Source: Nitzschia sp. pyKryTriq1
Lineage: Eukaryota > Bacillariophyta > Bacillariophyceae > Bacillariales > Bacillariaceae
Length of the DNA: 64,000 nucleotides
Assembly (NCBI GenBank): GCA_956465555.1
Contig: OY101122.1
Location: 1,995,001-2,059,000 of the forward strand
Reading direction: 5' to 3'
Part shown: piece after piece, positions 1 through 64,000 of the stretch
How the letters are laid out: every line of letters starts with the position of its first letter
Numbering within the stretch: the stretch's first letter is position 1
The notes under the pieces: generated by a model
What the model was told of the DNA's origin: nothing
The model's database searches: none
What the model saw: only the letters and a program-made list of their open reading frames with translations
Made by a program: the position numbers and the translations under genes

Positions 1-2668
1 AACAAAAACGACGACGAAACGGACGATAATGATGACGATGATACTGCGCAGCAGCAGCAGCAGCAACACCACCACCACCAACAACAACCTTGGATACTGA
101 AATTCGAACCCATGTTGTTGCATATCGCTGCTCGATCCTTGGCGGTCGGTCAAGCCTTGTTGCAGTTGGCACTGGAATGTGGATTTCGGGAATCAGGATT
201 GGTCGTCACACCCAAGCGTGTCACTGTGGCGATTCGCAGTCACTCGTTGGCCTTGGGTATACCGCTATTCTTACCGCCGTTCCACAACAAGAACAGCAAT
301 GCTGATGAGAACATCAGCAGTGCACTTTGTCCCTCTCCGGACTTTATTCGTGCCTTGGTTCATGAATGTAATCAACGGCTGATTCAAAATTGGAATCATT
401 TGGAACGATTCTATCTCGCCATGGAACAAAAATGGTTTCAGCTTGTTCTACACCCCAAAATTCGTCGGATAATAGCGTCCACTTCTTTGCCACCGCTACG
501 ACTTTGGAATGCGGCAGCAGTAGCCATTGTTCCCACCAAAGATGATGGTGCTAAACGTGCCGATTATCATCATGCTGGCGACTATGAAAGATGTATCTAT
601 ACTTTTGGAGGATACGGCAAAGGTCCAGATCCATTCTCCACCTCATCGTCCAAGCGATCCTCTTCTATTTACCAACTACGACTACCCATCCGCGATAATA
701 TTATTCGTCAACCAGCACCAGTACCAGCACCAGCGTCAGCATCAGCTAATATGAATAATATAGCATGGGAACAAGTGGCTATCCAACAGCCGGAACCATC
801 CATGATTTCCAATGATTTACTATGCTGGGAGGGGCTCGTCGATGTTGTAACACCTCTTTTCGATTTGCCACACGCGTGCCAAGGAATGGCCGCGGCGCGA
901 CTAGGACGATGGATTGTCCTTTGGGGTGGACGGACCAGCCCCACGCAGCCTCTGGATGCCCGAACCATCTATCTCTTTCATCCACCGACTCATCAATTGG
1001 CTGCTGTGTCCACAAGATCCAATAGTGATACTACCACTTCTACTCAAAGTCTACCTCCAGCCCGTTGGGGACATTGTTTGGTTCCCTTGTCTGGCAATCG
1101 ATTAGCTTTGGTGGGAGGTGGTCGATGTGGCGAACTAGCAACAACCACCGACGACGAAAATTCGAACGTCCAAATGATGGGGCCGCCCCCCGCATTGGAA
1201 GATATTTATATTCTTCACTACCTACAAGACAAGGGATATTTCGTATGGGAACGCTTACCACAGCATGTCCAATTGACGGGAGGACGACTCCATGCTGCGG
1301 CGGCTATTATCAAGAAACCTCCCCGGGGCGGGGCCCAGTATCATCACCAAACAACAACAACAACAACAACAGTTAGCACTTCGTCGTCGTCCGAAACACT
1401 TGTGGTTGCGGGTGGTCTCCAATCTATTCCAATGCAACAGAATCCTCTATTACTTTTCAATAGACGACAAGAAAGTCCTTCTTCATCATTGTTTTGGTCC
1501 TGTGAAATTGGTGCTACCGAACGCCCTTTACGCAAAGATGGTAGTAGTGGTACCTACTTGTTGCAGACGAGATCGTGGACCACCACCACCACCACCACCA
1601 CGTCAAGTGCACTCCCGATACAGCAGCAGCAGCAATCCTCTTCAGCAGCAGCAATCCTCTTTATTTGCTGCGGGTCTGACAACGCTTTTGGATGGTCGAC
1701 TTGCCATTCTTTCCGGGGGAGTGTGGGTAGGTGATGGTTTTAGCACTTCTACTGAAGACTCCTCCTCCGAACCACCGCTCCATGCCTATCTTTTACAATG
1801 TGGTAGCAAGAAAAACAGAGACTCTAACAGCAGCAACAGTACGAGTACTAGTCCTCTGACTGTCCATCGATTACCACTATCCTTTGAAAATGAAAATGAA
1901 CAAGAGGGAGGTGCTGCTTTTGATTTTGGCAATCTGGTACATCATACTAGCGTGGCACTATCAGATACAGAATTTGCCTTGATTGGCGGCGGCGTGACTT
2001 CCTTTGCCTTTGGAGAGACGTTTGCCCAGCAGTCGTATCATTTGGAAGTGGTTCTTCCCTCTTCCAATGATAAGCAGGAAACGAATGATCGTGCTACTCC
2101 TCATCTGATCCATCCTTTGACGAGGGGTGTCGCCAAGGATGATGATGCTACTGCTGATTTGGGCCAAGAACCCACGACGGCGATTCTACCCGCCGTAACG
2201 ACGACGACCAAGGTAGTATATGTGCACCCCCAAGATGCCAAACGCGTCAAGATGGAATTGGAACGCCGTGGTTGGCTGGACAAGGGTGTTCGGATGATAA
2301 CCGTCGAACGTCGTCCTCGTCCTCAAGGATTGAACAACAACAACAACAACAATAAGGAGGAGGAGGTAGAAGAAGAAGCAGGTCATGATTCTTCTCCTCC
2401 TCCGCAGGTGCTACTTATACGACTCATTGCCATTCCAATCCGAAAGGACGAGTGGTTGGAATTCCATAATACCTTCCAGTCCTTCTCTACAGCAAGTACT
2501 ACCGAAGAGTCGTCGTCGTCGTCGTCCAGCAGCAGGAATGCTTCTTCTTCTTGTTCTTCTTCTTTTTGGCAATCCTGTATCCAAGGCATTGGACAAGAAG
2601 AAGACATGCCACCCAGTACGGCTCGGTACGCCTCTCTCGGAAACAGACGATCAGCAGGAAATACATAA
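1..2668 (+). CDS. tRNA wybutosine-synthesizing fusion protein (TYW3 - kelch - TYW2 N-part), 5' partial, frame broken
   Basis: The reading frame is already open at the window edge, so the start lies upstream. After an Asp/Gln/His-rich stretch comes the end of a TYW3 domain: WILKFEPMLLHIAARSLA, then a Gly/Arg/Ser segment and VAIRSHSLALG. TYW3 acts in making wybutosine at position 37 of tRNA-Phe. Next comes a kelch-like beta-propeller (GMAAARLGRWIVLWGG, ARWGHCLVPLSGNRLALVGGG), as in the TYW4 half of plant TYW2/3/4 fusions. The frame from position 1 stops at 1734. Kelch sequence resumes one base over (LLDGRLAILSGGV, then FALIGGG) and runs to 2668. Its last part (VYVHPQDAKRVKMELERRGW) resembles the start of a TYW2 module, but no SAM-binding methyltransferase motif follows. 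The frame change lies between about 1541 and 1665, inside Thr/Gln repeats. No convincing intron fits, although GT at 1541 to AG at 1607 would restore frame. A sequencing indel is equally possible. Confidence 0.8.
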
Positions 2669-2979
2669 TTGAACCTACTAGTAATAGTAGATTGTATATG
2701 ATACGAAAAGAAGAGAGGAGCTGTCGCGAGTCTCTATACCGAGTAATAGCATTCTTATTTATTCGGATTTGACTATATTTTACTGTAAAAAGTAATTCTA
2801 CTGGTAGGAGTACTAACTGTAGACTGGTTGGTTGCCACTCCAACTGTAGACTGGTTGGTTGCCACTCCATCGTCCATCAATGTGATGGCGGATGCTCTTC
2901 TTTATATATCTTGCTTGCTTGCTTGGATTTCCCTTTGTGTGTGTGTGTGTGTGTGCTTGCGTGCCGCCAATGCTATTCA
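2669..2979. other. Convergent 3' intergenic region with tandem repeat and GT run
   Basis: This stretch separates the 3' ends of two convergent genes. It holds a perfect 27-bp tandem duplication (2815-2841 and 2842-2868) and a GT dinucleotide run at about 2935-2955. No open reading frame here looks real. Confidence 0.6.
2815..2868. repeat. Perfect 27-bp tandem duplication
   Basis: Two identical 27-bp copies lie back to back; each begins AACTGTAGACTGG and ends TTGCCACTCC. They sit just after the stop of the wybutosine gene. Confidence 0.9.
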
Positions 2980-4038
2980 TCAATTGCCACGACCCCTGCT
3001 GGATGCTCCTGCCGCCGCCAATAGCGATTGATGGGTTTTATTTCTGCAACTACCGCTGCTGCTGCTACTACTACTACTACTACTCCAAACCAATGCCACG
3101 GCGGTCGTAGTGGCAGCAGCAGCTGCTGCCATCCAAGGCCATCCTGCAGGCAAATGAGTATCGAGCCAATTCACGACTTTCGACGAGAGTTCATACAATT
3201 TCGCTGCTGCTGCTGATGATGATGAGGATGGCTTGCCGTTGCTGCCGCCGCCGCCACTGTCAGCAGCAGTAGGATCCAATTTGGGTCGTTTCGGTTCCAA
3301 AGAAATACTCGTCGTCTCCGAAGAAGAAGGCTCTTCTAATTCCGAAGGACTTGGTTCATACCGACGCTTATGACTTGGAAATTGCGGTTCTACCGAAAAG
3401 ACGGAGAGAAATCGCGAAAAGGGATTGGCATAATAGGTGGATGTCGAGGATGATGATGAGGAGGAGGATGCAGGTTTTTTGTGTGTTCGTCGTTCTTCCA
3501 CGGCTTTGTTGCGTTTGGATTTTTGATCCGTCTGCAATTTCTGCAAGCGTTCTTGCTTGTCCTTGGTCAATGATTCTTGCAAAATTTCCATGTCCGACTG
3601 CTGACTTTTGCCGAGTGCTGTGACTGGCAACTCGTGAATGTCATCCTTGTCATCGTCAACTGGTACTGCTACTTTGTGTTTGGTCTTGAAACCAGCAGCT
3701 GCAGCAGCAGCCGCAGTGACGTTGCTCGCCACGGGAGTCGTGTTCGTGGCCTTGACAATTCGGCGCTTGCCGACCATCAAGGCAGCTTTTTCGTCGTCTG
3801 TCATTTCGACCAAAATGCCAGAAGTCATCAGGTCGTTGCTACTTGGAGTACTGGTACCGGTACTGGTACTGGTAGTAATGATAGTAGGACTGCCACTGCG
3901 GGGAGACGGTCCAAAGGCGCTGCTCATAAACGTGGGCGAGGAGGGCTTGTCGATGGGTTCAAAGTCGTCAAACTGATCGTCACTGCTTGGGTTGTATTTG
4001 TTGTTGTACTTGTTGCTCTTGCTGCTGCTGTTTCCCAT
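2980..4038 (-). CDS. Unknown Ser/Ala-rich protein with N-myristoylation signal and C-terminal membrane segment
   Basis: I do not recognise a family. An ATG five codons upstream (4053) gives MISII before a second Met. I chose 4038 because it yields MGNSSSKSNKYN, a textbook N-myristoylation signal (Gly2, Ser6, Lys7). Residue numbers here are from that start. The roughly 352-residue protein is low complexity: a Ser/Thr-rich first third, a poly-Ala run, then a charged helix near residues 140-190 (LTKDKQERLQKLQTDQKSKR) and poly-Ser. Near the C-terminus comes NWLDTHLPAGWPWM followed by an Ala/Thr stretch ending in VALVW, which could be a membrane helix, then another poly-Ser run. If both ends work, the protein would be held on a membrane at both termini. 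The start choice and the membrane helix are inference. The gene is convergent with the wybutosine gene. Confidence 0.6.
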   Translation of the reverse strand: MGNSSSKSNKYNNKYNPSSDDQFDDFEPIDKPSSPTFMSSAFGPSPRSGSPTIITTSTSTGTSTPSSNDLMTSGILVEMTDDEKAALMVGKRRIVKATNTTPVASNVTAAAAAAAGFKTKHKVAVPVDDDKDDIHELPVTALGKSQQSDMEILQESLTKDKQERLQKLQTDQKSKRNKAVEERRTHKKPASSSSSSSSTSTYYANPFSRFLSVFSVEPQFPSHKRRYEPSPSELEEPSSSETTSISLEPKRPKLDPTAADSGGGGSNGKPSSSSSAAAAKLYELSSKVVNWLDTHLPAGWPWMAAAAAATTTAVALVWSSSSSSSSSSGSCRNKTHQSLLAAAGASSRGRGN

Positions 4039-5279
4039 GATGATGGAAATCACAGGAGTATTGATCGTTACGAGTACTAGACTACTCGTAGTTCGTTTTG
4101 TTGGAGCGATGACACACGAGACGAACGAAGCGGTTCTCTTGATGCTCTTCTCCTGCTTGTTGTTGTTGTTGTTGTGATTGAATGATGAGACCTCCTACTC
4201 TCGTTGCGATGCGTCGCGCTGCTAGTAGCTGCTGATGGAGTTCTGATTGAAGGATTTGATTGATGTCACAATCCACCAGAACGGAACGTTGTTGTGCCGG
4301 TACGTGATGTACGGTACGAACGTACCGGTACAGTACTCAGTCTACTGCAAGGCAGTGTCAAACTTCCCGTCGTTCAGAAGCGCGTGGGCGCGTGCGACGT
4401 GCGAGGGGGGAAATTCTGGACGCAGAGTTGATTTGAACGATTCCTTGGTCCTATTTTAAAATCAACTAGACGTATTTTTTCAGTCAAACGAATTAGTTCC
4501 TACCTGGAACTCTCATTCTTGGGTCTGGGTCGGGCACGACCACGTAGGCAAAAACAAAGCTGCTCGCAAGACATCCGCTGGAATTCATCATGAGTGGGCA
4601 GGAGGATTTTGTACTTCTTGTCTTGCTGATGAAGTAGGGCAACTCGAGACAAGCCGGGGAACTTCATTTGCACCTCCGGATGTACTCACCACTTTGGGAT
4701 GTCATAAACATTGAGTTCTAGAGCCATGAGGCCTTAACTATAGTGATCGAGCCACCTGGGGTGTTATGGCGCAGAGCAATTGGGTGTTAATGCCTGTTGG
4801 GGGCTAGAGTTGGGGATATCCCCTATTAGCACCTGTAGTACCTCGAACCCAACATTCAAGTCCTATTGATCAAACAAAGCATTGAATCCTATTGTTCGAC
4901 CCCAGAACGGGTACTTTCGTAGTAACCCCTCTATCGAACCAATAGTACAACCCCTCTATCGAACCAAGACTTATTGCAAGTTACGGGCGGGGGTAGCTGC
5001 CCATACCTTCAGGTACCCATCTCATAGAATGACTATTTTACGTCGAATCGGCCCGCTCCAGCATCGCAAGGGGCTGCTTTCTGCTTTATTGTTCTCAATG
5101 TCGCTGACTCGGCAATGGACGAGCTGAGACGTAGCTACAGTATGTTGATCATTGACGAGGAGCACGAGGCATCTTCACTCGAACATAATAGATTATAGAT
5201 GATTATTTTATTTTGAGATGATGTAAACAAATGTATTTGAACTGTTGGTGCTAGTACGCTCGATGGCTTGTACGCAGTA
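4039..5279. other. Intergenic region with one broken short gene
   Basis: Apart from the short broken frame at 4500-4727, nothing clearly coding is seen. TACCGGTAC-type motifs occur at about 4298-4333. A potential stem (AGTTGATTT at about 4428 against AAATCAACT at about 4460) and a near-repeat of CCCCTCTATCGAACCAA at about 4926 and 4950 are present. Confidence 0.4.
4500..4727 (-). pseudogene. Short broken gene or retroelement remnant with one in-frame stop
   Basis: On the minus strand ATG at 4727 reads MALELNVYDIPKW, then TGA. The same frame continues without a break through VHPEVQMKFPGLSRVALLHQ, DKKYKILLPTHDEFQRMSCE and CFCLRGRARPRPKNESSR, and stops at 4500-4502. The composition looks like a real protein, with no homopolymers. 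The single TGA sits exactly where GTGAGT could be a splice donor, so either a nonsense mutation or a missing exon structure could explain it. No family is recognised. Confidence 0.4.
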
Positions 5280-7287
5280 CTATGCCTCGGCATTGTTATC
5301 GGGGACCGCGGAATATCCAGTGCGGCGACGACGTTCCTTTTGACGATTCGCGAGATTGGCCACCAACAAGGAAACGACAAGTCCTGCCAGAAATGCCACC
5401 AACAATCCCAAGTTGCTGTGCGCACCGCTGAACATGCTCCTGCTGCTGCTGCTGCTGCTGCTGGCATTTGAGAGACTGGCAGACATGGATTCACTAGTAG
5501 TAGTCGAGGTCGACGACGAGGCAATATCATTTTGACTCAAAATAGGCGATTGAGCAAAGCTATCCTCGTATGTCTTTTTGCCTTGGGGATACAAGTGAAA
5601 CCAAGGAAGCTCGTGGGACGAAGCAGCACCAAGCAGGGCGTCCGAACCCGAGCTACGAACTTGAGGAAGTTCCACATCAATCATAGTCTTTTGGGTCAAG
5701 AAGCGAACCAACAAGTCGTAAGCGGGAGCAGGTTGACTGAAGAAAAGAAAATGTGAGAAAGTGCATCGAGAGTACTACGTCAAGAGTCGTCCCAGGGCCG
5801 ACAAGAAGACAAACAAGTAGTATGCTTGTTGTATCACTTACTTGTAAGGGACCATGTGTCCACTGTTGTAGACGATAGCAAAGGTCAAGTTTCCATACTC
5901 CTTGGCCCAACCGGACGGCGTCGGAGAACCTTCGGTCTTCCAAAGTCCACGGGGGGCATCCAACCAGTGATCCTTGCCCTTCCATTGCAGGCGAGTATTC
6001 AATACCATTTCAGTACCGACCATATTGGTGGTCATGTCACGATCTCCATTGTACACCAAGAGGGGAATGCCCGCATCCAACAATTCCCCAATATAGGGTG
6101 CCATACTGAGAGGCTTGTCTTCGTCCATGTAGAGTTGACGATGTTGTTCCATCAAATGACGGCGACGTCTACCTTCTCCCCATTGACATCCGTGCCAGAA
6201 ATGATCTTCAGGAGCATGCAAGGCTGTCTTGACATCGGGCATGTTATAAAAGGCTTCCGATGTGAATGTCACTTGATCGACATTGGCATCAAAGGTAGTG
6301 ATATCGTACTCGTTGGGGTGTCCCGACGCCTGCAGCACTCCCCACATCATTCCACAATCGTCTTGGACATTGAATGGATGAAAGGGGGCCTCTGGTTTGC
6401 TCTTGTCGCTACTGACGCACCGATTCCAAATATCCAGCAACGAATCACGGGTCGGCTTGTCAATGAGTCCATGCCACCAGGAATAGTCAATGGTCGCTGG
6501 TCCTTGAATGGCAGGATCCATCCATCCGTTTCCCTAATGTATTGTATTGTATTGGTATTGTAGACACAGCCAAAAGTTAGAAATGGACGGACAAAGTTCA
6601 GTCAAATCGGAACAGGAGCATTCGTCCTTCCTTTTGTTCCAAACTACGAATACTTACAATAGCGCCACCGCCGAGTTTGATTTTCGGTTGCCCTTTGTTA
6701 TCGATGGTGTTTTGATGATGAAAGTATCTCAAAATCGACGGTACAAACATACCCGCATACGATTCTCCAAAGATGTAGAGTTGTCGATCGGCCAAATGAT
6801 CAAAGACTTGATAAAAGTTTTGAAGAAAGGCGTACAAATCTCCCGATGCTTCCAGTTCGGTTTGTGGCTCGGGTTTACCAAAGGAAAAGCCGGTTCCCCA
6901 AGGGTGTTCCACATACAACATGGTCGTCGCTCGGGTCCATGTGTATTCGTTGTAGCTCAAGTCGGGCGTGGGTTTCAAACAGCAAAATCCAGCGGGTCGG
7001 AGGGGCTGAGTGACCGGACTGTGTTCCATCATGACACCACAGTTAAAGGAAGAGCAGCCGGGACCGCCATTGAGCCAAATGACCAAAGTGTCGGGCACTT
7101 CTTGTGTATCGGGTTCAAACATCCAAAACATGGTATTTCCCTTGCGGTCGCCATTGTCGGCAGGAAGACGACCGGCAAACATTTTGCCGGGAAAGTCGGC
7201 ATAGGCTGGTTGGATCTTTTCGAGGTGGCGCACCCGAAAATCATTCTGGGTGGCGTTCGAAAGAGAAAAGTAGGGAATATCGTCCAT
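5280..7287 (-). CDS. Serine carboxypeptidase (peptidase S10), KEX1-like with C-terminal membrane anchor
   Basis: Three exons are visible: 7287-6658, 6533-5842 and 5736-5280. The introns are 124 and 105 nt, both starting GTAAGT and ending AG. Splicing gives about 592 residues. S10 hallmarks are clear: the oxyanion segment WLNGGPGCSS, nucleophile Ser in FGESYAGMF, the joined motif GGGAI|GNGWMDP across the first intron, catalytic Asp in VYNGDRDMTTN, and catalytic His in NSGHMVPY|NQP across the second intron. After a Ser/Thr-rich stalk comes a membrane helix (LGLLVAFLAGLVVSLLVANLA) and a basic tail, as in Golgi KEX1-type carboxypeptidases that trim basic residues. ATG 7287 follows an in-frame stop and gives no signal peptide. 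An upstream minus-strand frame at about 7329-7612 encodes a hydrophobic segment (GLALLGLWPMIFLILGLL) and may be the true first exon, but I could not find a clean splice joining it. Substrate is inferred from the family only. Confidence 0.88.
5737..5841 (-). other. Intron 2 of the carboxypeptidase gene
   Basis: It starts GTAAGT and ends TTCTTCAG, 105 nt. Splicing in phase 2 creates the Asn codon in GHMVPYNQPAPAYDLL, matching the S10 C-terminal consensus. Confidence 0.85.
6534..6657 (-). other. Intron 1 of the carboxypeptidase gene
   Basis: It starts GTAAGT and ends TTAG on the minus strand, 124 nt. Removal joins the S10 motif GGGAI|GNGWMDP in phase 0, which makes the boundaries secure. Confidence 0.85.
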
Positions 7288-7612
7288 AATAATGATTGCT
7301 TGTATCTAACTCTGTACGAGTAGTGTACTTGCTTGATAGGGATGGGGATTTGGATGAATGTTTCTTGGTCGTCGGTGACGATTGTGAGAAAGATCGAATG
7401 GCAGCATTTTCGCTTGGGTGGATTGGATGCAACAGCCCCAATATCAAAAAAATCATTGGCCAAAGGCCCAAAAGCGCGAGGCCCGCAGCAACGGGAACTT
7501 GACGAAGTCGGAGCCACTCCGACCATCGCGTTGTTTTGTGAAGCAAAAACAAGTCAGTACGGTACTGGTACCAGTACTGTACTACGGCAATCATCGGCGA
7601 AAGTGCAAGCAA

Positions 7613-8314
7613 TCAACTGGTACGTCATCGATTGTCACTTGTCACACCATTCCAGGTGGCCTGCTCTGGTTGCACCGCAGGACAGACAATATGTCCGAGA
7701 AGCCCGAGTTGATACGGACAATTCGGACATTATTTTGGATTTGTCGAACATTTTATTCAAGTGCCCGTCAGAACAACCGAAGTCTAGTGCGTCAGCCGAT
7801 CTTTTTGTCGTGTGTGGCCGCCAAGAAATCAAAGAGAAGAAGAAGATTTTTCGCCTTTTGTCGTTCTTCAATATCATAATTAATTTCGAAATTCTCAAAT
7901 TCCTTCTCTTTTATCGACGACATCGACATTTTTGGCATTTTTGGGAGCTCGCACCCATGTTGTTTCATCAGGCACACACATGGCATGGTGCGGTCGCTCG
8001 GTCGGTCGGAGGTTTTGTTTTCAAAATTCTTCATTATTGGCACTTTTTGGCGGTCCAAGCACACGCTAAAAGGCACTATTTTCTGCGATCGGTTGACACC
8101 TACTCATTTTATCACATAGTAGATACTCGTACGAAGCTACTCTTCTACTCTGTCAGGTGGTGTCAAGATTTTGTGCGGTCTGGATTGATTGAAGCCATCC
8201 AATAGCCAACCAACCAACATCCAATATCTTTCCCTCCATTCCTCCCTCCCTTGACTACACCACCGACACTTTCACATTTTCTTCTATTTTCATTCCTCCT
8301 TTTAATTCCTTGCC
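7613..8314. other. Divergent intergenic region between two protease genes
   Basis: About 700 bases separate the carboxypeptidase 5' region from the trypsin-like gene, so promoters for both should lie here. A long plus-strand frame (7333-8205) crosses it, but it has the composition of noncoding DNA. No TATA box or other site was picked out with confidence. Confidence 0.4.
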
Positions 8315-9514
8315 ATGGCTAATACTCATCTCCGATCCTCCTCCACCTCCAAGAATCAGCGCCGACAGTTGATTGTCGGTGGACAAGTGGCACAGCCCGG
8401 CAAGTATCCCTACTTTGCCTTGGTCAACGATGATTGTGGTGGAAGTTTGATTGCTCCGGACATTGTCTTGACTGCGGGGCACTGCAAACCGCATCGGACT
8501 CTGCGAAATTCGTACGAGGATGAAGAGGTCGATTATGTCCGTGTGGGCATTTTCGCCCGTGAGGAACACAACTCTGATGACGACGACGAAGACGACGACC
8601 ACAACACCGATGACGATGGCGATGACGACGACTTTGACGAGGAAGAGGGTGGTGACGAAGACAACCACGTGTCATCCTCATCATTACTACCGGTAGGAGG
8701 AGGAGAGGAGACCTTTGCGGTTTTGGATGCGACCCGGCATTCACGTTTCCAACGTTTGGGTGACGATGAATTCCGCTTTGATTACACTATCATCCTCTTG
8801 AATGGGACCTCGACCCACCCCACGCTCTCCATCAATCGCAATCCGGATATCTGGGATCGCTATACAAGTAGTGGCAGCAGTGCCACAGTGACTGCCATGG
8901 GAATGGGGGATACCAACAAACACCATGCTTCCAAATCCAGTCGGCTACGAGAAGTCAACTTGACGGTCGTTCCCAATGAAGTCTGTGAACAAACCACGTC
9001 GTTTGACAAGCACGGATACGAAATAGAATCCTATCAAGGAAGGATTGGAAGAAGTCATTTGTGTACCTTTGCTCCTCACAAGGACTCGTGTGCCTATGAC
9101 AGTGGAAGTCCCATCCTTTTGACCGATTCCATCACGAATAATCTTAACAGCAAGCACTTGTTGGTGGGCATGGTCTCTTGGGGGATGGAGTGTGCCGACA
9201 AGGTCTTTCCGGCCGTCAACTCACGTGTCAGTGTGGCCTCGGATTGGATCGATTCGGTCGTTTGTGACTGGAGTGAGAATCCTCCCAAGGAGTTTCATTG
9301 CAATGGCTACGATGATGATGACACTGGCACAATCACTGTCCCCGTCTTGACTCCATCAGGAGGCACAGTCGTTACTGCCACCAACGCATGGACTACCATG
9401 AGAAGTAACGCCGATTTTGCCTTTATTCTGATCATGTGTTTCATGGCTTCCGTGGGAAGTCGACTCTGGTGGGGAAGACGCCGAAGATTTTATGATTACG
9501 AAGAGTTGAAATAG
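8315..9514 (+). CDS. Trypsin-like serine protease (S1) with C-terminal membrane anchor
   Basis: 399 residues. The mature-type start QLIVGG (residues 18-23) follows RR, suggesting cleavage activation. The triad is present: His56 in VLTAGHC, Asp156 in RFDYTIILLNG, Ser263 in CAYDSGSPIL. The residue matching chymotrypsin 189 is Asp (KDSC), which predicts cleavage after Arg/Lys. The residue at position 193, normally the oxyanion-hole Gly of GDSGGP, is Tyr261, and Gly197 is Ser. Between His and Asp sits an acidic insert (about residues 84-117, mostly Asp/Glu) absent from ordinary trypsins. A C-terminal helix (ADFAFILIMCFMASVG) followed by WGRRRRF looks like a membrane anchor. No signal peptide is seen before IVGG, so an upstream exon may be missing. 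Whether Tyr261 lowers activity is inference. Confidence 0.88.
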   Translation: MANTHLRSSSTSKNQRRQLIVGGQVAQPGKYPYFALVNDDCGGSLIAPDIVLTAGHCKPHRTLRNSYEDEEVDYVRVGIFAREEHNSDDDDEDDDHNTDDDGDDDDFDEEEGGDEDNHVSSSSLLPVGGGEETFAVLDATRHSRFQRLGDDEFRFDYTIILLNGTSTHPTLSINRNPDIWDRYTSSGSSATVTAMGMGDTNKHHASKSSRLREVNLTVVPNEVCEQTTSFDKHGYEIESYQGRIGRSHLCTFAPHKDSCAYDSGSPILLTDSITNNLNSKHLLVGMVSWGMECADKVFPAVNSRVSVASDWIDSVVCDWSENPPKEFHCNGYDDDDTGTITVPVLTPSGGTVVTATNAWTTMRSNADFAFILIMCFMASVGSRLWWGRRRRFYDYEELK

Positions 9515-10150
9515 AAGAACAATACGAATAGAAAGAAAGCACGATACACACGAAGAAGAAGAAGACCACAACACAGCACAAATGACCTGGCTCACACATA
9601 CAGACAGTACTGCCACATATACCACTTCGAGTCGTTGTCGTTTCTTGTTTATAGTGAAAGAAACCGGAACAACCATTTTTGGGCGTAAGAATGGTGCAGA
9701 ACAAATAATAGAACCATAATTCGTGGTCCAAACTAATATAGGTGCACTCACTCTGGCTGCTGCCTGTCTATAACTTTGTGACTACTACTAGTACTAATCA
9801 CTAGCAGTACTAATCACTAGCAGTACTACCGCAGACGACTATTTCGCTCAAGAAGAAGAATATTATGTTGCGTCTTCTCTCCCAACTACTCGTTCCGGTC
9901 GCCTGTCTGCTCTAGCTACTCTCTCCTCTACTATATATAGAGAGCTGGAGAGAGTTGTAGACTCTCATCATTATTTGAGCTCGCTCCTCGAAACGCCTAC
10001 TAAAGTATACTCGTACAGTGTATAGTACTATTGCGTCGTACAGTATCCGTAAATAGGAGTATGTAGTATTAGTACGTATTTGCTTGCTATGAACTTTTTC
10101 TTACAGGATAGGAGGCTGGTGGTGGTGCTGCTGCTAGTAGTTCCAGTATT
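9515..10150. other. Convergent intergenic region
   Basis: No gene seen. A duplicated AGTACTAATCACTAGC unit lies at about 9789-9825, followed by CT/GA-rich inverted stretches around a TATATATA core at about 9905-9960. Confidence 0.4.
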
Positions 10151-11590
10151 TTATTTTTGGCGTTGGCGTGGTCGTGCTGCTGGCCCTCGTCCTCCAAAGG
10201 ATCCTTGTCGTTGAGGTGGTGAGGGGATCTGATCGAAAGCTCCTCCTTCTGGTGCTGTGAAAGAATGAGAATAACTCTTTCCTCCTCGCGGTGATTGGTA
10301 GCTGTAGTACTGGTAGGCGGGGAACATGCCACCGCTGGTGTTGCTGCTGCTGGTGGTAGTGTCATCGTCCGCCTGCTCTCCTGCTGCTGCTGTTGATTGG
10401 TCGTTCTTTCGTCGTGGTATCTCCGGCAACTTGTCGGAAGTGACTCTCTTTAGCATTCTAGCACGCGAGGGAGGCAATCTTGGTATGGTATCCGACTTCA
10501 TTCTCCTCAGCATACTGCTACTACCACCACCAGCAGCAGCAGCAGGAGTACCAGCAGCGCGGGGAGAAGAAAGTGGAAGAAAGGATGGCGCTATATCGGC
10601 GTTTCTAGACCCGAGTGCGTGCTGTCGTTCTATCACCACCAGAGTATGCCGGAAGCTGCTCACTGGACTAGCAGTAGCGCCAGGAGGCTCAGCAGGATCA
10701 TTTCTATCTCCTTCAAAAGAACGGCAGGCAGGTCCTCTCACGAGAGTATGCCGGAAGGTGCTCACTGGACTAGCAGAAGCGCCAGGAGGCTCAGCAGGAT
10801 CATTTCTATCTCCTTCAAAAGAACGGCATGCAGGTACCACCACTCTCTGCTTACTACTACTACTAGCAGTGCGGCGAAGTGGCTGTGATGATGGTGAGGA
10901 TGCTGGTACTACCGGTGGTAGTACTGCTGCTGGGGACGACGAGCAGGAAGAGCCCCATTTGGCCCGTTCCGATTCTTGCCGAACTAGTGCCTCATCTTTA
11001 GCGCTGACAACTGGTTCCAAGCATTCAAGTGTCTCGGCGGCTGCTACGTTGTTGGTTTCCTCCAGTCCTTGCCGAAGCAGCGCCCTCACCTTGGTTCGGA
11101 GTGTTAGTTCCGAAACCACACTCGAAGCAATACTGAGTGCGTCTTCGTAATCGGCGTAGGAGGATGAAGTGGAAGACATCATTGAACCATACTTGCCGAG
11201 GCCACTGCTCGATCCTTGACTCCTTGAATGAGTACGGTCACTGCCGGAGGCAGTACTCCTTGCATCCGCCACCACCGACTCGGGATTGATAGACACAAGG
11301 CTTGGAAAACCGGTCATGTTCGAGCTCATGGACTTGCAATCATCATCGTCGTTGTACGGCAGTGTGCTCTTTTCGATGAGCTCGACGGGCCATAGTCCTA
11401 GCGGCAGGCGCGACGATGATCCTCGGCGTACTCGTTGCCTCTCCATCACTCGTCCGGCGGGGCTTGAACAGCAGGAGGAGCTGCTAGTAATCTGCTGGAG
11501 ATCATGGCTGGCATCTTCATCCTCACCGATGATGCCAAGTCCCAGGTGGCGTTGTCCCTGCTGCCTCGTCAAACTGCTCGTTCTCGGCAT
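10151..11590 (-). CDS. Unknown Ser-rich protein with a 34-residue tandem duplication
   Basis: 479 residues, no family recognised. The middle holds a plausible helical segment (SELTLRTKVRALLRQGLEET, about residues 160-180) and the rest is Ser/Pro/Arg-rich. A 102-bp unit is repeated in the DNA at 10641 and 10743 (plus coordinates). It yields two copies of a 34-residue module containing ACRSFEGDRNDPAEPPGA. Further on, RRMKSDTIPRLPPSRARM and KRVTSDKLPEIPRR are two related short motifs (K/R-R-x-K/T-S-D-x-(I/L)-P). The nature of the repeats suggests a scaffold or kinase substrate, but this is inference only. No membrane segment or signal peptide is seen. Confidence 0.6.
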   Translation of the reverse strand: MPRTSSLTRQQGQRHLGLGIIGEDEDASHDLQQITSSSSCCSSPAGRVMERQRVRRGSSSRLPLGLWPVELIEKSTLPYNDDDDCKSMSSNMTGFPSLVSINPESVVADARSTASGSDRTHSRSQGSSSGLGKYGSMMSSTSSSYADYEDALSIASSVVSELTLRTKVRALLRQGLEETNNVAAAETLECLEPVVSAKDEALVRQESERAKWGSSCSSSPAAVLPPVVPASSPSSQPLRRTASSSSKQRVVVPACRSFEGDRNDPAEPPGASASPVSTFRHTLVRGPACRSFEGDRNDPAEPPGATASPVSSFRHTLVVIERQHALGSRNADIAPSFLPLSSPRAAGTPAAAAGGGSSSMLRRMKSDTIPRLPPSRARMLKRVTSDKLPEIPRRKNDQSTAAAGEQADDDTTTSSSNTSGGMFPAYQYYSYQSPRGGKSYSHSFTAPEGGAFDQIPSPPQRQGSFGGRGPAARPRQRQK

Positions 11591-12456
11591 GGCTGCTTCT
11601 TGTGTACGTAATGATGATGTTTATGTGCACTTTGAAGGAAAAAGCAAGAAAATTAATGCTCGAATGCATCCATATTGCACACAGCACACAGCAAAACGAT
11701 AAATGCTATAAAACCCAAACTATTATGCGGCAAATACTAAACTGTACGATGCATCATCCCTTTTATCCGATCCAGCAACACGACGACGTTCTGCAGGGTT
11801 TAAATGTTTAAGAAAGAGAATAATGACCGAAGAGTGTCATTTTTTATGCGGACGGAGAATCTTTCGAAAGAATGCTATTTAACAGACCGGTCATTCGACT
11901 GCCTTACCCTAGAGCGAGAATACATTGAACTTCGCATTCAAGAAGAAGTGCAGATGATGATTCGTCGTTCGCATTAATTCTCTCAATTAGAAGACGCTGA
12001 AAGATGGTGGCGGATGACTAAATAATATGATGATGTATTACCTACTATTTAGCGGATACCATTCCGGTATCCGGTATCCGGTACCGGTACTGGTACGAGT
12101 ATCGCATTTATTCGCACAGATCGAAAACACAGAAAGTTTAGTTCCGCTACTCTCTATCTCTTCTTGAGTGTGAGTACAATCTAGTCACTCTAATCTCTCT
12201 AGCTAGTAGAGAGTAGTAGTAGAGTAGAGCTCGGGAGAGAGTAGAGATGAGTACGGTACCGGTACTCATACTCTCTACTCGTAGATATACCGTCCGAGAT
12301 CCTTTTATGCGAATACGCGAACTGTATCGATAGTAGCGCATGTTTATTAGATTTTTCTTCGTTGGCCGACAAATAATAATAACGAGAGTGAACGTCGGTT
12401 CATTATGGTTATTTTGGCACACACACAGACTTTTGGTTGCTCAAAACTCTGAAATC
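11591..12456. other. Divergent intergenic/promoter region
   Basis: It lies between the starts of the minus-strand Ser-rich gene and the plus-strand DUF6824 gene. TACCGGTAC-type palindromes cluster at about 12065-12100 and 12254-12266, with CTCTAC/GTAGAG inverted runs at about 12150-12290. No coding frame is convincing. Confidence 0.45.
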
Positions 12457-13221
12457 ATGATGTCTTCTCAAGCACAACCTCTTCCCTCGATGATTCAGTC
12501 GTCGTCAATCCCCATCAAGAAAGTGGGGCAGAAGGTGAGGCTGCCAGCAGATTTTTCACCCGGAAATTACGCCGTTTTGTGCGGAAGAGGGTCCAGGTGC
12601 GCCAAGAGCCCTGGTAACAAGCGACTCAGGGAACTGGTGGATAAGAATCTGAAGGGCTACTCTGGAGCCCGGAACAAGGTGGATAAGACCATCATTGTGT
12701 CTAACATTCTCCAAGCCGTGAAGCAACTATCCCCTGAGGGGGCGTTTGTCAAGTACGAAGGCGGCGGCTGGTGGGAGGTGGAGGAATCCTTTGCGAGAGA
12801 AAAGATCGGCGGCTTATTTCGCGATTCCCTTCACCACCAATACCGATCAAGCACCAAGGCCAAGCGCGCACGAAAAAAAGCAGCCAGTCCTTCTTGCTCG
12901 TCCTCTGCCAGCAAAGAATGTCCAATACTGTTTGGTTCTCCAATTCAAAATGGATTTGACTTCCTTGAAGGTTGCATGTCAGACTTCGACAAATTGATGA
13001 GAAATCAACAACAAGCCCTCAGCACTGGCATTACCAACCCACAAAGGGACACCAGCTCGGTCCTGCGCCAAAGAGCCTGCTGTGGCATCATCGGGGTGCA
13101 AAGCGTGATGGCATCGCCTGCCAACAACATCTACAATATCGATAATGGCGATCTTCTTCCTGACGATGATCTATCCAATATTTCGGATATCTTTGAGGAT
13201 GAACTGTTGGATTATGACTAA
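12457..13221 (+). CDS. DUF6824-domain protein (diatom-expanded family)
   Basis: 254 residues from the ATG at 12457. Upstream in-frame codons to 12340 are probably 5' UTR, since the first Met there gives a stretch unlike the family. Residues about 38-130 match the DUF6824 pattern common in diatoms: YAVLCGRGSRCAKSPGNKRL, then VDKTIIVSNILQAV, FVKYEGGGWWEVEE, and AREKIGGLFRDSLHHQY. A basic stretch follows (KAKRARKKAA), which could be nuclear targeting, and then an acidic tail (LLPDDDLSNISDIFEDELLD) that resembles an activation region. The family is often guessed to be regulatory, but no function is proven. A second DUF6824 domain occurs in this window at 54145-56058 in a different architecture. 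Confidence 0.85.
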   Translation: MMSSQAQPLPSMIQSSSIPIKKVGQKVRLPADFSPGNYAVLCGRGSRCAKSPGNKRLRELVDKNLKGYSGARNKVDKTIIVSNILQAVKQLSPEGAFVKYEGGGWWEVEESFAREKIGGLFRDSLHHQYRSSTKAKRARKKAASPSCSSSASKECPILFGSPIQNGFDFLEGCMSDFDKLMRNQQQALSTGITNPQRDTSSVLRQRACCGIIGVQSVMASPANNIYNIDNGDLLPDDDLSNISDIFEDELLDYD

Positions 13222-13402
13222 TGACGATGACTTCTTCATCGGTTCCGAGCAACCTCCTTGGTTGATGAGCTTTTCATCATAGACTTACTACTAAGCAGTT
13301 CTATTATTTTTTGTGATATCAATCGGCTTGCACTGCTTTACTCTGCTAGCTATAAGTCAAATTCTCTATCGTTGATGTTCTACTACTAGTACGGAGAAAG
13401 AG

Positions 13403-15922
13403 CTATCGCAAAATATCTGACACCCGCCGGCGAGCAGGGAGTGGCATCGAGTCACCAACCATTGGACGTTCGTCTACATCAGCACCGGCGCCGCCATCAT
13501 TATCATCTTCGGGGAGTGAGGGCATGGGGACCGCATCTTGTGCAAACGATCGACGCCGTTGCGCAACTCGTGGCGAATAATCTTCGTCTCTCTGCAATTC
13601 CTCTTCCCCGTCCTCGTCCTCGTCGAACACTGCAGCAACTTCAGCAGCAGCGGCTGCCATCGACGCGGTCTCGGATACATCTCGAGAGCTGTCATGTTCC
13701 ATAAGAGTTGGAAGAGGAATTACATTCTGAGACGATCTTCGTCTTGTTGCTCGCGACTTGGAATTCTGCGAGGACTGTTCGTCGAGTGCTGCTACTTCAG
13801 CAGCAGCATCTGCCATTGACTTTACATTAGACCGGGAACTGCCGGATGAGCGGCGACGAGCCATTGTAGGTGTCGAATCCACCATTCCCCCGACAGACCA
13901 GAGTGGTATCGTCTTGCTCCCAGACGCACGGCGTATAGGCAAAGAACTCAATGGAGAAAATATCTCAGACAACCCAGAGCTATCCAAGGCCGGTATTTCA
14001 ACGGAAGAACGCCTGCAGGCCACTCTGGGAGCTGAATCCAGGGGTACATCATTTGATTCCGATGCTATGTTGGCTTCGTTGCCTAAAGCCTTGCTGTCAT
14101 TTGTTGAGTAGCGCGATGAATAGTACGAGGGCACCGCTGGTAGGGATTGTGGCACGTGGGCCGTTCTATCTCCGCATGGTGCCCATCGTTGTTGTTGTTT
14201 GTCAGGCTGCCTGGTATTCAAAAGAATGTTCACAGCAGGTGCCAGCTCATCAAGTCGAGTTCCAGCACAATTGTCGTGAACAAGGGGCAAGGCCAGCCTT
14301 GAAAAAGCACCTCCCGTAGACACACCAGTCTCGTTTGTTTCGTGCGTGCTGACTGTGCCGAAACTATCGTCAAAGCTCACTGTAGAGTCTAGTTGCGGAA
14401 TCAAAGCCAAACTGGTCATTCCAGCACCATTGACCATCATACTTCTCTTCGTTCGTGCACTGGGGGAGTCCACTACCAAGTCATGATGTGAAATCGTAGC
14501 CAAACTTGGCATGCTCCCGAGGCTACTCAACAGGACGCTTCTTTTTGACCGTAACGTACTAGGCGAGTTTTCCAGCAAGGACATGGTGGAAGTCATGGAC
14601 GCCAAGCTGGGCATACTTCCCATGCTACTGAACACGCTTTCACATGATGCCACAGATGACCCCGTCCCTTGCGAACCATGATAAGATTGAGTCCGAACAC
14701 TATGGGTACTGCCTAGTAGCGAAAGGCCAGAGTTGCTTCCACTGCTGCTGTCACTGAGGAGACCACCACGATAGCTTCGACCATTTGGATTTGAAGCAAG
14801 AAATGATACAAGCGATCCGTCATTTGTGCTTCCTCTGCTTGTTAGCGGAGGTCGACTGGTTGGACCTGTTGCGGCTTTTGGACCAGCTGATGAGTTGCTT
14901 GGAAGGAGTGACGAATTCTTGCCATGTTTCATGCCAGTGAGAATATTATTTGGCACTTTTGAAATACCAACGGCAACATCTTTCATCTTGGAGACCACTT
15001 TCCCTGGTGCTGCTGCCATTTTCGAAGAAGCAGTCGAAGACTTTGGCGACGAAGATAAGGCGTCTTTTGGGTGCCGTTCGTTTCCTTCTTCGCCTGCCGT
15101 TTCGAGTCCTCGTTTGGTAACGTTTAATGGTGCCTTCGCCAGTTTGACGGCCGCTCTGCCCATTTTTGCAGCCATTTTATTTGCTCTCCCAAAGCTCCCC
15201 TTTTTGTCCCCCGATTTAGCCAGCACGACGACATCAGTCGAAGAAGGCTCTTCCTCATCGTCGTCAATCTCGTCATCATCGATTTCCTTGTCATCGTCGT
15301 CTTCCGACGACGACGACTCACCACCTACTTGGAAGGCATCATCGGACCATTCCCTGGATAATTCCGCGACAGCACTCAGACGAGAATCTCGCGCTTTTGG
15401 TGAACTCGTTACTTCTTCGAAGGTTTCCGAGTCAATGCTATCGTCTTCTTCCGCCGCCTCATCATCGTACTCATCGTCTTCTTGATAATCTGGCGGCGGG
15501 GGTGGTAATAAATCGTTGGCTGCAATATCCAAAGGTTCATGCTGTTCGCTCTTCCCACGGTTCTTGAGAGGAGTGTGGCGATGATGATGATGATGATGAT
15601 TCGACACCATGGATTGGGCCAGTTGAACAGGGGCCGAGGCGATGGACTTTGCAAATCGCTTGACTTTGGAGGTGACTGCTTTCTTGCGAGTAATGTTCTT
15701 CATTTGAGGCGTCGCTGCCGTTGCGTCTGGATTGATTTCAGAGGCACTTCTGCAACTGCTGCCTCCGGGCGCATCATCATCATCGAGTACGGGCAATACA
15801 TCGTCCTCCTCCTCCGCGGTTCTTCCACTGCTCTCATCCAGTACAAGTAGTTCCATGCTTGGCTTTTCAGAGGAGAGGTGGTACGAGTATGATGCGCTTC
15901 GAGTAGTAGTATAAACGTTCAT
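13403..15922 (-). CDS. Large unknown Ser-rich protein with repeated RRxS phosphosite-like modules
   Basis: 839 residues, no known domain. The N-terminal third is acidic with basic islands (RKKAVTSKVKRFAKSIASAP; KMAAKMGRAAVKLAKAPLNV; KVVSKMKDVAVGISKVPNNI) that look like amphipathic basic helices repeated three times. The middle has three copies of a unit around GSMPSLA (SSMGSMPSLASMTS; SSLGSMPSLATISH; NGAGMTSLALIPQ), each preceded by a basic KRS-type site. The last third has at least five basic RRxS sites, several followed by a hydrophobic-Pro segment: CRRSSVEIPAL, IRRASGSKTIPL, ARRRSSGS, RRRSSQNVIPLPTL, RRRSFAQDAVPMPSL. Such spacing suggests a multi-site substrate of a basophilic kinase or a 14-3-3 ligand; this is inference. 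There is no signal peptide or membrane segment. Confidence 0.65.
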   Translation of the reverse strand: MNVYTTTRSASYSYHLSSEKPSMELLVLDESSGRTAEEEDDVLPVLDDDDAPGGSSCRSASEINPDATAATPQMKNITRKKAVTSKVKRFAKSIASAPVQLAQSMVSNHHHHHHRHTPLKNRGKSEQHEPLDIAANDLLPPPPPDYQEDDEYDDEAAEEDDSIDSETFEEVTSSPKARDSRLSAVAELSREWSDDAFQVGGESSSSEDDDDKEIDDDEIDDDEEEPSSTDVVVLAKSGDKKGSFGRANKMAAKMGRAAVKLAKAPLNVTKRGLETAGEEGNERHPKDALSSSPKSSTASSKMAAAPGKVVSKMKDVAVGISKVPNNILTGMKHGKNSSLLPSNSSAGPKAATGPTSRPPLTSRGSTNDGSLVSFLASNPNGRSYRGGLLSDSSSGSNSGLSLLGSTHSVRTQSYHGSQGTGSSVASCESVFSSMGSMPSLASMTSTMSLLENSPSTLRSKRSVLLSSLGSMPSLATISHHDLVVDSPSARTKRSMMVNGAGMTSLALIPQLDSTVSFDDSFGTVSTHETNETGVSTGGAFSRLALPLVHDNCAGTRLDELAPAVNILLNTRQPDKQQQRWAPCGDRTAHVPQSLPAVPSYYSSRYSTNDSKALGNEANIASESNDVPLDSAPRVACRRSSVEIPALDSSGLSEIFSPLSSLPIRRASGSKTIPLWSVGGMVDSTPTMARRRSSGSSRSNVKSMADAAAEVAALDEQSSQNSKSRATRRRSSQNVIPLPTLMEHDSSRDVSETASMAAAAAEVAAVFDEDEDGEEELQRDEDYSPRVAQRRRSFAQDAVPMPSLPEDDNDGGAGADVDERPMVGDSMPLPARRRVSDILR

Positions 15923-16853
15923 GGAGTGTGCAGTTAGATATTTCCCTTCCTTTCAAGATAGAGTGCAATATGTTGTATTGCTACTCTACTACTCTAGCTA
16001 CTAATAGAGGAATCATCGAATGAGAGGGCAACGACAACAGACACGACACACGACACGAAGGATCATGAATTTTGTTTTCGTCATCGCAGTCATCGCATCG
16101 CAATCAACGCATCAATCAACGCAATCAATCGTTTTCGAGTTTGAAGCGCACAACGCTCAATATCGCGCATACCTGTAAATGAAGAGTGCGTGGAGAAAAT
16201 CGTTTACTATCTGTCTGTATGTACGTCGGGCGCGGGGGTCGACTGATGACCGCTCCAGGCATGCAGGATTTGTTTTCCGCTGAATCCCAATCCACTGGAA
16301 TTCGGATACCATTATTGATTATTGTCAGACTTTAAAGCTCGGTTGGAGTCATAATGTTCGTACGAATACTTATAAAAAATGTAATCGGTCATTTCAGCAG
16401 GTTCGAATGTTGTCATCAGAACGACGAAGCGGAGAAGCAAGCAAGGGGGCATAAGTGGTAACTCAACTTGAAGTTCTCATTTTGTTTCGCGAAATCCATA
16501 CCGGTACGAGTTCTTATTTACCCCTGCTGAAGTAGTAGCGTACGAAGACGTTCGAGTACCGGCGGTAGTACCAGGTAGTAAGTACCGGTAGTCTATGCTC
16601 TACAGTATGTATGCTCAACTCTAGTAGAGCAGAGACCTCTCTATCGATAATGGACTTCAAGCATTGCACCAGCAGGTGGTCTGAGACAATACAGGTTTAC
16701 TGACTGTGATGTAATATGTTTTGATGCCCACACGCTTAGTTCGTCGTAAATACTTGTGTTTTTTATAATGAATAGCCTCCTAGTGCTCTAGTACATTGCC
16801 ACTACTTCCACCAGTATTTGTTCTCGATGACGTTGTTGCCGTTCCTCTTTCAT
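15923..16853. other. Intergenic region
   Basis: No coding frame stands out in this roughly 930-base stretch. It holds CATCGCAATCAACGCATCAA-type near-repeats at about 16090-16130 and TACCGG-rich sequence at about 16500-16595. Confidence 0.4.
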
Positions 16854-18377
16854 TTACTCTCCCTCACGAGAACGCGCAGGCAAAACCAAAAATTGCTGTG
16901 AGCTGTGAGAGGAGGAGTGATCCGAAAACGAGTTCCAACGTTCATTTCTGTTTCTAGCGTCGTCGGAGGAGGAGTCATTGTTGATCGTACTACGGTCGGG
17001 CCTGCCGCTAGACGGAAAACTTTGCCGAGAGCTGCTGTTGGTGTGGCACGATGAATGGTCGGACAATGGCCACAGGGCATCACCAAACTTCATCATCATC
17101 TTCAATTCGGAAGAGGTATGGTCGGACGATGAGTCCCATCGGGAGTCGCCGGACGTCATCTTTTTCTTGATAATAGGACGGAGTTCATTCCTACTAGTAG
17201 CAGGTAACATCTGAGATTGGTGTGGGAGAGCACAGCATAGGCAGCGATCAGGACCGGCCGCATGGCCTAGAAAATGATTGCACCCAACACCACGACGATG
17301 GCCGTCTCCTCTAGTAGCCACAGAGAATATGTGCTTTACTGCTGAGGTGGTGTTGGCACTATTCTTGGTGGGCCAATCGTCGCTTCCTTCCTCCCCCGCA
17401 AAGGAATCCTCGTCCACAACATCTTCTTGCTTATCTTCGTGCGTCTGTTCATCGTGATCATCTTGTTGTTCTTCTTCTTTACGATTCCCGATATTGCTCA
17501 CAAATAGGCTCGAGCTGCTTCCATCGAACAGGGAAACTAAATCTTCGGTATCATGAAAAGAAATCGATTCCAGTAGTGGCATGTTCAAAGTGTCGACGCT
17601 ACTCTCCCCGAAAAGCGAGGAGCTACTCGCACTGGTGAGGCTGTTGCTCCTTCGAGGGGTAGTAATTCTAGAACCAGAAGAAGCAGACGATGAATGGGAC
17701 TGCCGCCGTCGTCCTCCTACTACTTTCGGTCGTAGTATTCGTGCTGATGTAGCTGATGGTGATTGCAATTCTTCTTTGTCACGAGATTCGAGAGTCTGGT
17801 TACTCAGCACTGATGCTGAAGAAAAGGACGAATGCCCATCTCTTCTATTATTTCGGTTGATCTCGTTGATACTCGTGATGACTTCTCTGAGGAGGCTGAC
17901 ACTGAGGCTATCTTCCACACCACCACTCATGTTGTGGGCCTGTGCTTCGTCTCCTTCCGGTTCTTGTAGTTGGTGATTCTGGAACTGGAACTGATGATTC
18001 AGTACTTTGACTTTCTGAACATCACTGTTGCATTTGTTGAGATGCTCCAAAAGCATGCGCCGGACTGATAGATGATTCTGAGAGCAGTCGCGACGTAAAC
18101 CAGCCTCTTGGACAGAGCCTTCTTTCAAAAGGGACACAGTGCAAGAGGAGTCGGCGGCGGCCGTCCTCGTACTATGATTCAAAGAAGATGCACAGACCGT
18201 CGGCACGGATTGCTCATCCAACAACTGCGACTGCTGAGATGATGCATCTTCCTCGTCGCTTGCATAGTCACAGTAGGACGAGCGACGCTGGGGAATGTCT
18301 GGTGGGCGCATTTCCAGCTGGTCGCGTTGGTAATGATTGTTGGAGCCGGCCCCTTCTTGGTTGAGTGGTGTCGCCAT
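16854..18377 (-). CDS. Unknown Ser-rich protein with C-terminal RW-DHS repeats
   Basis: 507 residues, no family recognised. The part most likely to fold is at about residues 100-180: LSVRRMLLEHLNKCNSDVQK followed by VEDSLSVSLLREVITSINEI, both predicted helical by composition. A hydrophobic-acidic patch follows (LNMPLLESISFHDTEDLVSL). The C-terminal 130 residues carry a degenerate repeat: RWDSSSDHTSSE, LWPLSDHSSCHT and RWNSFSDHSSSHS. A Cys/His cluster (GCNHFLGHAAGPDRCLCCALP, about residues 375-395) could bind metal but fits no finger I know. Like the two Ser-rich genes to its left, it is on the minus strand and lacks membrane segments. Confidence 0.6.
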   Translation of the reverse strand: MATPLNQEGAGSNNHYQRDQLEMRPPDIPQRRSSYCDYASDEEDASSQQSQLLDEQSVPTVCASSLNHSTRTAAADSSCTVSLLKEGSVQEAGLRRDCSQNHLSVRRMLLEHLNKCNSDVQKVKVLNHQFQFQNHQLQEPEGDEAQAHNMSGGVEDSLSVSLLREVITSINEINRNNRRDGHSSFSSASVLSNQTLESRDKEELQSPSATSARILRPKVVGGRRRQSHSSSASSGSRITTPRRSNSLTSASSSSLFGESSVDTLNMPLLESISFHDTEDLVSLFDGSSSSLFVSNIGNRKEEEQQDDHDEQTHEDKQEDVVDEDSFAGEEGSDDWPTKNSANTTSAVKHIFSVATRGDGHRRGVGCNHFLGHAAGPDRCLCCALPHQSQMLPATSRNELRPIIKKKMTSGDSRWDSSSDHTSSELKMMMKFGDALWPLSDHSSCHTNSSSRQSFPSSGRPDRSTINNDSSSDDARNRNERWNSFSDHSSSHSSQQFLVLPARSREGE

Positions 18378-18666
18378 ACTTTCACTGAAGGAGGTTTTAG
18401 GTTTGGTTCAATTCTTCAATTGCTTGTTGTTTTGCATGCTAGCTAGGAGCTACCGGTAGGTGCTGCAGTAGGTGCAGGGCTTTTATGGGTTTCAAGAGGA
18501 AAGCGATGTTACGAAAGATCAACCACGTTATTATTTGTATATCGCAGTAAATGGTATTTTTAGCTTATCAAGTGTTGCTTCTGTAAAAGAGTAAGCTTAT
18601 CAATACTCTTGTCTTTTTCTCCTGTACCATATGTCTTCTCGTTTATTGTGTATGTCTTCTCATATT

Positions 18667-18740
18667 TATAGGGTTCTCGGGTTCCCATAACTTATAGGGT
18701 TCTCGGGTTCCCATAATATGTAGGGTTCTCGGGTTTCTCC
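18667..18740. repeat. Three copies of a 26-bp GGGTTCTCGGGTTCCCATA unit
   Basis: GGGTTCTCGG starts at 18671, 18697 and 18723, a 26-bp period, with the third copy diverging after CGGGTTTC. A weaker copy (GTGTTCTCGGTGAGC) follows at about 18781. Confidence 0.85.
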
Positions 18741-19099
18741 GATGTTTCCCATAAGGGTTTTCACATACCCTTCTCATGTAGTGTTCTCGGTGAGCTCTCC
18801 TATAAGGGGTATCGAAAGATATGGTCTGCGCGCAGCCGTAACGTGCCGGTAAGGCTTGGGTTGGTTGGAGGGGTTACCTAGATTGAGTGTGGACATCGAG
18901 GGGTTACGTAGGACAAGGCGGGGGTTACCTAGGAGACCGCGCAGATGCGCGTGGAACACTTTTCGGACTTTTCATTTCGAGAAACTGTCCAACTTTGGTG
19001 CCGACCATGGCCATCACAAATCTAAAATAAGTGTCCTTTCGCAATACTATCTCATTAGAACAGCTACTAAGAGTTGTTTAAAGCCTCCAAAGGACATTT

Positions 19100-19620
19100 A
19101 TGTTGAGGTTAATGTGGATCTACTACCGGCAGCTACCCATAGTGAAATCATAGTAAAATCACGCGGTGGGGTGTGCTTGTTCGGCCACTCATCAGAGGCC
19201 GCTGCCATCCTATTGGTGTTGAGAAGAGGTGGTCCAGGTTTGTTCATCAGCCAACGGTTGATTTTGGGTTGGCACTTGGTGGTTTGGGCGGTGTTCTTCG
19301 ATTTCGTAGGCAGATTGGTCGTTGTCGCTGTGTTGTTGGGTTTTGTAGGCCGGATGGTAGTATTCTTCGAACGAACTTTGCGATAGTGAGATCGGACCCT
19401 TACCTTTTTTGGTGGAGGGGTAGCGTGGAGGTCGCGAAGTTGTCTGGCAAAATCACACATAGGAACCTGGGGGAAACCTTCTCGATCAACAGGGCCATCC
19501 TCGTCGAAGGAAGCCTCTTCATCGGAAGGGTCCTCTTCGTCCGAGGCAAATTGGGTGATCGTAACTGGACATCAACATTCCGTGACCTGGTAAAAGAGTG
19601 CATCAGGCGTGAGAACCGCG
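19100..19620 (-). pseudogene. Possible spliced or decayed coding remnant, acidic then basic
   Basis: On the minus strand a frame opens after a likely acceptor (TGTCCAG, near 19565). It reads TITQFASDEEDPSDEEASFD, then EDGPVDREGFPQVPMCDFAR and QLRDLHATPPPKK. It next meets AAAAAGGTAAGG, a good donor-like site at about 19404-19410. The same frame runs on through KNTTIRPTKPNNTATTTNLP to about 19100. The acidic-then-basic peptide has protein-like composition, but no start codon, family or full exon set could be found. It could equally be chance. Confidence 0.2.
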
Positions 19621-20450
19621 CAGGTTCTCTGCCCGAGCAAGGGCTTACGTGTGCTCTTACCACTTTTTAGGCCGTCAACAGGGAGAGGGGGACAATACAG
19701 TTGCCATGGGACCATTGTTGCTCGACGACATCGAAAGGTTGACGAAAGAGTTCAAAACTCATCGATCAGCCTTTGATTTTGATCGTGGTTTTCTCGGTGC
19801 TTGTGGAAGGAATATTTCGGGGGACACGTAGGAATTTGGTAGGATTTCAACGTGTAGTATTAAATTTGTGTACAATTCTACGAAAAAAGAGATGCGAATG
19901 TTGCCAGCCATACGTGTACCGGTGGCGGTACTGTAGAATCATCGACTCGCGGTCCGTATTCACTTCTCGCAGTCACGCTCTAAACAAATATGCCTTTCTT
20001 GATCTGGGATATTGCAAAAGGCATAATTGTAATTAGATGCCCGGGTTGTTTAGGCAATTGAGGCTGTTGAAATGATGTGTTCTTAAATGACAACTGAGAA
20101 CGGAGAAGGACAAAAAGGGCAATGCTGAAATGCTGCAATCACGATCAGATTTTTTGATACAAGATGGTGTTCAATCGCGGTTCTCGCCAAGTTCTCCAAG
20201 TCGATCTCGGTCGGGTGTTATTAGTCGGGTTGATCCGAAACTGCTGACATATAGAGAGAGCTCTATCCCTCTATACTCTGAACGCACAGAGAAACGAATT
20301 ACGTAGTCCGAATAGCATAGTAGGACTGCTACTGTGGGGGTGGGGAGAGAGAGGTGATTTAGTACTCTAGACTGGAAGTATTTATGTGTGCGTTCCTGCT
20401 ACACGTATACTAGCAACAACAGAAAAAAGTACGGCTTTTCCGTTATATTT

Positions 20451-22776
20451 TCATGGCTTGTCACTGCTGACTGGCTTGTCTCCTTGCTGTTGTGCCCCTT
20501 TCACAAGCGAAACGAGTAGATCATTCAATCGAGGGAGCATTGTTCGACTGTCGTCCAACAAACCAGCAGCGACGAGACAGTTGTCGTAGACTTGTTCTGT
20601 GAGCACTCGGGCCAGCACAGGCTCTCTGTCCCGGATGTTGTAGATACCGACAATGATTGGGTGTGACGGGTTGATCTCGACGTTTTGCTTTGGAAGTGGC
20701 ATTCCATCTCGAGTACCATCCGACGTATCGACCATTCTCATCATACGCCTCATGGCTCCAGACTCGTTGTCGGTGACGATTGCAGGCGATGATACTAGGC
20801 GACTGGAAGGTCGGCAAGAGGCAACCTTTTTGTCGCCCAGTGTGTTCTTGATCCATGTGCAAAGTTCCATTGCTTGAGTGGCGTCCAATGGCTTCATGCT
20901 TTCGGCTTTCATAGAATCGGACGAATCTTCTTCATTCGATTCATTGTCGTTCTTCGTATCATCGTCTTCGTTGGTAGGAAATCTCGACAGATCAATATCA
21001 CCTTTCTCGACACTGACAAGCTGGCGACCTTCATATGAGCCCAGGTTCGCCATGACGAAATCGTCAATGGCGGTGTATACAAAGATGACTTCCAGATTTG
21101 CTTTTTCAAATGCCTCCAGGTATGGGCTCATGGCAGCCGCTTCTCGTGTTGGGGCACAAAGGTAGTAAACTTCATTTTGTTCCGGTCGTAGGTTGCCGAT
21201 GTACTCGTCGAGACTGATAAGATCCCTAGTTGTGTTTTTATTCGTTTCGAACCGCAGCAGCTTTGCCAAGGTTGATTGGAAATCATAGTCTTGGCAAACT
21301 CCTTCCTTGAGGAAAAACGAATATTCTCGATAAAACTCTTGAATGTACTTTTCGGGTTCGTTCCTGTGTAGTGGCAGCGAGGAGGAGAGCAGGCACATTG
21401 TGAGTGAGACGATCCGATTCACCATAGAGCGGCACCAAGAGTTGCCTGTTCACGTACTTGGCCATCTTTTCCAGCTGGGACAAGAATTTTCGGGTCAATG
21501 CCTTTCGAAGTTTCCGAATAAGAGCAGAATCTTGTGGTTTCTCACGTGAAATAGCCAGTGGCAAGTCTTCCGAATCTACGACACCTTTCACGAAGCGCAT
21601 CCAGTCTGGAACGATATCCGGGCTCTTGGCCTCGATCAAGACCTTGCGAGAATACAAGCTGACGCCAGGTTCCATTCGGTCCATACCATACTTTTCGGAA
21701 TGGAAACTAGGAATGAATAGTAGCGCCTGGATTTCCAAGGGGGCATCGGCACGGAAATGCAAAATCTCCAAGGGGTCGTCCACCGCCTGGGCAATGTATT
21801 TGTAGAATTCCACGTAGGTGTCATATTCCACTTCCCTAGGATCCATGGCCCATACCGCTTGGACAGTGTTGACACGCTTCCCATTCAAAAAAATTGGAAA
21901 CTGGACAAAGTTGGAATATTTGTTCAGAATCTCCTCAATCTTGGGCTCACTGATTAGATGCCAGAAATCTGATTTCAAAAAGATCTTGACGGTCGTTCCC
22001 CGATCTTGTCGGACCTCTTCGTCGTCAAGTTCCGATATTTCGTAGGTTCCAGTACCATCCGACGTCCAGACAGTGGCTGGACCGCCGGTGGCTGGCTGTG
22101 TTGTGACCTGCACTTCTTTCGCCACCATGAACACCGAATAAAAGCCCACGCCGAATTTCCCAATGATCCCCCTCGCAATATCAAGGCCGTCCGAGTTGAC
22201 CGAGTTTTGGAGTTCTGCCATGAAATTCTTACTTCCGCTCCTAGCGATAGTTCCTAGGTTGCTGATCAGTTCTTCTTGCGTCATTCCAATTCCAGTATCT
22301 TGAATGGTGATGCTTGACTCGACTTCATCCAAAGTAATCTTGATTTCCATATTCTTGTTGTCTCCTTCGATAATATCTGCTCCTGTGGTTTGTAAATGAC
22401 GCAGTTTTTCCAACGCATCTGACGCGTTCGAAATGAGCTCCCGCAAAAAGACTTCCTTGTCGGTGTAAAGTGAGTTGGTGACAATATCCAACAGCTGTTT
22501 TGTCTCGGCTTGAAACTCCATAGTAGTCTTCTTGCTGTCCTTTTTGTTGCTACTCTTGGCAGTTTCATCGCCATCTTTGCCCGATGACGACGAAGTCGAA
22601 GAAAAGAAAGCTGCTGTTGCTCGGCCTACGGAAATCGTGGAAGCGGCGTTGTTGCAACGAGAAACACCTGACAAATTAAACTTTCGTGTCGACATGATGA
22701 GACGCCTGCCATTGACGATGGCGCGTGCCCTTGCTGCACTGGCACCAACCAGTCGCTGGGATATTATTGTCGTCAT
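20451..22776 (-). CDS. TRAP1: Mitochondrial HSP90 chaperone (TRAP1)
   Basis: Two exons, 22776-21458 and 21363-20451, with a 94-nt intron starting GTACGT and ending ACACAG. Splicing gives LEKMAK|NEPEKYIQEFY and 743 residues, close to animal TRAP1. The first 65 residues are Arg/Ser/Ala-rich without acidic residues, as expected for mitochondrial import. The ATPase domain follows: DKEVFLRELISNASDALEKL, DTGIGMTQEELISNLGTIA, RSGSKNF and GIIGKFGVGFYSVF. The middle domain has the catalytic-loop Arg region (LPLAISREKPQDS). The C-terminal dimerisation part ends LARVLTEQVYDNCLVAAGLL. The MEEVD tail of cytosolic HSP90 and the KDEL of GRP94 are absent. A charged Asp/Asn insert (NEDDDTKNDNESNEEDSSDS) interrupts the C-terminal region. 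It is an ATP-driven matrix chaperone by family knowledge. Confidence 0.95.
21364..21457 (-). other. TRAP1 intron
   Basis: 94 nt on the minus strand, GTACGT at the 5' end and ACACAG at the 3' end, phase 2. Removal restores the HSP90 middle-domain sequence across the junction. Confidence 0.88.
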
Positions 22777-23677
22777 GGTCGAATGGATAATACCGATATA
22801 CGATGGGTTGTTTTGTACGAGTACTCCAATACGGTAGAGAAAGAAAAGGAAGAAAAAAGATAGATTATTGTGCGGCTTGCGTGGGTTTTGTGGGTTTCGT
22901 GTGCGTTGCGAGCGTTTCTCTCTCGAAAGATCTTCTCGTCTTGCATGCGGCCGCCATCCTAGGGTAACAGGTTCTGGGTCCTGTTTCTCCGTTCCACCCT
23001 ACGTCCGTCCAACGTCCGCCGACCGCCGACCGCGCCAGCACATCCAGGACTTGGAGAACTATGTCTCGTCATCCTTCAATAAACCCTCGTGATGAGTCAC
23101 AACAACAGTTCTACTTGTAGTGAAGATATCACTTTGGGCCCGAACGAATGCATGCTCGCGCATGCGTGGTGGTCTCTTACGGTACAGCTGTATATTTCTG
23201 GATGTAGTGGTATGGTGGAAACTTCAATCATCAGTAGGAAATATCCCCTCTGCTCTCTATCAGGCTTATTACAAGTACCTTCCAATAACTAAAGCCAGTG
23301 CCGGGCGGCCGAAAGCACATTGTTCTTTCATGAGGCGATCCCCGAGCGAGCGAGCCGAGGCGATCAATCTAAATTGTTTAGAGGCTACACGTATTGTTTC
23401 GTATTCGTGATGACCTTCATTTTTGTCCATAAGAAATTGGGTTCTTGCTTCAACGCGGCCTCCTCTACTAGACATTTCGCGAACAAGGACCTACCCGGTA
23501 TCCCTGCTTCTTTCACGCACAGCCATCTCCGCACATCACTTCGTATTGCTTCCCCACAGACAGATAGTCGTAGTATGGACGTATGTACATCATTTTACAT
23601 AATTTTTGTTTCCTTCACATCCTGCACGATAATCTAATAGTCTGTTTCTTTTCCAAAACAAAAAACATCCGACAATC
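22777..23677. other. Divergent intergenic region upstream of TRAP1
   Basis: About 900 bases between two gene starts, so it should hold both promoters. Short frames in it are unconvincing. GGAA/TTCC-rich and GAGCGAGCGAGC runs occur, but no heat-shock element array could be confirmed by eye. Confidence 0.35.
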
Positions 23678-24472
23678 ATGACAGTGGCACCACCATCCTA
23701 TACTCACCAGAGTACGCTTAACAGCAGCCTCTGTTATAACAAGACCAGCACTGCCCCGATGCCCCGAAGAGGCTCATTGCAAGAGACCATGCGTTCCGCC
23801 ACTGGATGCTCGGTTCCCCGCAGAAGTTCACTTTCTTCGATATCAAAGCCCAAGCAGGTTGCTTCATTATCTGCAGTGGTTGTCGTCATGGATAAAACGA
23901 CGACGACTGCTACCAATGATCACGAATTTGCTCCTCCTTCTCCTCCTCAAGAAACAAGAAGCGAAACAACTTCTACTACTACTACTACTACTACTACTCC
24001 TTCGGACGGCCTTCTTCAGTCCGCGGATAAGAGAAGACGCTACATGCGCCGTGGAAGTAAGACATCCTTTATGATGAGAGCTTCTTGCAAGATGGATCTT
24101 CCACCTGAATGGCAAGCAACATTGACAAAAGCCATTACAAGACGTGTCAGAAACGTCTCATCGTCTTCCTCATCATCGTCCACGCTCCTGGATGCAAGTA
24201 CTATGAGTAACAGCGATCACTCCTCCTCTCAAGATAGCTATGGCAGCACATCACCATCACCATCGTCTCGCTTTTCAAGGTCTTCTTCCCTTCCAGTGAC
24301 GACAGGCGACGACGATGCTGCTAGTATGTTGTTATGTTCCAGTACTACTAGTAGTAGTAGGAGCTTCAGCCGAAATCAGTCGACGGTCTCTCTCTTGACC
24401 TCGGCTTTGGAACTATCCTGCGGTATGGAAGATCCCAGCATGGCTGCTGCTATCATGTACGGGTACGAGTAA
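23678..24472 (+). CDS. Small Ser-rich protein with RRxS sites
   Basis: 264 residues, no family recognised. The N-terminal half carries three basic phosphosite-like motifs: PMPRRGSLQE, SVPRRSSLSS and YMRRGSKTSFMMRA. These resemble the RRxS modules of the large protein at 13403-15922. A short conserved-looking segment (MDLPPEWQATLTKAITRRVR, about residues 137-157) may be helical. The rest is Ser and Thr runs. There is no signal peptide or membrane helix. A role as kinase substrate is inference from motifs only. Confidence 0.6.
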   Translation: MTVAPPSYTHQSTLNSSLCYNKTSTAPMPRRGSLQETMRSATGCSVPRRSSLSSISKPKQVASLSAVVVVMDKTTTTATNDHEFAPPSPPQETRSETTSTTTTTTTTPSDGLLQSADKRRRYMRRGSKTSFMMRASCKMDLPPEWQATLTKAITRRVRNVSSSSSSSSTLLDASTMSNSDHSSSQDSYGSTSPSPSSRFSRSSSLPVTTGDDDAASMLLCSSTTSSSRSFSRNQSTVSLLTSALELSCGMEDPSMAAAIMYGYE

Positions 24473-24769
24473 CAATGAACAACAACAACACTATTTACTG
24501 CACAGTCAGTATAGCAACAATTAACTAGTATACTATAATAGCTACCGTTTTTATGGCAGCAGTAGTAGACTCTTGTAGACCGACCGTGCCTCGGTGCATA
24601 CTCGCACTTACTTGCAAGGGCAAACGACAATGGTAGAGAGCGGATAATCTCGGGAAGGAAGTCAAGGAGTGACTATTATTACACACTAGTAGTACTGTGC
24701 TATAAAGTCAGCCGCTCTACTCCATATTTACAACATTGTATGTACGTACGTACCAATGAATGATATTAT

Positions 24770-25186
24770 CTATCCAAAGCCTCTCGCAGCACCCTTGGCG
24801 ATGTCAAGAATTCTAGCATTCTCTATCTCTTGTTTTTCTTTTGCCGTGACCCATCGTTCTCGTTCCGCCATTTGAGAGTTTGGTCCTCCAGGATAACCGG
24901 CATGGGCCATGAGTACTAGACGCATACCCACAGCCAGAACGGTAGACCCAATCACTCCACCAATTACGACTTGTTTTTGGAAGGGTGTCTTGGCACTTCT
25001 ATAGAGAGTCACACCAATGTGAGCCAAGGGGGCAGCAGCGATGGGTCCTAAATACATCCATTGGCGCTCTCGGACACAATGGAGATGAGTGGTGTCGTGG
25101 CTGTCGTCCTCGCTGTGCTCACTTGATCCTTGAAAGGAGGATGAAAGGTCTGCTCGATGGTACGCCATTGAAAAAATATTCGCCAA
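24770..25186 (-). CDS. Small membrane protein, unknown
   Basis: 138 residues. After a hydrophilic N-terminus come two hydrophobic stretches: MYLGPIAAAPLAHIGVTLY (about residues 44-62) and QVVIGGVIGSTVLAVGMRLV (about 72-91). They flank a short basic loop. The tail is charged and helical (MAERERWVTAKEKQEIENAR). No known family is recognised; two-helix proteins of this size occur in plastid and mitochondrial membranes, but no transit peptide can be claimed. Coding status rests on the absence of homopolymers and balanced composition. Confidence 0.6.
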   Translation of the reverse strand: MANIFSMAYHRADLSSSFQGSSEHSEDDSHDTTHLHCVRERQWMYLGPIAAAPLAHIGVTLYRSAKTPFQKQVVIGGVIGSTVLAVGMRLVLMAHAGYPGGPNSQMAERERWVTAKEKQEIENARILDIAKGAARGFG

Positions 25187-25455
25187 ACCTGATGCTGCTG
25201 CTACTAAATCTTCTTGGCTTTAGTGGTGGTAGTGGAAAGAGATACAGGGCAGAGGACGCAGTGGACGACAGGATTGATTGTAGTGAAACGCCGATCGGGC
25301 GGTTTTACAACACTCAATCCAGCAAATAATGGTGTGTGTATGTGGTCAAAGAAAAGAGATGTTTGCAGTCGAAAATAGAAGGAGAGCGCATCACTTCGCA
25401 GTGGTGCGACACAAAAGCGAACCATCTATCTAGTCATCTGGATCGTGGATCGCAG

Positions 25456-25935
25456 TCAGTGGAATCGTCGATGTTTCACGGGCAAAAGTCCAGGAATGGT
25501 CAAGAAAGTTCCATCGTCTGGATCTCTTGTCATGGGGAATGTGTTGGTGACCACACCCGCTACACTTGTTGCAATGCCACCGTAAATGTGTGGATATCGA
25601 ATGGTTTCAGTGGCGGTAGGAGCGGCTTGATCTCCCACCGCCTCGGGAGATTCCACCAGGGTGACCACCCCCAGCGTTTCCAGCAAACATTGGGGATCCA
25701 ATTCAATACATATCCATTCCGTCGAGGCAGGACTACTGCTTTTGTAGAAGAAGTTGGCGGTATCCAGCAACTTCTCCGCATGCATGCTGGCATGGGTCTT
25801 ACGTTTGTCTTGATCAAATGTTGGAGGGAAATATGCCCTGCCGGACTTCACGGCTGTTTCCCAGTCCTCCTTGACACACAAATGGTACATGGGCCGGTCC
25901 AACAACTGATAGGGTGTAAATGATGTCGTCGTCAT
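25456..25935 (-). CDS. DUF952 family protein
   Basis: 159 residues. The DUF952 pattern is visible: the opening MYHLCVKEDWETAVKSGRAY (residues 16-35), a His in HASMHAEKLLDTANFFY, the strand EWICIELDPQCL, and the signature RYPHIYGGIATS (about residues 112-123). This fold is found in bacteria and eukaryotes and resembles ADP-ribosyltransferase-like or RNA-binding folds. Its biochemical role is not established. Length fits the family plus a short C-terminal extension. It is divergent from nothing nearby; the next gene to the right is on the same strand. Confidence 0.8.
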   Translation of the reverse strand: MTTTSFTPYQLLDRPMYHLCVKEDWETAVKSGRAYFPPTFDQDKRKTHASMHAEKLLDTANFFYKSSSPASTEWICIELDPQCLLETLGVVTLVESPEAVGDQAAPTATETIRYPHIYGGIATSVAGVVTNTFPMTRDPDDGTFLTIPGLLPVKHRRFH

Positions 25936-26296
25936 TCTGGTGATGCTGAAAAAAGAGCTACCGGTATAACGTCCTTTGTGTGTTGGGGTTGTGCTTTATT
26001 CCAATCAGCATCACCCATCATCGCTTTCGGTACCGGTATTGGTAGCTCTCCTCTACTGTAGAGAGACGACGACGACGACTCGATCCTCTCCCCTCGCGTG
26101 CGGCACAAAAATAGCATACGTTCGTTGTTTTCCCGCCTTTTTCTCTCCACCACCACGCTTGCGGGTGCATGACGGACGTAAAACATGTTTTCTCCACGTG
26201 GAGGCAGGGCGCGCAGAGAACGAACTATTCGTACATAGTTGAATACTATATATAGACTAGAGATTACTTTAGTAAAGCAGATCACATTTGTGTTTG
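25936..26296. other. Intergenic region
   Basis: No gene seen. A TACCGGTA-type motif lies at about 26030-26043, and a TATATATA run near 26248 may be part of the DUF952 gene's upstream region. Confidence 0.35.
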
Positions 26297-28351
26297 TCAA
26301 AATAGAGCAAGATACTCCAGCGATAATTTCGTTGTTGGCAACAAACTGCAGCGGCTGCAAAAGCCGATTCTTGACACAGCAGTTTCGTTCGGAAAGAGAA
26401 CCCAGGGACCGCCGATCGCCCACGGATGATCAACCAGGAAGAGCTCCGGCCGAGATTGGGTGTAAGCACCGAGTTCAATGATTTCACCTTTCGAATCCAA
26501 TAATTCGATCTGAAGGTCCTGAAGCAACTGAGCCACGTTGACATCTGGAACTAGCATGTGGAACGCCGACAGCAATTTCCTTCTATCCTCCGTACTGCCG
26601 TCTCTCTTTCTTGTCATATTAGTCTCCGATATTGAAGACAGATCAAAATCCAGATGCTCTCCTGTGGTACAGCAAGGAAGAATCGTGGAAATCTCCCTGT
26701 CTTGTCGAGATTCATCGGCTTTGCCGTGCGTTATATACGTAAAGTTGGTATGGCTCTGCTCCATTCTTCTAGGCGACAGCATACCAGCATTGTCTCCATC
26801 ATCATTTCGGGGAAACACAGAAACCCAAGACGCGAACGAATTCTTTTCTTCAGCTAGGAAGACGACTTGTTTTTTCATTGGCGAGTCTCGCTTGCACCTC
26901 CAATGTGGTTTCGGTCGCGCTAGAGCCCTAGCAATGGTGCCGCCAGCAGTCGTCTCATTGTTGAAGAAGGGAGTGATGGGAGACCTTGCATCGTCGAAAA
27001 CAAGGTCCCATAGCAGATTGGCCAGGAAAAAGTGACCAATCTCGTTGGGATGGTGGAAATCTGCGACAAACGATTTCTTTGTGACGTTGTAATCCCAATC
27101 AAGGCGGTTGAAATACGATGCTAGATTGACGCTCCCAACCACAAAGTCATATGTAGCAGCAATGCGATCATGGCACTCAAAGACCTTCCCATTTATGCGT
27201 CCATGTTCGGTCGGTGCCATAACAATGTCCCACAAGTATGCCAACACCACCAAGGGAGGGGGCGATGAGTACTTCGCAACTTGTTCCAGCCAAACAAGTA
27301 ATACACTGTTTATTGCCTCGCAGTCTTGTTGTAAAAAATCGTTGATTGCAAACTCCCAAATAATAACATCCGTATCAGCTGGAATGAAAGAGTGCATGAG
27401 AAGCCCCGAATGCATGGATCCTCTGTTGCCGTGTCCCTGGTTGACTACCGAGATCTCACGCTCTTCTGTCGTGTTGGTATTTCTTCTGGCTCGAATCATT
27501 GCAGCAAAGACTTCATCGTATCGATCCCGCTTGAATACATTCCCAGCTCCGGCAGTGGACGAGCCGCCGTTGGAACATAAAATAACCTTGTTGGATGAAG
27601 AATGGGTCACAACTTGCTCGTCTGTTTTGCTACTTTGTTCTTCCAACCCAAGCAAGAGTCGTAATCGATGCCAAGCATCCACATTGTATATTTCGACATC
27701 CTCGCCCTGAGGTTTGGGTGCTAAATCCATGACCGTGGTCATTTGGAGCTCCGAACTGAAAATATTCTTCGTTGCTGAATTCATCTTGAGCTGGACCCAT
27801 TGTTTCAGCTCCCTCGAATACCATCGTCTCCTTCTTATTGTTATTCGTTTATTGGTTCTTGTTATTGTTGAGTTTGCAAGAGCAATGTTCTGCTGCGGCG
27901 AAGTGACGACCGGTCGATGGACTATGATACTTGAACTAGAATTGGGCCTTGATAGGGGAGCGAGCGTTGTTGAGTTGTTTGTGGGCGCTACATTTTTGGT
28001 GAGACCGACGACTTGGTTCCTGCTGTGCAAATCGGTGGATGAAAAGTTCAAATTTCTTGAATTACTAGTAGTAGGGCTTCTTGTACTATCCGTGGTTGTT
28101 GCAACTCTTACGAAAGCCGGCGGTGTCACGGCACCAGAAGCAACAAGTTGCCTCTCGTGGTCTGCGTTGATGGAAGCAAGGATGGAAGTTTCTATCACAT
28201 TTTCATAAAACCCTAAGCAAGAAAGTAGCAGGGCTGCTCCAGCGCACAAGGCTGTGGTCGTCAACCAGCCTCGTTGTTGTCGGCCGCCGCGTCGACCGAA
28301 TGCAGTGGGAACAACGTTTGCTTTCTCTTTTGGCATCATCTTCTTTCTCAA
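26297..28351 (-). CDS. SGNH/GDSL-hydrolase-like type II membrane protein
   Basis: 684 residues. Residues about 29-49 form a signal anchor (WLTTTALCAGAALLLSCLGF) behind a basic N-terminus, so the catalytic part would face the secretory lumen. After a Ser/Thr/Asn-rich stalk comes an SGNH-like core. Block I is CSNGGSSTAGAG (nucleophile Ser264 or Ser265), block III is FAINDF (Asn337), and block V is DFHHPNEIGH (Asp431 and His434). The usual GDSL is replaced by GGSS. NVT and NTT sequons suggest N-glycosylation. Family members hydrolyse esters, often acetyl groups on sugars, but the substrate cannot be told from sequence. Beyond about residue 480 an extra domain (FASWVSVFPRNDD onward) is of unknown type. 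Confidence 0.75.
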   Translation of the reverse strand: MRKKMMPKEKANVVPTAFGRRGGRQQRGWLTTTALCAGAALLLSCLGFYENVIETSILASINADHERQLVASGAVTPPAFVRVATTTDSTRSPTTSNSRNLNFSSTDLHSRNQVVGLTKNVAPTNNSTTLAPLSRPNSSSSIIVHRPVVTSPQQNIALANSTITRTNKRITIRRRRWYSRELKQWVQLKMNSATKNIFSSELQMTTVMDLAPKPQGEDVEIYNVDAWHRLRLLLGLEEQSSKTDEQVVTHSSSNKVILCSNGGSSTAGAGNVFKRDRYDEVFAAMIRARRNTNTTEEREISVVNQGHGNRGSMHSGLLMHSFIPADTDVIIWEFAINDFLQQDCEAINSVLLVWLEQVAKYSSPPPLVVLAYLWDIVMAPTEHGRINGKVFECHDRIAATYDFVVGSVNLASYFNRLDWDYNVTKKSFVADFHHPNEIGHFFLANLLWDLVFDDARSPITPFFNNETTAGGTIARALARPKPHWRCKRDSPMKKQVVFLAEEKNSFASWVSVFPRNDDGDNAGMLSPRRMEQSHTNFTYITHGKADESRQDREISTILPCCTTGEHLDFDLSSISETNMTRKRDGSTEDRRKLLSAFHMLVPDVNVAQLLQDLQIELLDSKGEIIELGAYTQSRPELFLVDHPWAIGGPWVLFPNETAVSRIGFCSRCSLLPTTKLSLEYLALF

Positions 28352-29204
28352 TCCTCAATAATCCGGTAATCGTACAGTGTGGTGAGATCAGAAACCCTCA
28401 CAACTGTTAGGCTGCTGGGGTCAATCAATAAAGAATAATTGTAGCAAGATACTGTAGTAGGAAGTCGAATTTAGAAAGATCGGAGGTCGGCATGCTAATC
28501 GTATTACTGTACTCTACGTACTCGTAATTCTAAAAAAAGAGACGAGAGACCAGACAATGTGATCGTCCGAACGATATATGCCTTCCGTTGACGTTTGGGA
28601 TGACGAGGGGCCGTGCCGACTCTATTCAAACAATATGTCATGAATATGTTTATAATGTAGCCCAAACGAACATACGAGACTTCTATTGCAAATACCGGTA
28701 CAAGTAGAGCCGGGCGGGCGAAGAATTGCCGGCGGTAGCGAGCGGCGAGCGAGTTCTGGCGAGTAATACCAGTACTGTACTCGTACAGTAAAGTATGTAC
28801 TGGTACTGCGTACCGGTGCCGCGGTACTGACAAACTGTACAGTAGACGTTGGGGAAGAAGCGAACCTGAAGCGAACATGAGCGAATCCCGAGACTTGCAG
28901 TACCGGTACTGGTACTACCGGTACAGTATTACTACCGGTAGTAGTAGACTATTTTTTATGGATACGCACCAGCATGCATTGGCCGCAGGTGCCATCAGCC
29001 GCCCAGTCATCAGTCTACGTACCTGGTACGTGTACCGTACAGCATATATACTTCTTTTGGGTTGACACCACCATATGCTATTATTAGGCAAATCGTCGGC
29101 CTCTACTCTACTAGAATATATTTTCTTTTCCCAATCTCCATCAGCCATACAGTATTATCATCGATCGGTACAAGTCATATACATATACTGTATATACAAT
29201 AAGT
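28352..29204. other. Divergent intergenic region rich in TACCGGTAC motifs
   Basis: It lies between two divergent gene starts. TACCGGTACTGGTACTACCGGTAC-like sequence fills about 28895-28945 and further copies lie at 28694 and 28795-28825. The last 25 bases before the next ATG (TATACATATACTGTATATAC, about 29178-29200) are AT-rich. Confidence 0.45.
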
Positions 29205-31127
29205 ATGGGGTCATCGTCGGTAGCAGCCTCGGAAACGGCGCTTGCCGCAAAGGCAGCGGTATCCAAAGGAACGACGACAGCTCTACGACGTTTTGCTGCT
29301 GGCATGTTGGTGGCAGGAATCTGGGGAAGAGGAGACGCCACTGATGCCGCCGTGGCTCAACGACCACAGCAACAACAACGTAAAGCAGCAGCAGCAGCAG
29401 CAGCAGAACGAGGCCCGAGAGAGTGGTTGCTGCCAATAAAACAAAGACGCACCAAGAAACAAAAGGACGAAATTATCAAAACTACAAAAGGAATGCCGCC
29501 GCCACCGCCACCACCACCAGCAGAAGCTTCTTCCAAACTCATTCTTCCACGTTGGATCAACAAGTCTGCTAATATTCTTATCACCCAAGTATTGCTGCCT
29601 TCCGTCATCGCCGTCTATGCAGTCTATCCCATGGCATCGCTCCTCCTATTTCGACTCCCCGAGCATTTCAGTTGGATGGGTCTGTTCCAAAACTTTCATC
29701 AATGTTGGGCCACGACGACTGTTCATCGAAATTGGATGTCCTGTGTCAAATTGTATGCGGCTCATGCTGCCATGTTTGCTCCTGGGTTGAGTGGATTGTG
29801 GCTCTGGAGATACAACCATAGCCTCTCCACTTCGGCCAAACAAAGAATCACGGCAATCTCTTTGATACTTGGAATGGCCCTCTTCAAACTCAGCGTCGAC
29901 CATTTTCTGTTGTTTCATTTGCCATCCGATGATGAGACGACAGTAGTAGACGTCGAAGGCAGCACCCCTAAAGTGGCCGTGATTACCGGCGCGAATCGAG
30001 GCATTGGATTCGCCACTGCCTTGGCTCTGGCTGAACGGGGCGTCCATGTCGTGGTCACATGCCGATCGTTGGCCAAATGTCAACCCGTAGTCGATCAAAT
30101 TGAACGAACGACGGCCGGAGGATCCGCCCGTGCGGCCGTCTTGGACTTGACGAGCTTGGAATCTGCCGCTCGTTTGGCCGAACAACTCTCCAACGACTAC
30201 CCCGAAATTCACTATTTCTTTGCCAACGCCGGGACGACACCACAGTATGAACTGACAAAGGAAGGATTGGAGGATGGTTTTGGAGGAATGCATTTGGCAC
30301 ACATGGCGGTAATTTTAGGAATCTTGCCCAATTTGGCAAGGGGAGGAGACACGAAGCATCCATCTAGAGTGGTCATGGTATCCAGTGAAATGTCCATCAA
30401 TGCCGCCATGGGAATCTTTGGAAATGATCTCATCTTTAGCAGCCGCAGCAGCAGCAGCAACAACACTACTACTTCAACCACGGCAAACACCACCCTTGAG
30501 GAAGATCTCTTGGACGACTGGCGGGGAGAGCGGACACGGGGAGATGGAACGATTGGTCCTAGCTTAGCGGCGTATGGGAGGGCCAAACTATGTGGAGTTC
30601 TGTTTGCATTCGAGCTCAATCGACGACTGGCAAGACAAGGGGTTCCCGTCATTTCTCATGCCGTGCATACCGGCGCGGTGGTGACCGACAGTAGCCGCAA
30701 TTCTATTCTCCATGCATTTCCTAGCTGGATACCGGGTCTGCAATGGGTCATTGGGCAAGTCTATTTCCCGATACTCTGGCGGACCGTCCAAGGGGGCGCT
30801 CGATCCTTGCTTTGTCCCGCCTTGTCGCAAGCTCCCCACATTCTCAAAGGTGGTCAATACTTGGACGCCTTGTGCCAACCATTTTTCCATGATCGGGATC
30901 CAAATCTTTCTCGAGAACAAGAAACTTTAATCAAGATTCCTTCCTTTTTGTTCGGTGAAAAGAGTACTACTACTAGTGAGGGTACAGCACCACCAACTAC
31001 CCTTCAAGTCGATCCCATCCAAGCCGTACTATTAGCGGATGTTCGATGGTCGGAACGTTTGTGGAATGTTAGCTTGGCATTTCTGGAGGAAAGTCCAGCT
31101 AGATCTGTTGTAGAGTTTGCCCCGTAA
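29205..31127 (+). CDS. Membrane-anchored short-chain dehydrogenase/reductase
   Basis: 640 residues from ATG 29205. The first 115 residues are Ala/Gln/Pro-rich. Three hydrophobic segments follow at about 122-150, 182-201 and 215-238, then a classical SDR domain from about 256. The cofactor motif TGANRGIG is at 261-268, NAG at 341-343, the catalytic Ser in MVSSEM at about 393, and Tyr457 with Lys461 in YGRAK. The adenine-side CRSLAKC suggests NADPH preference, which is inference. The usual NHLGHF motif is replaced by GMHLAHM, so the fourth catalytic residue (Asn) is Met. A Ser/Asn-rich insert (about 412-432) breaks the domain before the YxxxK helix. Similar domains act on retinoids, steroids and chlorophyll precursors; the substrate here is unknown. 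Confidence 0.85.
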   Translation: MGSSSVAASETALAAKAAVSKGTTTALRRFAAGMLVAGIWGRGDATDAAVAQRPQQQQRKAAAAAAAERGPREWLLPIKQRRTKKQKDEIIKTTKGMPPPPPPPPAEASSKLILPRWINKSANILITQVLLPSVIAVYAVYPMASLLLFRLPEHFSWMGLFQNFHQCWATTTVHRNWMSCVKLYAAHAAMFAPGLSGLWLWRYNHSLSTSAKQRITAISLILGMALFKLSVDHFLLFHLPSDDETTVVDVEGSTPKVAVITGANRGIGFATALALAERGVHVVVTCRSLAKCQPVVDQIERTTAGGSARAAVLDLTSLESAARLAEQLSNDYPEIHYFFANAGTTPQYELTKEGLEDGFGGMHLAHMAVILGILPNLARGGDTKHPSRVVMVSSEMSINAAMGIFGNDLIFSSRSSSSNNTTTSTTANTTLEEDLLDDWRGERTRGDGTIGPSLAAYGRAKLCGVLFAFELNRRLARQGVPVISHAVHTGAVVTDSSRNSILHAFPSWIPGLQWVIGQVYFPILWRTVQGGARSLLCPALSQAPHILKGGQYLDALCQPFFHDRDPNLSREQETLIKIPSFLFGEKSTTTSEGTAPPTTLQVDPIQAVLLADVRWSERLWNVSLAFLEESPARSVVEFAP

Positions 31128-31255
31128 GAGGCAGCTTTTATGACATTGGCGATTTTCGTTACTGTTTTAGTAAAGAAGGCTACTATAGACCCTAGTAGAA
31201 TACACACACTTTTATGAACAAATTAAAAGCAAGACAAGCCCCCAGTCCCGATGAA

Positions 31256-33195
31256 CTACTTGATGATACAAGTGTCCATATGATCGGCAAAATCTGTGTC
31301 AATTAGAGCGGCTTGACGATAGACGGAATCGTAGAATGGATGATGCGCCCCTTTGAAACGCTTGTGGAAGTAAATACCTGGTACATCGCCGACGAAGCCG
31401 ACCTTGACTATGCGACCAAGCTCGGCCATCATCCCGAAATCTCCATGGGTGTGGAGCCATAGAGGATCTTCTAAGTTACGATCCATAATGGTGTGATCCA
31501 AACTGTGTAGAACCGTTCCGACGAACAAGGCCTCCACATGGACATTATCGGCAAAGCACCGACGGTGTCGATTAAATTCTTTGTGGAAGATCTCGCGCAC
31601 CCGAACAATAAAGTTCACAAACCGAGAATATCGCGCAAGCTCACTGATGTTGGGGTGGTGCCATATGTTGTCCTTCACGCCCAAGTCGAAACAAGTACGT
31701 AGAGCATCGAAATCCCAGTCTTGGTGCATAATCCCCATCTTTTTCCACGTATCGAAGAAACGACCAAATGCAACGTATCCAAAGTAGTTGTACATTACTG
31801 TAACCAAGGAGTTTCGGGCGACGAACGGGTTCTTATCGAATTGATCGTCATCGACGTTGACTCCCCAGTTTGCTAGAGCGTGCATTTTTACATGATTCAT
31901 GGCGATCTGTCAACAGCACCATGTCCAAAGAGGTGAGATTACTACCTACGCGTCTTGTTGAAGCCTGATTATCTCCTCTTGATACTTACCGTATTGAACC
32001 AACAAAGAATCAAAGCTTCGTCGGGCGCCAGCTCCCTATCATCCAACTTGGCCTTGGTCATACAACGAGTTTCCAGGTCGATCTCCACAGCAAAGATATC
32101 CTTGATCTCGACAGTACTATGCCTTGTGACGATGGGGAAATTTGGAAAGTAAAATCCGGCAATACATTGGGTACTACCATCAGGCAATGTTGTTGCCTTC
32201 ATTTCATGGTAGTGGATCGCCATACTGCCCTCGAGGCACAGTCTACCAACAACCTCGGCAGGGTCAAAAGGTTTCGGCTTGATGATGCCCCAATCATACA
32301 ACTTGGCTCGAACTCTGAGGACGATACTGCCTTTGACCCACAAAAACATTCCGCACACTCCGATAAACAACAGAGACCAAACGTACCTGAAGAAGGAAAT
32401 GTAGATGTAGTCCATATCCAAGTCGAGAGCTCGTTGTGTGCCTTCTCCCACGCGTTTCTGTTTGCTGGTAGTATGCTCAGATTCAGTAACGAACATTCCA
32501 AGCTTTGCCCATTTGAACCATTTCTTCAAACGTCGAAATTTGACACGTTGAGAGGTGTGGTGTTGCTTAAGAATTTCCCCTGAGTCCAAGTCCTGGAAGT
32601 TGGCCCGATGAAGATCCGCGGCATCAATAATATCGTTCACGCGCTCTTGAGTTTCCTGCGCTTTAGGCGGCAACAAATCGCGTGGAGAACCCTTAGCAAA
32701 TCGACTGAGTTTCTTCTGGGCAAACGAAACCTCCCAGTCCTGGAGCATGCCGATGAATACCCTGTAGATCACGTAGGACAAAAAGAGAATGGTCCATGGC
32801 AAGATCATCATGATGGCTTGAGTGCTGGGCGAAATGGCGTCAATTGTGCCAGAGAAATCGTACACTAACATCTCTGCAGTTGTGGTGAGCGCCTTGTACT
32901 TGGCACCAGCGACCAACAACAGCACATCGAAAGATCCCCGGAAAAGAGATCGGTACAGTCCGACGGCCACGAGTGGTAAGAGCCACAAGTCAGGAATATT
33001 GAAACCATGGCCCATACTCCACACTAAAGTCTTGAAACCAGCGGCCATCGCAGCACCAAGGAAAAAGAGCGTCATCGAGTCGCTAACGCATGCTCGCCAG
33101 GCACCGTAGGCGATCCAGAGGACAATCCAAGGCTGGACGGCTTCAAGAAGCACGTGGAAGGTCGAACCATCGGCAAGAGCGGTGGGTGTCCTCAT
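31256..33195 (-). CDS. Multi-pass membrane protein of unknown function, two exons
   Basis: Exons 33195-31990 and 31906-31256 are joined by removing an 83-nt intron (GTAAGT...TTGACAG, phase 0). Splicing reads CWFNT|IAMNHVKMHALANWG, total 618 residues. Four or five hydrophobic segments lie in the first 170 residues (for example PWIVLWIAYGAWRA, MTLFFLGAAMAAGF, AIMMILPWTILFLSYVIYRV), and one more at YVWSLLFIGVCGMFLWVKG. The soluble C-terminal half is unusually low in homopolymers and rich in His/Asp/Trp (NHVKMHALANWG, DPLWLHTHGDFGMM). That suggests a strongly conserved domain, perhaps metal-binding. I do not recognise a family. Strong splice sites and coherent composition make the gene model firm. 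Confidence 0.8.
31907..31989 (-). other. Intron of the multi-pass membrane protein gene
   Basis: 83 nt, GTAAGT donor and GACAG acceptor on the minus strand, phase 0; both flanking frames stay open. Confidence 0.85.
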
Positions 33196-33687
33196 GTTTC
33201 CGATACTTGTGATACTGTTAGAATGTACCGGTGTGTATGCACTTTTCTCTGACTTTGTTGAACGATTCTCACATCAGTCGCAGTTGGCAGCAACTTTTTC
33301 TTCAAAATTCTTGGAATTTTGGCCTTCTCGATTCTCGATCGCCAAAAATGACCACCTCGATCTCTTCGCGGCCGTATGTACCGGTAATAACCGCGGGGGG
33401 GGGTCATGGGCGGGGTCGCGTGGGATTTTGTGTGAAGAGAAACGAGAAATGACACGCGGACGAGGGACAGAAGATGGGAGGTTACAATACAATATGGTAC
33501 CGGTACTGTGGTACAGTGCAGTATTATGAGTACAGTACCTGGTACAGAGGATATACAGACGTGTAATATCTTGAGTTGTGCCACGGGAATTTGATCACTC
33601 TCGTGTAGAACAATTGTTGACTACGTGGATTCAATTCTACAGTAAAGTTTGTCAGTCGTACGTACAAGTATTTCGATTACTTTAACA

Positions 33688-33737
33688 GAAATCTTCTGAC
33701 TGTCAGAAGAAATCGTCTGACGGTCAGAAGAAACCTT
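33688..33737. repeat. Small outlying block of the 21-bp palindromic satellite
   Basis: About two copies of TTCTGAC(T/G)GTCAGAAGAAATC, the same unit that forms the main array 390 bp to the right. Confidence 0.85.
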
Positions 33738-34125
33738 CGTCCCAACAATGATCCACCCCCTCCGCGATGGAGTCAAAGAGGTACAGTACTGGTACTGTAC
33801 CAATCCAGATGTTTTTGCTAAAAGCATGCAGGTGTAGACGTCGAGATATGTTGACAATGTTGTCCTCGCTCGCGCATGATGTAAGAAGGTTGCAATAGCG
33901 TCCATCACGACAAGTCCCAGTTGACCAGTTTTTTCGGAAATGCACGGCACTTTCGGCGGTCTTCTTGTATCTGCTGCTGACCAGAGATGATTTGCAAAGT
34001 GATTGTAGTAGTTTTCTAATATTGTTAGCCCCTTCTTCAAGGAAACGTTGATCAGGTCGTCTTCTAGTAGTAGTACGAGTAGTACTGGCGGTTGACGGTT
34101 TTCGGTCTTGGGGTCAGTCAAGAAT

Positions 34126-34310
34126 TTCTTCTGACGGTCAGACGAAATCTTCTGACTGTCAGAAGAAATCTTCTGACGGTCAGACGAATCTTCTGACTGT
34201 CAGAAGAAATCTTCTGACTGTCAGAAGAAATCTTCTGACTGTCAGAAGAAATCTTCTGACTGTCAGAAGAAATCTTCTGACGGTCAGAAGAAATCTTCTG
34301 ACGCACAGAC
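34126..34310. repeat. 21-bp tandem satellite with internal palindrome
   Basis: About nine units of TCTTCTGACTGTCAGAAGAAA, nearly head to tail with a 21-bp period; one unit is shorter. Each unit contains the inverted repeat TTCTGAC-N-GTCAGAA. Variation is mostly at the centre base (T or G) and in AGAAG versus AGACG. In one frame it would encode a KISSDSQ heptad, but nothing suggests translation. Confidence 0.9.
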
Positions 34311-34733
34311 GACAGAATTACCTAAGGGGTGAGTGGCGCAATGCGCGCCAGAATACGTGGAACGTCTGGCTTCGTACGTTTCCCCGAATGCTCCTGTACA
34401 CGGCGTATCCGGGGTACCGGTAGACTACACCACATACGACTGTACCTGGTACCTGTACTGGTACTCTGTTGTACTGGTACCATACTGTACCGGCGTCTAC
34501 CGGTAGCACCGATGTACCCGTACCGGTAGTGCGGTGTGTAGTGAAGCGCTCTCGGCCGGTCGAACTCTGTTGTCGCGTAGAATTTACTCCGAAAAGGCCT
34601 ACCGTAGGTAGTAGTCTCTACTAGTAGTAGTAGTCGTAGACGAAACACCTTGTACCCCGGTACGTATCTAAAAGTCTACTCGATGGAGAGAGTAGAGCCT
34701 CTCTCTCTCTCCCTCCCCTCTAGAGCGTCCCCT

Positions 34734-34762
34734 AGAGAGAGAGAGAGAGAGAGAGAGAGAGT
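34734..34762. repeat. GA dinucleotide microsatellite
   Basis: An uninterrupted AG run preceded by the complementary CTCTCTCTCTC stretch at about 34700, so a hairpin could form. Confidence 0.85.
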
Positions 34763-35129
34763 AAAAGTAGATGCTATTATTTGGTCACTACTATCCCCCA
34801 TTTCGAGATGGTCTCAAACGCAACAATGGTTTGGGTGGATGGAGAAATGCCAAAAAAAAGTGGCTGGAGTGCCTCCATGGGGCCAAGGAGACCTTGATGG
34901 GGCCCCGTAACGAAGGCTCTCATTCCCTGTTGTTGTCTCCTCGAGTAGACTACCAGCACTGGGCCGCCGAGCGGTAAATGAATCGATACCCCAAAGTCAG
35001 TAGTTGATCATTTATCGACGGGCGAGCCAAAGGTGACTGGCTGGATGGCCCGTGAAAATTGGTTGTTAGTAGTAAGTACTAGTGGCAGCATGTTGGGGTG
35101 CAAGATTCAACTTGTTTTTGCACTGGTGG

Positions 35130-36782
35130 TCATGTCGACTCTTGAGGATTCTGTGCGTTGTTGCACCCGAGTTGGTCGGGCCCCCGATCATGGTCGGTTT
35201 CGTGGTTGTTTTGCGGATGCTGGTGGTCGTCTTCCTTTTCATCGTCGGATAACCAGTCTTCTATTAGATTCGAAGCTGCTGCTGCCGCCACCGCATCATC
35301 CTCTTCGCGGTGGCTTTCGGCCAAATCCTCCAACTCGATATCGGATCCATCATTTCGCTTGAGTTCTGTCGTCGAGCGTCCCTCGATAGAGGCTTCAATC
35401 GAATCCAGCATGATTTGACTATTATTCCTCATGGAATGACGTTGGGAGGGCCATAGTTCTATGGAACCCATTCCAGAAGACCTTCCAGTCATAGTCGAAC
35501 TGTTCAGCAAATTGTTCGAGGTACCAGCATTGAGGGAAGTCCTCCGGGATACGGATGGATTCTCCGTATCTCCCGGTGGTGTCAGTACCATACTGGGTTC
35601 CCCGTCGCCACAACCCGGATCTTCTTTGCTATTGAATCCTTGTCCCGATCGGAGCGACATCATGGAAAACCAGTTGGCCCATCTGCTGTGGCCCAAAAGG
35701 CTAATTTGGCGGCGTGATGATGAAGTGGTCGGCCCCGAAGTCCGGCGTTGTCGTAGTTGTTCTGGTCCACGACCTTGTCCTCCCTGTTGAGGCCCTTCTT
35801 CCTCCCCCTTTCCACATTGGCAGGTGAGAAAGTTCATGATTGCCTTGTAGATATCTGGTTTCATGAGAGACACCACTGCCGAAACGAGACCCTGGAGATG
35901 AGACCATAGACCTCCCACAAATTGCACCCATGGGGGAACAAACGAGGCCAAGGCGAATAAAATCAACAGGGTGGGCAGCCACATGACGTAAAACACCAAA
36001 ATGAGGCGGCCGAAATAGACAGTCAACAGCCTACGTTTCCCCGTCGGAGGTAACAAATTGCGGCTGTACACCATATACGAAACGTATGTGATATACACGG
36101 AAGGGATGCCCGCAAATAACGGAAAGAACGCCAGCCAAAAGAACAAACTCGAGGCTCGATCCATTTCGATCGGCAAACAGGCCAGTCCGCTGGTAGCCCC
36201 GGAGTGGAACGGCCAGTTGGGCCTATCAATGGCACCCCAGGTTCCCAAAAATCCCATGAATAAGTACACTCCCAGAGCTTGTTTGGTAACAAAGATCCGA
36301 GACGGCGACCTGTATCGCTTTCGAATATTGCTATATTTGAGCATCTTGTACAACTCGTAGGTAATACATCCGTTCAGCCAGGCGTTCGATCCAATCCCGA
36401 AGACGCAGTACCACTGCTGGAAGCTGCACATCCAAGCGGCCCAGTATTCTCCGTTGAGAGCGTTGAGAAGACACGTAATTCCGCAACACAGGCTAAACAC
36501 AAAATCTGGAATCGCCAGGTATAACAGATACATATTGAATGGGTTTTTCCTCGCCTTGGGGCTGGTCGCTATCCCCAAGAAGACAATCAAGCTGGCGGTC
36601 CCCACCACGAGGGCCACCACGGCCCAGACCCACCAATATCGCATCAGATCTTCATCGGAAGGTGCGGCGGCGATGACGTCGTACCGCGTCGAGTCTTCAT
36701 CGAGTTCCCACACTCGCAACATGGGCTTTCCCCTGTACCAATCCGGATCGGCAACTCCATAGCTGCTGTCCGTTGTCGCCAT
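35130..36782 (-). CDS. Seven-helix receptor-like protein (GPCR-like)
   Basis: 550 residues. Seven hydrophobic segments lie within residues about 49-308, including VWAVVALVVGTASLIVFLG, NMYLLYLAIPDFVFSLCCGI, ALGVYLFMGFLGTWG, LFFWLAFFPLFAGIPSVYIT and LILVFYVMWLPTLLILFALA. Cys119 at the start of helix 3 and Cys202 in the second outer loop are placed for the usual disulfide. Helix 6 has MWLP, like CWxP. Helix 7 ends LMKPDIYK, like NPxxY. No long signal peptide precedes the helices. A roughly 230-residue Ser-rich cytoplasmic tail follows, with an RRTSGPTTSSSRRQ site and an acidic region, suited to phosphorylation. It most resembles the cAMP-receptor-like or rhodopsin-like type seen in protists; the ligand is unknown. 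Function as a G-protein-coupled receptor is inferred from topology. Confidence 0.78.
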   Translation of the reverse strand: MATTDSSYGVADPDWYRGKPMLRVWELDEDSTRYDVIAAAPSDEDLMRYWWVWAVVALVVGTASLIVFLGIATSPKARKNPFNMYLLYLAIPDFVFSLCCGITCLLNALNGEYWAAWMCSFQQWYCVFGIGSNAWLNGCITYELYKMLKYSNIRKRYRSPSRIFVTKQALGVYLFMGFLGTWGAIDRPNWPFHSGATSGLACLPIEMDRASSLFFWLAFFPLFAGIPSVYITYVSYMVYSRNLLPPTGKRRLLTVYFGRLILVFYVMWLPTLLILFALASFVPPWVQFVGGLWSHLQGLVSAVVSLMKPDIYKAIMNFLTCQCGKGEEEGPQQGGQGRGPEQLRQRRTSGPTTSSSRRQISLLGHSRWANWFSMMSLRSGQGFNSKEDPGCGDGEPSMVLTPPGDTENPSVSRRTSLNAGTSNNLLNSSTMTGRSSGMGSIELWPSQRHSMRNNSQIMLDSIEASIEGRSTTELKRNDGSDIELEDLAESHREEDDAVAAAAASNLIEDWLSDDEKEDDHQHPQNNHETDHDRGPDQLGCNNAQNPQEST

Positions 36783-37642
36783 GGTATTCTGCTTAGACTA
36801 ATGTAGTATTCGTAAAGTTCAGTCAATAACCCTCAGACAGACAGGATACATCTGTTGCGAAGAGAGGCTGACGATGACGATCACACAATGAATGAAGACA
36901 GTGACGATGAATGAAGACAGTGACGATGAATATGTCTTCTCGTATTGCCTATACAGAAGCGGTAGACTACCGCGGTACCGGGATATCGCAGTATGATACG
37001 TTTGATGTTGTCCTCGCTCTTTTGATTGTGTGCTAATTGTATGTGGCGTCCGCAAATAATTAGCGGATATAGTGCGCGAATAATAGTAATACTGACTGTG
37101 GAGCTAGCGATGCGGTGGCGCGTTTTTGTTGATGCGTTGGTTGCGACATCTAACGCGCGCAACGCCGCACCGCGGTGAGAACGTATCGTACGAACATCAT
37201 GCATGACACGATGATGATGATTCTTCTTCTACCTCCATTTCTGAAATGCTGTAAGTACACATACAGTACATGGTAAAAGTAGCACCATACACGCCTGCCT
37301 GTGGCGGGGGCGTACCTGGTACCGTACGTGTACGACTGTACACTGGGTAAGGTACAGTACCGGTACGAGTTTATTTTCCAGCGTTCTGGCATGACGTAGG
37401 TCCATGTAGCCCTGGTACAAACGCCCGAATCACGAACACGAGTCCTGCCGCGCAATCATGATGAAAGAATTTCTTCCGCGATCGCCATCACGACAATGAC
37501 AACAAACTCCCACCGACGATGGTGTGATAGAAGCATAGCATCCACTACTTCTCTAGCGAGTACTTTTTGACTATTATTGAACATTTCATCTAAACATACA
37601 CCTTAGAAGGCATTCGTCGAAAAAAAGTCAAAAATCCGTGCA
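36783..37642. other. Intergenic region upstream of the receptor-like gene
   Basis: A direct repeat of GTGACGATGAAT(G/A) with GAAGACA lies at about 36895-36935. TACCGGTAC-type motifs occur at about 37312-37360. No coding frame is convincing. Confidence 0.4.
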
Positions 37643-38895
37643 ATGGTGGTTACGAACGAGCTACTTGCAGCTGCGGTGCGGGATCTTCGCGAATCCGACG
37701 CGCCCTGCCATGACAAATGGTACACTTTGGACGCATTGAAGACTATTCTACAGCTGTACTACGACTTTGATGGTAACTTTGATTTCTCTACTAAGACATT
37801 ACAGAAAGCTATAGAGACTCTTGGTCCAGTCGGCTCCACAGTCGCAGGCGGAAATGCAACTGGGATCCACTTGCGAACGAAGCGATGGGCAAGATGAGAA
37901 CATTTTCTACCAGTATTTGTTTTCATCTAAATCCTGGTACGGCCCCAATGGAGAGGCCAAATTGTTTCCGAAATCGCAGGGCGAAGCAGTCATGATATCT
38001 GCCTTCGTCGGCGATCAAATTGGTTTCAACACCAAAATGACCCAGGCGCCAGTGGACGAAGTAAATACGCGATTCCGAGACGGCAAAGACTATGTCAGTA
38101 CAGAATCAGCGGAACACTTGAATGGGAATACGAAGAAGAAAAAACTTACCTTGGATATGTTCGACAAAGACATGTCCACCTCGCCGTTCCTCTTCATGTT
38201 TCGCTTTGGTTGGTGGGTACTGGACCCACCATCACATGAAACTCCAGTTGGAGGATCTGGTTGATTGTTTGGTTGTTATGTTCCCTGGCCATGATGTGGT
38301 GGCACTGTTCGACCAATCGTCTGGGCACACTGCTAAACGAAAAGATGCACTCAACGCAGCAACGATGAACGTGAGTTTTGGCGGCAGCAGGACTGAGCAC
38401 ATGCGCCCATCATTACTTACCGCGGCAGAATTTGGTACCGTTGGAGAAGGCATCTATCAACCTGGGGATGTACAGCATATGCAGTTCCCCAAGATCGAAG
38501 ATTGTACTGAAGCCGACGGTCCAGTGGGAATGGATGCCGCAACTCGGCTCGCCACAAGAGAAGACCACTACGAGGCCAAAACCGAAGAGAGAGACAAGAC
38601 TCCCAAAGAGCTCAAGCTCGAATTGCTTGTAAAGAGAGCAATTCCCAATGCTACTGCACGTATCACGAAGCAGCGTCTCCTCGAGCTTGCCCAACAACAC
38701 CATGTCTCGCCAACCAAAACCATCTCAAACGTCAAGCAAAGAGAAAAGTACAATCATGAGTTAGTGCTGGACGAAATCACTCGTGCAGGTACTCGTCTTG
38801 ATAATCGTGCTTACCGGAAACGCGAGCTGCAAGAAATTGCGACAAGGCTGCAGATCGACATTCAGATTTCCGAACTGAAAGTTGTCATTTGTTGA
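37643..38895 (+). pseudogene. Frame-broken DDE-type transposase-like gene
   Basis: Three frames read on from one another. Frame one starts MVVTNELLAAAVRDL and gives HLRTKRWA before a stop at about 37897. The second carries ENIFYQYLFSSKSWYGPNGE and SQGEAVMISAFVGDQIGF. The third carries GGYWTHHHMKLQLEDLVDCL, FPGHDVVALFDQSSGHTAKR and KDALNAATMNVSFGG. The GYW-HHM...FDQSSGH...ALNA..MN..FGG pattern is that of a transposase-derived catalytic core found in several eukaryotic transposons (D of FDQS, His of SGH). The breaks are near 37875 and 38205, each restored by a one-base change. Downstream is a helical region with SAP-like repeats (KELKLELLVKRAIPNATA; KQRLLELAQQHHV). The usual C-terminal part of such proteins is missing. 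I could not assign a transposon superfamily or find terminal repeats. Confidence 0.6.
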
Positions 38896-39655
38896 AGGTA
38901 GAAGATGTGATGATGTGGTGATGATCTTGTTGATGTTGTGCTTCATTTTTTTCGATTTTACGACTACAAAAAGGGTGCTAACTTAGTTACAAAGGGTTCT
39001 AATTTAGTGCTTATTTGGTTTTGTACCAGGCCTACGTGATGTCGGAGTCGTGAAAAATAAACTCGTACACCAGGTTCCGGGTACTCTTCTTCTTCTTGCA
39101 ATGTTTACGGAAGTTGAATGTCCAGCCACCAATCTCTAATAGTGAACTGTGCTTGCATGACCCGCGATCGTGCGAATTCTACAAACAGATGCATCCCAAC
39201 ATCATTATTGATCGCTTCTTCCACCCATACAACATGCGGGACATGCTTATTTCTACTTAAAAAACGTCCCGAATGATGTTTGTTGCCTGCAGTGTCCTGC
39301 CGACGTCATCTGACATGAAAGCGTAAAGTACTCAGTGAAGGTATTTATGCCTTGATCGCGGCGAAGTTCACAAATTCCTTGATCGTTTCTCCGTTTCTCC
39401 GACGCTCGAAACCGAAACCCATAAATATCCCCCAAATAAAGGTACTGTACCCCCAAAGCGGTCTGTACGCCCGCCGATAGCGTAATGGCAAAGAGAACAG
39501 TATAATAAGTATGTACCGGTACAGAAGAATCGATCAATCTATGTATTGTCTATTGTATTCATTATTCATCAGACTCGTCAATCGTCAATCATCATCACCA
39601 TCATCATCATCACCACCATCATCACGATCACCATATTATCACCATATCAATAATT
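38896..39655. other. Intergenic region after the transposase remnant
   Basis: No gene seen. A run of ATCATCACCATCATC repeats lies at about 39588-39640 just before the next start. AAAGGGT(G/T)CTAA near-repeats occur at about 38970 and 38992. No terminal inverted repeat of the transposase could be found. Confidence 0.4.
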
Positions 39656-40512
39656 GTGGTCATGCAACACCAACAACAAGACACGGCTCTCGATCGCGCC
39701 TTGCGTCGACCCAACGCGGAGAGTCCTCCGGTGGACTGGAGAGTGGTCCAGCGGATCATCGGGCGGCAGTACTCACCGCAGACCGTCCAGAATAGTTTGG
39801 AACGCATTGCCGAAGAGCCCTTGCTGCCCATGGATGTCTTTTTGTTCACAGTCGACAAGGTCATCCACGGAAATAATAATGCTGGAAATGGTGGAGGAAA
39901 CATGGGGAACCATCATCGAGACTCGACTCAATGTTTGTATCGTGCGATTCGAAACATTTGGAGACGGACGTTGGTGGACCGGGGAATCGTCGCCTTTCAT
40001 GCTTCCACGCAAGCGGCACTCTTGCGGCCTCGAGCCGACGTGGAGTACGAAAAGCAGCTCGTGGCGATCCAGAACAGCGACGACTTGGCTGCCAATCTGT
40101 ACCTTTCGACGGCCTTCCAAAAGACCAAGTGTATCGTGCAAGCTCTCCAAGCGCAAGAAGGAGGCGTTCTGCCACGCACCATTCCACTGGTGCACGCCAT
40201 GATTGAAGCGAAATTGCCTCCCTTTTTGATCTTCTTGGCCGCTCGGGAGGATCCCACCTCCATCACAGAGACGAACTGTCCTAAGGGACGCTTGGCGTTG
40301 CACGCCGCCATGGCGGCGCATCTGGTCTGTCAGCGAAATTATCAAACCGATGATAGTCATCGCATTCGATTTTCCCCACCGAGTGCCAAGCAACACGAAG
40401 CGACGTCCCAAAAGTGGCTAAATCTCTTTCAACGAAATTCACCAGTCTACCTACTGTGTCATCTGCATCCCAAGGCAGCCTTTCAATCCGATCTGCCAAA
40501 CCGCATGAGCAA

Positions 40513-40545
<33 letters not shown>

Positions 40546-41188
40546 TCCTCTCGAAACCTTCTTGTATACTCTCCCTTCCCTTACCGATAGCCGCACCGTC
40601 ACCACCGGCACCACCCACCAGTGGCACAGTGCTTGTGTTCTTTCCCAACTGGGGGACATCATCGACCCTATTTTACAAGATGTGCGTCGTGTCTTGAAGA
40701 TTTGTCCCCAAATTCTCGAGACACGACATCCTCACCATGGCCTGTGGCCCTTTCTCGTGCCCATGCTCTGTTGGGATAGTTTTCAAGAAGACCATCATCA
40801 CGCCTTTCCTCGCCATCCGCATCCCGTATTTTTTGGAGAGCTGGATCCACTAGCATCAAAAGCATCAGCATCATCAGCATCGTCGTCATCATCATCTGTC
40901 GCACAGAACTTTTTATTGACATTATCCTACACCTTGTTGCGTGAGAATCCCATGGTAATCGGTCATTCCTATGATACCAATACTGTCAAATTGGCACCCT
41001 GTACGGTCTATGAACGGGTCTTGGAAGAACGATTGGAACTAATCACAGAAACGACCATTCCCGCATTGTTGACGCATCAAGAATCCTTGAAGCGACAAAT
41101 TGCAGAATTAGTATCATTGGAAGAAGAAGAAGAAGAAAACGAACAGGATGAAAATGGTACACAACGACGAACCAAGAACAAGCGATAA
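39656..41188 (+). CDS. Ankyrin-like diatom protein, unknown function
   Basis: 510 residues. The architecture resembles a large diatom family with degenerate ankyrin-type repeats: a helical N-terminal region (LDRALRRPNAESPPVDWRVV), a central CPKGRLALHAAMAA motif equivalent to the NGRLPLHLA helix of ankyrin, then LETRHPHHGLWPFLVPMLCW (compare ETGLFPFMLAA in the family). It closes with LLTLSYTLLRENPMVIG, like the IYELLRRDPSVL ending. Asn/Gly, Ser and Glu runs are inserted. No catalytic motif is visible. Family placement is pattern recognition, not a search result. The first ATG is used; a second Met lies two codons downstream. Confidence 0.65.
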
Positions 41189-41773
41189 ATACTACTGTGC
41201 GTGCAGCGACTCCTCACCCTCATTCCTATTCTGGTGTTGACTATATACGGTATAGTTATATCTCAAACAATGACAACTTCTATCTTGAACTCTACTGTTA
41301 GAGTATAATTGTCTGCTGGCATGAAAAGTCGGAGTAGTCTAATATTCCTTTGAGTTCTACAAGTTCTACCTATATACTAGTTCCAGTTTTTCCTAAAGTA
41401 GCAGGAGTACTCGTACCGACAGCACATGTCTGGTTCCTTTGTCGATTGCTTATACTACTACTAGTAGAACTACCGTACTTGTACACAACCCGCCCTATCC
41501 TTCGAGAATGTGAACGTGCCGAGCGACAGACCGGGTCAGCACCCAGTAGAGTCTACTGGTGGTCACAACAAACGCTAGCGCTAGACGAGGAGGCGCCAGC
41601 CCGCGTTGTGTCCGACTCTGAACCGGACTCGGACGGTGATAGTGATAGTTAAAGTACGCATATTAGTGGTCAGCCTAGGTGCCCGCGAGCCTCTGCCGGG
41701 ATTGGAATCCCATGCTGGGCAAGCTCAACGTCACCGGAGGTAGTTAACAACAACAACACTACTCGTACATATA
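41189..41773. other. Convergent intergenic region
   Basis: A plus-strand frame at 41350-41652 could encode 100 residues with one hydrophobic stretch and an acidic end, but nothing supports it. A GGGATTGGAATCCC inverted repeat at about 41698-41711 sits in a GC-richer patch. Confidence 0.35.
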
Positions 41774-43930
41774 TTAGTGCTGTTGTAGTTCCGATCCAAC
41801 TACCATGGTCGCTTGATATTTCTGGGCCGTGGAAATCAATCGTTCCAATTGTTCCTGGATTCGTTCTCGTGGCACTTGTACCCTTCCAGTCGTCAATCCT
41901 TCTTGCACGGCACGCACTGAGGTATCCAAGAGGCGTTCGGCTAGGACACATTCCATACGACGAACTCCTGCGGCCGGAGGCAACAAGTTCTTGCCAAAAA
42001 TACCGAAAGTCGTTAGTGATGATGGTGACGACGACTCATCCTCATCATTGTTATTGTTATTGTCGGCAGTATTCTGGGTGGGGAGAAGAATGGAATACGA
42101 CTGTCCATGGATTTGCAAAGTGGCAGAGGAGCATGATGGTGCCGCCCCGGATGACGAAGATGATACCCCCGAAGAATCATCATCATCATCATCAGCAGCA
42201 TTCTCATTGACAAAATATTCCAAGACTTGGGCTTTTTTAAAGAGAGCATCTCCAATCGTCATGGGATGCAACGTAGCCTTGGCCTCCCATACTTGATGGA
42301 TACGAACCGCATGAGGAATTGTAGTACTACCAGGAAGCAATTCGACGACAAGGGCATCCAATTCGGTAGTTTTGCCAGTCAAATCGATATGAGGTGGTAA
42401 TTCAATAGTGTAGGGACATTTGGGATTGGGAGTTCTTTTGTTGCCGCCCTTATTGCGTCGTTTTTGACTTTGAAGAAAGACAGGGGCCAGAATTTGCAGT
42501 CGTGCTGGTGATGCGGATATTATGGATTGTTCCAAATAAGTCATCAAATTCAATTCGCTCTGGACACCACTGGCTTTCCCTCCATCGGCAGGTTGCGGAG
42601 AGGCCTTGGGAAACTCCTGTTCGATGGCCGCCTTCAAAAGCTGCTTCCGATGATCCTCCTCCTCCTCCGTGAGTAATAGTGATGATGAGTCTTCTTCTTG
42701 TTCTTTCTCCAAAAATTGATCTTCCACATAATCTCGCAGCAAGCTTCGTTCGTCCGGTTCCTCAAAAATTGCTCGATAGATTTCCAACCATTCCGGTTTG
42801 TCCGCATCTTCTAGCAGTCGTTCAAACTTCCCTTGATACTCTCGACCACTAGCCATGAAGGAAAATAACTTCTTTGGAGGAGGGCCAATAACACCACCAC
42901 CATCAGCATCATCTTGAAACCTTTGGTAGTTTGCCAAACCTTCTTGAAAAGGCGATAGCAAGGATGATGATGCTTGTTGTTGTTGTTGTTCTTCTTCTTC
43001 GTTTTGTTGTGGATGATTCTTTTCTTGAAGCTGTTGTGCCACTTGTTGCAATTCATCCCAGTAGAGCGACAAGAAATCGTTCGTCTGTTTCCACTGCCGT
43101 CGAGTGACAAACTCTTGAAGTCTCGCCTTGAACTCCGCCTTGTTCCAGGTACCATCACTTAATAATGTCCGTACCATGGTTTTGCGTTCTTTTTCCGTCA
43201 CCACGAGCATTCCTGATGAAGATGCCGTATGGGTAGTAGTATTTGTATTACTATTGGTATTATTATGAGACGCCCGGTCGTAATGGTCGTTATTGTCCTC
43301 CACTAATGTTACTTGTTGGAGACATTGCTGCAAGTACTGTTCGAGTCGTCGTCCGCCTCCTCCTCGTCCCCCTCCTCCTTTTGGATGCTGATGGTTGTGT
43401 GCTGCTACTGTTTGGTCGGCTTCGTCGGATGTGAACATTTTGAAAAATGTGGATTTCTCTCTCCACTTATTATTTGTGGAACAAATACTACTACTAGTAC
43501 CGGTGCGACCGAAGGAAGTGCACCGCCCAGAAGCTGATACTGATGATAGAATGGGTGTTTTTGTTTTTATTTTTGTTGTTGTTGTTGATGATGATGATGA
43601 TGATGATATTGTTGATCTTTGCCAGCATGATGATAATGAGGATGAGGATATTGTTCTCTTGGATGCTGCTGCTGCTGATGGCGATGTGATTATTTTTGTC
43701 AACAACAAGGCAGTAGCGCTAGGATAGGACGGGGACGATGATGATGCGGAGGAATCCAAACGCCAACACAAACTGCATAATAATATTGACATCAACCACC
43801 GCCAGCGAGACGATGCAAACGCAATCTTATTAATATTACTGATGCGCAATAATAATAATAATAATGAGAATAATGCCATTCTTTTTCTCATTCCAAAAAG
43901 AGAGAGAAATATCGTCAGAGGGAAACGCAC
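41774..43930 (-). CDS. PD-(D/E)XK-nuclease-like protein with N-terminal targeting region
   Basis: 718 residues. The N-terminus is hydrophobic and Ser/Arg-rich (ALFSLLLLLLRIS, then RWLMSILLCSLCW), suggesting targeting to an organelle or membrane; poly-Ser and poly-Thr follow. The folded part begins near residue 255 (KTMVRTLLSDGTWNKAEFKA). The C-terminal domain shows a PD-(D/E)XK-type core: SGVQSELNLMTYLEQSI (helix with Glu), TELDALVVELLPG with Asp525, and VWEAKATLHP with Glu549-Ala-Lys551. A helix-rich stretch then follows (GDALFKKAQVLEYFV). Proteins with this core are nucleases, usually acting on DNA. An Asp/Ser insert interrupts the C-terminal domain. Plant proteins of unknown function carry a similar VWEAK motif. 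Nuclease activity is inference. Confidence 0.6.
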   Translation of the reverse strand: MRFPLTIFLSLFGMRKRMALFSLLLLLLRISNINKIAFASSRWRWLMSILLCSLCWRLDSSASSSSPSYPSATALLLTKIITSPSAAAASKRTISSSSLSSCWQRSTISSSSSSSTTTTKIKTKTPILSSVSASGRCTSFGRTGTSSSICSTNNKWREKSTFFKMFTSDEADQTVAAHNHQHPKGGGGRGGGGRRLEQYLQQCLQQVTLVEDNNDHYDRASHNNTNSNTNTTTHTASSSGMLVVTEKERKTMVRTLLSDGTWNKAEFKARLQEFVTRRQWKQTNDFLSLYWDELQQVAQQLQEKNHPQQNEEEEQQQQQASSSLLSPFQEGLANYQRFQDDADGGGVIGPPPKKLFSFMASGREYQGKFERLLEDADKPEWLEIYRAIFEEPDERSLLRDYVEDQFLEKEQEEDSSSLLLTEEEEDHRKQLLKAAIEQEFPKASPQPADGGKASGVQSELNLMTYLEQSIISASPARLQILAPVFLQSQKRRNKGGNKRTPNPKCPYTIELPPHIDLTGKTTELDALVVELLPGSTTIPHAVRIHQVWEAKATLHPMTIGDALFKKAQVLEYFVNENAADDDDDDSSGVSSSSSGAAPSCSSATLQIHGQSYSILLPTQNTADNNNNNDEDESSSPSSLTTFGIFGKNLLPPAAGVRRMECVLAERLLDTSVRAVQEGLTTGRVQVPRERIQEQLERLISTAQKYQATMVVGSELQQH

Positions 43931-44261
43931 CAGTACGTGTACCGTGGTTTAGCTACTACTGTAGAGCACGTGTATTAGCCAGTGCAGGATCACTTTGATG
44001 ATCATGGGCACGCAACACAACAGTGTATTATTGAGTAATATGGTATGATGGACGAAAGACCGATCCCGCTTTTTATCATGGTCGATCTTCACTCTTCACA
44101 TCTTCACGATGAGGATGGTACTATGGTAGAACCCCGGCGGTATAGCTGGGTGTACAGCGGGTACTGGAACATCCAAGGATCGAGCGATCACGCGCGCTCC
44201 ACCTTCCTCCACTGAACTCAAAAGCGCGTTAAATCGAAACCGCGGTGTCTGCTTCTCAGCG
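43931..44261. other. Intergenic region left of the palindrome cluster
   Basis: Nothing recognisable apart from a TATAGCTGGGTGTACAGCGGGTACTGG-like stretch near 44140; no coding frame. Confidence 0.3.
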
Positions 44262-44413
44262 TGGCCCACGGTTCTTGGCCTGGCCCACGGTTCTTGGCCT
44301 GGGCCAAGAATTCTTGGCCCAGGCCAAGATATCTTGGCCTGGGCCAAGAATAGGCCAAGAATTCTTGGCCCAGGCCAAAAATTCTTGGCCTGGGCCAAGA
44401 ATTCTTGGCCTAG
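44262..44413. repeat. Left palindromic cluster (GGCCAAG-based)
   Basis: Dense alternation of CTTGGCCTGGGCCAAG and CTTGGCCCAGGCCAAG units, several joined by an AATTCT or ATATCT link, so that almost every stretch is self-complementary. It begins with two imperfect GTGGCCCACGGTTCTTGGCC copies and ends at CTTGGCCTAGAGCCCCCC. Confidence 0.92.
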
Positions 44414-44473
44414 AGCCCCCCTTCTCTGTGCTTCCCCCCCCATTTTTTAAAAAAATCTGTTGGTCATTCGGAC

Positions 44474-44495
44474 CAGAGAACCATATGGTTCTCTG
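44474..44495. repeat. Perfect 22-bp palindrome between direct repeats
   Basis: CAGAGAACCATATGGTTCTC followed by TG is self-complementary around CATATG. It is flanked by direct copies of ATTCGGACCA at 44466-44475 and 44496-44505. It lies just inside the left palindrome cluster. Confidence 0.88.
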
Positions 44496-44529
44496 ATTCG
44501 GACCAACAGAGCATACGTGCATATCTAAT

Positions 44530-45240
44530 TTGTTACAAGCCCCATCGATATCGGCGGTGTCGGCCAAGGCGACGGTCGAAGAAATCAAAGCATCGCTTGG
44601 ACCAAACAAATTCAAACAGCTCAAACGACTCACCAAAGACTTTGCTGAAAGTAGTCTCTCCCCTGAGGGCTATGTCGATCAATCCGCAGCCCTGTTCGAT
44701 CGGGGCTATGCTGATCCAGACTTTTGGTCCTTCTTACCGTCGCTGTTGGAATCCTGCCCGAATTCCCAAGCTTCTGAACATGCCCTGCAATACATGAACA
44801 GCGTCCGGCGACAACAATTTGCGGAAAAGAAACCGGCGGCCACGCGACCCAATCTTGCCGTCGCTGGCACTTCATCATGGGGTGGAAGTGGCCCTGCTAT
44901 CAGCAGGGTCGCGCAACCCCCCACTGTGAGGTCGTCGCCAGCAACTAGGACCAACAACTTCCCTGCCATGCCTGCCCGCCTAGCTCCTGCTGTAATGGGT
45001 TCCAAGAAGAAGATGGGGTGGTACCGGAGCCGCTACTGTGGTCCGAGCCAAGGCCTCACCAGGGTCCGTGGCAGTGGCAGCCGCCAATCAAGGCCCACAG
45101 GGAGGGAGTGCGACGAAATTCATGGCCAAGCAAAGCAAGCAACAGGCGGCGGCCAATCAGAACAACCCAACGGAGGCAACAGTCAAAAGAAAAAGAAACA
45201 AAAGGATGAGCTTCGCGCTGTTGCGTTTGGAGGGAAGTAG
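44530..45240 (+). pseudogene. 5'-truncated ZNF598/Hel2-like gene fragment with compensating frame shifts
   Basis: The frame opens after a stop at 44494 and has no ATG before protein-like sequence begins. The clear part reads GPNKFKQLKRLTKDFAESSL, YVDQSAALFDRGYADPDFWS and FLPSLLESCPNSQ, resembling the region near the C-terminus of ZNF598/Hel2 ubiquitin ligases, which sense collided ribosomes. From about 45015 this frame degrades to Arg/Gly/Ser-rich sequence. The next frame instead reads VRAKASPGSVAVAAANQGPQ and SATKFMAKQSKQQAAANQNN to about 45190, and the original frame then resumes with KKKKQKDELRAVAFGGK before the stop. Two compensating one-base changes explain this. The RING finger and zinc-finger parts of the gene are absent. 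Family assignment is from memory of the pattern and moderately sure. Confidence 0.5.
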
Positions 45241-45506
45241 GTGATCGACTGCTAGTGGCGAGAGTCGTGTCTGAGATGTCCGCGTTCTTGTAGTAGACTA
45301 CTACGGAGTAGATTACTATTCAAAATACGACCCTTCGTTGTTGTTTTTCCTTACTAACAACCACTAATGTGTACGATGTTCGTCGGGACTTTATACTACC
45401 GGGTACGCATACGTACTGAGAAGAAAGAGATCGTAGCGACTAAAAACCTCTAATGGAGACATTTTTACGGCTTCAAAAACTGAGCATATCTCTACGAACC
45501 AATCAT

Positions 45507-46219
45507 TTAAAAGACGGCTTCGTCTCCGTCGCCTCCATCACTCTCATCATCACTGGCGTAATAGTTTGTCGTGTAATCGGCGACCTCTTCTTCATCTTCC
45601 TCCTCGATTTCTGCTGTGTCACTGAGTTCCCCCTCCTCTCCTTCCTCCCCAGTTGCTTTCTTTCGTTGCTCCTCCGCTGCCAGTTCTTCCAGCGTCAACG
45701 CTCGCTTCGGAGTCCCATCCTCGCCTAATTCACCAACTTTGTGAGAAGAAGCCAAGGGCAAAGCAACAAGCTTGTCAGGCAAAAGTTCTTCGGGAAGGTA
45801 CCGCGGATCGGCAGTCTTGCCGATGCTCTCCGCTACATGGACATCTGGTTCCAAAGGGCGCGGACGTTTGTTGTATCGGACCACGTCAACTTCTTGCGAC
45901 GGTCGGACATAGAAAGGAGAATCCTGGAAGCGATGATGCATTTCGCGGCTCTTGTTGATCAGATAAATGTTGGGAGCCGTGGCTCGTTTGGATGAGGGAC
46001 TGAGCTGGTTGCAACGACGAAGGCGTTGGATCATGACCCTTCTGGCCGCTCGAATGCCATTCAAAATCCGGGAATAGTAGAGGCTTGGTAATGTCTTGCA
46101 AGCTGCGCAGATTCCCGGCATCTAGACCAGCTTCTTGAGCTGATCGCTGCAACAAGAGCCGTGCTCCCGAGGGCGGAGCTCGCCCCCCCACGGCCGCGGC
46201 CTCTACCTCTGCCTGACAT
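45507..46219 (-). CDS. RNA polymerase III subunit RPC7 (POLR3G/Rpc31)-like, two frame breaks
   Basis: ATG 46219 begins MSGRGRGRGRGG, the Gly/Arg-rich start typical of RPC7. After a run of seven C (plus strand, 46183-46189) the conserved sequence continues in another frame: SAQEAGLDAGNLRSLQDITK then PLLFPDFEWHSSG. A second one-base shift near 46000-46070 leads to RATAPNIYLINKSREMHHRF and QDSPFYVRPSQEVDVVRYNK. An acidic tail (EIEEEDEEEVADYTTNYYAS, ending GDGDEAVF) closes the protein, as in RPC7. RPC7 belongs to the Pol III RPC3-6-7 subcomplex needed for initiation. The G/C homopolymer suggests a sequencing indel for the first break; if both are real, this is a pseudogene. It lies inside the segment bracketed by palindrome clusters. 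Confidence 0.65.
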
Positions 46220-46587
46220 GATAATTTCAGTGAGCAACGATTGGGCTATGTTTCCATAATTGAAGCTGAACGCGGGCTCTTGCGAATGGTTACGATTTCT
46301 GGTGTCTCCTATTGACGTCTGCCAACACAGTAAAGCCGTTCGGCCGACATCCCATTGCCAAGATGAGATGATGATGAGATGTCGCCACAAAACAAGCGAC
46401 ACCTCGAGTGAGAGATGCCATGGTAGGTGGGAAGAAAAGAGAAAATTGAAGAATGAATCGATGCGAGAGATCTTGGATTTGTTCAATGAGCGATGATGAA
46501 ATGGGATGATGAGCGCTGATGCGCTGATGCGATGTTTGAAATTCGACGACTAGTCTGTTTACTCTTTTGGGGGTACAGAAAGGGGGT

Positions 46588-46745
46588 AGGCCTTGGGCCA
46601 AGACTAGGCCAAGAAATCTTGGCCCAGGCCAAGAATTCTTGGCCTGGGCCAAGAGTAGGCCAAGAAGTCTTGGCCCAGGCCAAGAATTCTTGGCCCAGGC
46701 CAAGAATTCTTGGCCTAGGCCAAGAATCTTGGCCCAGGCCAAGCG
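46588..46745. repeat. Right palindromic cluster (GGCCAAG-based), inverted relative to the left one
   Basis: The same CTTGGCCCAGGCCAAG / CTTGGCCTGGGCCAAG units with AATTCT, AGTCT and AAATCT links. Read on the minus strand, its inner edge (CTTGGCCTAGTCTTGGCCCA then TACCCCCTTTCTGTACCCCC) resembles the inner edge of the left cluster (CTTGGCCTAGAGCCCCCC then TTCTCTGTGCTTCCCCCCC). Confidence 0.9.
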
Positions 46746-47507
46746 GGCTTTGCCACGGAGCGTGGCTAGCGCGAAAGAGCATTGTCCAAGCGTGCCCGTA
46801 AAGCGAGTTCCACGTTAGTGCGCGGTGACCCGCACCCTTGGATGTTCCTGTACCGGTAGACCGGTACCGGTACAGTACCGGTGTGTACTACGTACGTACC
46901 GTCAGTATGACATGACGTCATCGCTTCTTCATCGAAGCAGTCTGAACGGGACATTATATGCCCCTGGATTTCGTTGGAACACAGAAAATTCTGAAAAATA
47001 ATGCACGATTGTAGACAAACTTCCGTCCACCTGGAGGCAAATTCGCACAGAAACAAGCACTACGACATGTCAATGACATATTCTAATCATTGTGCGACAC
47101 TCCAACGACATGATGCATTGTTAAGAACCGAAAAAACAGGATTGGGATTACTCGTATTATTGAGATACTTCTACTCTAGCTGTCTTCATAATCGTTGAAA
47201 AAACCAGCAATGCAACTTCTTTCAGTTCCGTGCGCACGGTTCTCATCATCATCGATTATCGCACGATTCTTCTTCTTCTTCCGCCTCGCCGCTCGCGCTA
47301 ACTCAACATCATCAGCTCACAAAACGCACACGCAACTTTTCCGCTTCCCGTCCCTCATTTTCTACCAGACACAAATCCGAAGACTCCTCATTCGTTCTCA
47401 CGGATCCAAAACAATCAACAGAAACCCCATCCACAAGCTGCTGTCCACACCCATCCATTCATCCATCCATCCATCCATCCATCCATCCATCCAGTATTTT
47501 AGCTACC
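46746..47507. other. Intergenic region right of the palindrome cluster
   Basis: TACCGGTAC palindromes are dense at about 46848-46882. A CATC tetranucleotide run (about 47451-47492) lies just upstream of the next gene. No coding frame is convincing. Confidence 0.4.
47451..47492. repeat. CATC tetranucleotide microsatellite
   Basis: About nine to ten CATC/CATT units end 17 bases before the ATG at 47508, so it is probably in the 5' UTR or core promoter of the next gene. Confidence 0.85.
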
Positions 47508-48140
47508 ATGACCCCTCATTGCACCATCATCCTCAGTGGTGCTACGAGTCGCCAACAGCGCCGCTCTGCCCTTGAGCAATCATCTTCCGATGAGCTTACG
47601 TCGACATCGTTGTCGTCGTCGTCACGAGGATCTTCTATTTCGTTTGGTACTATTGAGGTTCGCGAATATGATCGAGTCCTCGCCGTAGTCGAGCACGTCC
47701 AAGTCAGCAATGCTCTGGCAATCGGATGGGACTACGAACAACGGCAGGCCGTCTCGCTGGAAGAATTTGAGCAACAACAACTCAGAGCAAAGATTGAACA
47801 AGAAGTTCGACGGCTAGGAGGAAACATGCAACGATCCAATGCCGCCTCGCTCCGATATGTGATGAAAGTGGGTTTGCCATCATCCAGCACCAAAGCTTTG
47901 CCACTCGCTTGTGAACGAAGACGGAGACTCTTGGCGTCCTTTGGATATACCAAGAAAGAGTTGCAACAAGCCGAGAAGGAGAGAATCCGAATATTAGCGG
48001 GAAAGAGTTCATCGAATTCTAATAATTGTGATGACGATGACGACGAACAACAACAACACCCAGAAAAGGCGACTTTATCACAATTTCGGTCCATACGAAT
48101 CCTTCAAAAACTCATCAAGCCTCTGAGCAGGCGGGATTGA
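47508..48140 (+). CDS. Diatom-type small protein of the FGTIEVREYDR family
   Basis: 210 residues. The core ISFGTIEVREYDRVLAVVEH then ALAIGWDYEQRQAVSLEEFE (about residues 44-90) fits a motif I know from many small diatom proteins: (V/I)xFxT(I/V)E(V/I)REYxRxLG, followed by GPxLxIGWxY. A basic helix with RRRRLLASFGYTKKELQQAE (about 137-158) matches their conserved C-terminal helix, where R-x-x-L-x-x-F-G-(F/Y)-(S/T) recurs. Function in the family is unknown. Poly-Ser, poly-Asp and poly-Gln runs are inserts. No signal peptide or membrane segment is seen. Confidence 0.8.
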   Translation: MTPHCTIILSGATSRQQRRSALEQSSSDELTSTSLSSSSRGSSISFGTIEVREYDRVLAVVEHVQVSNALAIGWDYEQRQAVSLEEFEQQQLRAKIEQEVRRLGGNMQRSNAASLRYVMKVGLPSSSTKALPLACERRRRLLASFGYTKKELQQAEKERIRILAGKSSSNSNNCDDDDDEQQQHPEKATLSQFRSIRILQKLIKPLSRRD

Positions 48141-48388
48141 CCATATGAGGGATAGCTTTTGTACTCTCATCTACTACTACTACTAGTAGAGAGAGCTATT
48201 TCCCCAATCTATCACTACTTACTACTAGTAGAGCGTGAATCATGTTGCATGCTTCACCACCATAGAAACGTAAATTACACTGGACTATTATATGCCGAAC
48301 GAGCCGCATCATACCCTATGGGTCATTCCTAACATTCTGATCTACTAAGAGTACAGACAGACAGGACTGGTACAATAGATACTTTCTT

Positions 48389-50977
48389 CTATTGCGATGT
48401 AAAGGGAAACGAGGTCCAATCCGCATTATGATTCCATGCATCATCGTCCTCCCATTCGACGACATTATCATTTGTAGTGCCGTCCCCCTTTCGGGACGTG
48501 GTGCTGTCGGGCTTTTCCTTGATTCTTCTTCGACTGGTGGTGGTGGTGGTGGTGGTGGTGGATCCATCAAGGCCGTCACCTCCTCGGCTTTTACGTCCTA
48601 CATCCGACGCGGAACCACTTCTTGAGAGTCTTGGCGAACGGACACTACTGAGTTCCTCTTTTCGATTGCTGGTTCGGTCACTCTTCTTACGTCCTACATC
48701 CGACGCGGAACCACTTCTTGAGAGTCTTGGCGAACGCATCGTCTGTTGTTGCTGGGGGGATGAGGCTTTGTTGGTGTTGTCGTCTCGATTGCTGCTTCCA
48801 CTGAGTTCCTCTTTTTCATCACCCGAATCAGAGCCTCCTTGTTCCGAAGAGTTGCTTCGCCTGGCGGTCCTGGTGGGTCTTCGAGATCCAGAGGCGGACC
48901 GGTGTCTTGTCGAAGTTCTTCTTCCAGAGGAGGTGGTGTCCAGAGTACGTCGACGACGAGCCCCGGGAGTGAGTGCCTCATCGTCCGGCGGAGGTGGTGG
49001 CGGTGGAAGAGCTGATGACTCGGAAGAAGTGGGTTCGCCACCACCAGATACTTCTTCTTGTTCCAGATCATCGTTGACGTCATTATTGTTATCATCATCC
49101 CCTTGGTCTTCTGTATCAGCACTGGCACCACCACCATATAGCAGCCGTGTGGACTCTCCGACAGCAACCTGTTTCTTTCGACGTCGCGACAAATCCATGG
49201 AATTGCTCCTTCTTGCAGGTCCATGCAAACTAGACGACAAACCAATACCACTGGTACCACTACCGTGCATATCTTCGCCATGGCAGGAATGGCTAAGCAG
49301 GTTTCGGCCAGAGTTAGTTCTAGAAGTAGATCCTCGGCTCAATCTTGTTGCTGTGGCGTCTCGGGAGGAGGTACGACGTGATGATCGTCCGTCAGAAGAA
49401 CGGCTTCGCCGGCGGGATGTGTGCCCTTCTCCTTCTTTCTCGTCCGACGAGCTACTACTGTTGCAGCCATTGGGGGATTCGTTGTACTCGTCATCATCAA
49501 TTTTATTTCCTTCTCCACCAGTAGTACTTGTATTCGACATGGAAGTCTTTCTTCGTCGGCGTTCACCCGAGGGAGCCCGTCGTACTTTGGAACTGGAGCG
49601 CTGTTGTTCCCTCGAAGAATGAAGGCTTGACGAGAGTTGAGACGCACTGTTATTGTTGCTGCCATCCGAACGTGTTCGTCGTCCCCTCGACTGAGATCGG
49701 GGACGACCTTCTGCTGGTGGAGGTGGAGGGCTATGGTTGCTAGAAGATCCCATGCCCTTGGGATCCGACATGCCTCGTTTCAACATTCGTCGTCGTCCAC
49801 CAACTCCACCACCACTGATGGACGGTCGAAGGCCTCTACCACCGGATGGATTGTGACTCGAAGAATTCATGTCGCCAGCACCATTAGGCCATTCTTCCGC
49901 CGCATCCTCCGACTGTAGCGGAGGAGGAAAGAACAAATCCATGGTATCATCGGTAATATCTACCATCAGCCCTTGACGTATCGTCTCGGCATCCGCACTC
50001 AATTGGCGACGTAACATGCGTCGTTCGACCGCTGGCGACTGCATGGCCTTCATTTTCTCCTTTGAAGGTGCAGCGACAGTGGGTCGCACAGGGGAAAGGG
50101 ACCTATTTTTAGCAGGAACCAACATACGTGACGATTGAGGGGCTCCTGAAACTGCTGCTGAATCACTTTTCCGTCCTCGACGAGATGACCTTCCTCCTGC
50201 AACATGGCCGGTCCCGGAGTGGTTCGATCCACCAAGAGGATTGTTGCCATGGTTGCTGGATCTCAATCCGGAAGACGTATCCATGGTGGATCGCCTGGAT
50301 ACCCGATCAGCAGAGTTGCGCGTCGCAGTGTCACCAAGACTTGATCTTCTTGCTCCGACACCTCGAACGGAATCTTCAATGGAGATTCGAGTCGCAATAC
50401 TCGCCCTCACAGGTCCTTTCGATTGGACCATGAAGGCAGTTGGCTTGCTAAACGAAAACTCGTTATTATCGTCGTCGCCATCGCCGTCGTCCTCAGCAGT
50501 AGTCTTGAGTTCCATCTCATCCGAAGATGCTTTGCGAGCTGTCACTTTGGAAAAGAGTAGTTCCAGAGCACCTTGGTCGTTAAAGGAAGTTCTCCTATCG
50601 CGTCCTCCCTGCTTCCGCTGGCTGGGGGGGCTCCTGTCCAGATAGAGGGAACCGTCACTTCCATTCAAATCGGCGTTCAATTTCTCTTGATCGAGGAACA
50701 TGCCTCTGGTACTCTGACCCACTCGTGGTGCTGGTCGGGTGATGTTGTTGTCCTCTTCACTATCATCAAAGCCGGAGGATGAATGGTTGCCTTCGCCCAC
50801 CGTTTCCATAGCTGCCTTCATGACAGCCTCGTCCAAAGAATTCAACCGATGTCCAATGTATTTCGGATCAAACTCATGAGATCGACCGATTTCGAGGGGG
50901 CCAACGGCACCGATTTCATCGTCAGCTTCCAAAGAAGATGCAATAAACTTCATTGCGCTGCTGCTGTGCTTCCTCAC
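48389..50977 (-). CDS. Large Ser/Arg-rich protein of unknown function
   Basis: 862 residues from ATG 50977; a second Met (MKFIASS) eight codons on is an alternative start. No domain is recognised. The N-terminus (EIGAVGPLEIGRSHEFDPKY, then IGHRLNSLDEAVMKAAMETV) looks conserved and foldable. The rest is Ser, Arg, Asp and Gly-rich, with RRRRS/SRRTSSR clusters resembling SR-type proteins. A 96-bp unit is repeated at 48593 and 48689 (plus coordinates), giving two copies of a module with SPRLSRSGSASDVGRK. The C-terminal tail VVEWEDDDAWNHNADWTSFP is distinctive and probably a binding motif. No membrane segment or signal peptide is seen. An RNA- or cytoskeleton-related scaffold role is possible but unsupported. 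Confidence 0.65.
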   Translation of the reverse strand: MRKHSSSAMKFIASSLEADDEIGAVGPLEIGRSHEFDPKYIGHRLNSLDEAVMKAAMETVGEGNHSSSGFDDSEEDNNITRPAPRVGQSTRGMFLDQEKLNADLNGSDGSLYLDRSPPSQRKQGGRDRRTSFNDQGALELLFSKVTARKASSDEMELKTTAEDDGDGDDDNNEFSFSKPTAFMVQSKGPVRASIATRISIEDSVRGVGARRSSLGDTATRNSADRVSRRSTMDTSSGLRSSNHGNNPLGGSNHSGTGHVAGGRSSRRGRKSDSAAVSGAPQSSRMLVPAKNRSLSPVRPTVAAPSKEKMKAMQSPAVERRMLRRQLSADAETIRQGLMVDITDDTMDLFFPPPLQSEDAAEEWPNGAGDMNSSSHNPSGGRGLRPSISGGGVGGRRRMLKRGMSDPKGMGSSSNHSPPPPPAEGRPRSQSRGRRTRSDGSNNNSASQLSSSLHSSREQQRSSSKVRRAPSGERRRRKTSMSNTSTTGGEGNKIDDDEYNESPNGCNSSSSSDEKEGEGHTSRRRSRSSDGRSSRRTSSRDATATRLSRGSTSRTNSGRNLLSHSCHGEDMHGSGTSGIGLSSSLHGPARRSNSMDLSRRRKKQVAVGESTRLLYGGGASADTEDQGDDDNNNDVNDDLEQEEVSGGGEPTSSESSALPPPPPPPDDEALTPGARRRRTLDTTSSGRRTSTRHRSASGSRRPTRTARRSNSSEQGGSDSGDEKEELSGSSNRDDNTNKASSPQQQQTMRSPRLSRSGSASDVGRKKSDRTSNRKEELSSVRSPRLSRSGSASDVGRKSRGGDGLDGSTTTTTTTTSRRRIKEKPDSTTSRKGDGTTNDNVVEWEDDDAWNHNADWTSFPFTSQ

Positions 50978-51897
50978 TGACCGAACTTTACTGCTTATTG
51001 GCCGGTACGAAACAGGAGAGCCGTTTCTATATCTTTGTCAACAAGCGTTGTTGGACGAGAGACGGAAGAACGAGTGGAGGATGTAGGATGTGATATATTA
51101 TGGTGGCGTGATAGGGTCGTCTCAAGCATTTGCTCTTTCTTGGGTTATGAACGATATAGATGGGATCAACGTTAACGATGATGTGTACTAGTTTTTGTAC
51201 TACCACCTAGCACTTGTAGAGTAGAATATTATTTGTACACATACATTTCACTGGAAACTCACGGTCATTATTCCCTTTTTGTCTTTTTCCACCAAACATA
51301 CTACCGACCACATAAATAATATGGAGATCCACTTAAATGCATGCATGCGAATGACGGGGTACAAAAGTATGCATTTTGAATGTTGCACACTTAAAATTCC
51401 TATCAGGCTTAAGGAAGCGTATTCTAACGAACCCACTTTTAAAATAGCCTCAAAGACTGCTGGGCTTTTTCGGGTGGTCGTATAATTTCAAATGACTGCA
51501 TTAATTCTTATGAAACGCAACTAATAATGCCCCCCAGGTGAACGCCAATAATATCAACGATGACCGAAGATTAAATAATTTCAATAGCGCCCAAAAGTCT
51601 TTCAACAACGAACACGCACCTATCGCCACCGACCGTCTGTCCTTCATCAACCGTTGCGTTGCGAACAATATCGGCGAACAACGAACAACATGGGCGAACA
51701 ACGAACAACATCGGCGAGCGACGAGAATGAATTCGTTCGAAAAGATTCCCTGTGGTTCTCATGCTACAAAACAGGATCTTCTCCATGATGATGCTGCACC
51801 CACCCTTCTCGTACTTCGTTTCTCTCCTTCAAAACAGCACATCATCCTTACGAGTATTCATACCCCTTTCGATCTATACGTAGGAGGATCAGCAACC
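50978..51897. other. Divergent intergenic region and 5' UTR of the serine acetyltransferase gene
   Basis: Between divergent starts. The frame of the acetyltransferase stays open back to 51538, with an in-frame ATG at 51727, but composition upstream of 51898 is not protein-like. CGAACAAC(A/G) repeats lie at about 51661-51720. From 50978 to 51240 nothing is seen. Confidence 0.4.
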
Positions 51898-53448
51898 ATG
51901 ACGGATGTTCAATCCAGTACGTTTATTCCCACAACCATCATCACAGCTGGGCCCTCGTCGTCTTCCAGCGTACTACTCGACTTAGAAGACGACGCCTTTG
52001 CGTCCGAAAGTCTGTGGAAGCGGTTGCAAGAGGAAGCTTTCGAGGCTCTCGAAGATGAACCAGAATTAAAAACACTCTTGAATCGGACCGTCTTGGCTCC
52101 TGGCGTTTCTTCTTTTGAAGAGGCCATTGCCATGACGGTATGCTACCGCTTACTCCAGACTCCTTGTACCGTTGCTCGAACAATAAATTCTTCTCCCCCC
52201 TTGCCCAGTACTACAAGAGAACCTCCCGTCTTTTGTCCGAATTCACTGAACGAAATATTGCGACAAGCCTTGATCAATCCAGAGGATCTCGAGCTTGGTC
52301 ATACCATGTCCGAAGCTGTCCGTCACGATATAATGGCAGTGTTTGATCGAGATCCAGCCTGTGACACATTGCTGGAAGTGGTATTGTTTATGAAGGGATT
52401 TGCGGCCCTGGTGTGCCATCGTGCGGCACGTCAAAAATGGGTCCAAGCCAAGGCTCGTGGCAGGAGTCGGAGTTTGACAGCGCTCTTTTTACAAAGTCAG
52501 GCGTCGGCATTATTTGCAGTCGACATCCATCCCGCCGCGACTTTAGGGGCCGGTATTCTATTGGACCATGGGACGGGAGTGGTGATTGGAGAGACTGCCC
52601 GGGTGGGCGATGGATGTACGTTGTTGCATGAAGTCACGTTGGGGGGTACTGGCAAAGATCATGGTGATCGTCACCCCAAAATTGGTGCTCATGTGTTAAT
52701 TGGAGCGGGCGCAAAAATCTTGGGCAATATCAAAGTAGGCGACCGCGCCAAAATTGGAGCTGGAAGCATCGTCCTGAAGAGTATTCCTGCGGGAGCGACA
52801 GCCGTGGGAGCTCCCGCCAAGATTATCGGTCGTACTTTGGAAGCCGATCCGGCCCGCGATGGGGATCAGAATTTAGATCATGTCGGCATGTTGCACAAGA
52901 GTGCTAGTAGCGTTGTTCTCGGGTCCCGGGCGGATGCTAGTACCGTGACGGCATCTGTGACCAGTGAAAGCAATTTGGACGAATCCAATAATGATTTCAC
53001 TAATCGAGATGATGATGATGACGACGACAACGACAACGATGAAAATGACGCAGGCGAGAACGAGAAGGAGGACGATCATGGCGAGAAGCAAATGAAAGAC
53101 GAAAAGGAGCAACCCGGCAAGCTCAACCCTCGTCGTTTCTTCCGAAGAATGAAGAAGGAAAACCGGGAAGAAATGTCATTCTGTCCTTTTAGAGACTATA
53201 CTCGAATGGCGTTCCGAGCTCCCGCAAATTCTCTCACTATTGTGAGTCTCCGAAATTTGCTGTTGCCGGAAGGATGCGATTCGGATGAAATAGGAGGAAC
53301 GTTTTTCGAGCTCGACACTAAGAACGTTGGCCATGTTCATTGGAAGGCGGCCAAGGACAAGCTTGGAACAGCTTTGGAGAACAATACTAAACTTTCCAAA
53401 GACAAAATCGAATCAATTGTCCAAAAACTTTCGAAGACAACATCATGA
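51898..53448 (+). CDS. Serine O-acetyltransferase (SAT/CysE type) with C-terminal extension
   Basis: 516 residues from ATG 51898, chosen because family similarity begins soon after; ATG 51727 would add 57 residues that could be a targeting sequence. The N-terminal helical domain is LWKRLQEEAFEALEDEPELK. The left-handed beta-helix domain has QSQASALFAVDIHPAATLGA, LLDHGTGVVIGETARVGDG, LGGTGKDHGDRHPKIG and GAPAKIIGR. The Asp209/His211 pair and His224 correspond to the catalytic region of CysE. The enzyme makes O-acetylserine, the carbon acceptor for cysteine synthesis. Plant and bacterial enzymes end soon after the hexapeptide repeats; this one has about 200 more residues: an Asp/Asn/Glu-rich linker, then CPFRDYTRMAFRAPANSLTI and FFELDTKNVGHVHWKAAKDK. 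That last stretch looks like a degenerate EF-hand. A regulatory role for the tail is inference. Confidence 0.9.
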   Translation: MTDVQSSTFIPTTIITAGPSSSSSVLLDLEDDAFASESLWKRLQEEAFEALEDEPELKTLLNRTVLAPGVSSFEEAIAMTVCYRLLQTPCTVARTINSSPPLPSTTREPPVFCPNSLNEILRQALINPEDLELGHTMSEAVRHDIMAVFDRDPACDTLLEVVLFMKGFAALVCHRAARQKWVQAKARGRSRSLTALFLQSQASALFAVDIHPAATLGAGILLDHGTGVVIGETARVGDGCTLLHEVTLGGTGKDHGDRHPKIGAHVLIGAGAKILGNIKVGDRAKIGAGSIVLKSIPAGATAVGAPAKIIGRTLEADPARDGDQNLDHVGMLHKSASSVVLGSRADASTVTASVTSESNLDESNNDFTNRDDDDDDDNDNDENDAGENEKEDDHGEKQMKDEKEQPGKLNPRRFFRRMKKENREEMSFCPFRDYTRMAFRAPANSLTIVSLRNLLLPEGCDSDEIGGTFFELDTKNVGHVHWKAAKDKLGTALENNTKLSKDKIESIVQKLSKTTS

Positions 53449-54144
53449 GCCATCCTCCGCCACCGGAAGATCCAAAACTATTGGATAGCGTCTTTCTTGT
53501 TTACTTGCCACCACTTCTTTTCACTCCTACTACCGTAGTAGACTAATAGACCGAGTAGCGTCGGAGATGCTGCTACTACTACTCTAGTAGTAGCACTAAT
53601 ACTAGTAGGAGAATACTATCGCCTACTACTGTACCGTACATTAGAGAACACAAAATCCTATTAAAATGACTGGTCGTTAAATAAATAATCGCCACCAATG
53701 AGAACGAGAACTCTGCCACGTCGTTCGCAGTACCAGTGGCAGTGGTACCAGGTACCAGCGTACTGTGCACTAAAAACAGGCAGGAGGCAGCTCTTGCAAA
53801 ATATTCAAATATACAGTTAGTAATTCATTCTCGCTTGTTCGGTCACAAAACGAGTGGGAATAATACCGGAAGCGAATCAATCGTAAATATTACTATTGTA
53901 AGCGGCACCACCGCGGGCCCGCATAACGGTACGTGTACGATTACTAATAGAAACGACGCAGAGAAGGCACTCAATACGCACGCGGGCCACAGTACCGGTA
54001 GTGGAAACAAGCCTGCCATCAGCGAACAAGTGTACAAGCGTACTTCAGGGTAGATACTAGGAACAACAGCAGCAACGACAAAGAATAAACAAAAACAATA
54101 AAGAAGACGTAGCATCAAGAAATATTGGAGAAGAGGAGGCAGGG
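53449..54144. other. Intergenic region
   Basis: CTACTACTAG-type runs lie at about 53525-53625 and GGTACCAGGTACCAG-type palindromes at 53728-53760. No gene seen. Confidence 0.4.
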
Positions 54145-56058
54145 ATGGGCCCCCACTACAACAACAAGCCCGACGGCGGGGATGGGGACGAGCTGAAAGA
54201 AGGAGCGGCAGCAGCGGAAGCCGATTTCTCAAATGATGATCATGCTGCCAGCAGAGGTGGGGCTCTAGAAGGTAGCGGTTGTGTCGTCGAGACCGGTTTG
54301 GCGGAAGAAATGAATGCCCTATCCGTCGAAGAACGCGAGCGGGTCTACGATGAGATCCATGGAGTGGCAAGTATCCGCGAGGAGACGCCCGAGCTGGTAT
54401 CGACAAGCCTCGAGAAGATGCGAGAAGAGCTAGCAGAAATGCCCCGGCGAACTAAAGCCATTCTCGACCGAGCTATATTTACGAAGCCCAGTATTGCCCG
54501 CGACGACAAATTCCACATGATGTTTCTTCGGGCTAGTCGTTTTGATCCGCACGAAGCAGCGTACAAGATGTGTCGTTTCTTTTTACACAAGCTGAAACTG
54601 TTCGGTGATGAGAAGCTCGTGAGGGAAATCACACTGGACGATTTGGGAGAGCAAGAGCTACGGTTCATGTACGATGGCTCCATTCAATTCCACATTGTTA
54701 ATGCCCGTGGGATGAGAGCTGAGTATATCATGCTGTCAGCCTACTATCATGATACGGGAGAGGTCTGTAATTGCGAAGCGTGGATGCGTTATCAGTTCTA
54801 CCAATTGATGACTGTACTCGAGGATGAAGAAGTTCAAAAGAGAGGCATCGTTGAGGTGCATAACTTTTCTGGGAAAGCAACCAGCATCAGTAGACGCGCC
54901 ATGCTTGACTGTGCTACGAAAGGCAAGGATCTCTTTAATGACCGTCCCGTAAGGGTCTGTGGTTTTCACACTCTCTTTGATCAATCTTCTTTTGTTCGTT
55001 TTCTAAGCACTTGCAGCAAAATGATGATGCCGGATTTGAGACTCCGGCAACGTTTCCATTTCGGCTCCAAAAAAGAAATACAATCCAGCCTTTTAACATA
55101 TGGAATAAGTTTACCCGAGCCATTTTTCAAACGACTGGGCGAAGAAGAAGGCATCTTTGCGAGACGCCACATTGAGTCATACCTCGAAGAACGCCGACAA
55201 AAAGAGGCAGCAGAATGCATGCGCCTTGAGCAAGAAGCTCTCGCATCGGAGCCGAACCGCACTCCCTGTGCAACACAAGCAGACGTCCTAATGGGACGAG
55301 GCCTCCCATATCAGAGATGGGTTGGCAACAAAGGACTAGCCCGTTTAGTAGAGGACAATGTGGATCGATACATTTCGGCCACTGCAAAGAACGAAAAGAC
55401 GGCAATTGCCTCTGAAATCGTCCAGCTTGTCAAAGATGAAAGAGGTGGAAAATTTCTCATGCGTACAGATACTCATTGGGAAGCAATAGACGACATGGCT
55501 GCTAGGGAAAAAGTAAGCCAGTTATTCAGAGCCGCGACAAGAAGTCGTCTAAGTCAGGTCGCTAGTAGGATCACAACGAACAGTAGCATTGGCTTGAATG
55601 CTGATGCACAGCTGACAGAAGAGGACAAGAGTGAAGAAAATGATGGTGTCCTCCATCTTCTTGCTTTTGGTGGCGAGGAGCAACAAGAAGTACGAGGAGT
55701 ACTAGTACTAGCAGAACGAGCACCGGCAGCAGCAGCAACCGACCTACAACACCATTCTGCTGTTGCTCACGACCCGACCAGAGCCGCGACAGGAAGTCGT
55801 CTAAGGCAGGTCCCCCTAGTCACCACGAGTAGTAGTAGCGGCTTGAATGATGATGAACAAGAACAGACCACAGAAGAGGTCGAATATTTAGTCCATCTTC
55901 TTGCTCCTGCTCGTCCTCCTGGTGTGCAACAACAAGAACCGCAAAAAGAAGGAGCAACACGAGCACCGGCAGCAGCAGACCTACAGAATCATTCCCCTCC
56001 TAACGACGACCCGACCTATGGCGGCATGCAGTCGAAGAGGCGCAGAGTAGAGGATTGA
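54145..56058 (+). CDS. SEC14/CRAL-TRIO-like protein fused to a DUF6824 domain
   Basis: 637 residues. Residues about 50-370 resemble a CRAL-TRIO lipid-binding protein. There is a helical N-lobe with MFLRASRFDPHEAAYKMCRF, the core DLGEQELRFMYDGSIQFHIV, YQLMTVLEDEEVQKRGIVEV, and a lid-like RPVRVCGFHTLFDQSSFVRF followed by GSKKEIQSSLLTYGI. This resembles SEC14-family carriers of phosphatidylinositol. Residues about 378-467 are a DUF6824 domain (ADVLMGRGLPYQRWVGNKGL, KFLMRTDTHWEAIDDMAARE). The last 170 residues contain an internal duplication of about 80 residues (RAATRSRLSQVASRITTNSS against RAATGSRLRQVPLVTTSSSS, each followed by VLHLLA/LVHLLA and an Ala-rich stretch). The fusion suggests coupling of lipid sensing to the DUF6824 role. 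That coupling is inference. Confidence 0.72.
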   Translation: MGPHYNNKPDGGDGDELKEGAAAAEADFSNDDHAASRGGALEGSGCVVETGLAEEMNALSVEERERVYDEIHGVASIREETPELVSTSLEKMREELAEMPRRTKAILDRAIFTKPSIARDDKFHMMFLRASRFDPHEAAYKMCRFFLHKLKLFGDEKLVREITLDDLGEQELRFMYDGSIQFHIVNARGMRAEYIMLSAYYHDTGEVCNCEAWMRYQFYQLMTVLEDEEVQKRGIVEVHNFSGKATSISRRAMLDCATKGKDLFNDRPVRVCGFHTLFDQSSFVRFLSTCSKMMMPDLRLRQRFHFGSKKEIQSSLLTYGISLPEPFFKRLGEEEGIFARRHIESYLEERRQKEAAECMRLEQEALASEPNRTPCATQADVLMGRGLPYQRWVGNKGLARLVEDNVDRYISATAKNEKTAIASEIVQLVKDERGGKFLMRTDTHWEAIDDMAAREKVSQLFRAATRSRLSQVASRITTNSSIGLNADAQLTEEDKSEENDGVLHLLAFGGEEQQEVRGVLVLAERAPAAAATDLQHHSAVAHDPTRAATGSRLRQVPLVTTSSSSGLNDDEQEQTTEEVEYLVHLLAPARPPGVQQQEPQKEGATRAPAAADLQNHSPPNDDPTYGGMQSKRRRVED

Positions 56059-56686
56059 AAACAAGAAACTCTAAACGCTTCCTGCTCCTGGCTATTCCTC
56101 CTCGTTGTCGCCTTTTCACCATCATGCCTTTACTATGCCAGCAAGGATCCTCTACTTTTTCACGCTCTGCTGGTGCTCTCTCAGACCCAGGAGGAGCAGC
56201 ATTGCTCTAGTACTAGAAGCGGGGGTCGCCACGTCCTCGCCAACAACAAGGGGAACAAGTTCAACGACGAAGATCAGGAAATTTCGGGCGGCGGATGATC
56301 GACGAGGATCGATCACCTCTAGCCCCTGGTGGCTTTTTGTTTTACTACTCGCAGGATTAGTCTCTACTACTACTTGTAGTATATCGGAAAGCAGTAGTAG
56401 TATAAGAACTTGCTGCTGGAGGCCTGGTTCCGGGCGGTCAACATGTTGTCTTGCTACTTACGGCTTCGTCTCCTACGCTAGTACTACTAGAGTAGCAAGT
56501 AGAGGAGCACCAGCTATCATTAGAGCGACGACGTGCCAGCACTCCCCACACCAGCAGGTGGCATCGTCCACAGCCAGTCAGCCAGAATTCAGTACTACAT
56601 ATTATGGTACTGTACAGGGAGTGGTGCGCTGGCAGGAGCGTCATGCATTCATTCATTCATGCATTCATTCATTCATTCATTGGTGC
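56059..56686. other. Convergent intergenic region
   Basis: A plus-strand frame from 56105 crosses it and overlaps the next minus-strand gene, but has noncoding composition. An ATTC tetranucleotide run lies at about 56643-56681. Confidence 0.4.
56643..56681. repeat. ATTC tetranucleotide microsatellite
   Basis: About nine CATT units with one CATG interruption, six bases beyond the 3' end of the minus-strand glycosyltransferase gene. Confidence 0.85.
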
Positions 56687-58618
56687 TCACCCCGACAGGA
56701 TTCCTCTACCTTTCAGTTCCACTTGGCCTGCCGCGATGGTCCACAAGGATATATTGTGGTATTTTGGCGTCAAATGAGAGTACGATGGCGACAGGTCTTC
56801 CATGGTCAGGCTGTGAAGTTGAATCGGACACGGTGGTGGCAGCAGCGCCATATTAGTAGCATTCTTCTTCTTCGAATTCGAGTTGTTCTTGTTGTCGTTG
56901 TTGTCGTCAGCACGACGACGACGACGACATGCTGCAATGCATCGGTCGTATACATGATAGTGATGATAGAAACGCTCCATTGTGGAAGACGCGTGTGGAT
57001 CCATATATCCCGCTTGAAGGGCCCCCCACAACAGCGGACATTTCGTATCGGCAATACTAGCAGGAGTGCTGCTGATGTTGTGGTCATCATGATCCACAAG
57101 AACGGTCATGTGTTGATAGGTAAAATCCAAGAATCGATGAATGTGGGCGGGTTCCGCAAAGGCATAAATGGCCAAGGAATGGACTAGCAAATCCCCATAT
57201 CGTTGTCGATAGATAAATCCACGTAGATCGATTTCATTTTTCAAAAATGCTTGGACGCGTTTGGATTGAAAAAAGGATACCGATGCGATAAAGAAATTGT
57301 TGTACACGCCACACAAATCCCATGATATGGGATATCGACCACGCGTGGTGTTGTTGTTGTTGTTGGTGTTGGTGTTGTTACCACCATTCTTGTTTTTATT
57401 TTTCATCAGCCCCGAATGCCATCGTTCCCACCAATGGCGAACCAACATATGATGATTCAATTCATAGGAACACATGCGAAAGCCATAGACATATTCATGC
57501 TCTTTCATGAAATCAAACAAATTGTATGGAATGGGTGACAATATGAAAGAGTCTTCGTCGAGTCGAAAGATGTATTCATATCCAACAGCAGGAGCGTGGA
57601 GTTGCTCTTGTTGGTCCTGCATGTGTTGATTTTGTTGTTGCACTTGTACTTGTTGCACTTGCACTTGTTGTTGTTGTTGTTCTACCAGTTGATGTTTGTT
57701 CACTGTCTGAAAGAAATCCCAAATGGTAATGGCAAAGAAACGGCACATGTGACGGTATCCAATGGAAAATTTCTTTGCCACATTCCACTTGGTGGCATTG
57801 TCATGACGCAAATTATGGGGAAGGCTCCAATAGGGAGTATCCTGGAGATTGACCAACTTGAAAATACCTCGGTGTTCGTCGATGACGATCTTGTTGTTGT
57901 TGTTCTTGTTCTTCTTGCTCCTGGCTCCTTCTTGTCCCGATGATGACAATAAGCGTGTCTCCAAGACGGCCAGATCGGTCATGTCAAAATCTCCCGTGTG
58001 AAAGAGAAAGATATCGACATTGTTCAAGTTGTTGTTGTGGTTGTTGGTGTTGTTGTTGTTGTTGTTGTTGTTGGTGTTGTTGGTGTGACCATCATGATGA
58101 TGATGATGATGATAATTTTGGAGGAGATAATTGTCTCGTAATAAATCCAGAGATTGCAGCAAGAGACCATAACTGTCTCGGTGTTGGTAACTGGAATGTT
58201 GTTTTTGCACCAACAAGACAATGGCGTTGGATCGGAATCTTCTTGGGGCAAGACTCAGTATGGAAATATTGCCGAGACTCCTGGGCTTGCGGGGACTGCC
58301 GTAGGTGATATTGTACTCATAGATGATGATGCCGCCGGATCTGATGGAGTTGGAGCTGTCAAGAAACTCTTGTTCGATTCGAAGCAGGTCAACGGGATCC
58401 GCCACATTATCACCGCGGCCCCAACCACCAACACCACCAACACCACCAACACCACCAACACCACCACCACCACCACCACCACCAACACCACTGTTCAGGA
58501 TATTACGGGAGATTGTGAATACCACGCAAGCGAAAAGACAAATCCGAGCGATCGATGATGATGATGATGCGAATGACGCCCTCCAGGAAAGTCGCACCGA
58601 TGGTGCTGCGGTGGGCAT
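56687..58618 (-). CDS. GT15-type (KRE2/MNT1-like) mannosyltransferase-like type II membrane protein
   Basis: 643 residues. A signal anchor at about residues 22-40 (SIARICLFACVVFTISRNIL) is followed by a Gly-Val-Gly stalk and a lumenal domain. GT15-like features are: YEYIFRLDEDSFILSPIPYN (in the place of YxWRxEPDV, with the DED acidic site), FDFMKEHEYVYGFRMCSYEL, YNNFFIASVSFFQSKRVQAF, and GFIYRQRYGDLLVHSLAIYA followed by IHRFLDFTYQHM. Family members add alpha-1,2-mannose from GDP-mannose to glycans in the Golgi. Poly-Asn and poly-Gln inserts interrupt the domain (about residues 180-200 and 320-350). Extra C-terminal residues include a Cys/Arg-rich segment (DRCIAACRRRRRADDNN). The donor and acceptor are inferred from the family. 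Confidence 0.78.
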   Translation of the reverse strand: MPTAAPSVRLSWRASFASSSSSIARICLFACVVFTISRNILNSGVGGGGGGGGVGGVGGVGGVGGWGRGDNVADPVDLLRIEQEFLDSSNSIRSGGIIIYEYNITYGSPRKPRSLGNISILSLAPRRFRSNAIVLLVQKQHSSYQHRDSYGLLLQSLDLLRDNYLLQNYHHHHHHDGHTNNTNNNNNNNNTNNHNNNLNNVDIFLFHTGDFDMTDLAVLETRLLSSSGQEGARSKKNKNNNNKIVIDEHRGIFKLVNLQDTPYWSLPHNLRHDNATKWNVAKKFSIGYRHMCRFFAITIWDFFQTVNKHQLVEQQQQQVQVQQVQVQQQNQHMQDQQEQLHAPAVGYEYIFRLDEDSFILSPIPYNLFDFMKEHEYVYGFRMCSYELNHHMLVRHWWERWHSGLMKNKNKNGGNNTNTNNNNNTTRGRYPISWDLCGVYNNFFIASVSFFQSKRVQAFLKNEIDLRGFIYRQRYGDLLVHSLAIYAFAEPAHIHRFLDFTYQHMTVLVDHDDHNISSTPASIADTKCPLLWGALQAGYMDPHASSTMERFYHHYHVYDRCIAACRRRRRADDNNDNKNNSNSKKKNATNMALLPPPCPIQLHSLTMEDLSPSYSHLTPKYHNISLWTIAAGQVELKGRGILSG

Positions 58619-59363
58619 GATGATGATGATGATGGTGGTGGTGGTGATGATGATGATGACACAGTCGCACCGCGGGAGACCTACACGTATTACTCTAGTC
58701 TACTTGGAATTCTTCTTCACGAGGAGGCACCACAACTCATCGCTGCAGCATTCGCCTGATGTATTATCCTTTTACTCATACTCGTGTATATTATATCCTG
58801 TTTATGTTTGCAAAAGACTCTGTTATTCCTATTATTTTGAGGAATAGCAGGCGCGTTTCGAGTTTCGCGATGCGGAGAGTATTAGTAGGATTCCGAGATG
58901 ATGATTCGTGAATCAATCATCTCGAGGGTCTCGGATGCTCGGATGCTCGGATCATCATATTACTGCGTACGAATACCGGTACCGGTAGGTCTCAGCAGCA
59001 GCAGGCAGTCCCGATGACTTTGATTCGTTTGACTTCAATGTGAAAAGGTCGAATGGATCGGAAAGACATTCGATTTTGGCGCGCCCGCGAGAAATAATGA
59101 CTTTGACGATGATGGGAGTAGCTATACTCGCCGCCGATACAAGATACAACATCACCACCCGCACCTCTTCTGCTTTGCCCGCAGCAAACAATATTCCAGA
59201 GTCAGTTCCATCCAACAAGCATTCAATCAAGCAACCATGTCGTGGTAGAACCATGAGTGAGTATTCGTAGTAGTAGTACTAGTAAGCACCCATACTACGG
59301 TACTCGTAAAGAATACGCAGAATCGAAGAATAGAATATAATATACTATTATATTTTTATCATT
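58619..59363. other. Divergent intergenic region between two glycosyltransferase genes
   Basis: It should contain promoters for both flanking genes. It holds an ATG/GATGATGATG run at about 58612-58660, the TACCGGTACCGGTA palindrome at about 58975-58988, and an AT-rich TATAATATACTATTATAT stretch at about 59335-59355 just before the ATG at 59364. No coding frame is supported. Confidence 0.45.
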
Positions 59364-60647
59364 ATGCCATCCAACTTTCGCCAAGCGCTGGGATGTGCCT
59401 TTTTGATCGCCGTCGCCATGGTCTTTTATGAACTAGGGCGATCGTCCAGCCTTCTTTCCACGCCCTGTGACGACTACCTTTACCATCCAAAAGGAGTATC
59501 ATCTACTGCCACTGCCACTGCCACTGCTACTCGCCATCATGGTGGTCATCCTCCTCCTTCTTATGCAACAAATAATAATAATAATAATTTATTGGACCAA
59601 TGGGAGACCAACACGGTGATCATTACGATTTCCTTTGGCAAGGCGACCGAGACGAAATTTTTAGAACGCTTGGTGTATTCGGCGCGCAGGAATGGACATT
59701 GGAAGGGACCCATCGTAGTCTTGACCGATCAAGCCGAGCTTTATCAACAAAGATTCGCCGCCGCTGATGGTGCTGCTGGAGGACTATTATTATTATTTCC
59801 AGAAAAGGACGACAGTCTGATCATTATACAAGCCAAACAAGAACATTTGCATCCTATGGATGTCAAGACTGGTAAACCGATACCTTTTATCAATGATGCC
59901 ATGCGATTTAAACGCTTCAAAACATTGGTCTTTGACTATTTGGACGAATACTACTCCTATCATCAGCAGCAGGAGCACCAGCACCAGTACTATCCACCAT
60001 CATCACCAACAACATTAGCCGACGCGAGTTCCACACCATCACCACCGCCCTATCAGAATGTTTTATATTTGGATGTGGAAATTGTGGTCGCTCGACCCAT
60101 TGTGGGTCTCTTGCAAGATTATCAGGATCAAATGATTCAACGCGAAGTCTTTGTCGATGCCTGGAATACAACAACAACTACTACTACTACTACAACTACT
60201 ACTACCACTACTACTTCCTTGAATACGACGACAGTTCCAAGAACAGGTCCCTTTATGAGTCTCTTTTCCGATTGTCCCAAATGCGGCCGCCAAAATTTCA
60301 ACTTGAATGGAGGGGTCCTCATGTTGCATCATATCCAGAGTCGACCGTGTTTATTGGAATGGCAATCCTTATTTGCGCTAGGTGCAGATTACAGCAAGGC
60401 CGACCAACGCTACCTGGTGGTAATGAAACAAGCCAAAACGTGCAAACTGTGGCAACTTCCCGATTACCATCGCATGTATCCGACTCGAAAAGACATGCGT
60501 CTCAAACAATCCTCAACGATTGTCCACAATACGAATACTTATCAAGCACAACGCCTCCCGTATCACATCCAAAAAGACTATTTCAATTATTTGATGGGAA
60601 ATCAAAGTTACTTTACTAGTAGTACCGACGCACTCGAGACCTTTTAA
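59364..60647 (+). CDS. Glycosyltransferase-like type II membrane protein (GT8-like fold)
   Basis: 427 residues. Residues about 7-27 form a signal anchor (ALGCAFLIAVAMVFYELG). The lumenal part starts NTVIITISFGKATETKFLER, then GPIVVLTDQAEL. The central NVLYLDVEIVVARPIVGLL gives a DxE in place of DxD. FNLNGGVLMLHH and KADQRYLVVMKQ follow, matching the order YxDxD...NxGxxxx...DQ seen in nucleotide-sugar transferases of the GT8 or GT-A type. A poly-Thr run (about residues 271-285) and Gln/His repeats are inserts. CPKCGRQNFN resembles a small Cys pair near the active site. The sugar donor is unknown. The gene is head-to-head with the GT15-like gene. Confidence 0.68.
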   Translation: MPSNFRQALGCAFLIAVAMVFYELGRSSSLLSTPCDDYLYHPKGVSSTATATATATRHHGGHPPPSYATNNNNNNLLDQWETNTVIITISFGKATETKFLERLVYSARRNGHWKGPIVVLTDQAELYQQRFAAADGAAGGLLLLFPEKDDSLIIIQAKQEHLHPMDVKTGKPIPFINDAMRFKRFKTLVFDYLDEYYSYHQQQEHQHQYYPPSSPTTLADASSTPSPPPYQNVLYLDVEIVVARPIVGLLQDYQDQMIQREVFVDAWNTTTTTTTTTTTTTTTTSLNTTTVPRTGPFMSLFSDCPKCGRQNFNLNGGVLMLHHIQSRPCLLEWQSLFALGADYSKADQRYLVVMKQAKTCKLWQLPDYHRMYPTRKDMRLKQSSTIVHNTNTYQAQRLPYHIQKDYFNYLMGNQSYFTSSTDALETF

Positions 60648-61300
60648 AGGAAAACTAATATGAGATTACTTTTCACTTCAAACTTGATGAATTGGTGGCG
60701 CCAAGTCTTTCTGCCGGTATGTACTAGAGTATCTACAGTATATCCTCTATGCCTACTACAGTACTACTATACTTACTACTCGAAGTAGACTCTACTACTA
60801 CTAGTAGAGGTACTATATTCGTACTCGGACACTACTCTACTACACTACCTTAGCTCGATATAACATAGAGATCGAGATACTACTCTACTACTATCGTAAA
60901 GCCGCTACTGTACCGTAGTAGAAGTGCAGTTTAATTTAGTTGACTACCTTGACTACTAGTAGAAGCGATAACAAAAGATATAAGAAGTAACCATTCATGA
61001 ATAATTTAAAAATATGCTTCGATCCATTGGAACACTAAGTAGTCTATTAGCAGAGTTTAACGGTTTTAAAAGAACGGGTAAAATGGATACGAAAACCACT
61101 TTCCCGCCTTATTTTGTTCTTGCGTGCGATCGGAGTATTATATTAAAAAATAATACTCGCGTACTGGTGTAGAATGACGATGGCAACCGGATTTCCATCT
61201 ACTGTATTAGGTTTTGTGATTTTCATCGATTGCTACTTGTTCGTACTTGTCTGCAGGAAGCAACTCCAATCACATCTACTAGAGTATAGTATCTGAAACC
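60648..61300. other. Intergenic region, trinucleotide palindrome-rich
   Basis: From about 60720 to 60965 the DNA is almost wholly CTACTA/TAGTAG/GTAC sequence with many small palindromes such as CTACTAGTAG. No gene seen; the rest is AT-rich. Confidence 0.45.
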
Positions 61301-62299
61301 ATGGGAGGGATTGTTTCGGCGCTGGCGTTTCCCGTTCCAGAACGCAAGTGGAGCGAACCGTTATTGAAGTGCCAAGGCGATCGACTGGTGTGGTTGACAA
61401 CGACGACGACGACGACGACGACGACGACAACGTCCTCGCAGCAACTCAAAGTGCCAGCCTTGTATTTGCAACGGCATCGACACGAGTCTCTCTTTACGAT
61501 TCTGTACAGTCATGGCAATGCGGAAGATATCGGAATCAATGTCCCCTATTTAGAAAATCTCAGTGACGCCTTGAATGTGAACGTTCTGGCGTACGAGTAT
61601 CCTGGATATTCGATTGCCGAGGGAAATGAGCCTAGTGAAGAATTGTGCTGCGCCGCCATTCGGGCCGCGTACCAGTATCTGGTGGAAGTGCAAAAGGTGG
61701 ATCCATCTACCATTGTGTTAATGGGCCGATCTCTCGGAACGGGGCCTACTGTCGATCTGGCCAGTCAAATACCCGAAATCGCTGGAACGATTTTGCAGTC
61801 ACCTTTGGAATCGGGCATTCGGTGTGTTCTCGGGACTTGTTCCAGCATTGCCTTGTACCCATTGGATATTTTTCGAAGTTATGCCAAAATACAGAATATT
61901 GTGGGTCCCGTCTTTATTGTACACGGTCTGGCTGATCGAGTGGTGCCCTGTCGCAATGGAATGGCGTTGCAAGCGCTGTTGGAACAACGCCCACAACACA
62001 AAGAAGTTGCGTACCCTCCTGTTTGGATTCCGGGAAGAGGACATAATGACATGCCCCATGAGTACTGTCTTGGGCTGTTTCAAAAGTTTTTGCAGTACTT
62101 ACCACAGTATCAACATACATTGAGGAGTCGGTGGGGCCTACTAGGAGAAGTAGTAGTGCAAGAAGAACAAGCGGCAGCACCTGCAGGAGGAACGGCTTCC
62201 CAATCGCACGCATCATCCCGAACGTCGGGTAACATCTTTGAGACGCCCTCCACACTCAAGGCGGAACCATTGTTACCAAAGAACGCGGCGGTAGTGTAA
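61301..62299 (+). CDS. ABHD17-like alpha/beta hydrolase with N-myristoylation signal
   Basis: 332 residues. The N-terminus MGGIVSALAF has Gly2 and Ser6, fitting an N-myristoylation signal. The alpha/beta-hydrolase core has the ABHD17/FAM108 pattern: ILYSHGNAEDIG, LAYEYPGYSIAEG, nucleophile Ser144 in VLMGRSLGTGPTVDLA, Asp212 in IVHGLADRVVP and His248 in IPGRGHNDMP. A poly-Thr run from an ACG repeat (about residues 33-44) is inserted near the start. In animals ABHD17 removes palmitate from membrane proteins and is itself anchored by palmitoylation of an N-terminal Cys cluster. Here that cluster is absent and myristoylation may replace it. Enzyme substrate is inferred from family. Confidence 0.88.
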   Translation: MGGIVSALAFPVPERKWSEPLLKCQGDRLVWLTTTTTTTTTTTTSSQQLKVPALYLQRHRHESLFTILYSHGNAEDIGINVPYLENLSDALNVNVLAYEYPGYSIAEGNEPSEELCCAAIRAAYQYLVEVQKVDPSTIVLMGRSLGTGPTVDLASQIPEIAGTILQSPLESGIRCVLGTCSSIALYPLDIFRSYAKIQNIVGPVFIVHGLADRVVPCRNGMALQALLEQRPQHKEVAYPPVWIPGRGHNDMPHEYCLGLFQKFLQYLPQYQHTLRSRWGLLGEVVVQEEQAAAPAGGTASQSHASSRTSGNIFETPSTLKAEPLLPKNAAVV

Positions 62300-62754
62300 A
62301 AAGAAGAAGTCCTGACTTGGACTAAAAACAAGTACAGTTTCTGGAGCCAGACTACTATATCGTTTCACAGACCTAGCCATTTTGATTGGGAAATTTGTAG
62401 TCATTAAAATGTAGCGTCAATGGATATACTCCTAGGGAGCTACATATGAGCATGATGGAGGCGCTTAGCTTAGTGCTCGATGATATTAGCAATCTCCCAT
62501 CGAAAAGAAAAAAATGAGCTATCCAAAGAGTTGTTTCGCTTCATTCATTATGTGTGCGGCGATCACGATTTATTATCCAAGCCGATTGAAAAATAAGATA
62601 ATCTGTTTGATACAAAATCACAAAGCTACGGTTTGTTTACATGGAATGGCTATTGACAACAAACAAATTCGCTGTCGGAGCAAGCTGATCGAAACAGGAA
62701 TAAAATCTGCTGATCAAAGCAGAAGAAAAAAAATATCAGCAATGAGGGCATTGC
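62300..62754. other. Convergent intergenic region
   Basis: AT-rich 3' flank of two convergent genes. A short plus-strand frame at 62514-62798 runs into the NRT2 3' end and looks like chance. Nothing else is seen. Confidence 0.4.
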
Positions 62755-64000
62755 TTAGGCAGCCTCCTCTTCGGTGGCGCCGTCCTTCTTCTCGGTAGGC
62801 TCTTCCGCGTTGACCTCCTCGGCCTTCTCCGCATCCGGCTCGGGGACAGACAAAGTTTGCGGTTGCTTTGTGGGGACGGGATCGTCCTTTCCGCAGACCA
62901 TACCAGCGTGTCCCTTGATGAAGACAGTAAATGACAAGGCGGTCGATGCCAAGATCACAGCTCCCATCACAATAAAGGCCTCCTTGTAGGTGGGAAGGTT
63001 TCGGAATCCCAAGCCAAAGCAGACGGCTCCGGTGTTTCCTCCTGCTCCGACAATACCAGAGATGGATCCAGTGGAAGGAGGGTCAATGTAAGGAACAATA
63101 CCGTACGAGGTACCTTCAGCCGCTTGGACAAACAAGGAGAAGAAGACCATGACAGCAATGGCGGCACCGAGACTTGGGGTGTTGGCGAAAACCAAGACCA
63201 AGGCTCCTTCGCAAGCCAGGCAGATAGTGTGTGCCCAAAGACGTCCTCGCATTCCCATCGACGCGTTTGCCTTGTCGGAGAGGAATCCTCCCAATCCACG
63301 TGCGAACAAGTTCATCCACCCGAAAATGGACGCAATGGCGGCGGCTTCTTCCGTGGTGAGACCGAACTCGTCCTTGAAGTAAAGAGCGGCGGCGTTATTC
63401 ATGGTCAACTCAACACCGAAGCAGCAACCGTATTGGATAAACATGATCCAGGTATTGATGTTGAAGGCACCATTTCGGAACGAAGCGGCAGCAGAGACTT
63501 CGGGCATTTGTCCGTGCTTCTTCAACTCAGTGTAATTTCCCTTCGGAGCGTCATCGGAAATATAGTAGATAACGATGCCGATGCAGAAACCAACAAAGGC
63601 GGGGACAACACAGACGGTACGCCACGCCTTTTCAGCGTTTCCGTCAAACGCCTTCTTGAAGAGAGGGAAAAGAACCGATCCCATGACGAGCTGGGTGACA
63701 CCTCCTCCAAGGTTACCCCATCCACCGACGAGGGCGTTGGCGGTTCCGACGACTTGCTTGGTGAACATACGCGAGGTCCAGTATTGGCACATGACAAAGG
63801 TACCTCCGGCGGCTCCGATAAACAGACGAAGAACGGTAAGGCCGGTGGCGCTGTTCACAAATCCAGTGCAGGCAGTGGGGATGGAGGCAGCGCACAAAAC
63901 AATAGTAAAAAGGACACGAGATCCAAGCTTGTCGCAAAGGGGCCCGAGAAGGAAACGCATAAAGATGGTTCCTCCGACACCGACAATCGAGGAGGTCCAG
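62755..64000 (-). CDS. NRT2: High-affinity nitrate transporter NRT2 (NNP/MFS family), 5' partial
   Basis: The frame is open to the right edge (SSIVGVGGTIFMRFLLGPLC), so the first two or three helices lie outside. The visible 415 residues contain about ten membrane helices. NNP signatures are clear: the A-G-(x)-G-N-x-G-G-G motif NALVGGWGNLGGGVTQLVMG and the second copy GIVGAGGNTGAVCFGLGF, both lining the nitrate path. MRFLLGPLCDKLGSR is the MFS loop 2-3 motif. The cytoplasmic C-tail is Glu/Ala/Pro-rich (EPDAEKAEEVNAEEPTEKKD), unlike the plant tail. The protein imports nitrate with protons or sodium. The codon use is clean, with few homopolymers, as expected of a highly expressed gene. Promoter and start are beyond the window. 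Confidence 0.95.
   Translation of the reverse strand, partial: WTSSIVGVGGTIFMRFLLGPLCDKLGSRVLFTIVLCAASIPTACTGFVNSATGLTVLRLFIGAAGGTFVMCQYWTSRMFTKQVVGTANALVGGWGNLGGGVTQLVMGSVLFPLFKKAFDGNAEKAWRTVCVVPAFVGFCIGIVIYYISDDAPKGNYTELKKHGQMPEVSAAASFRNGAFNINTWIMFIQYGCCFGVELTMNNAAALYFKDEFGLTTEEAAAIASIFGWMNLFARGLGGFLSDKANASMGMRGRLWAHTICLACEGALVLVFANTPSLGAAIAVMVFFSLFVQAAEGTSYGIVPYIDPPSTGSISGIVGAGGNTGAVCFGLGFRNLPTYKEAFIVMGAVILASTALSFTVFIKGHAGMVCGKDDPVPTKQPQTLSVPEPDAEKAEEVNAEEPTEKKDGATEEEAA

Follow-up and report, generated by a model that had tools for sequence, protein, structure and literature searches.

The window analysed here comprises 64,000 nucleotides and corresponds to positions 1995001-2059000 of contig C8 in a 40.65-Mb, 20-contig assembly. 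It contains a captured chromosomal segment of 1,882 bp (44520..46401), which is 98.4% identical to a 1,895-bp donor on contig C11 (L053:1380-3274). The left part of this segment carries, on the forward strand, the 3' fragment of a ZNF598/Hel2-like gene, including the PAH_ZNF598 region (44520..45240), with deletions of 5 bp and 10 bp with respect to the donor. An RPC7/Rpc31-like pseudogene follows on the reverse strand (45507..46219), with two frameshifts relative to the donor and a start codon from which only 52 aa can be read. The donor alignment shows that another 182 bp (46220..46401, reverse strand) were captured from the upstream side of the RPC7-like gene, and these probably correspond to its promoter region. 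Comparison with the intact C11 donor thus confirms both degraded genes recognised in a preliminary description of this DNA, the 3' part of a ZNF598-like gene and an RPC7/Rpc31-like gene whose frame is broken twice.

In this donor, the cargo aligns as a single contiguous stretch, the two genes being adjacent and in the same order. There, the ZNF598/Hel2-like frame is 704 aa or longer, since it remains open where the fetched stretch stops on its 5' side, and shows a zf-C2H2_13 match, together with a PAH_ZNF598 Pfam match that barely passes its threshold (26.1 bits vs a cut-off of 25). The RPC7/Rpc31-like gene is a single, intact exon (C11:898883-899680), with a frame of 266 aa from stop to stop and 236 aa from the ATG; its Rpc31 Pfam match is below threshold (17.8 bits vs 30.2, E 0.0036), and a PDB search with this protein gave none at E values up to 1. 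The comparison with an intact RPC7 locus that had been proposed has therefore found one, outside any transposon, and the segment in the window is not the sole locus of this gene. No recognisable transposon ends appeared within the 5 kb read at the donor, at the end threshold used, a two-mismatch 13-mer at L053:4342 being taken as chance. As judged by eye against the transposase-bearing copy L040 (see below), the joins between cargo and transposon show an overlap of about 1 bp on the left and 2 bp on the right.

Terminal repeats, target duplications and subterminal arrays

The cargo is flanked by a left transposon end (LE, 44167..44519, forward strand) and a right one (RE, 46402..46847, forward strand), diverged versions of which are present in L040. 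Comparison of the flanks among copies places 12-bp terminal inverted repeats, GAACATCCAAGG and its complement, at 44167 and 46847 (44167..44178 on the forward strand and 46836..46847 on the reverse strand), and the element spans 44167-46847, that is, 2,681 bp. It is bordered by a CTG target-site duplication, with identical triplets at 44164..44166 and 46848..46850. The preliminary description had taken two clusters of palindromes as the edges of the element and had proposed to look for a target duplication near 44255 and 46750, positions that had to be corrected, the true ends being located ~95-105 bp beyond the clusters on each side. The alignments of the copies end at the terminal repeats or not more than a few tens of bases, rich in GTAC, away from them.

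The palindrome clusters are two subterminal arrays of GGCCAAG units, 44262..44412 on the left, with 20-bp units (unit scan and single-stranded fold), and 46590..46743 on the right (unit scan). With up to two mismatches, six matches to CTTGGCCYRGGCCAAG are found at 44274-44399 and six more at 46618-46743, with a period of 20 bp; these 12 are all those existing in the window, where shuffling leads to an expectation of 0.04 and none of 100 shuffles reaches 12. The arrays are inverted repeats of each other over 140 bp (86% identity, 85% ungapped) and share, at their inner edge, the C-rich sequence CCCCCTT(C)TCTGT. Both the inverted arrangement and the C-rich flank with CTGT had been described earlier, and both hold. 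A CCAAG core common to the arrays and the terminal repeat is directly visible, and the left array is very prone to form hairpins as single-stranded DNA (fold z = -14.2).

Across the genome there are 152 cluster-unit sites. The 50 listed, from C1 and part of C2, group into 12 loci, and all 12 adjoin at least one end of the family of the window element, three of them (C1:3208k, C1:3596k and C2:2238k) with a right end alone under the end-search thresholds. Thus, among these 50 sites the clusters are not mostly unpaired; mostly unpaired clusters are what the preliminary description had regarded as contrary to its proposal. The window arrays are the subterminal arrays of a transposon family.

When the window and 40 other fetched loci were considered, CWG triplets matched in 22 of 25 end pairs, and in 21 of the 22 pairs formed by one LE and one RE. 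Two entries were removed before counting: L046, which duplicates L051, and a weak match resembling an end at position 30817 of the window. Sixteen loci with one end only, L046 among them, were excluded from the 25 pairs; L061 was counted as one-ended, though a second, altered end is visible there, and the inner RE was used for pairing in L045, which has two. A 1-bp target duplication had been the first idea; it was abandoned after moving the boundary by one base, which gives the CWG triplet that fits 22 of the 25 pairs. Those without matching triplets are two LE-LE chimeras and L075.

The combination of CWG and terminal repeat occurs at 92 exact places in the genome and, with up to one mismatch, gives 117 matches on both strands vs 7 for a reversed control. 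If two mismatches are allowed, 47 LE and 52 RE matches are obtained; 31 pairs of these face each other at distances of up to 20 kb, one of them, on C11 and 13.5 kb long, being probably spurious. Short LE-RE elements, of about 190-230 bp, are also known in this genome. Besides these, three chimeric elements (L043, L055 and L050) have two left or two right ends each, the two LE-LE chimeras without matching duplications and the RE-RE chimera with them, which suggests rearrangement between copies.

Copies, a transposase-bearing relative and classification

A genome search with positions 44230-46800 returned at least 140 matching pieces from the 40 candidates scored out of 61. Ten other places align over roughly 1.9-2.6 kb, namely nine elements and the C11 donor. 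These nine elements carry the full cargo at unrelated sites and align through both junctions; including the window, the whole segment is present in ten copies. Part of the cargo is found in a copy on C12 (positions 833-1895 of the donor segment) and at C4:1769k (positions 1-619), and many pieces consist only of ends, the short derivatives including L038 and L060. Two copies on C7 match all 2,571 query bases, with an identity that rounds to 100%.

The copy at C1:3973k (L037, C1:3972500-3976500) agrees with the donor at the sites of the two small deletions and of the two frame breaks, carries private substitutions, and has an open RPC7 frame. With respect to the donor gene, it has accumulated seven substitutions, four synonymous and three non-synonymous, over about 169 and 539 sites, respectively, which are too few for showing selection on this frame. 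The RPC7 start was also read in ten further copies, among them that of the window; all of them yield an identical 52-aa product, and this common frameshifted version indicates that the ten descend from one broken copy. At the left end, a shorter form is found in C1:3973k, L040, L038 and L059, and an insertion at this place in the window, L050, L054 and L055. The C1:3973k copy is an older form of the element, and the simplest history starts from one capture and an early copy whose gene was intact, followed by one lineage in which it was broken and by recent amplification in a burst.

The C12 copy (L054) contains 1.08 kb of extra sequence (L054:2562-3640) that gives 51 matching pieces genome-wide and probably derives from other mobile elements that became joined to this copy. 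A second gene capture was considered for this stretch and discarded, the genome-wide matches making other repeats likelier; a Pfam search with L054:2929-3711 gave nothing.

Ends like those of the window element, with a CAG duplication, delimit L040, a 5.95-kb element at C1:1691691-1697636. Its left end is about 86% identical to that of the window, and its right end about 85%. L040 encodes a DDE_Tnp_4 domain (PF13359, L040:4466-5026, E 7.6e-7, 29.3 bits vs a cut-off of 24.8), and is the sole close transposase match found genome-wide, five others being 34-37% identical. The N-terminal part of the transposase sits in another frame, for which reason an intron is presumed; against PDB, the protein matched only a designed repeat protein (E 0.044). 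Two long ORFs on the reverse strand, of 461 aa (L040:1960-3342) and 481 aa (L040:5162-6604), are candidates for a second transposition protein, although neither gave a significant Pfam match and a Myb/SANT domain was not recognised. The former gave no significant PDB match (best E 1.2) and is represented elsewhere in the genome by a single 30-residue fragment, and the start of the latter (about 134 residues) overlaps the family-wide right end. Taking into account the shared ends, through which L040 is linked to the copies, this element is likely to be the source of transposase for the family.

On the strength of L040, the family belongs to the PIF/Harbinger (PHIS) superfamily, its CWG duplications being of the NuwaI type. 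A full-length member has a DDE_Tnp_4 transposase, and 12-bp terminal inverted repeats are present, as in PHIS elements, along with a 3-bp duplication, as in most groups of them. The duplication is not the TWA reported for the narrow-sense PIF/Harbinger group (PMC4482050), but the CWG of the NuwaI group, found in the 21 LE-RE pairs mentioned above. NuwaI, a group of the PHIS (PIF/Harbinger-ISL2EU-Spy) superfamily described mainly in animals (PMC4482050), resembles the present family in the kind of DDE transposase, the terminal inverted repeats and the CWG triplet. It differs in its hosts, the present one being a photosynthetic eukaryote (72 PF00504 light-harvesting family matches), possibly a diatom-like alga, and in its Myb/SANT second protein, which was not recognised by Pfam among the L040 ORFs.

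Pack-TYPE transposons have been described in plants, PIF elements of maize and rice being among them (PMC8903248). The window element has likewise non-autonomous ends around captured host coding DNA that has been amplified, this DNA having a separate source on C11 and the ends being shared with L040; unlike those described (PMC8903248), it carries a complete gene and a gene tail in one contiguous segment and belongs to a CWG-type family. In fungi, a hAT transposon has captured and amplified histone H3 (PMC6710886), another case of a housekeeping gene amplified by a DNA transposon while the original remains intact. That element belongs to another superfamily and its copies, which number hundreds and were inactivated by RIP (PMC6710886), contrast with the about a dozen found here, ten of them with shared frameshifts. 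Subterminal repeat arrays, which in some elements are inverted between one end and the other, are known from the Medicago PIF/Harbinger element MtPH-A6-4 (PMC2213677), in which they consist of 60-bp tandem repeats, unlike the 20-bp palindromic units with the CCAAG core of the terminal repeat observed here. Transduplication has also been reported for C. elegans Turmoil-1 (PMC2572040). For gene-capturing elements of diatoms or algae, no direct match was found in the titles and abstract beginnings of the open-licence literature, and passages from a 2026 review of plant gene capture (PMC13317346) make no mention of Harbinger or algae. The parts of the element are therefore known already, and it is their combination and the host that have no counterpart in the open-licence literature compared.

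Target sites and GTAC tracts

The right flank of the element, already in the target, is a GTAC-rich palindromic tract with seven GTAC (46850..46899). GTAC appears within 10 nt of 46 of 66 ends, vs 5.4% of the CWG sites of the window. When a distance of 9 nt, CWG included, is taken, GTAC is present on both sides in 14 of 25 insertion sites vs 31 of the 1,789 window CWG sites, and within 9 nt on at least one side in 21 of 25 vs 166 of 1,789. The preference is not absolute, since GTAC is absent from the 9 nt on both sides of four of the 25 sites (L040, L047, L049 and L062), among them the site of the transposase copy itself and that of one nearly identical copy. The zebrafish element Harbinger3_DR appears to prefer a palindromic target with a central CWG, and the central CWG of the present targets is similar; unlike it, the target here is based on GTAC, with the form GTACCWGGTAC.

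This motif occurs 3,792 times in the genome vs 63 for the reversed pattern, an excess of about 60-fold. In the window there are 22 clusters of at least three GTAC, the tract at the insertion site counted, vs 0.17 expected under a first-order model (further examples are 3848-3869, 4300-4336, 28772-28840, 34442-34490 and 37312-37366), and 19 of the 22 fall outside the 56% of the window occupied by its 24 ORFs of 300 aa or more. Taking into account that GTACCWGGTAC sites greatly exceed the 92 exact places of the terminal repeat, these tracts are not simply marks left by the present copies. No direct match for them was found in the titles and abstract beginnings of the open-licence literature. As a tentative idea, which we consider possible yet rather doubtful, the GTAC-palindrome tracts of this genome might be landing pads that the family evolved to use, reading the palindrome and cutting the central CWG; host-gene cargo, including the intact RNA polymerase III subunit-like gene of C1, which may be functional, could in this way have been amplified with little damage to genes.

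Origin and spread of the captured segment

The ends and duplications, the donor, the breakpoints and frameshifts common to the copies, their presence at several sites and a relative encoding a DDE transposase have all been shown. With high confidence, the segment is a non-autonomous cut-and-paste transposon of the PIF/Harbinger (PHIS) type with CWG duplication in which 1.9 kb of host DNA have taken the place of the interior, that is, a Pack-type element. According to this proposal, the transposase of the C1 copy would act in trans, probably assisted by a second DNA-binding protein, its substrates being the terminal repeats and the subterminal arrays that contain CCAAG. The binding of the arrays by an element-encoded protein would be in line with Harbinger3N_DR, whose terminal repeats are bound by the ORF1 protein (PMC2836001). 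Insertion would take place at CWG, mostly inside GTAC palindromes. The host piece may have been acquired when an excision gap was repaired with a template switch to C11, an event suggested by the joins, with an overlap of only 1-2 bp. Later, one lineage would have lost the RPC7 frame and been amplified recently to about ten copies, one copy of the older type keeping the frame.

The preliminary description had left the choice between a foldback and a Pack-type element, and only the latter part has stood. In a foldback element, the inverted palindrome clusters would themselves be the mobile ends, moving through hairpin-driven rearrangement, and the inverted, palindromic and, as single strand, hairpin-prone nature of the clusters (left z -14.2) agrees with this. 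It is nevertheless very improbable, in view of copies that end at 12-bp terminal repeats with a CWG duplication, ~95-105 bp outside the clusters, of the DDE transposase encoded by a copy with the same ends, which places the family among PIF/Harbinger-like elements, and of the short LE-RE elements of about 190-230 bp. Still less credit, practically none, is given to a plain segmental or gene duplication beside unrelated repeats. Such an event would account for a donor and copies that are 98% identical, with both genes neighbouring and in order, but not for two junctions common to the full-cargo copies, nor for the transposon ends and target duplications that delimit these copies, whose sites are unrelated.

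A further alternative differs from the Pack-type proposal in acquisition only: the cargo could have been captured by the joint mobilisation of two neighbouring elements and the DNA between them, as in the tandem-insertion model of Pack-CACTA. We consider it unlikely, though deserving some weight, given that this model is favoured for plant Pack-TYPE elements (PMC8903248) and that LE-LE and RE-RE chimeras exist here (L043, L055, L050). Nevertheless, in the window copy the stretches separating the arrays from the cargo yielded no inner terminal repeats, at C11 no end is recognisable in the 5 kb read, and the overlap of about 1-2 bp at the joins resembles that of end joining or template switching. 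It could also be thought that the intact RPC7-like copy on C1 is expressed and retained for its function, the element being a vehicle of gene dispersal and not a carrier of debris. The open frame, in which four of seven substitutions are synonymous and three are not, and the capture of upstream sequence (182 bp in the window copy) would be compatible with this, although seven substitutions are too few to demonstrate selection and the ten other copies read are all broken. A functional role of this copy thus appears improbable.

Under the Pack-type proposal, several stages of gene capture coexist in one genome: the donor, an intact captured copy, a broken and amplified lineage, deletion derivatives and a candidate source of transposase. 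They do so in a photosynthetic eukaryote, whereas in the literature compared plants are the hosts of Pack-TYPE elements, and animals the main hosts of PHIS elements of the CWG type. Moreover, the GTAC-palindrome preference makes it possible to test whether a eukaryotic transposon aims at dispersed motifs, which here lie mostly outside long reading frames. In practical terms, gene annotation could count about ten extra copies of the cargo genes. Elsewhere in the window, a 550-aa ORF (35133-36782, reverse strand) has a match to the rhodopsin-type 7tm_1 family just below threshold (29.3 bits vs a cut-off of 30.5).
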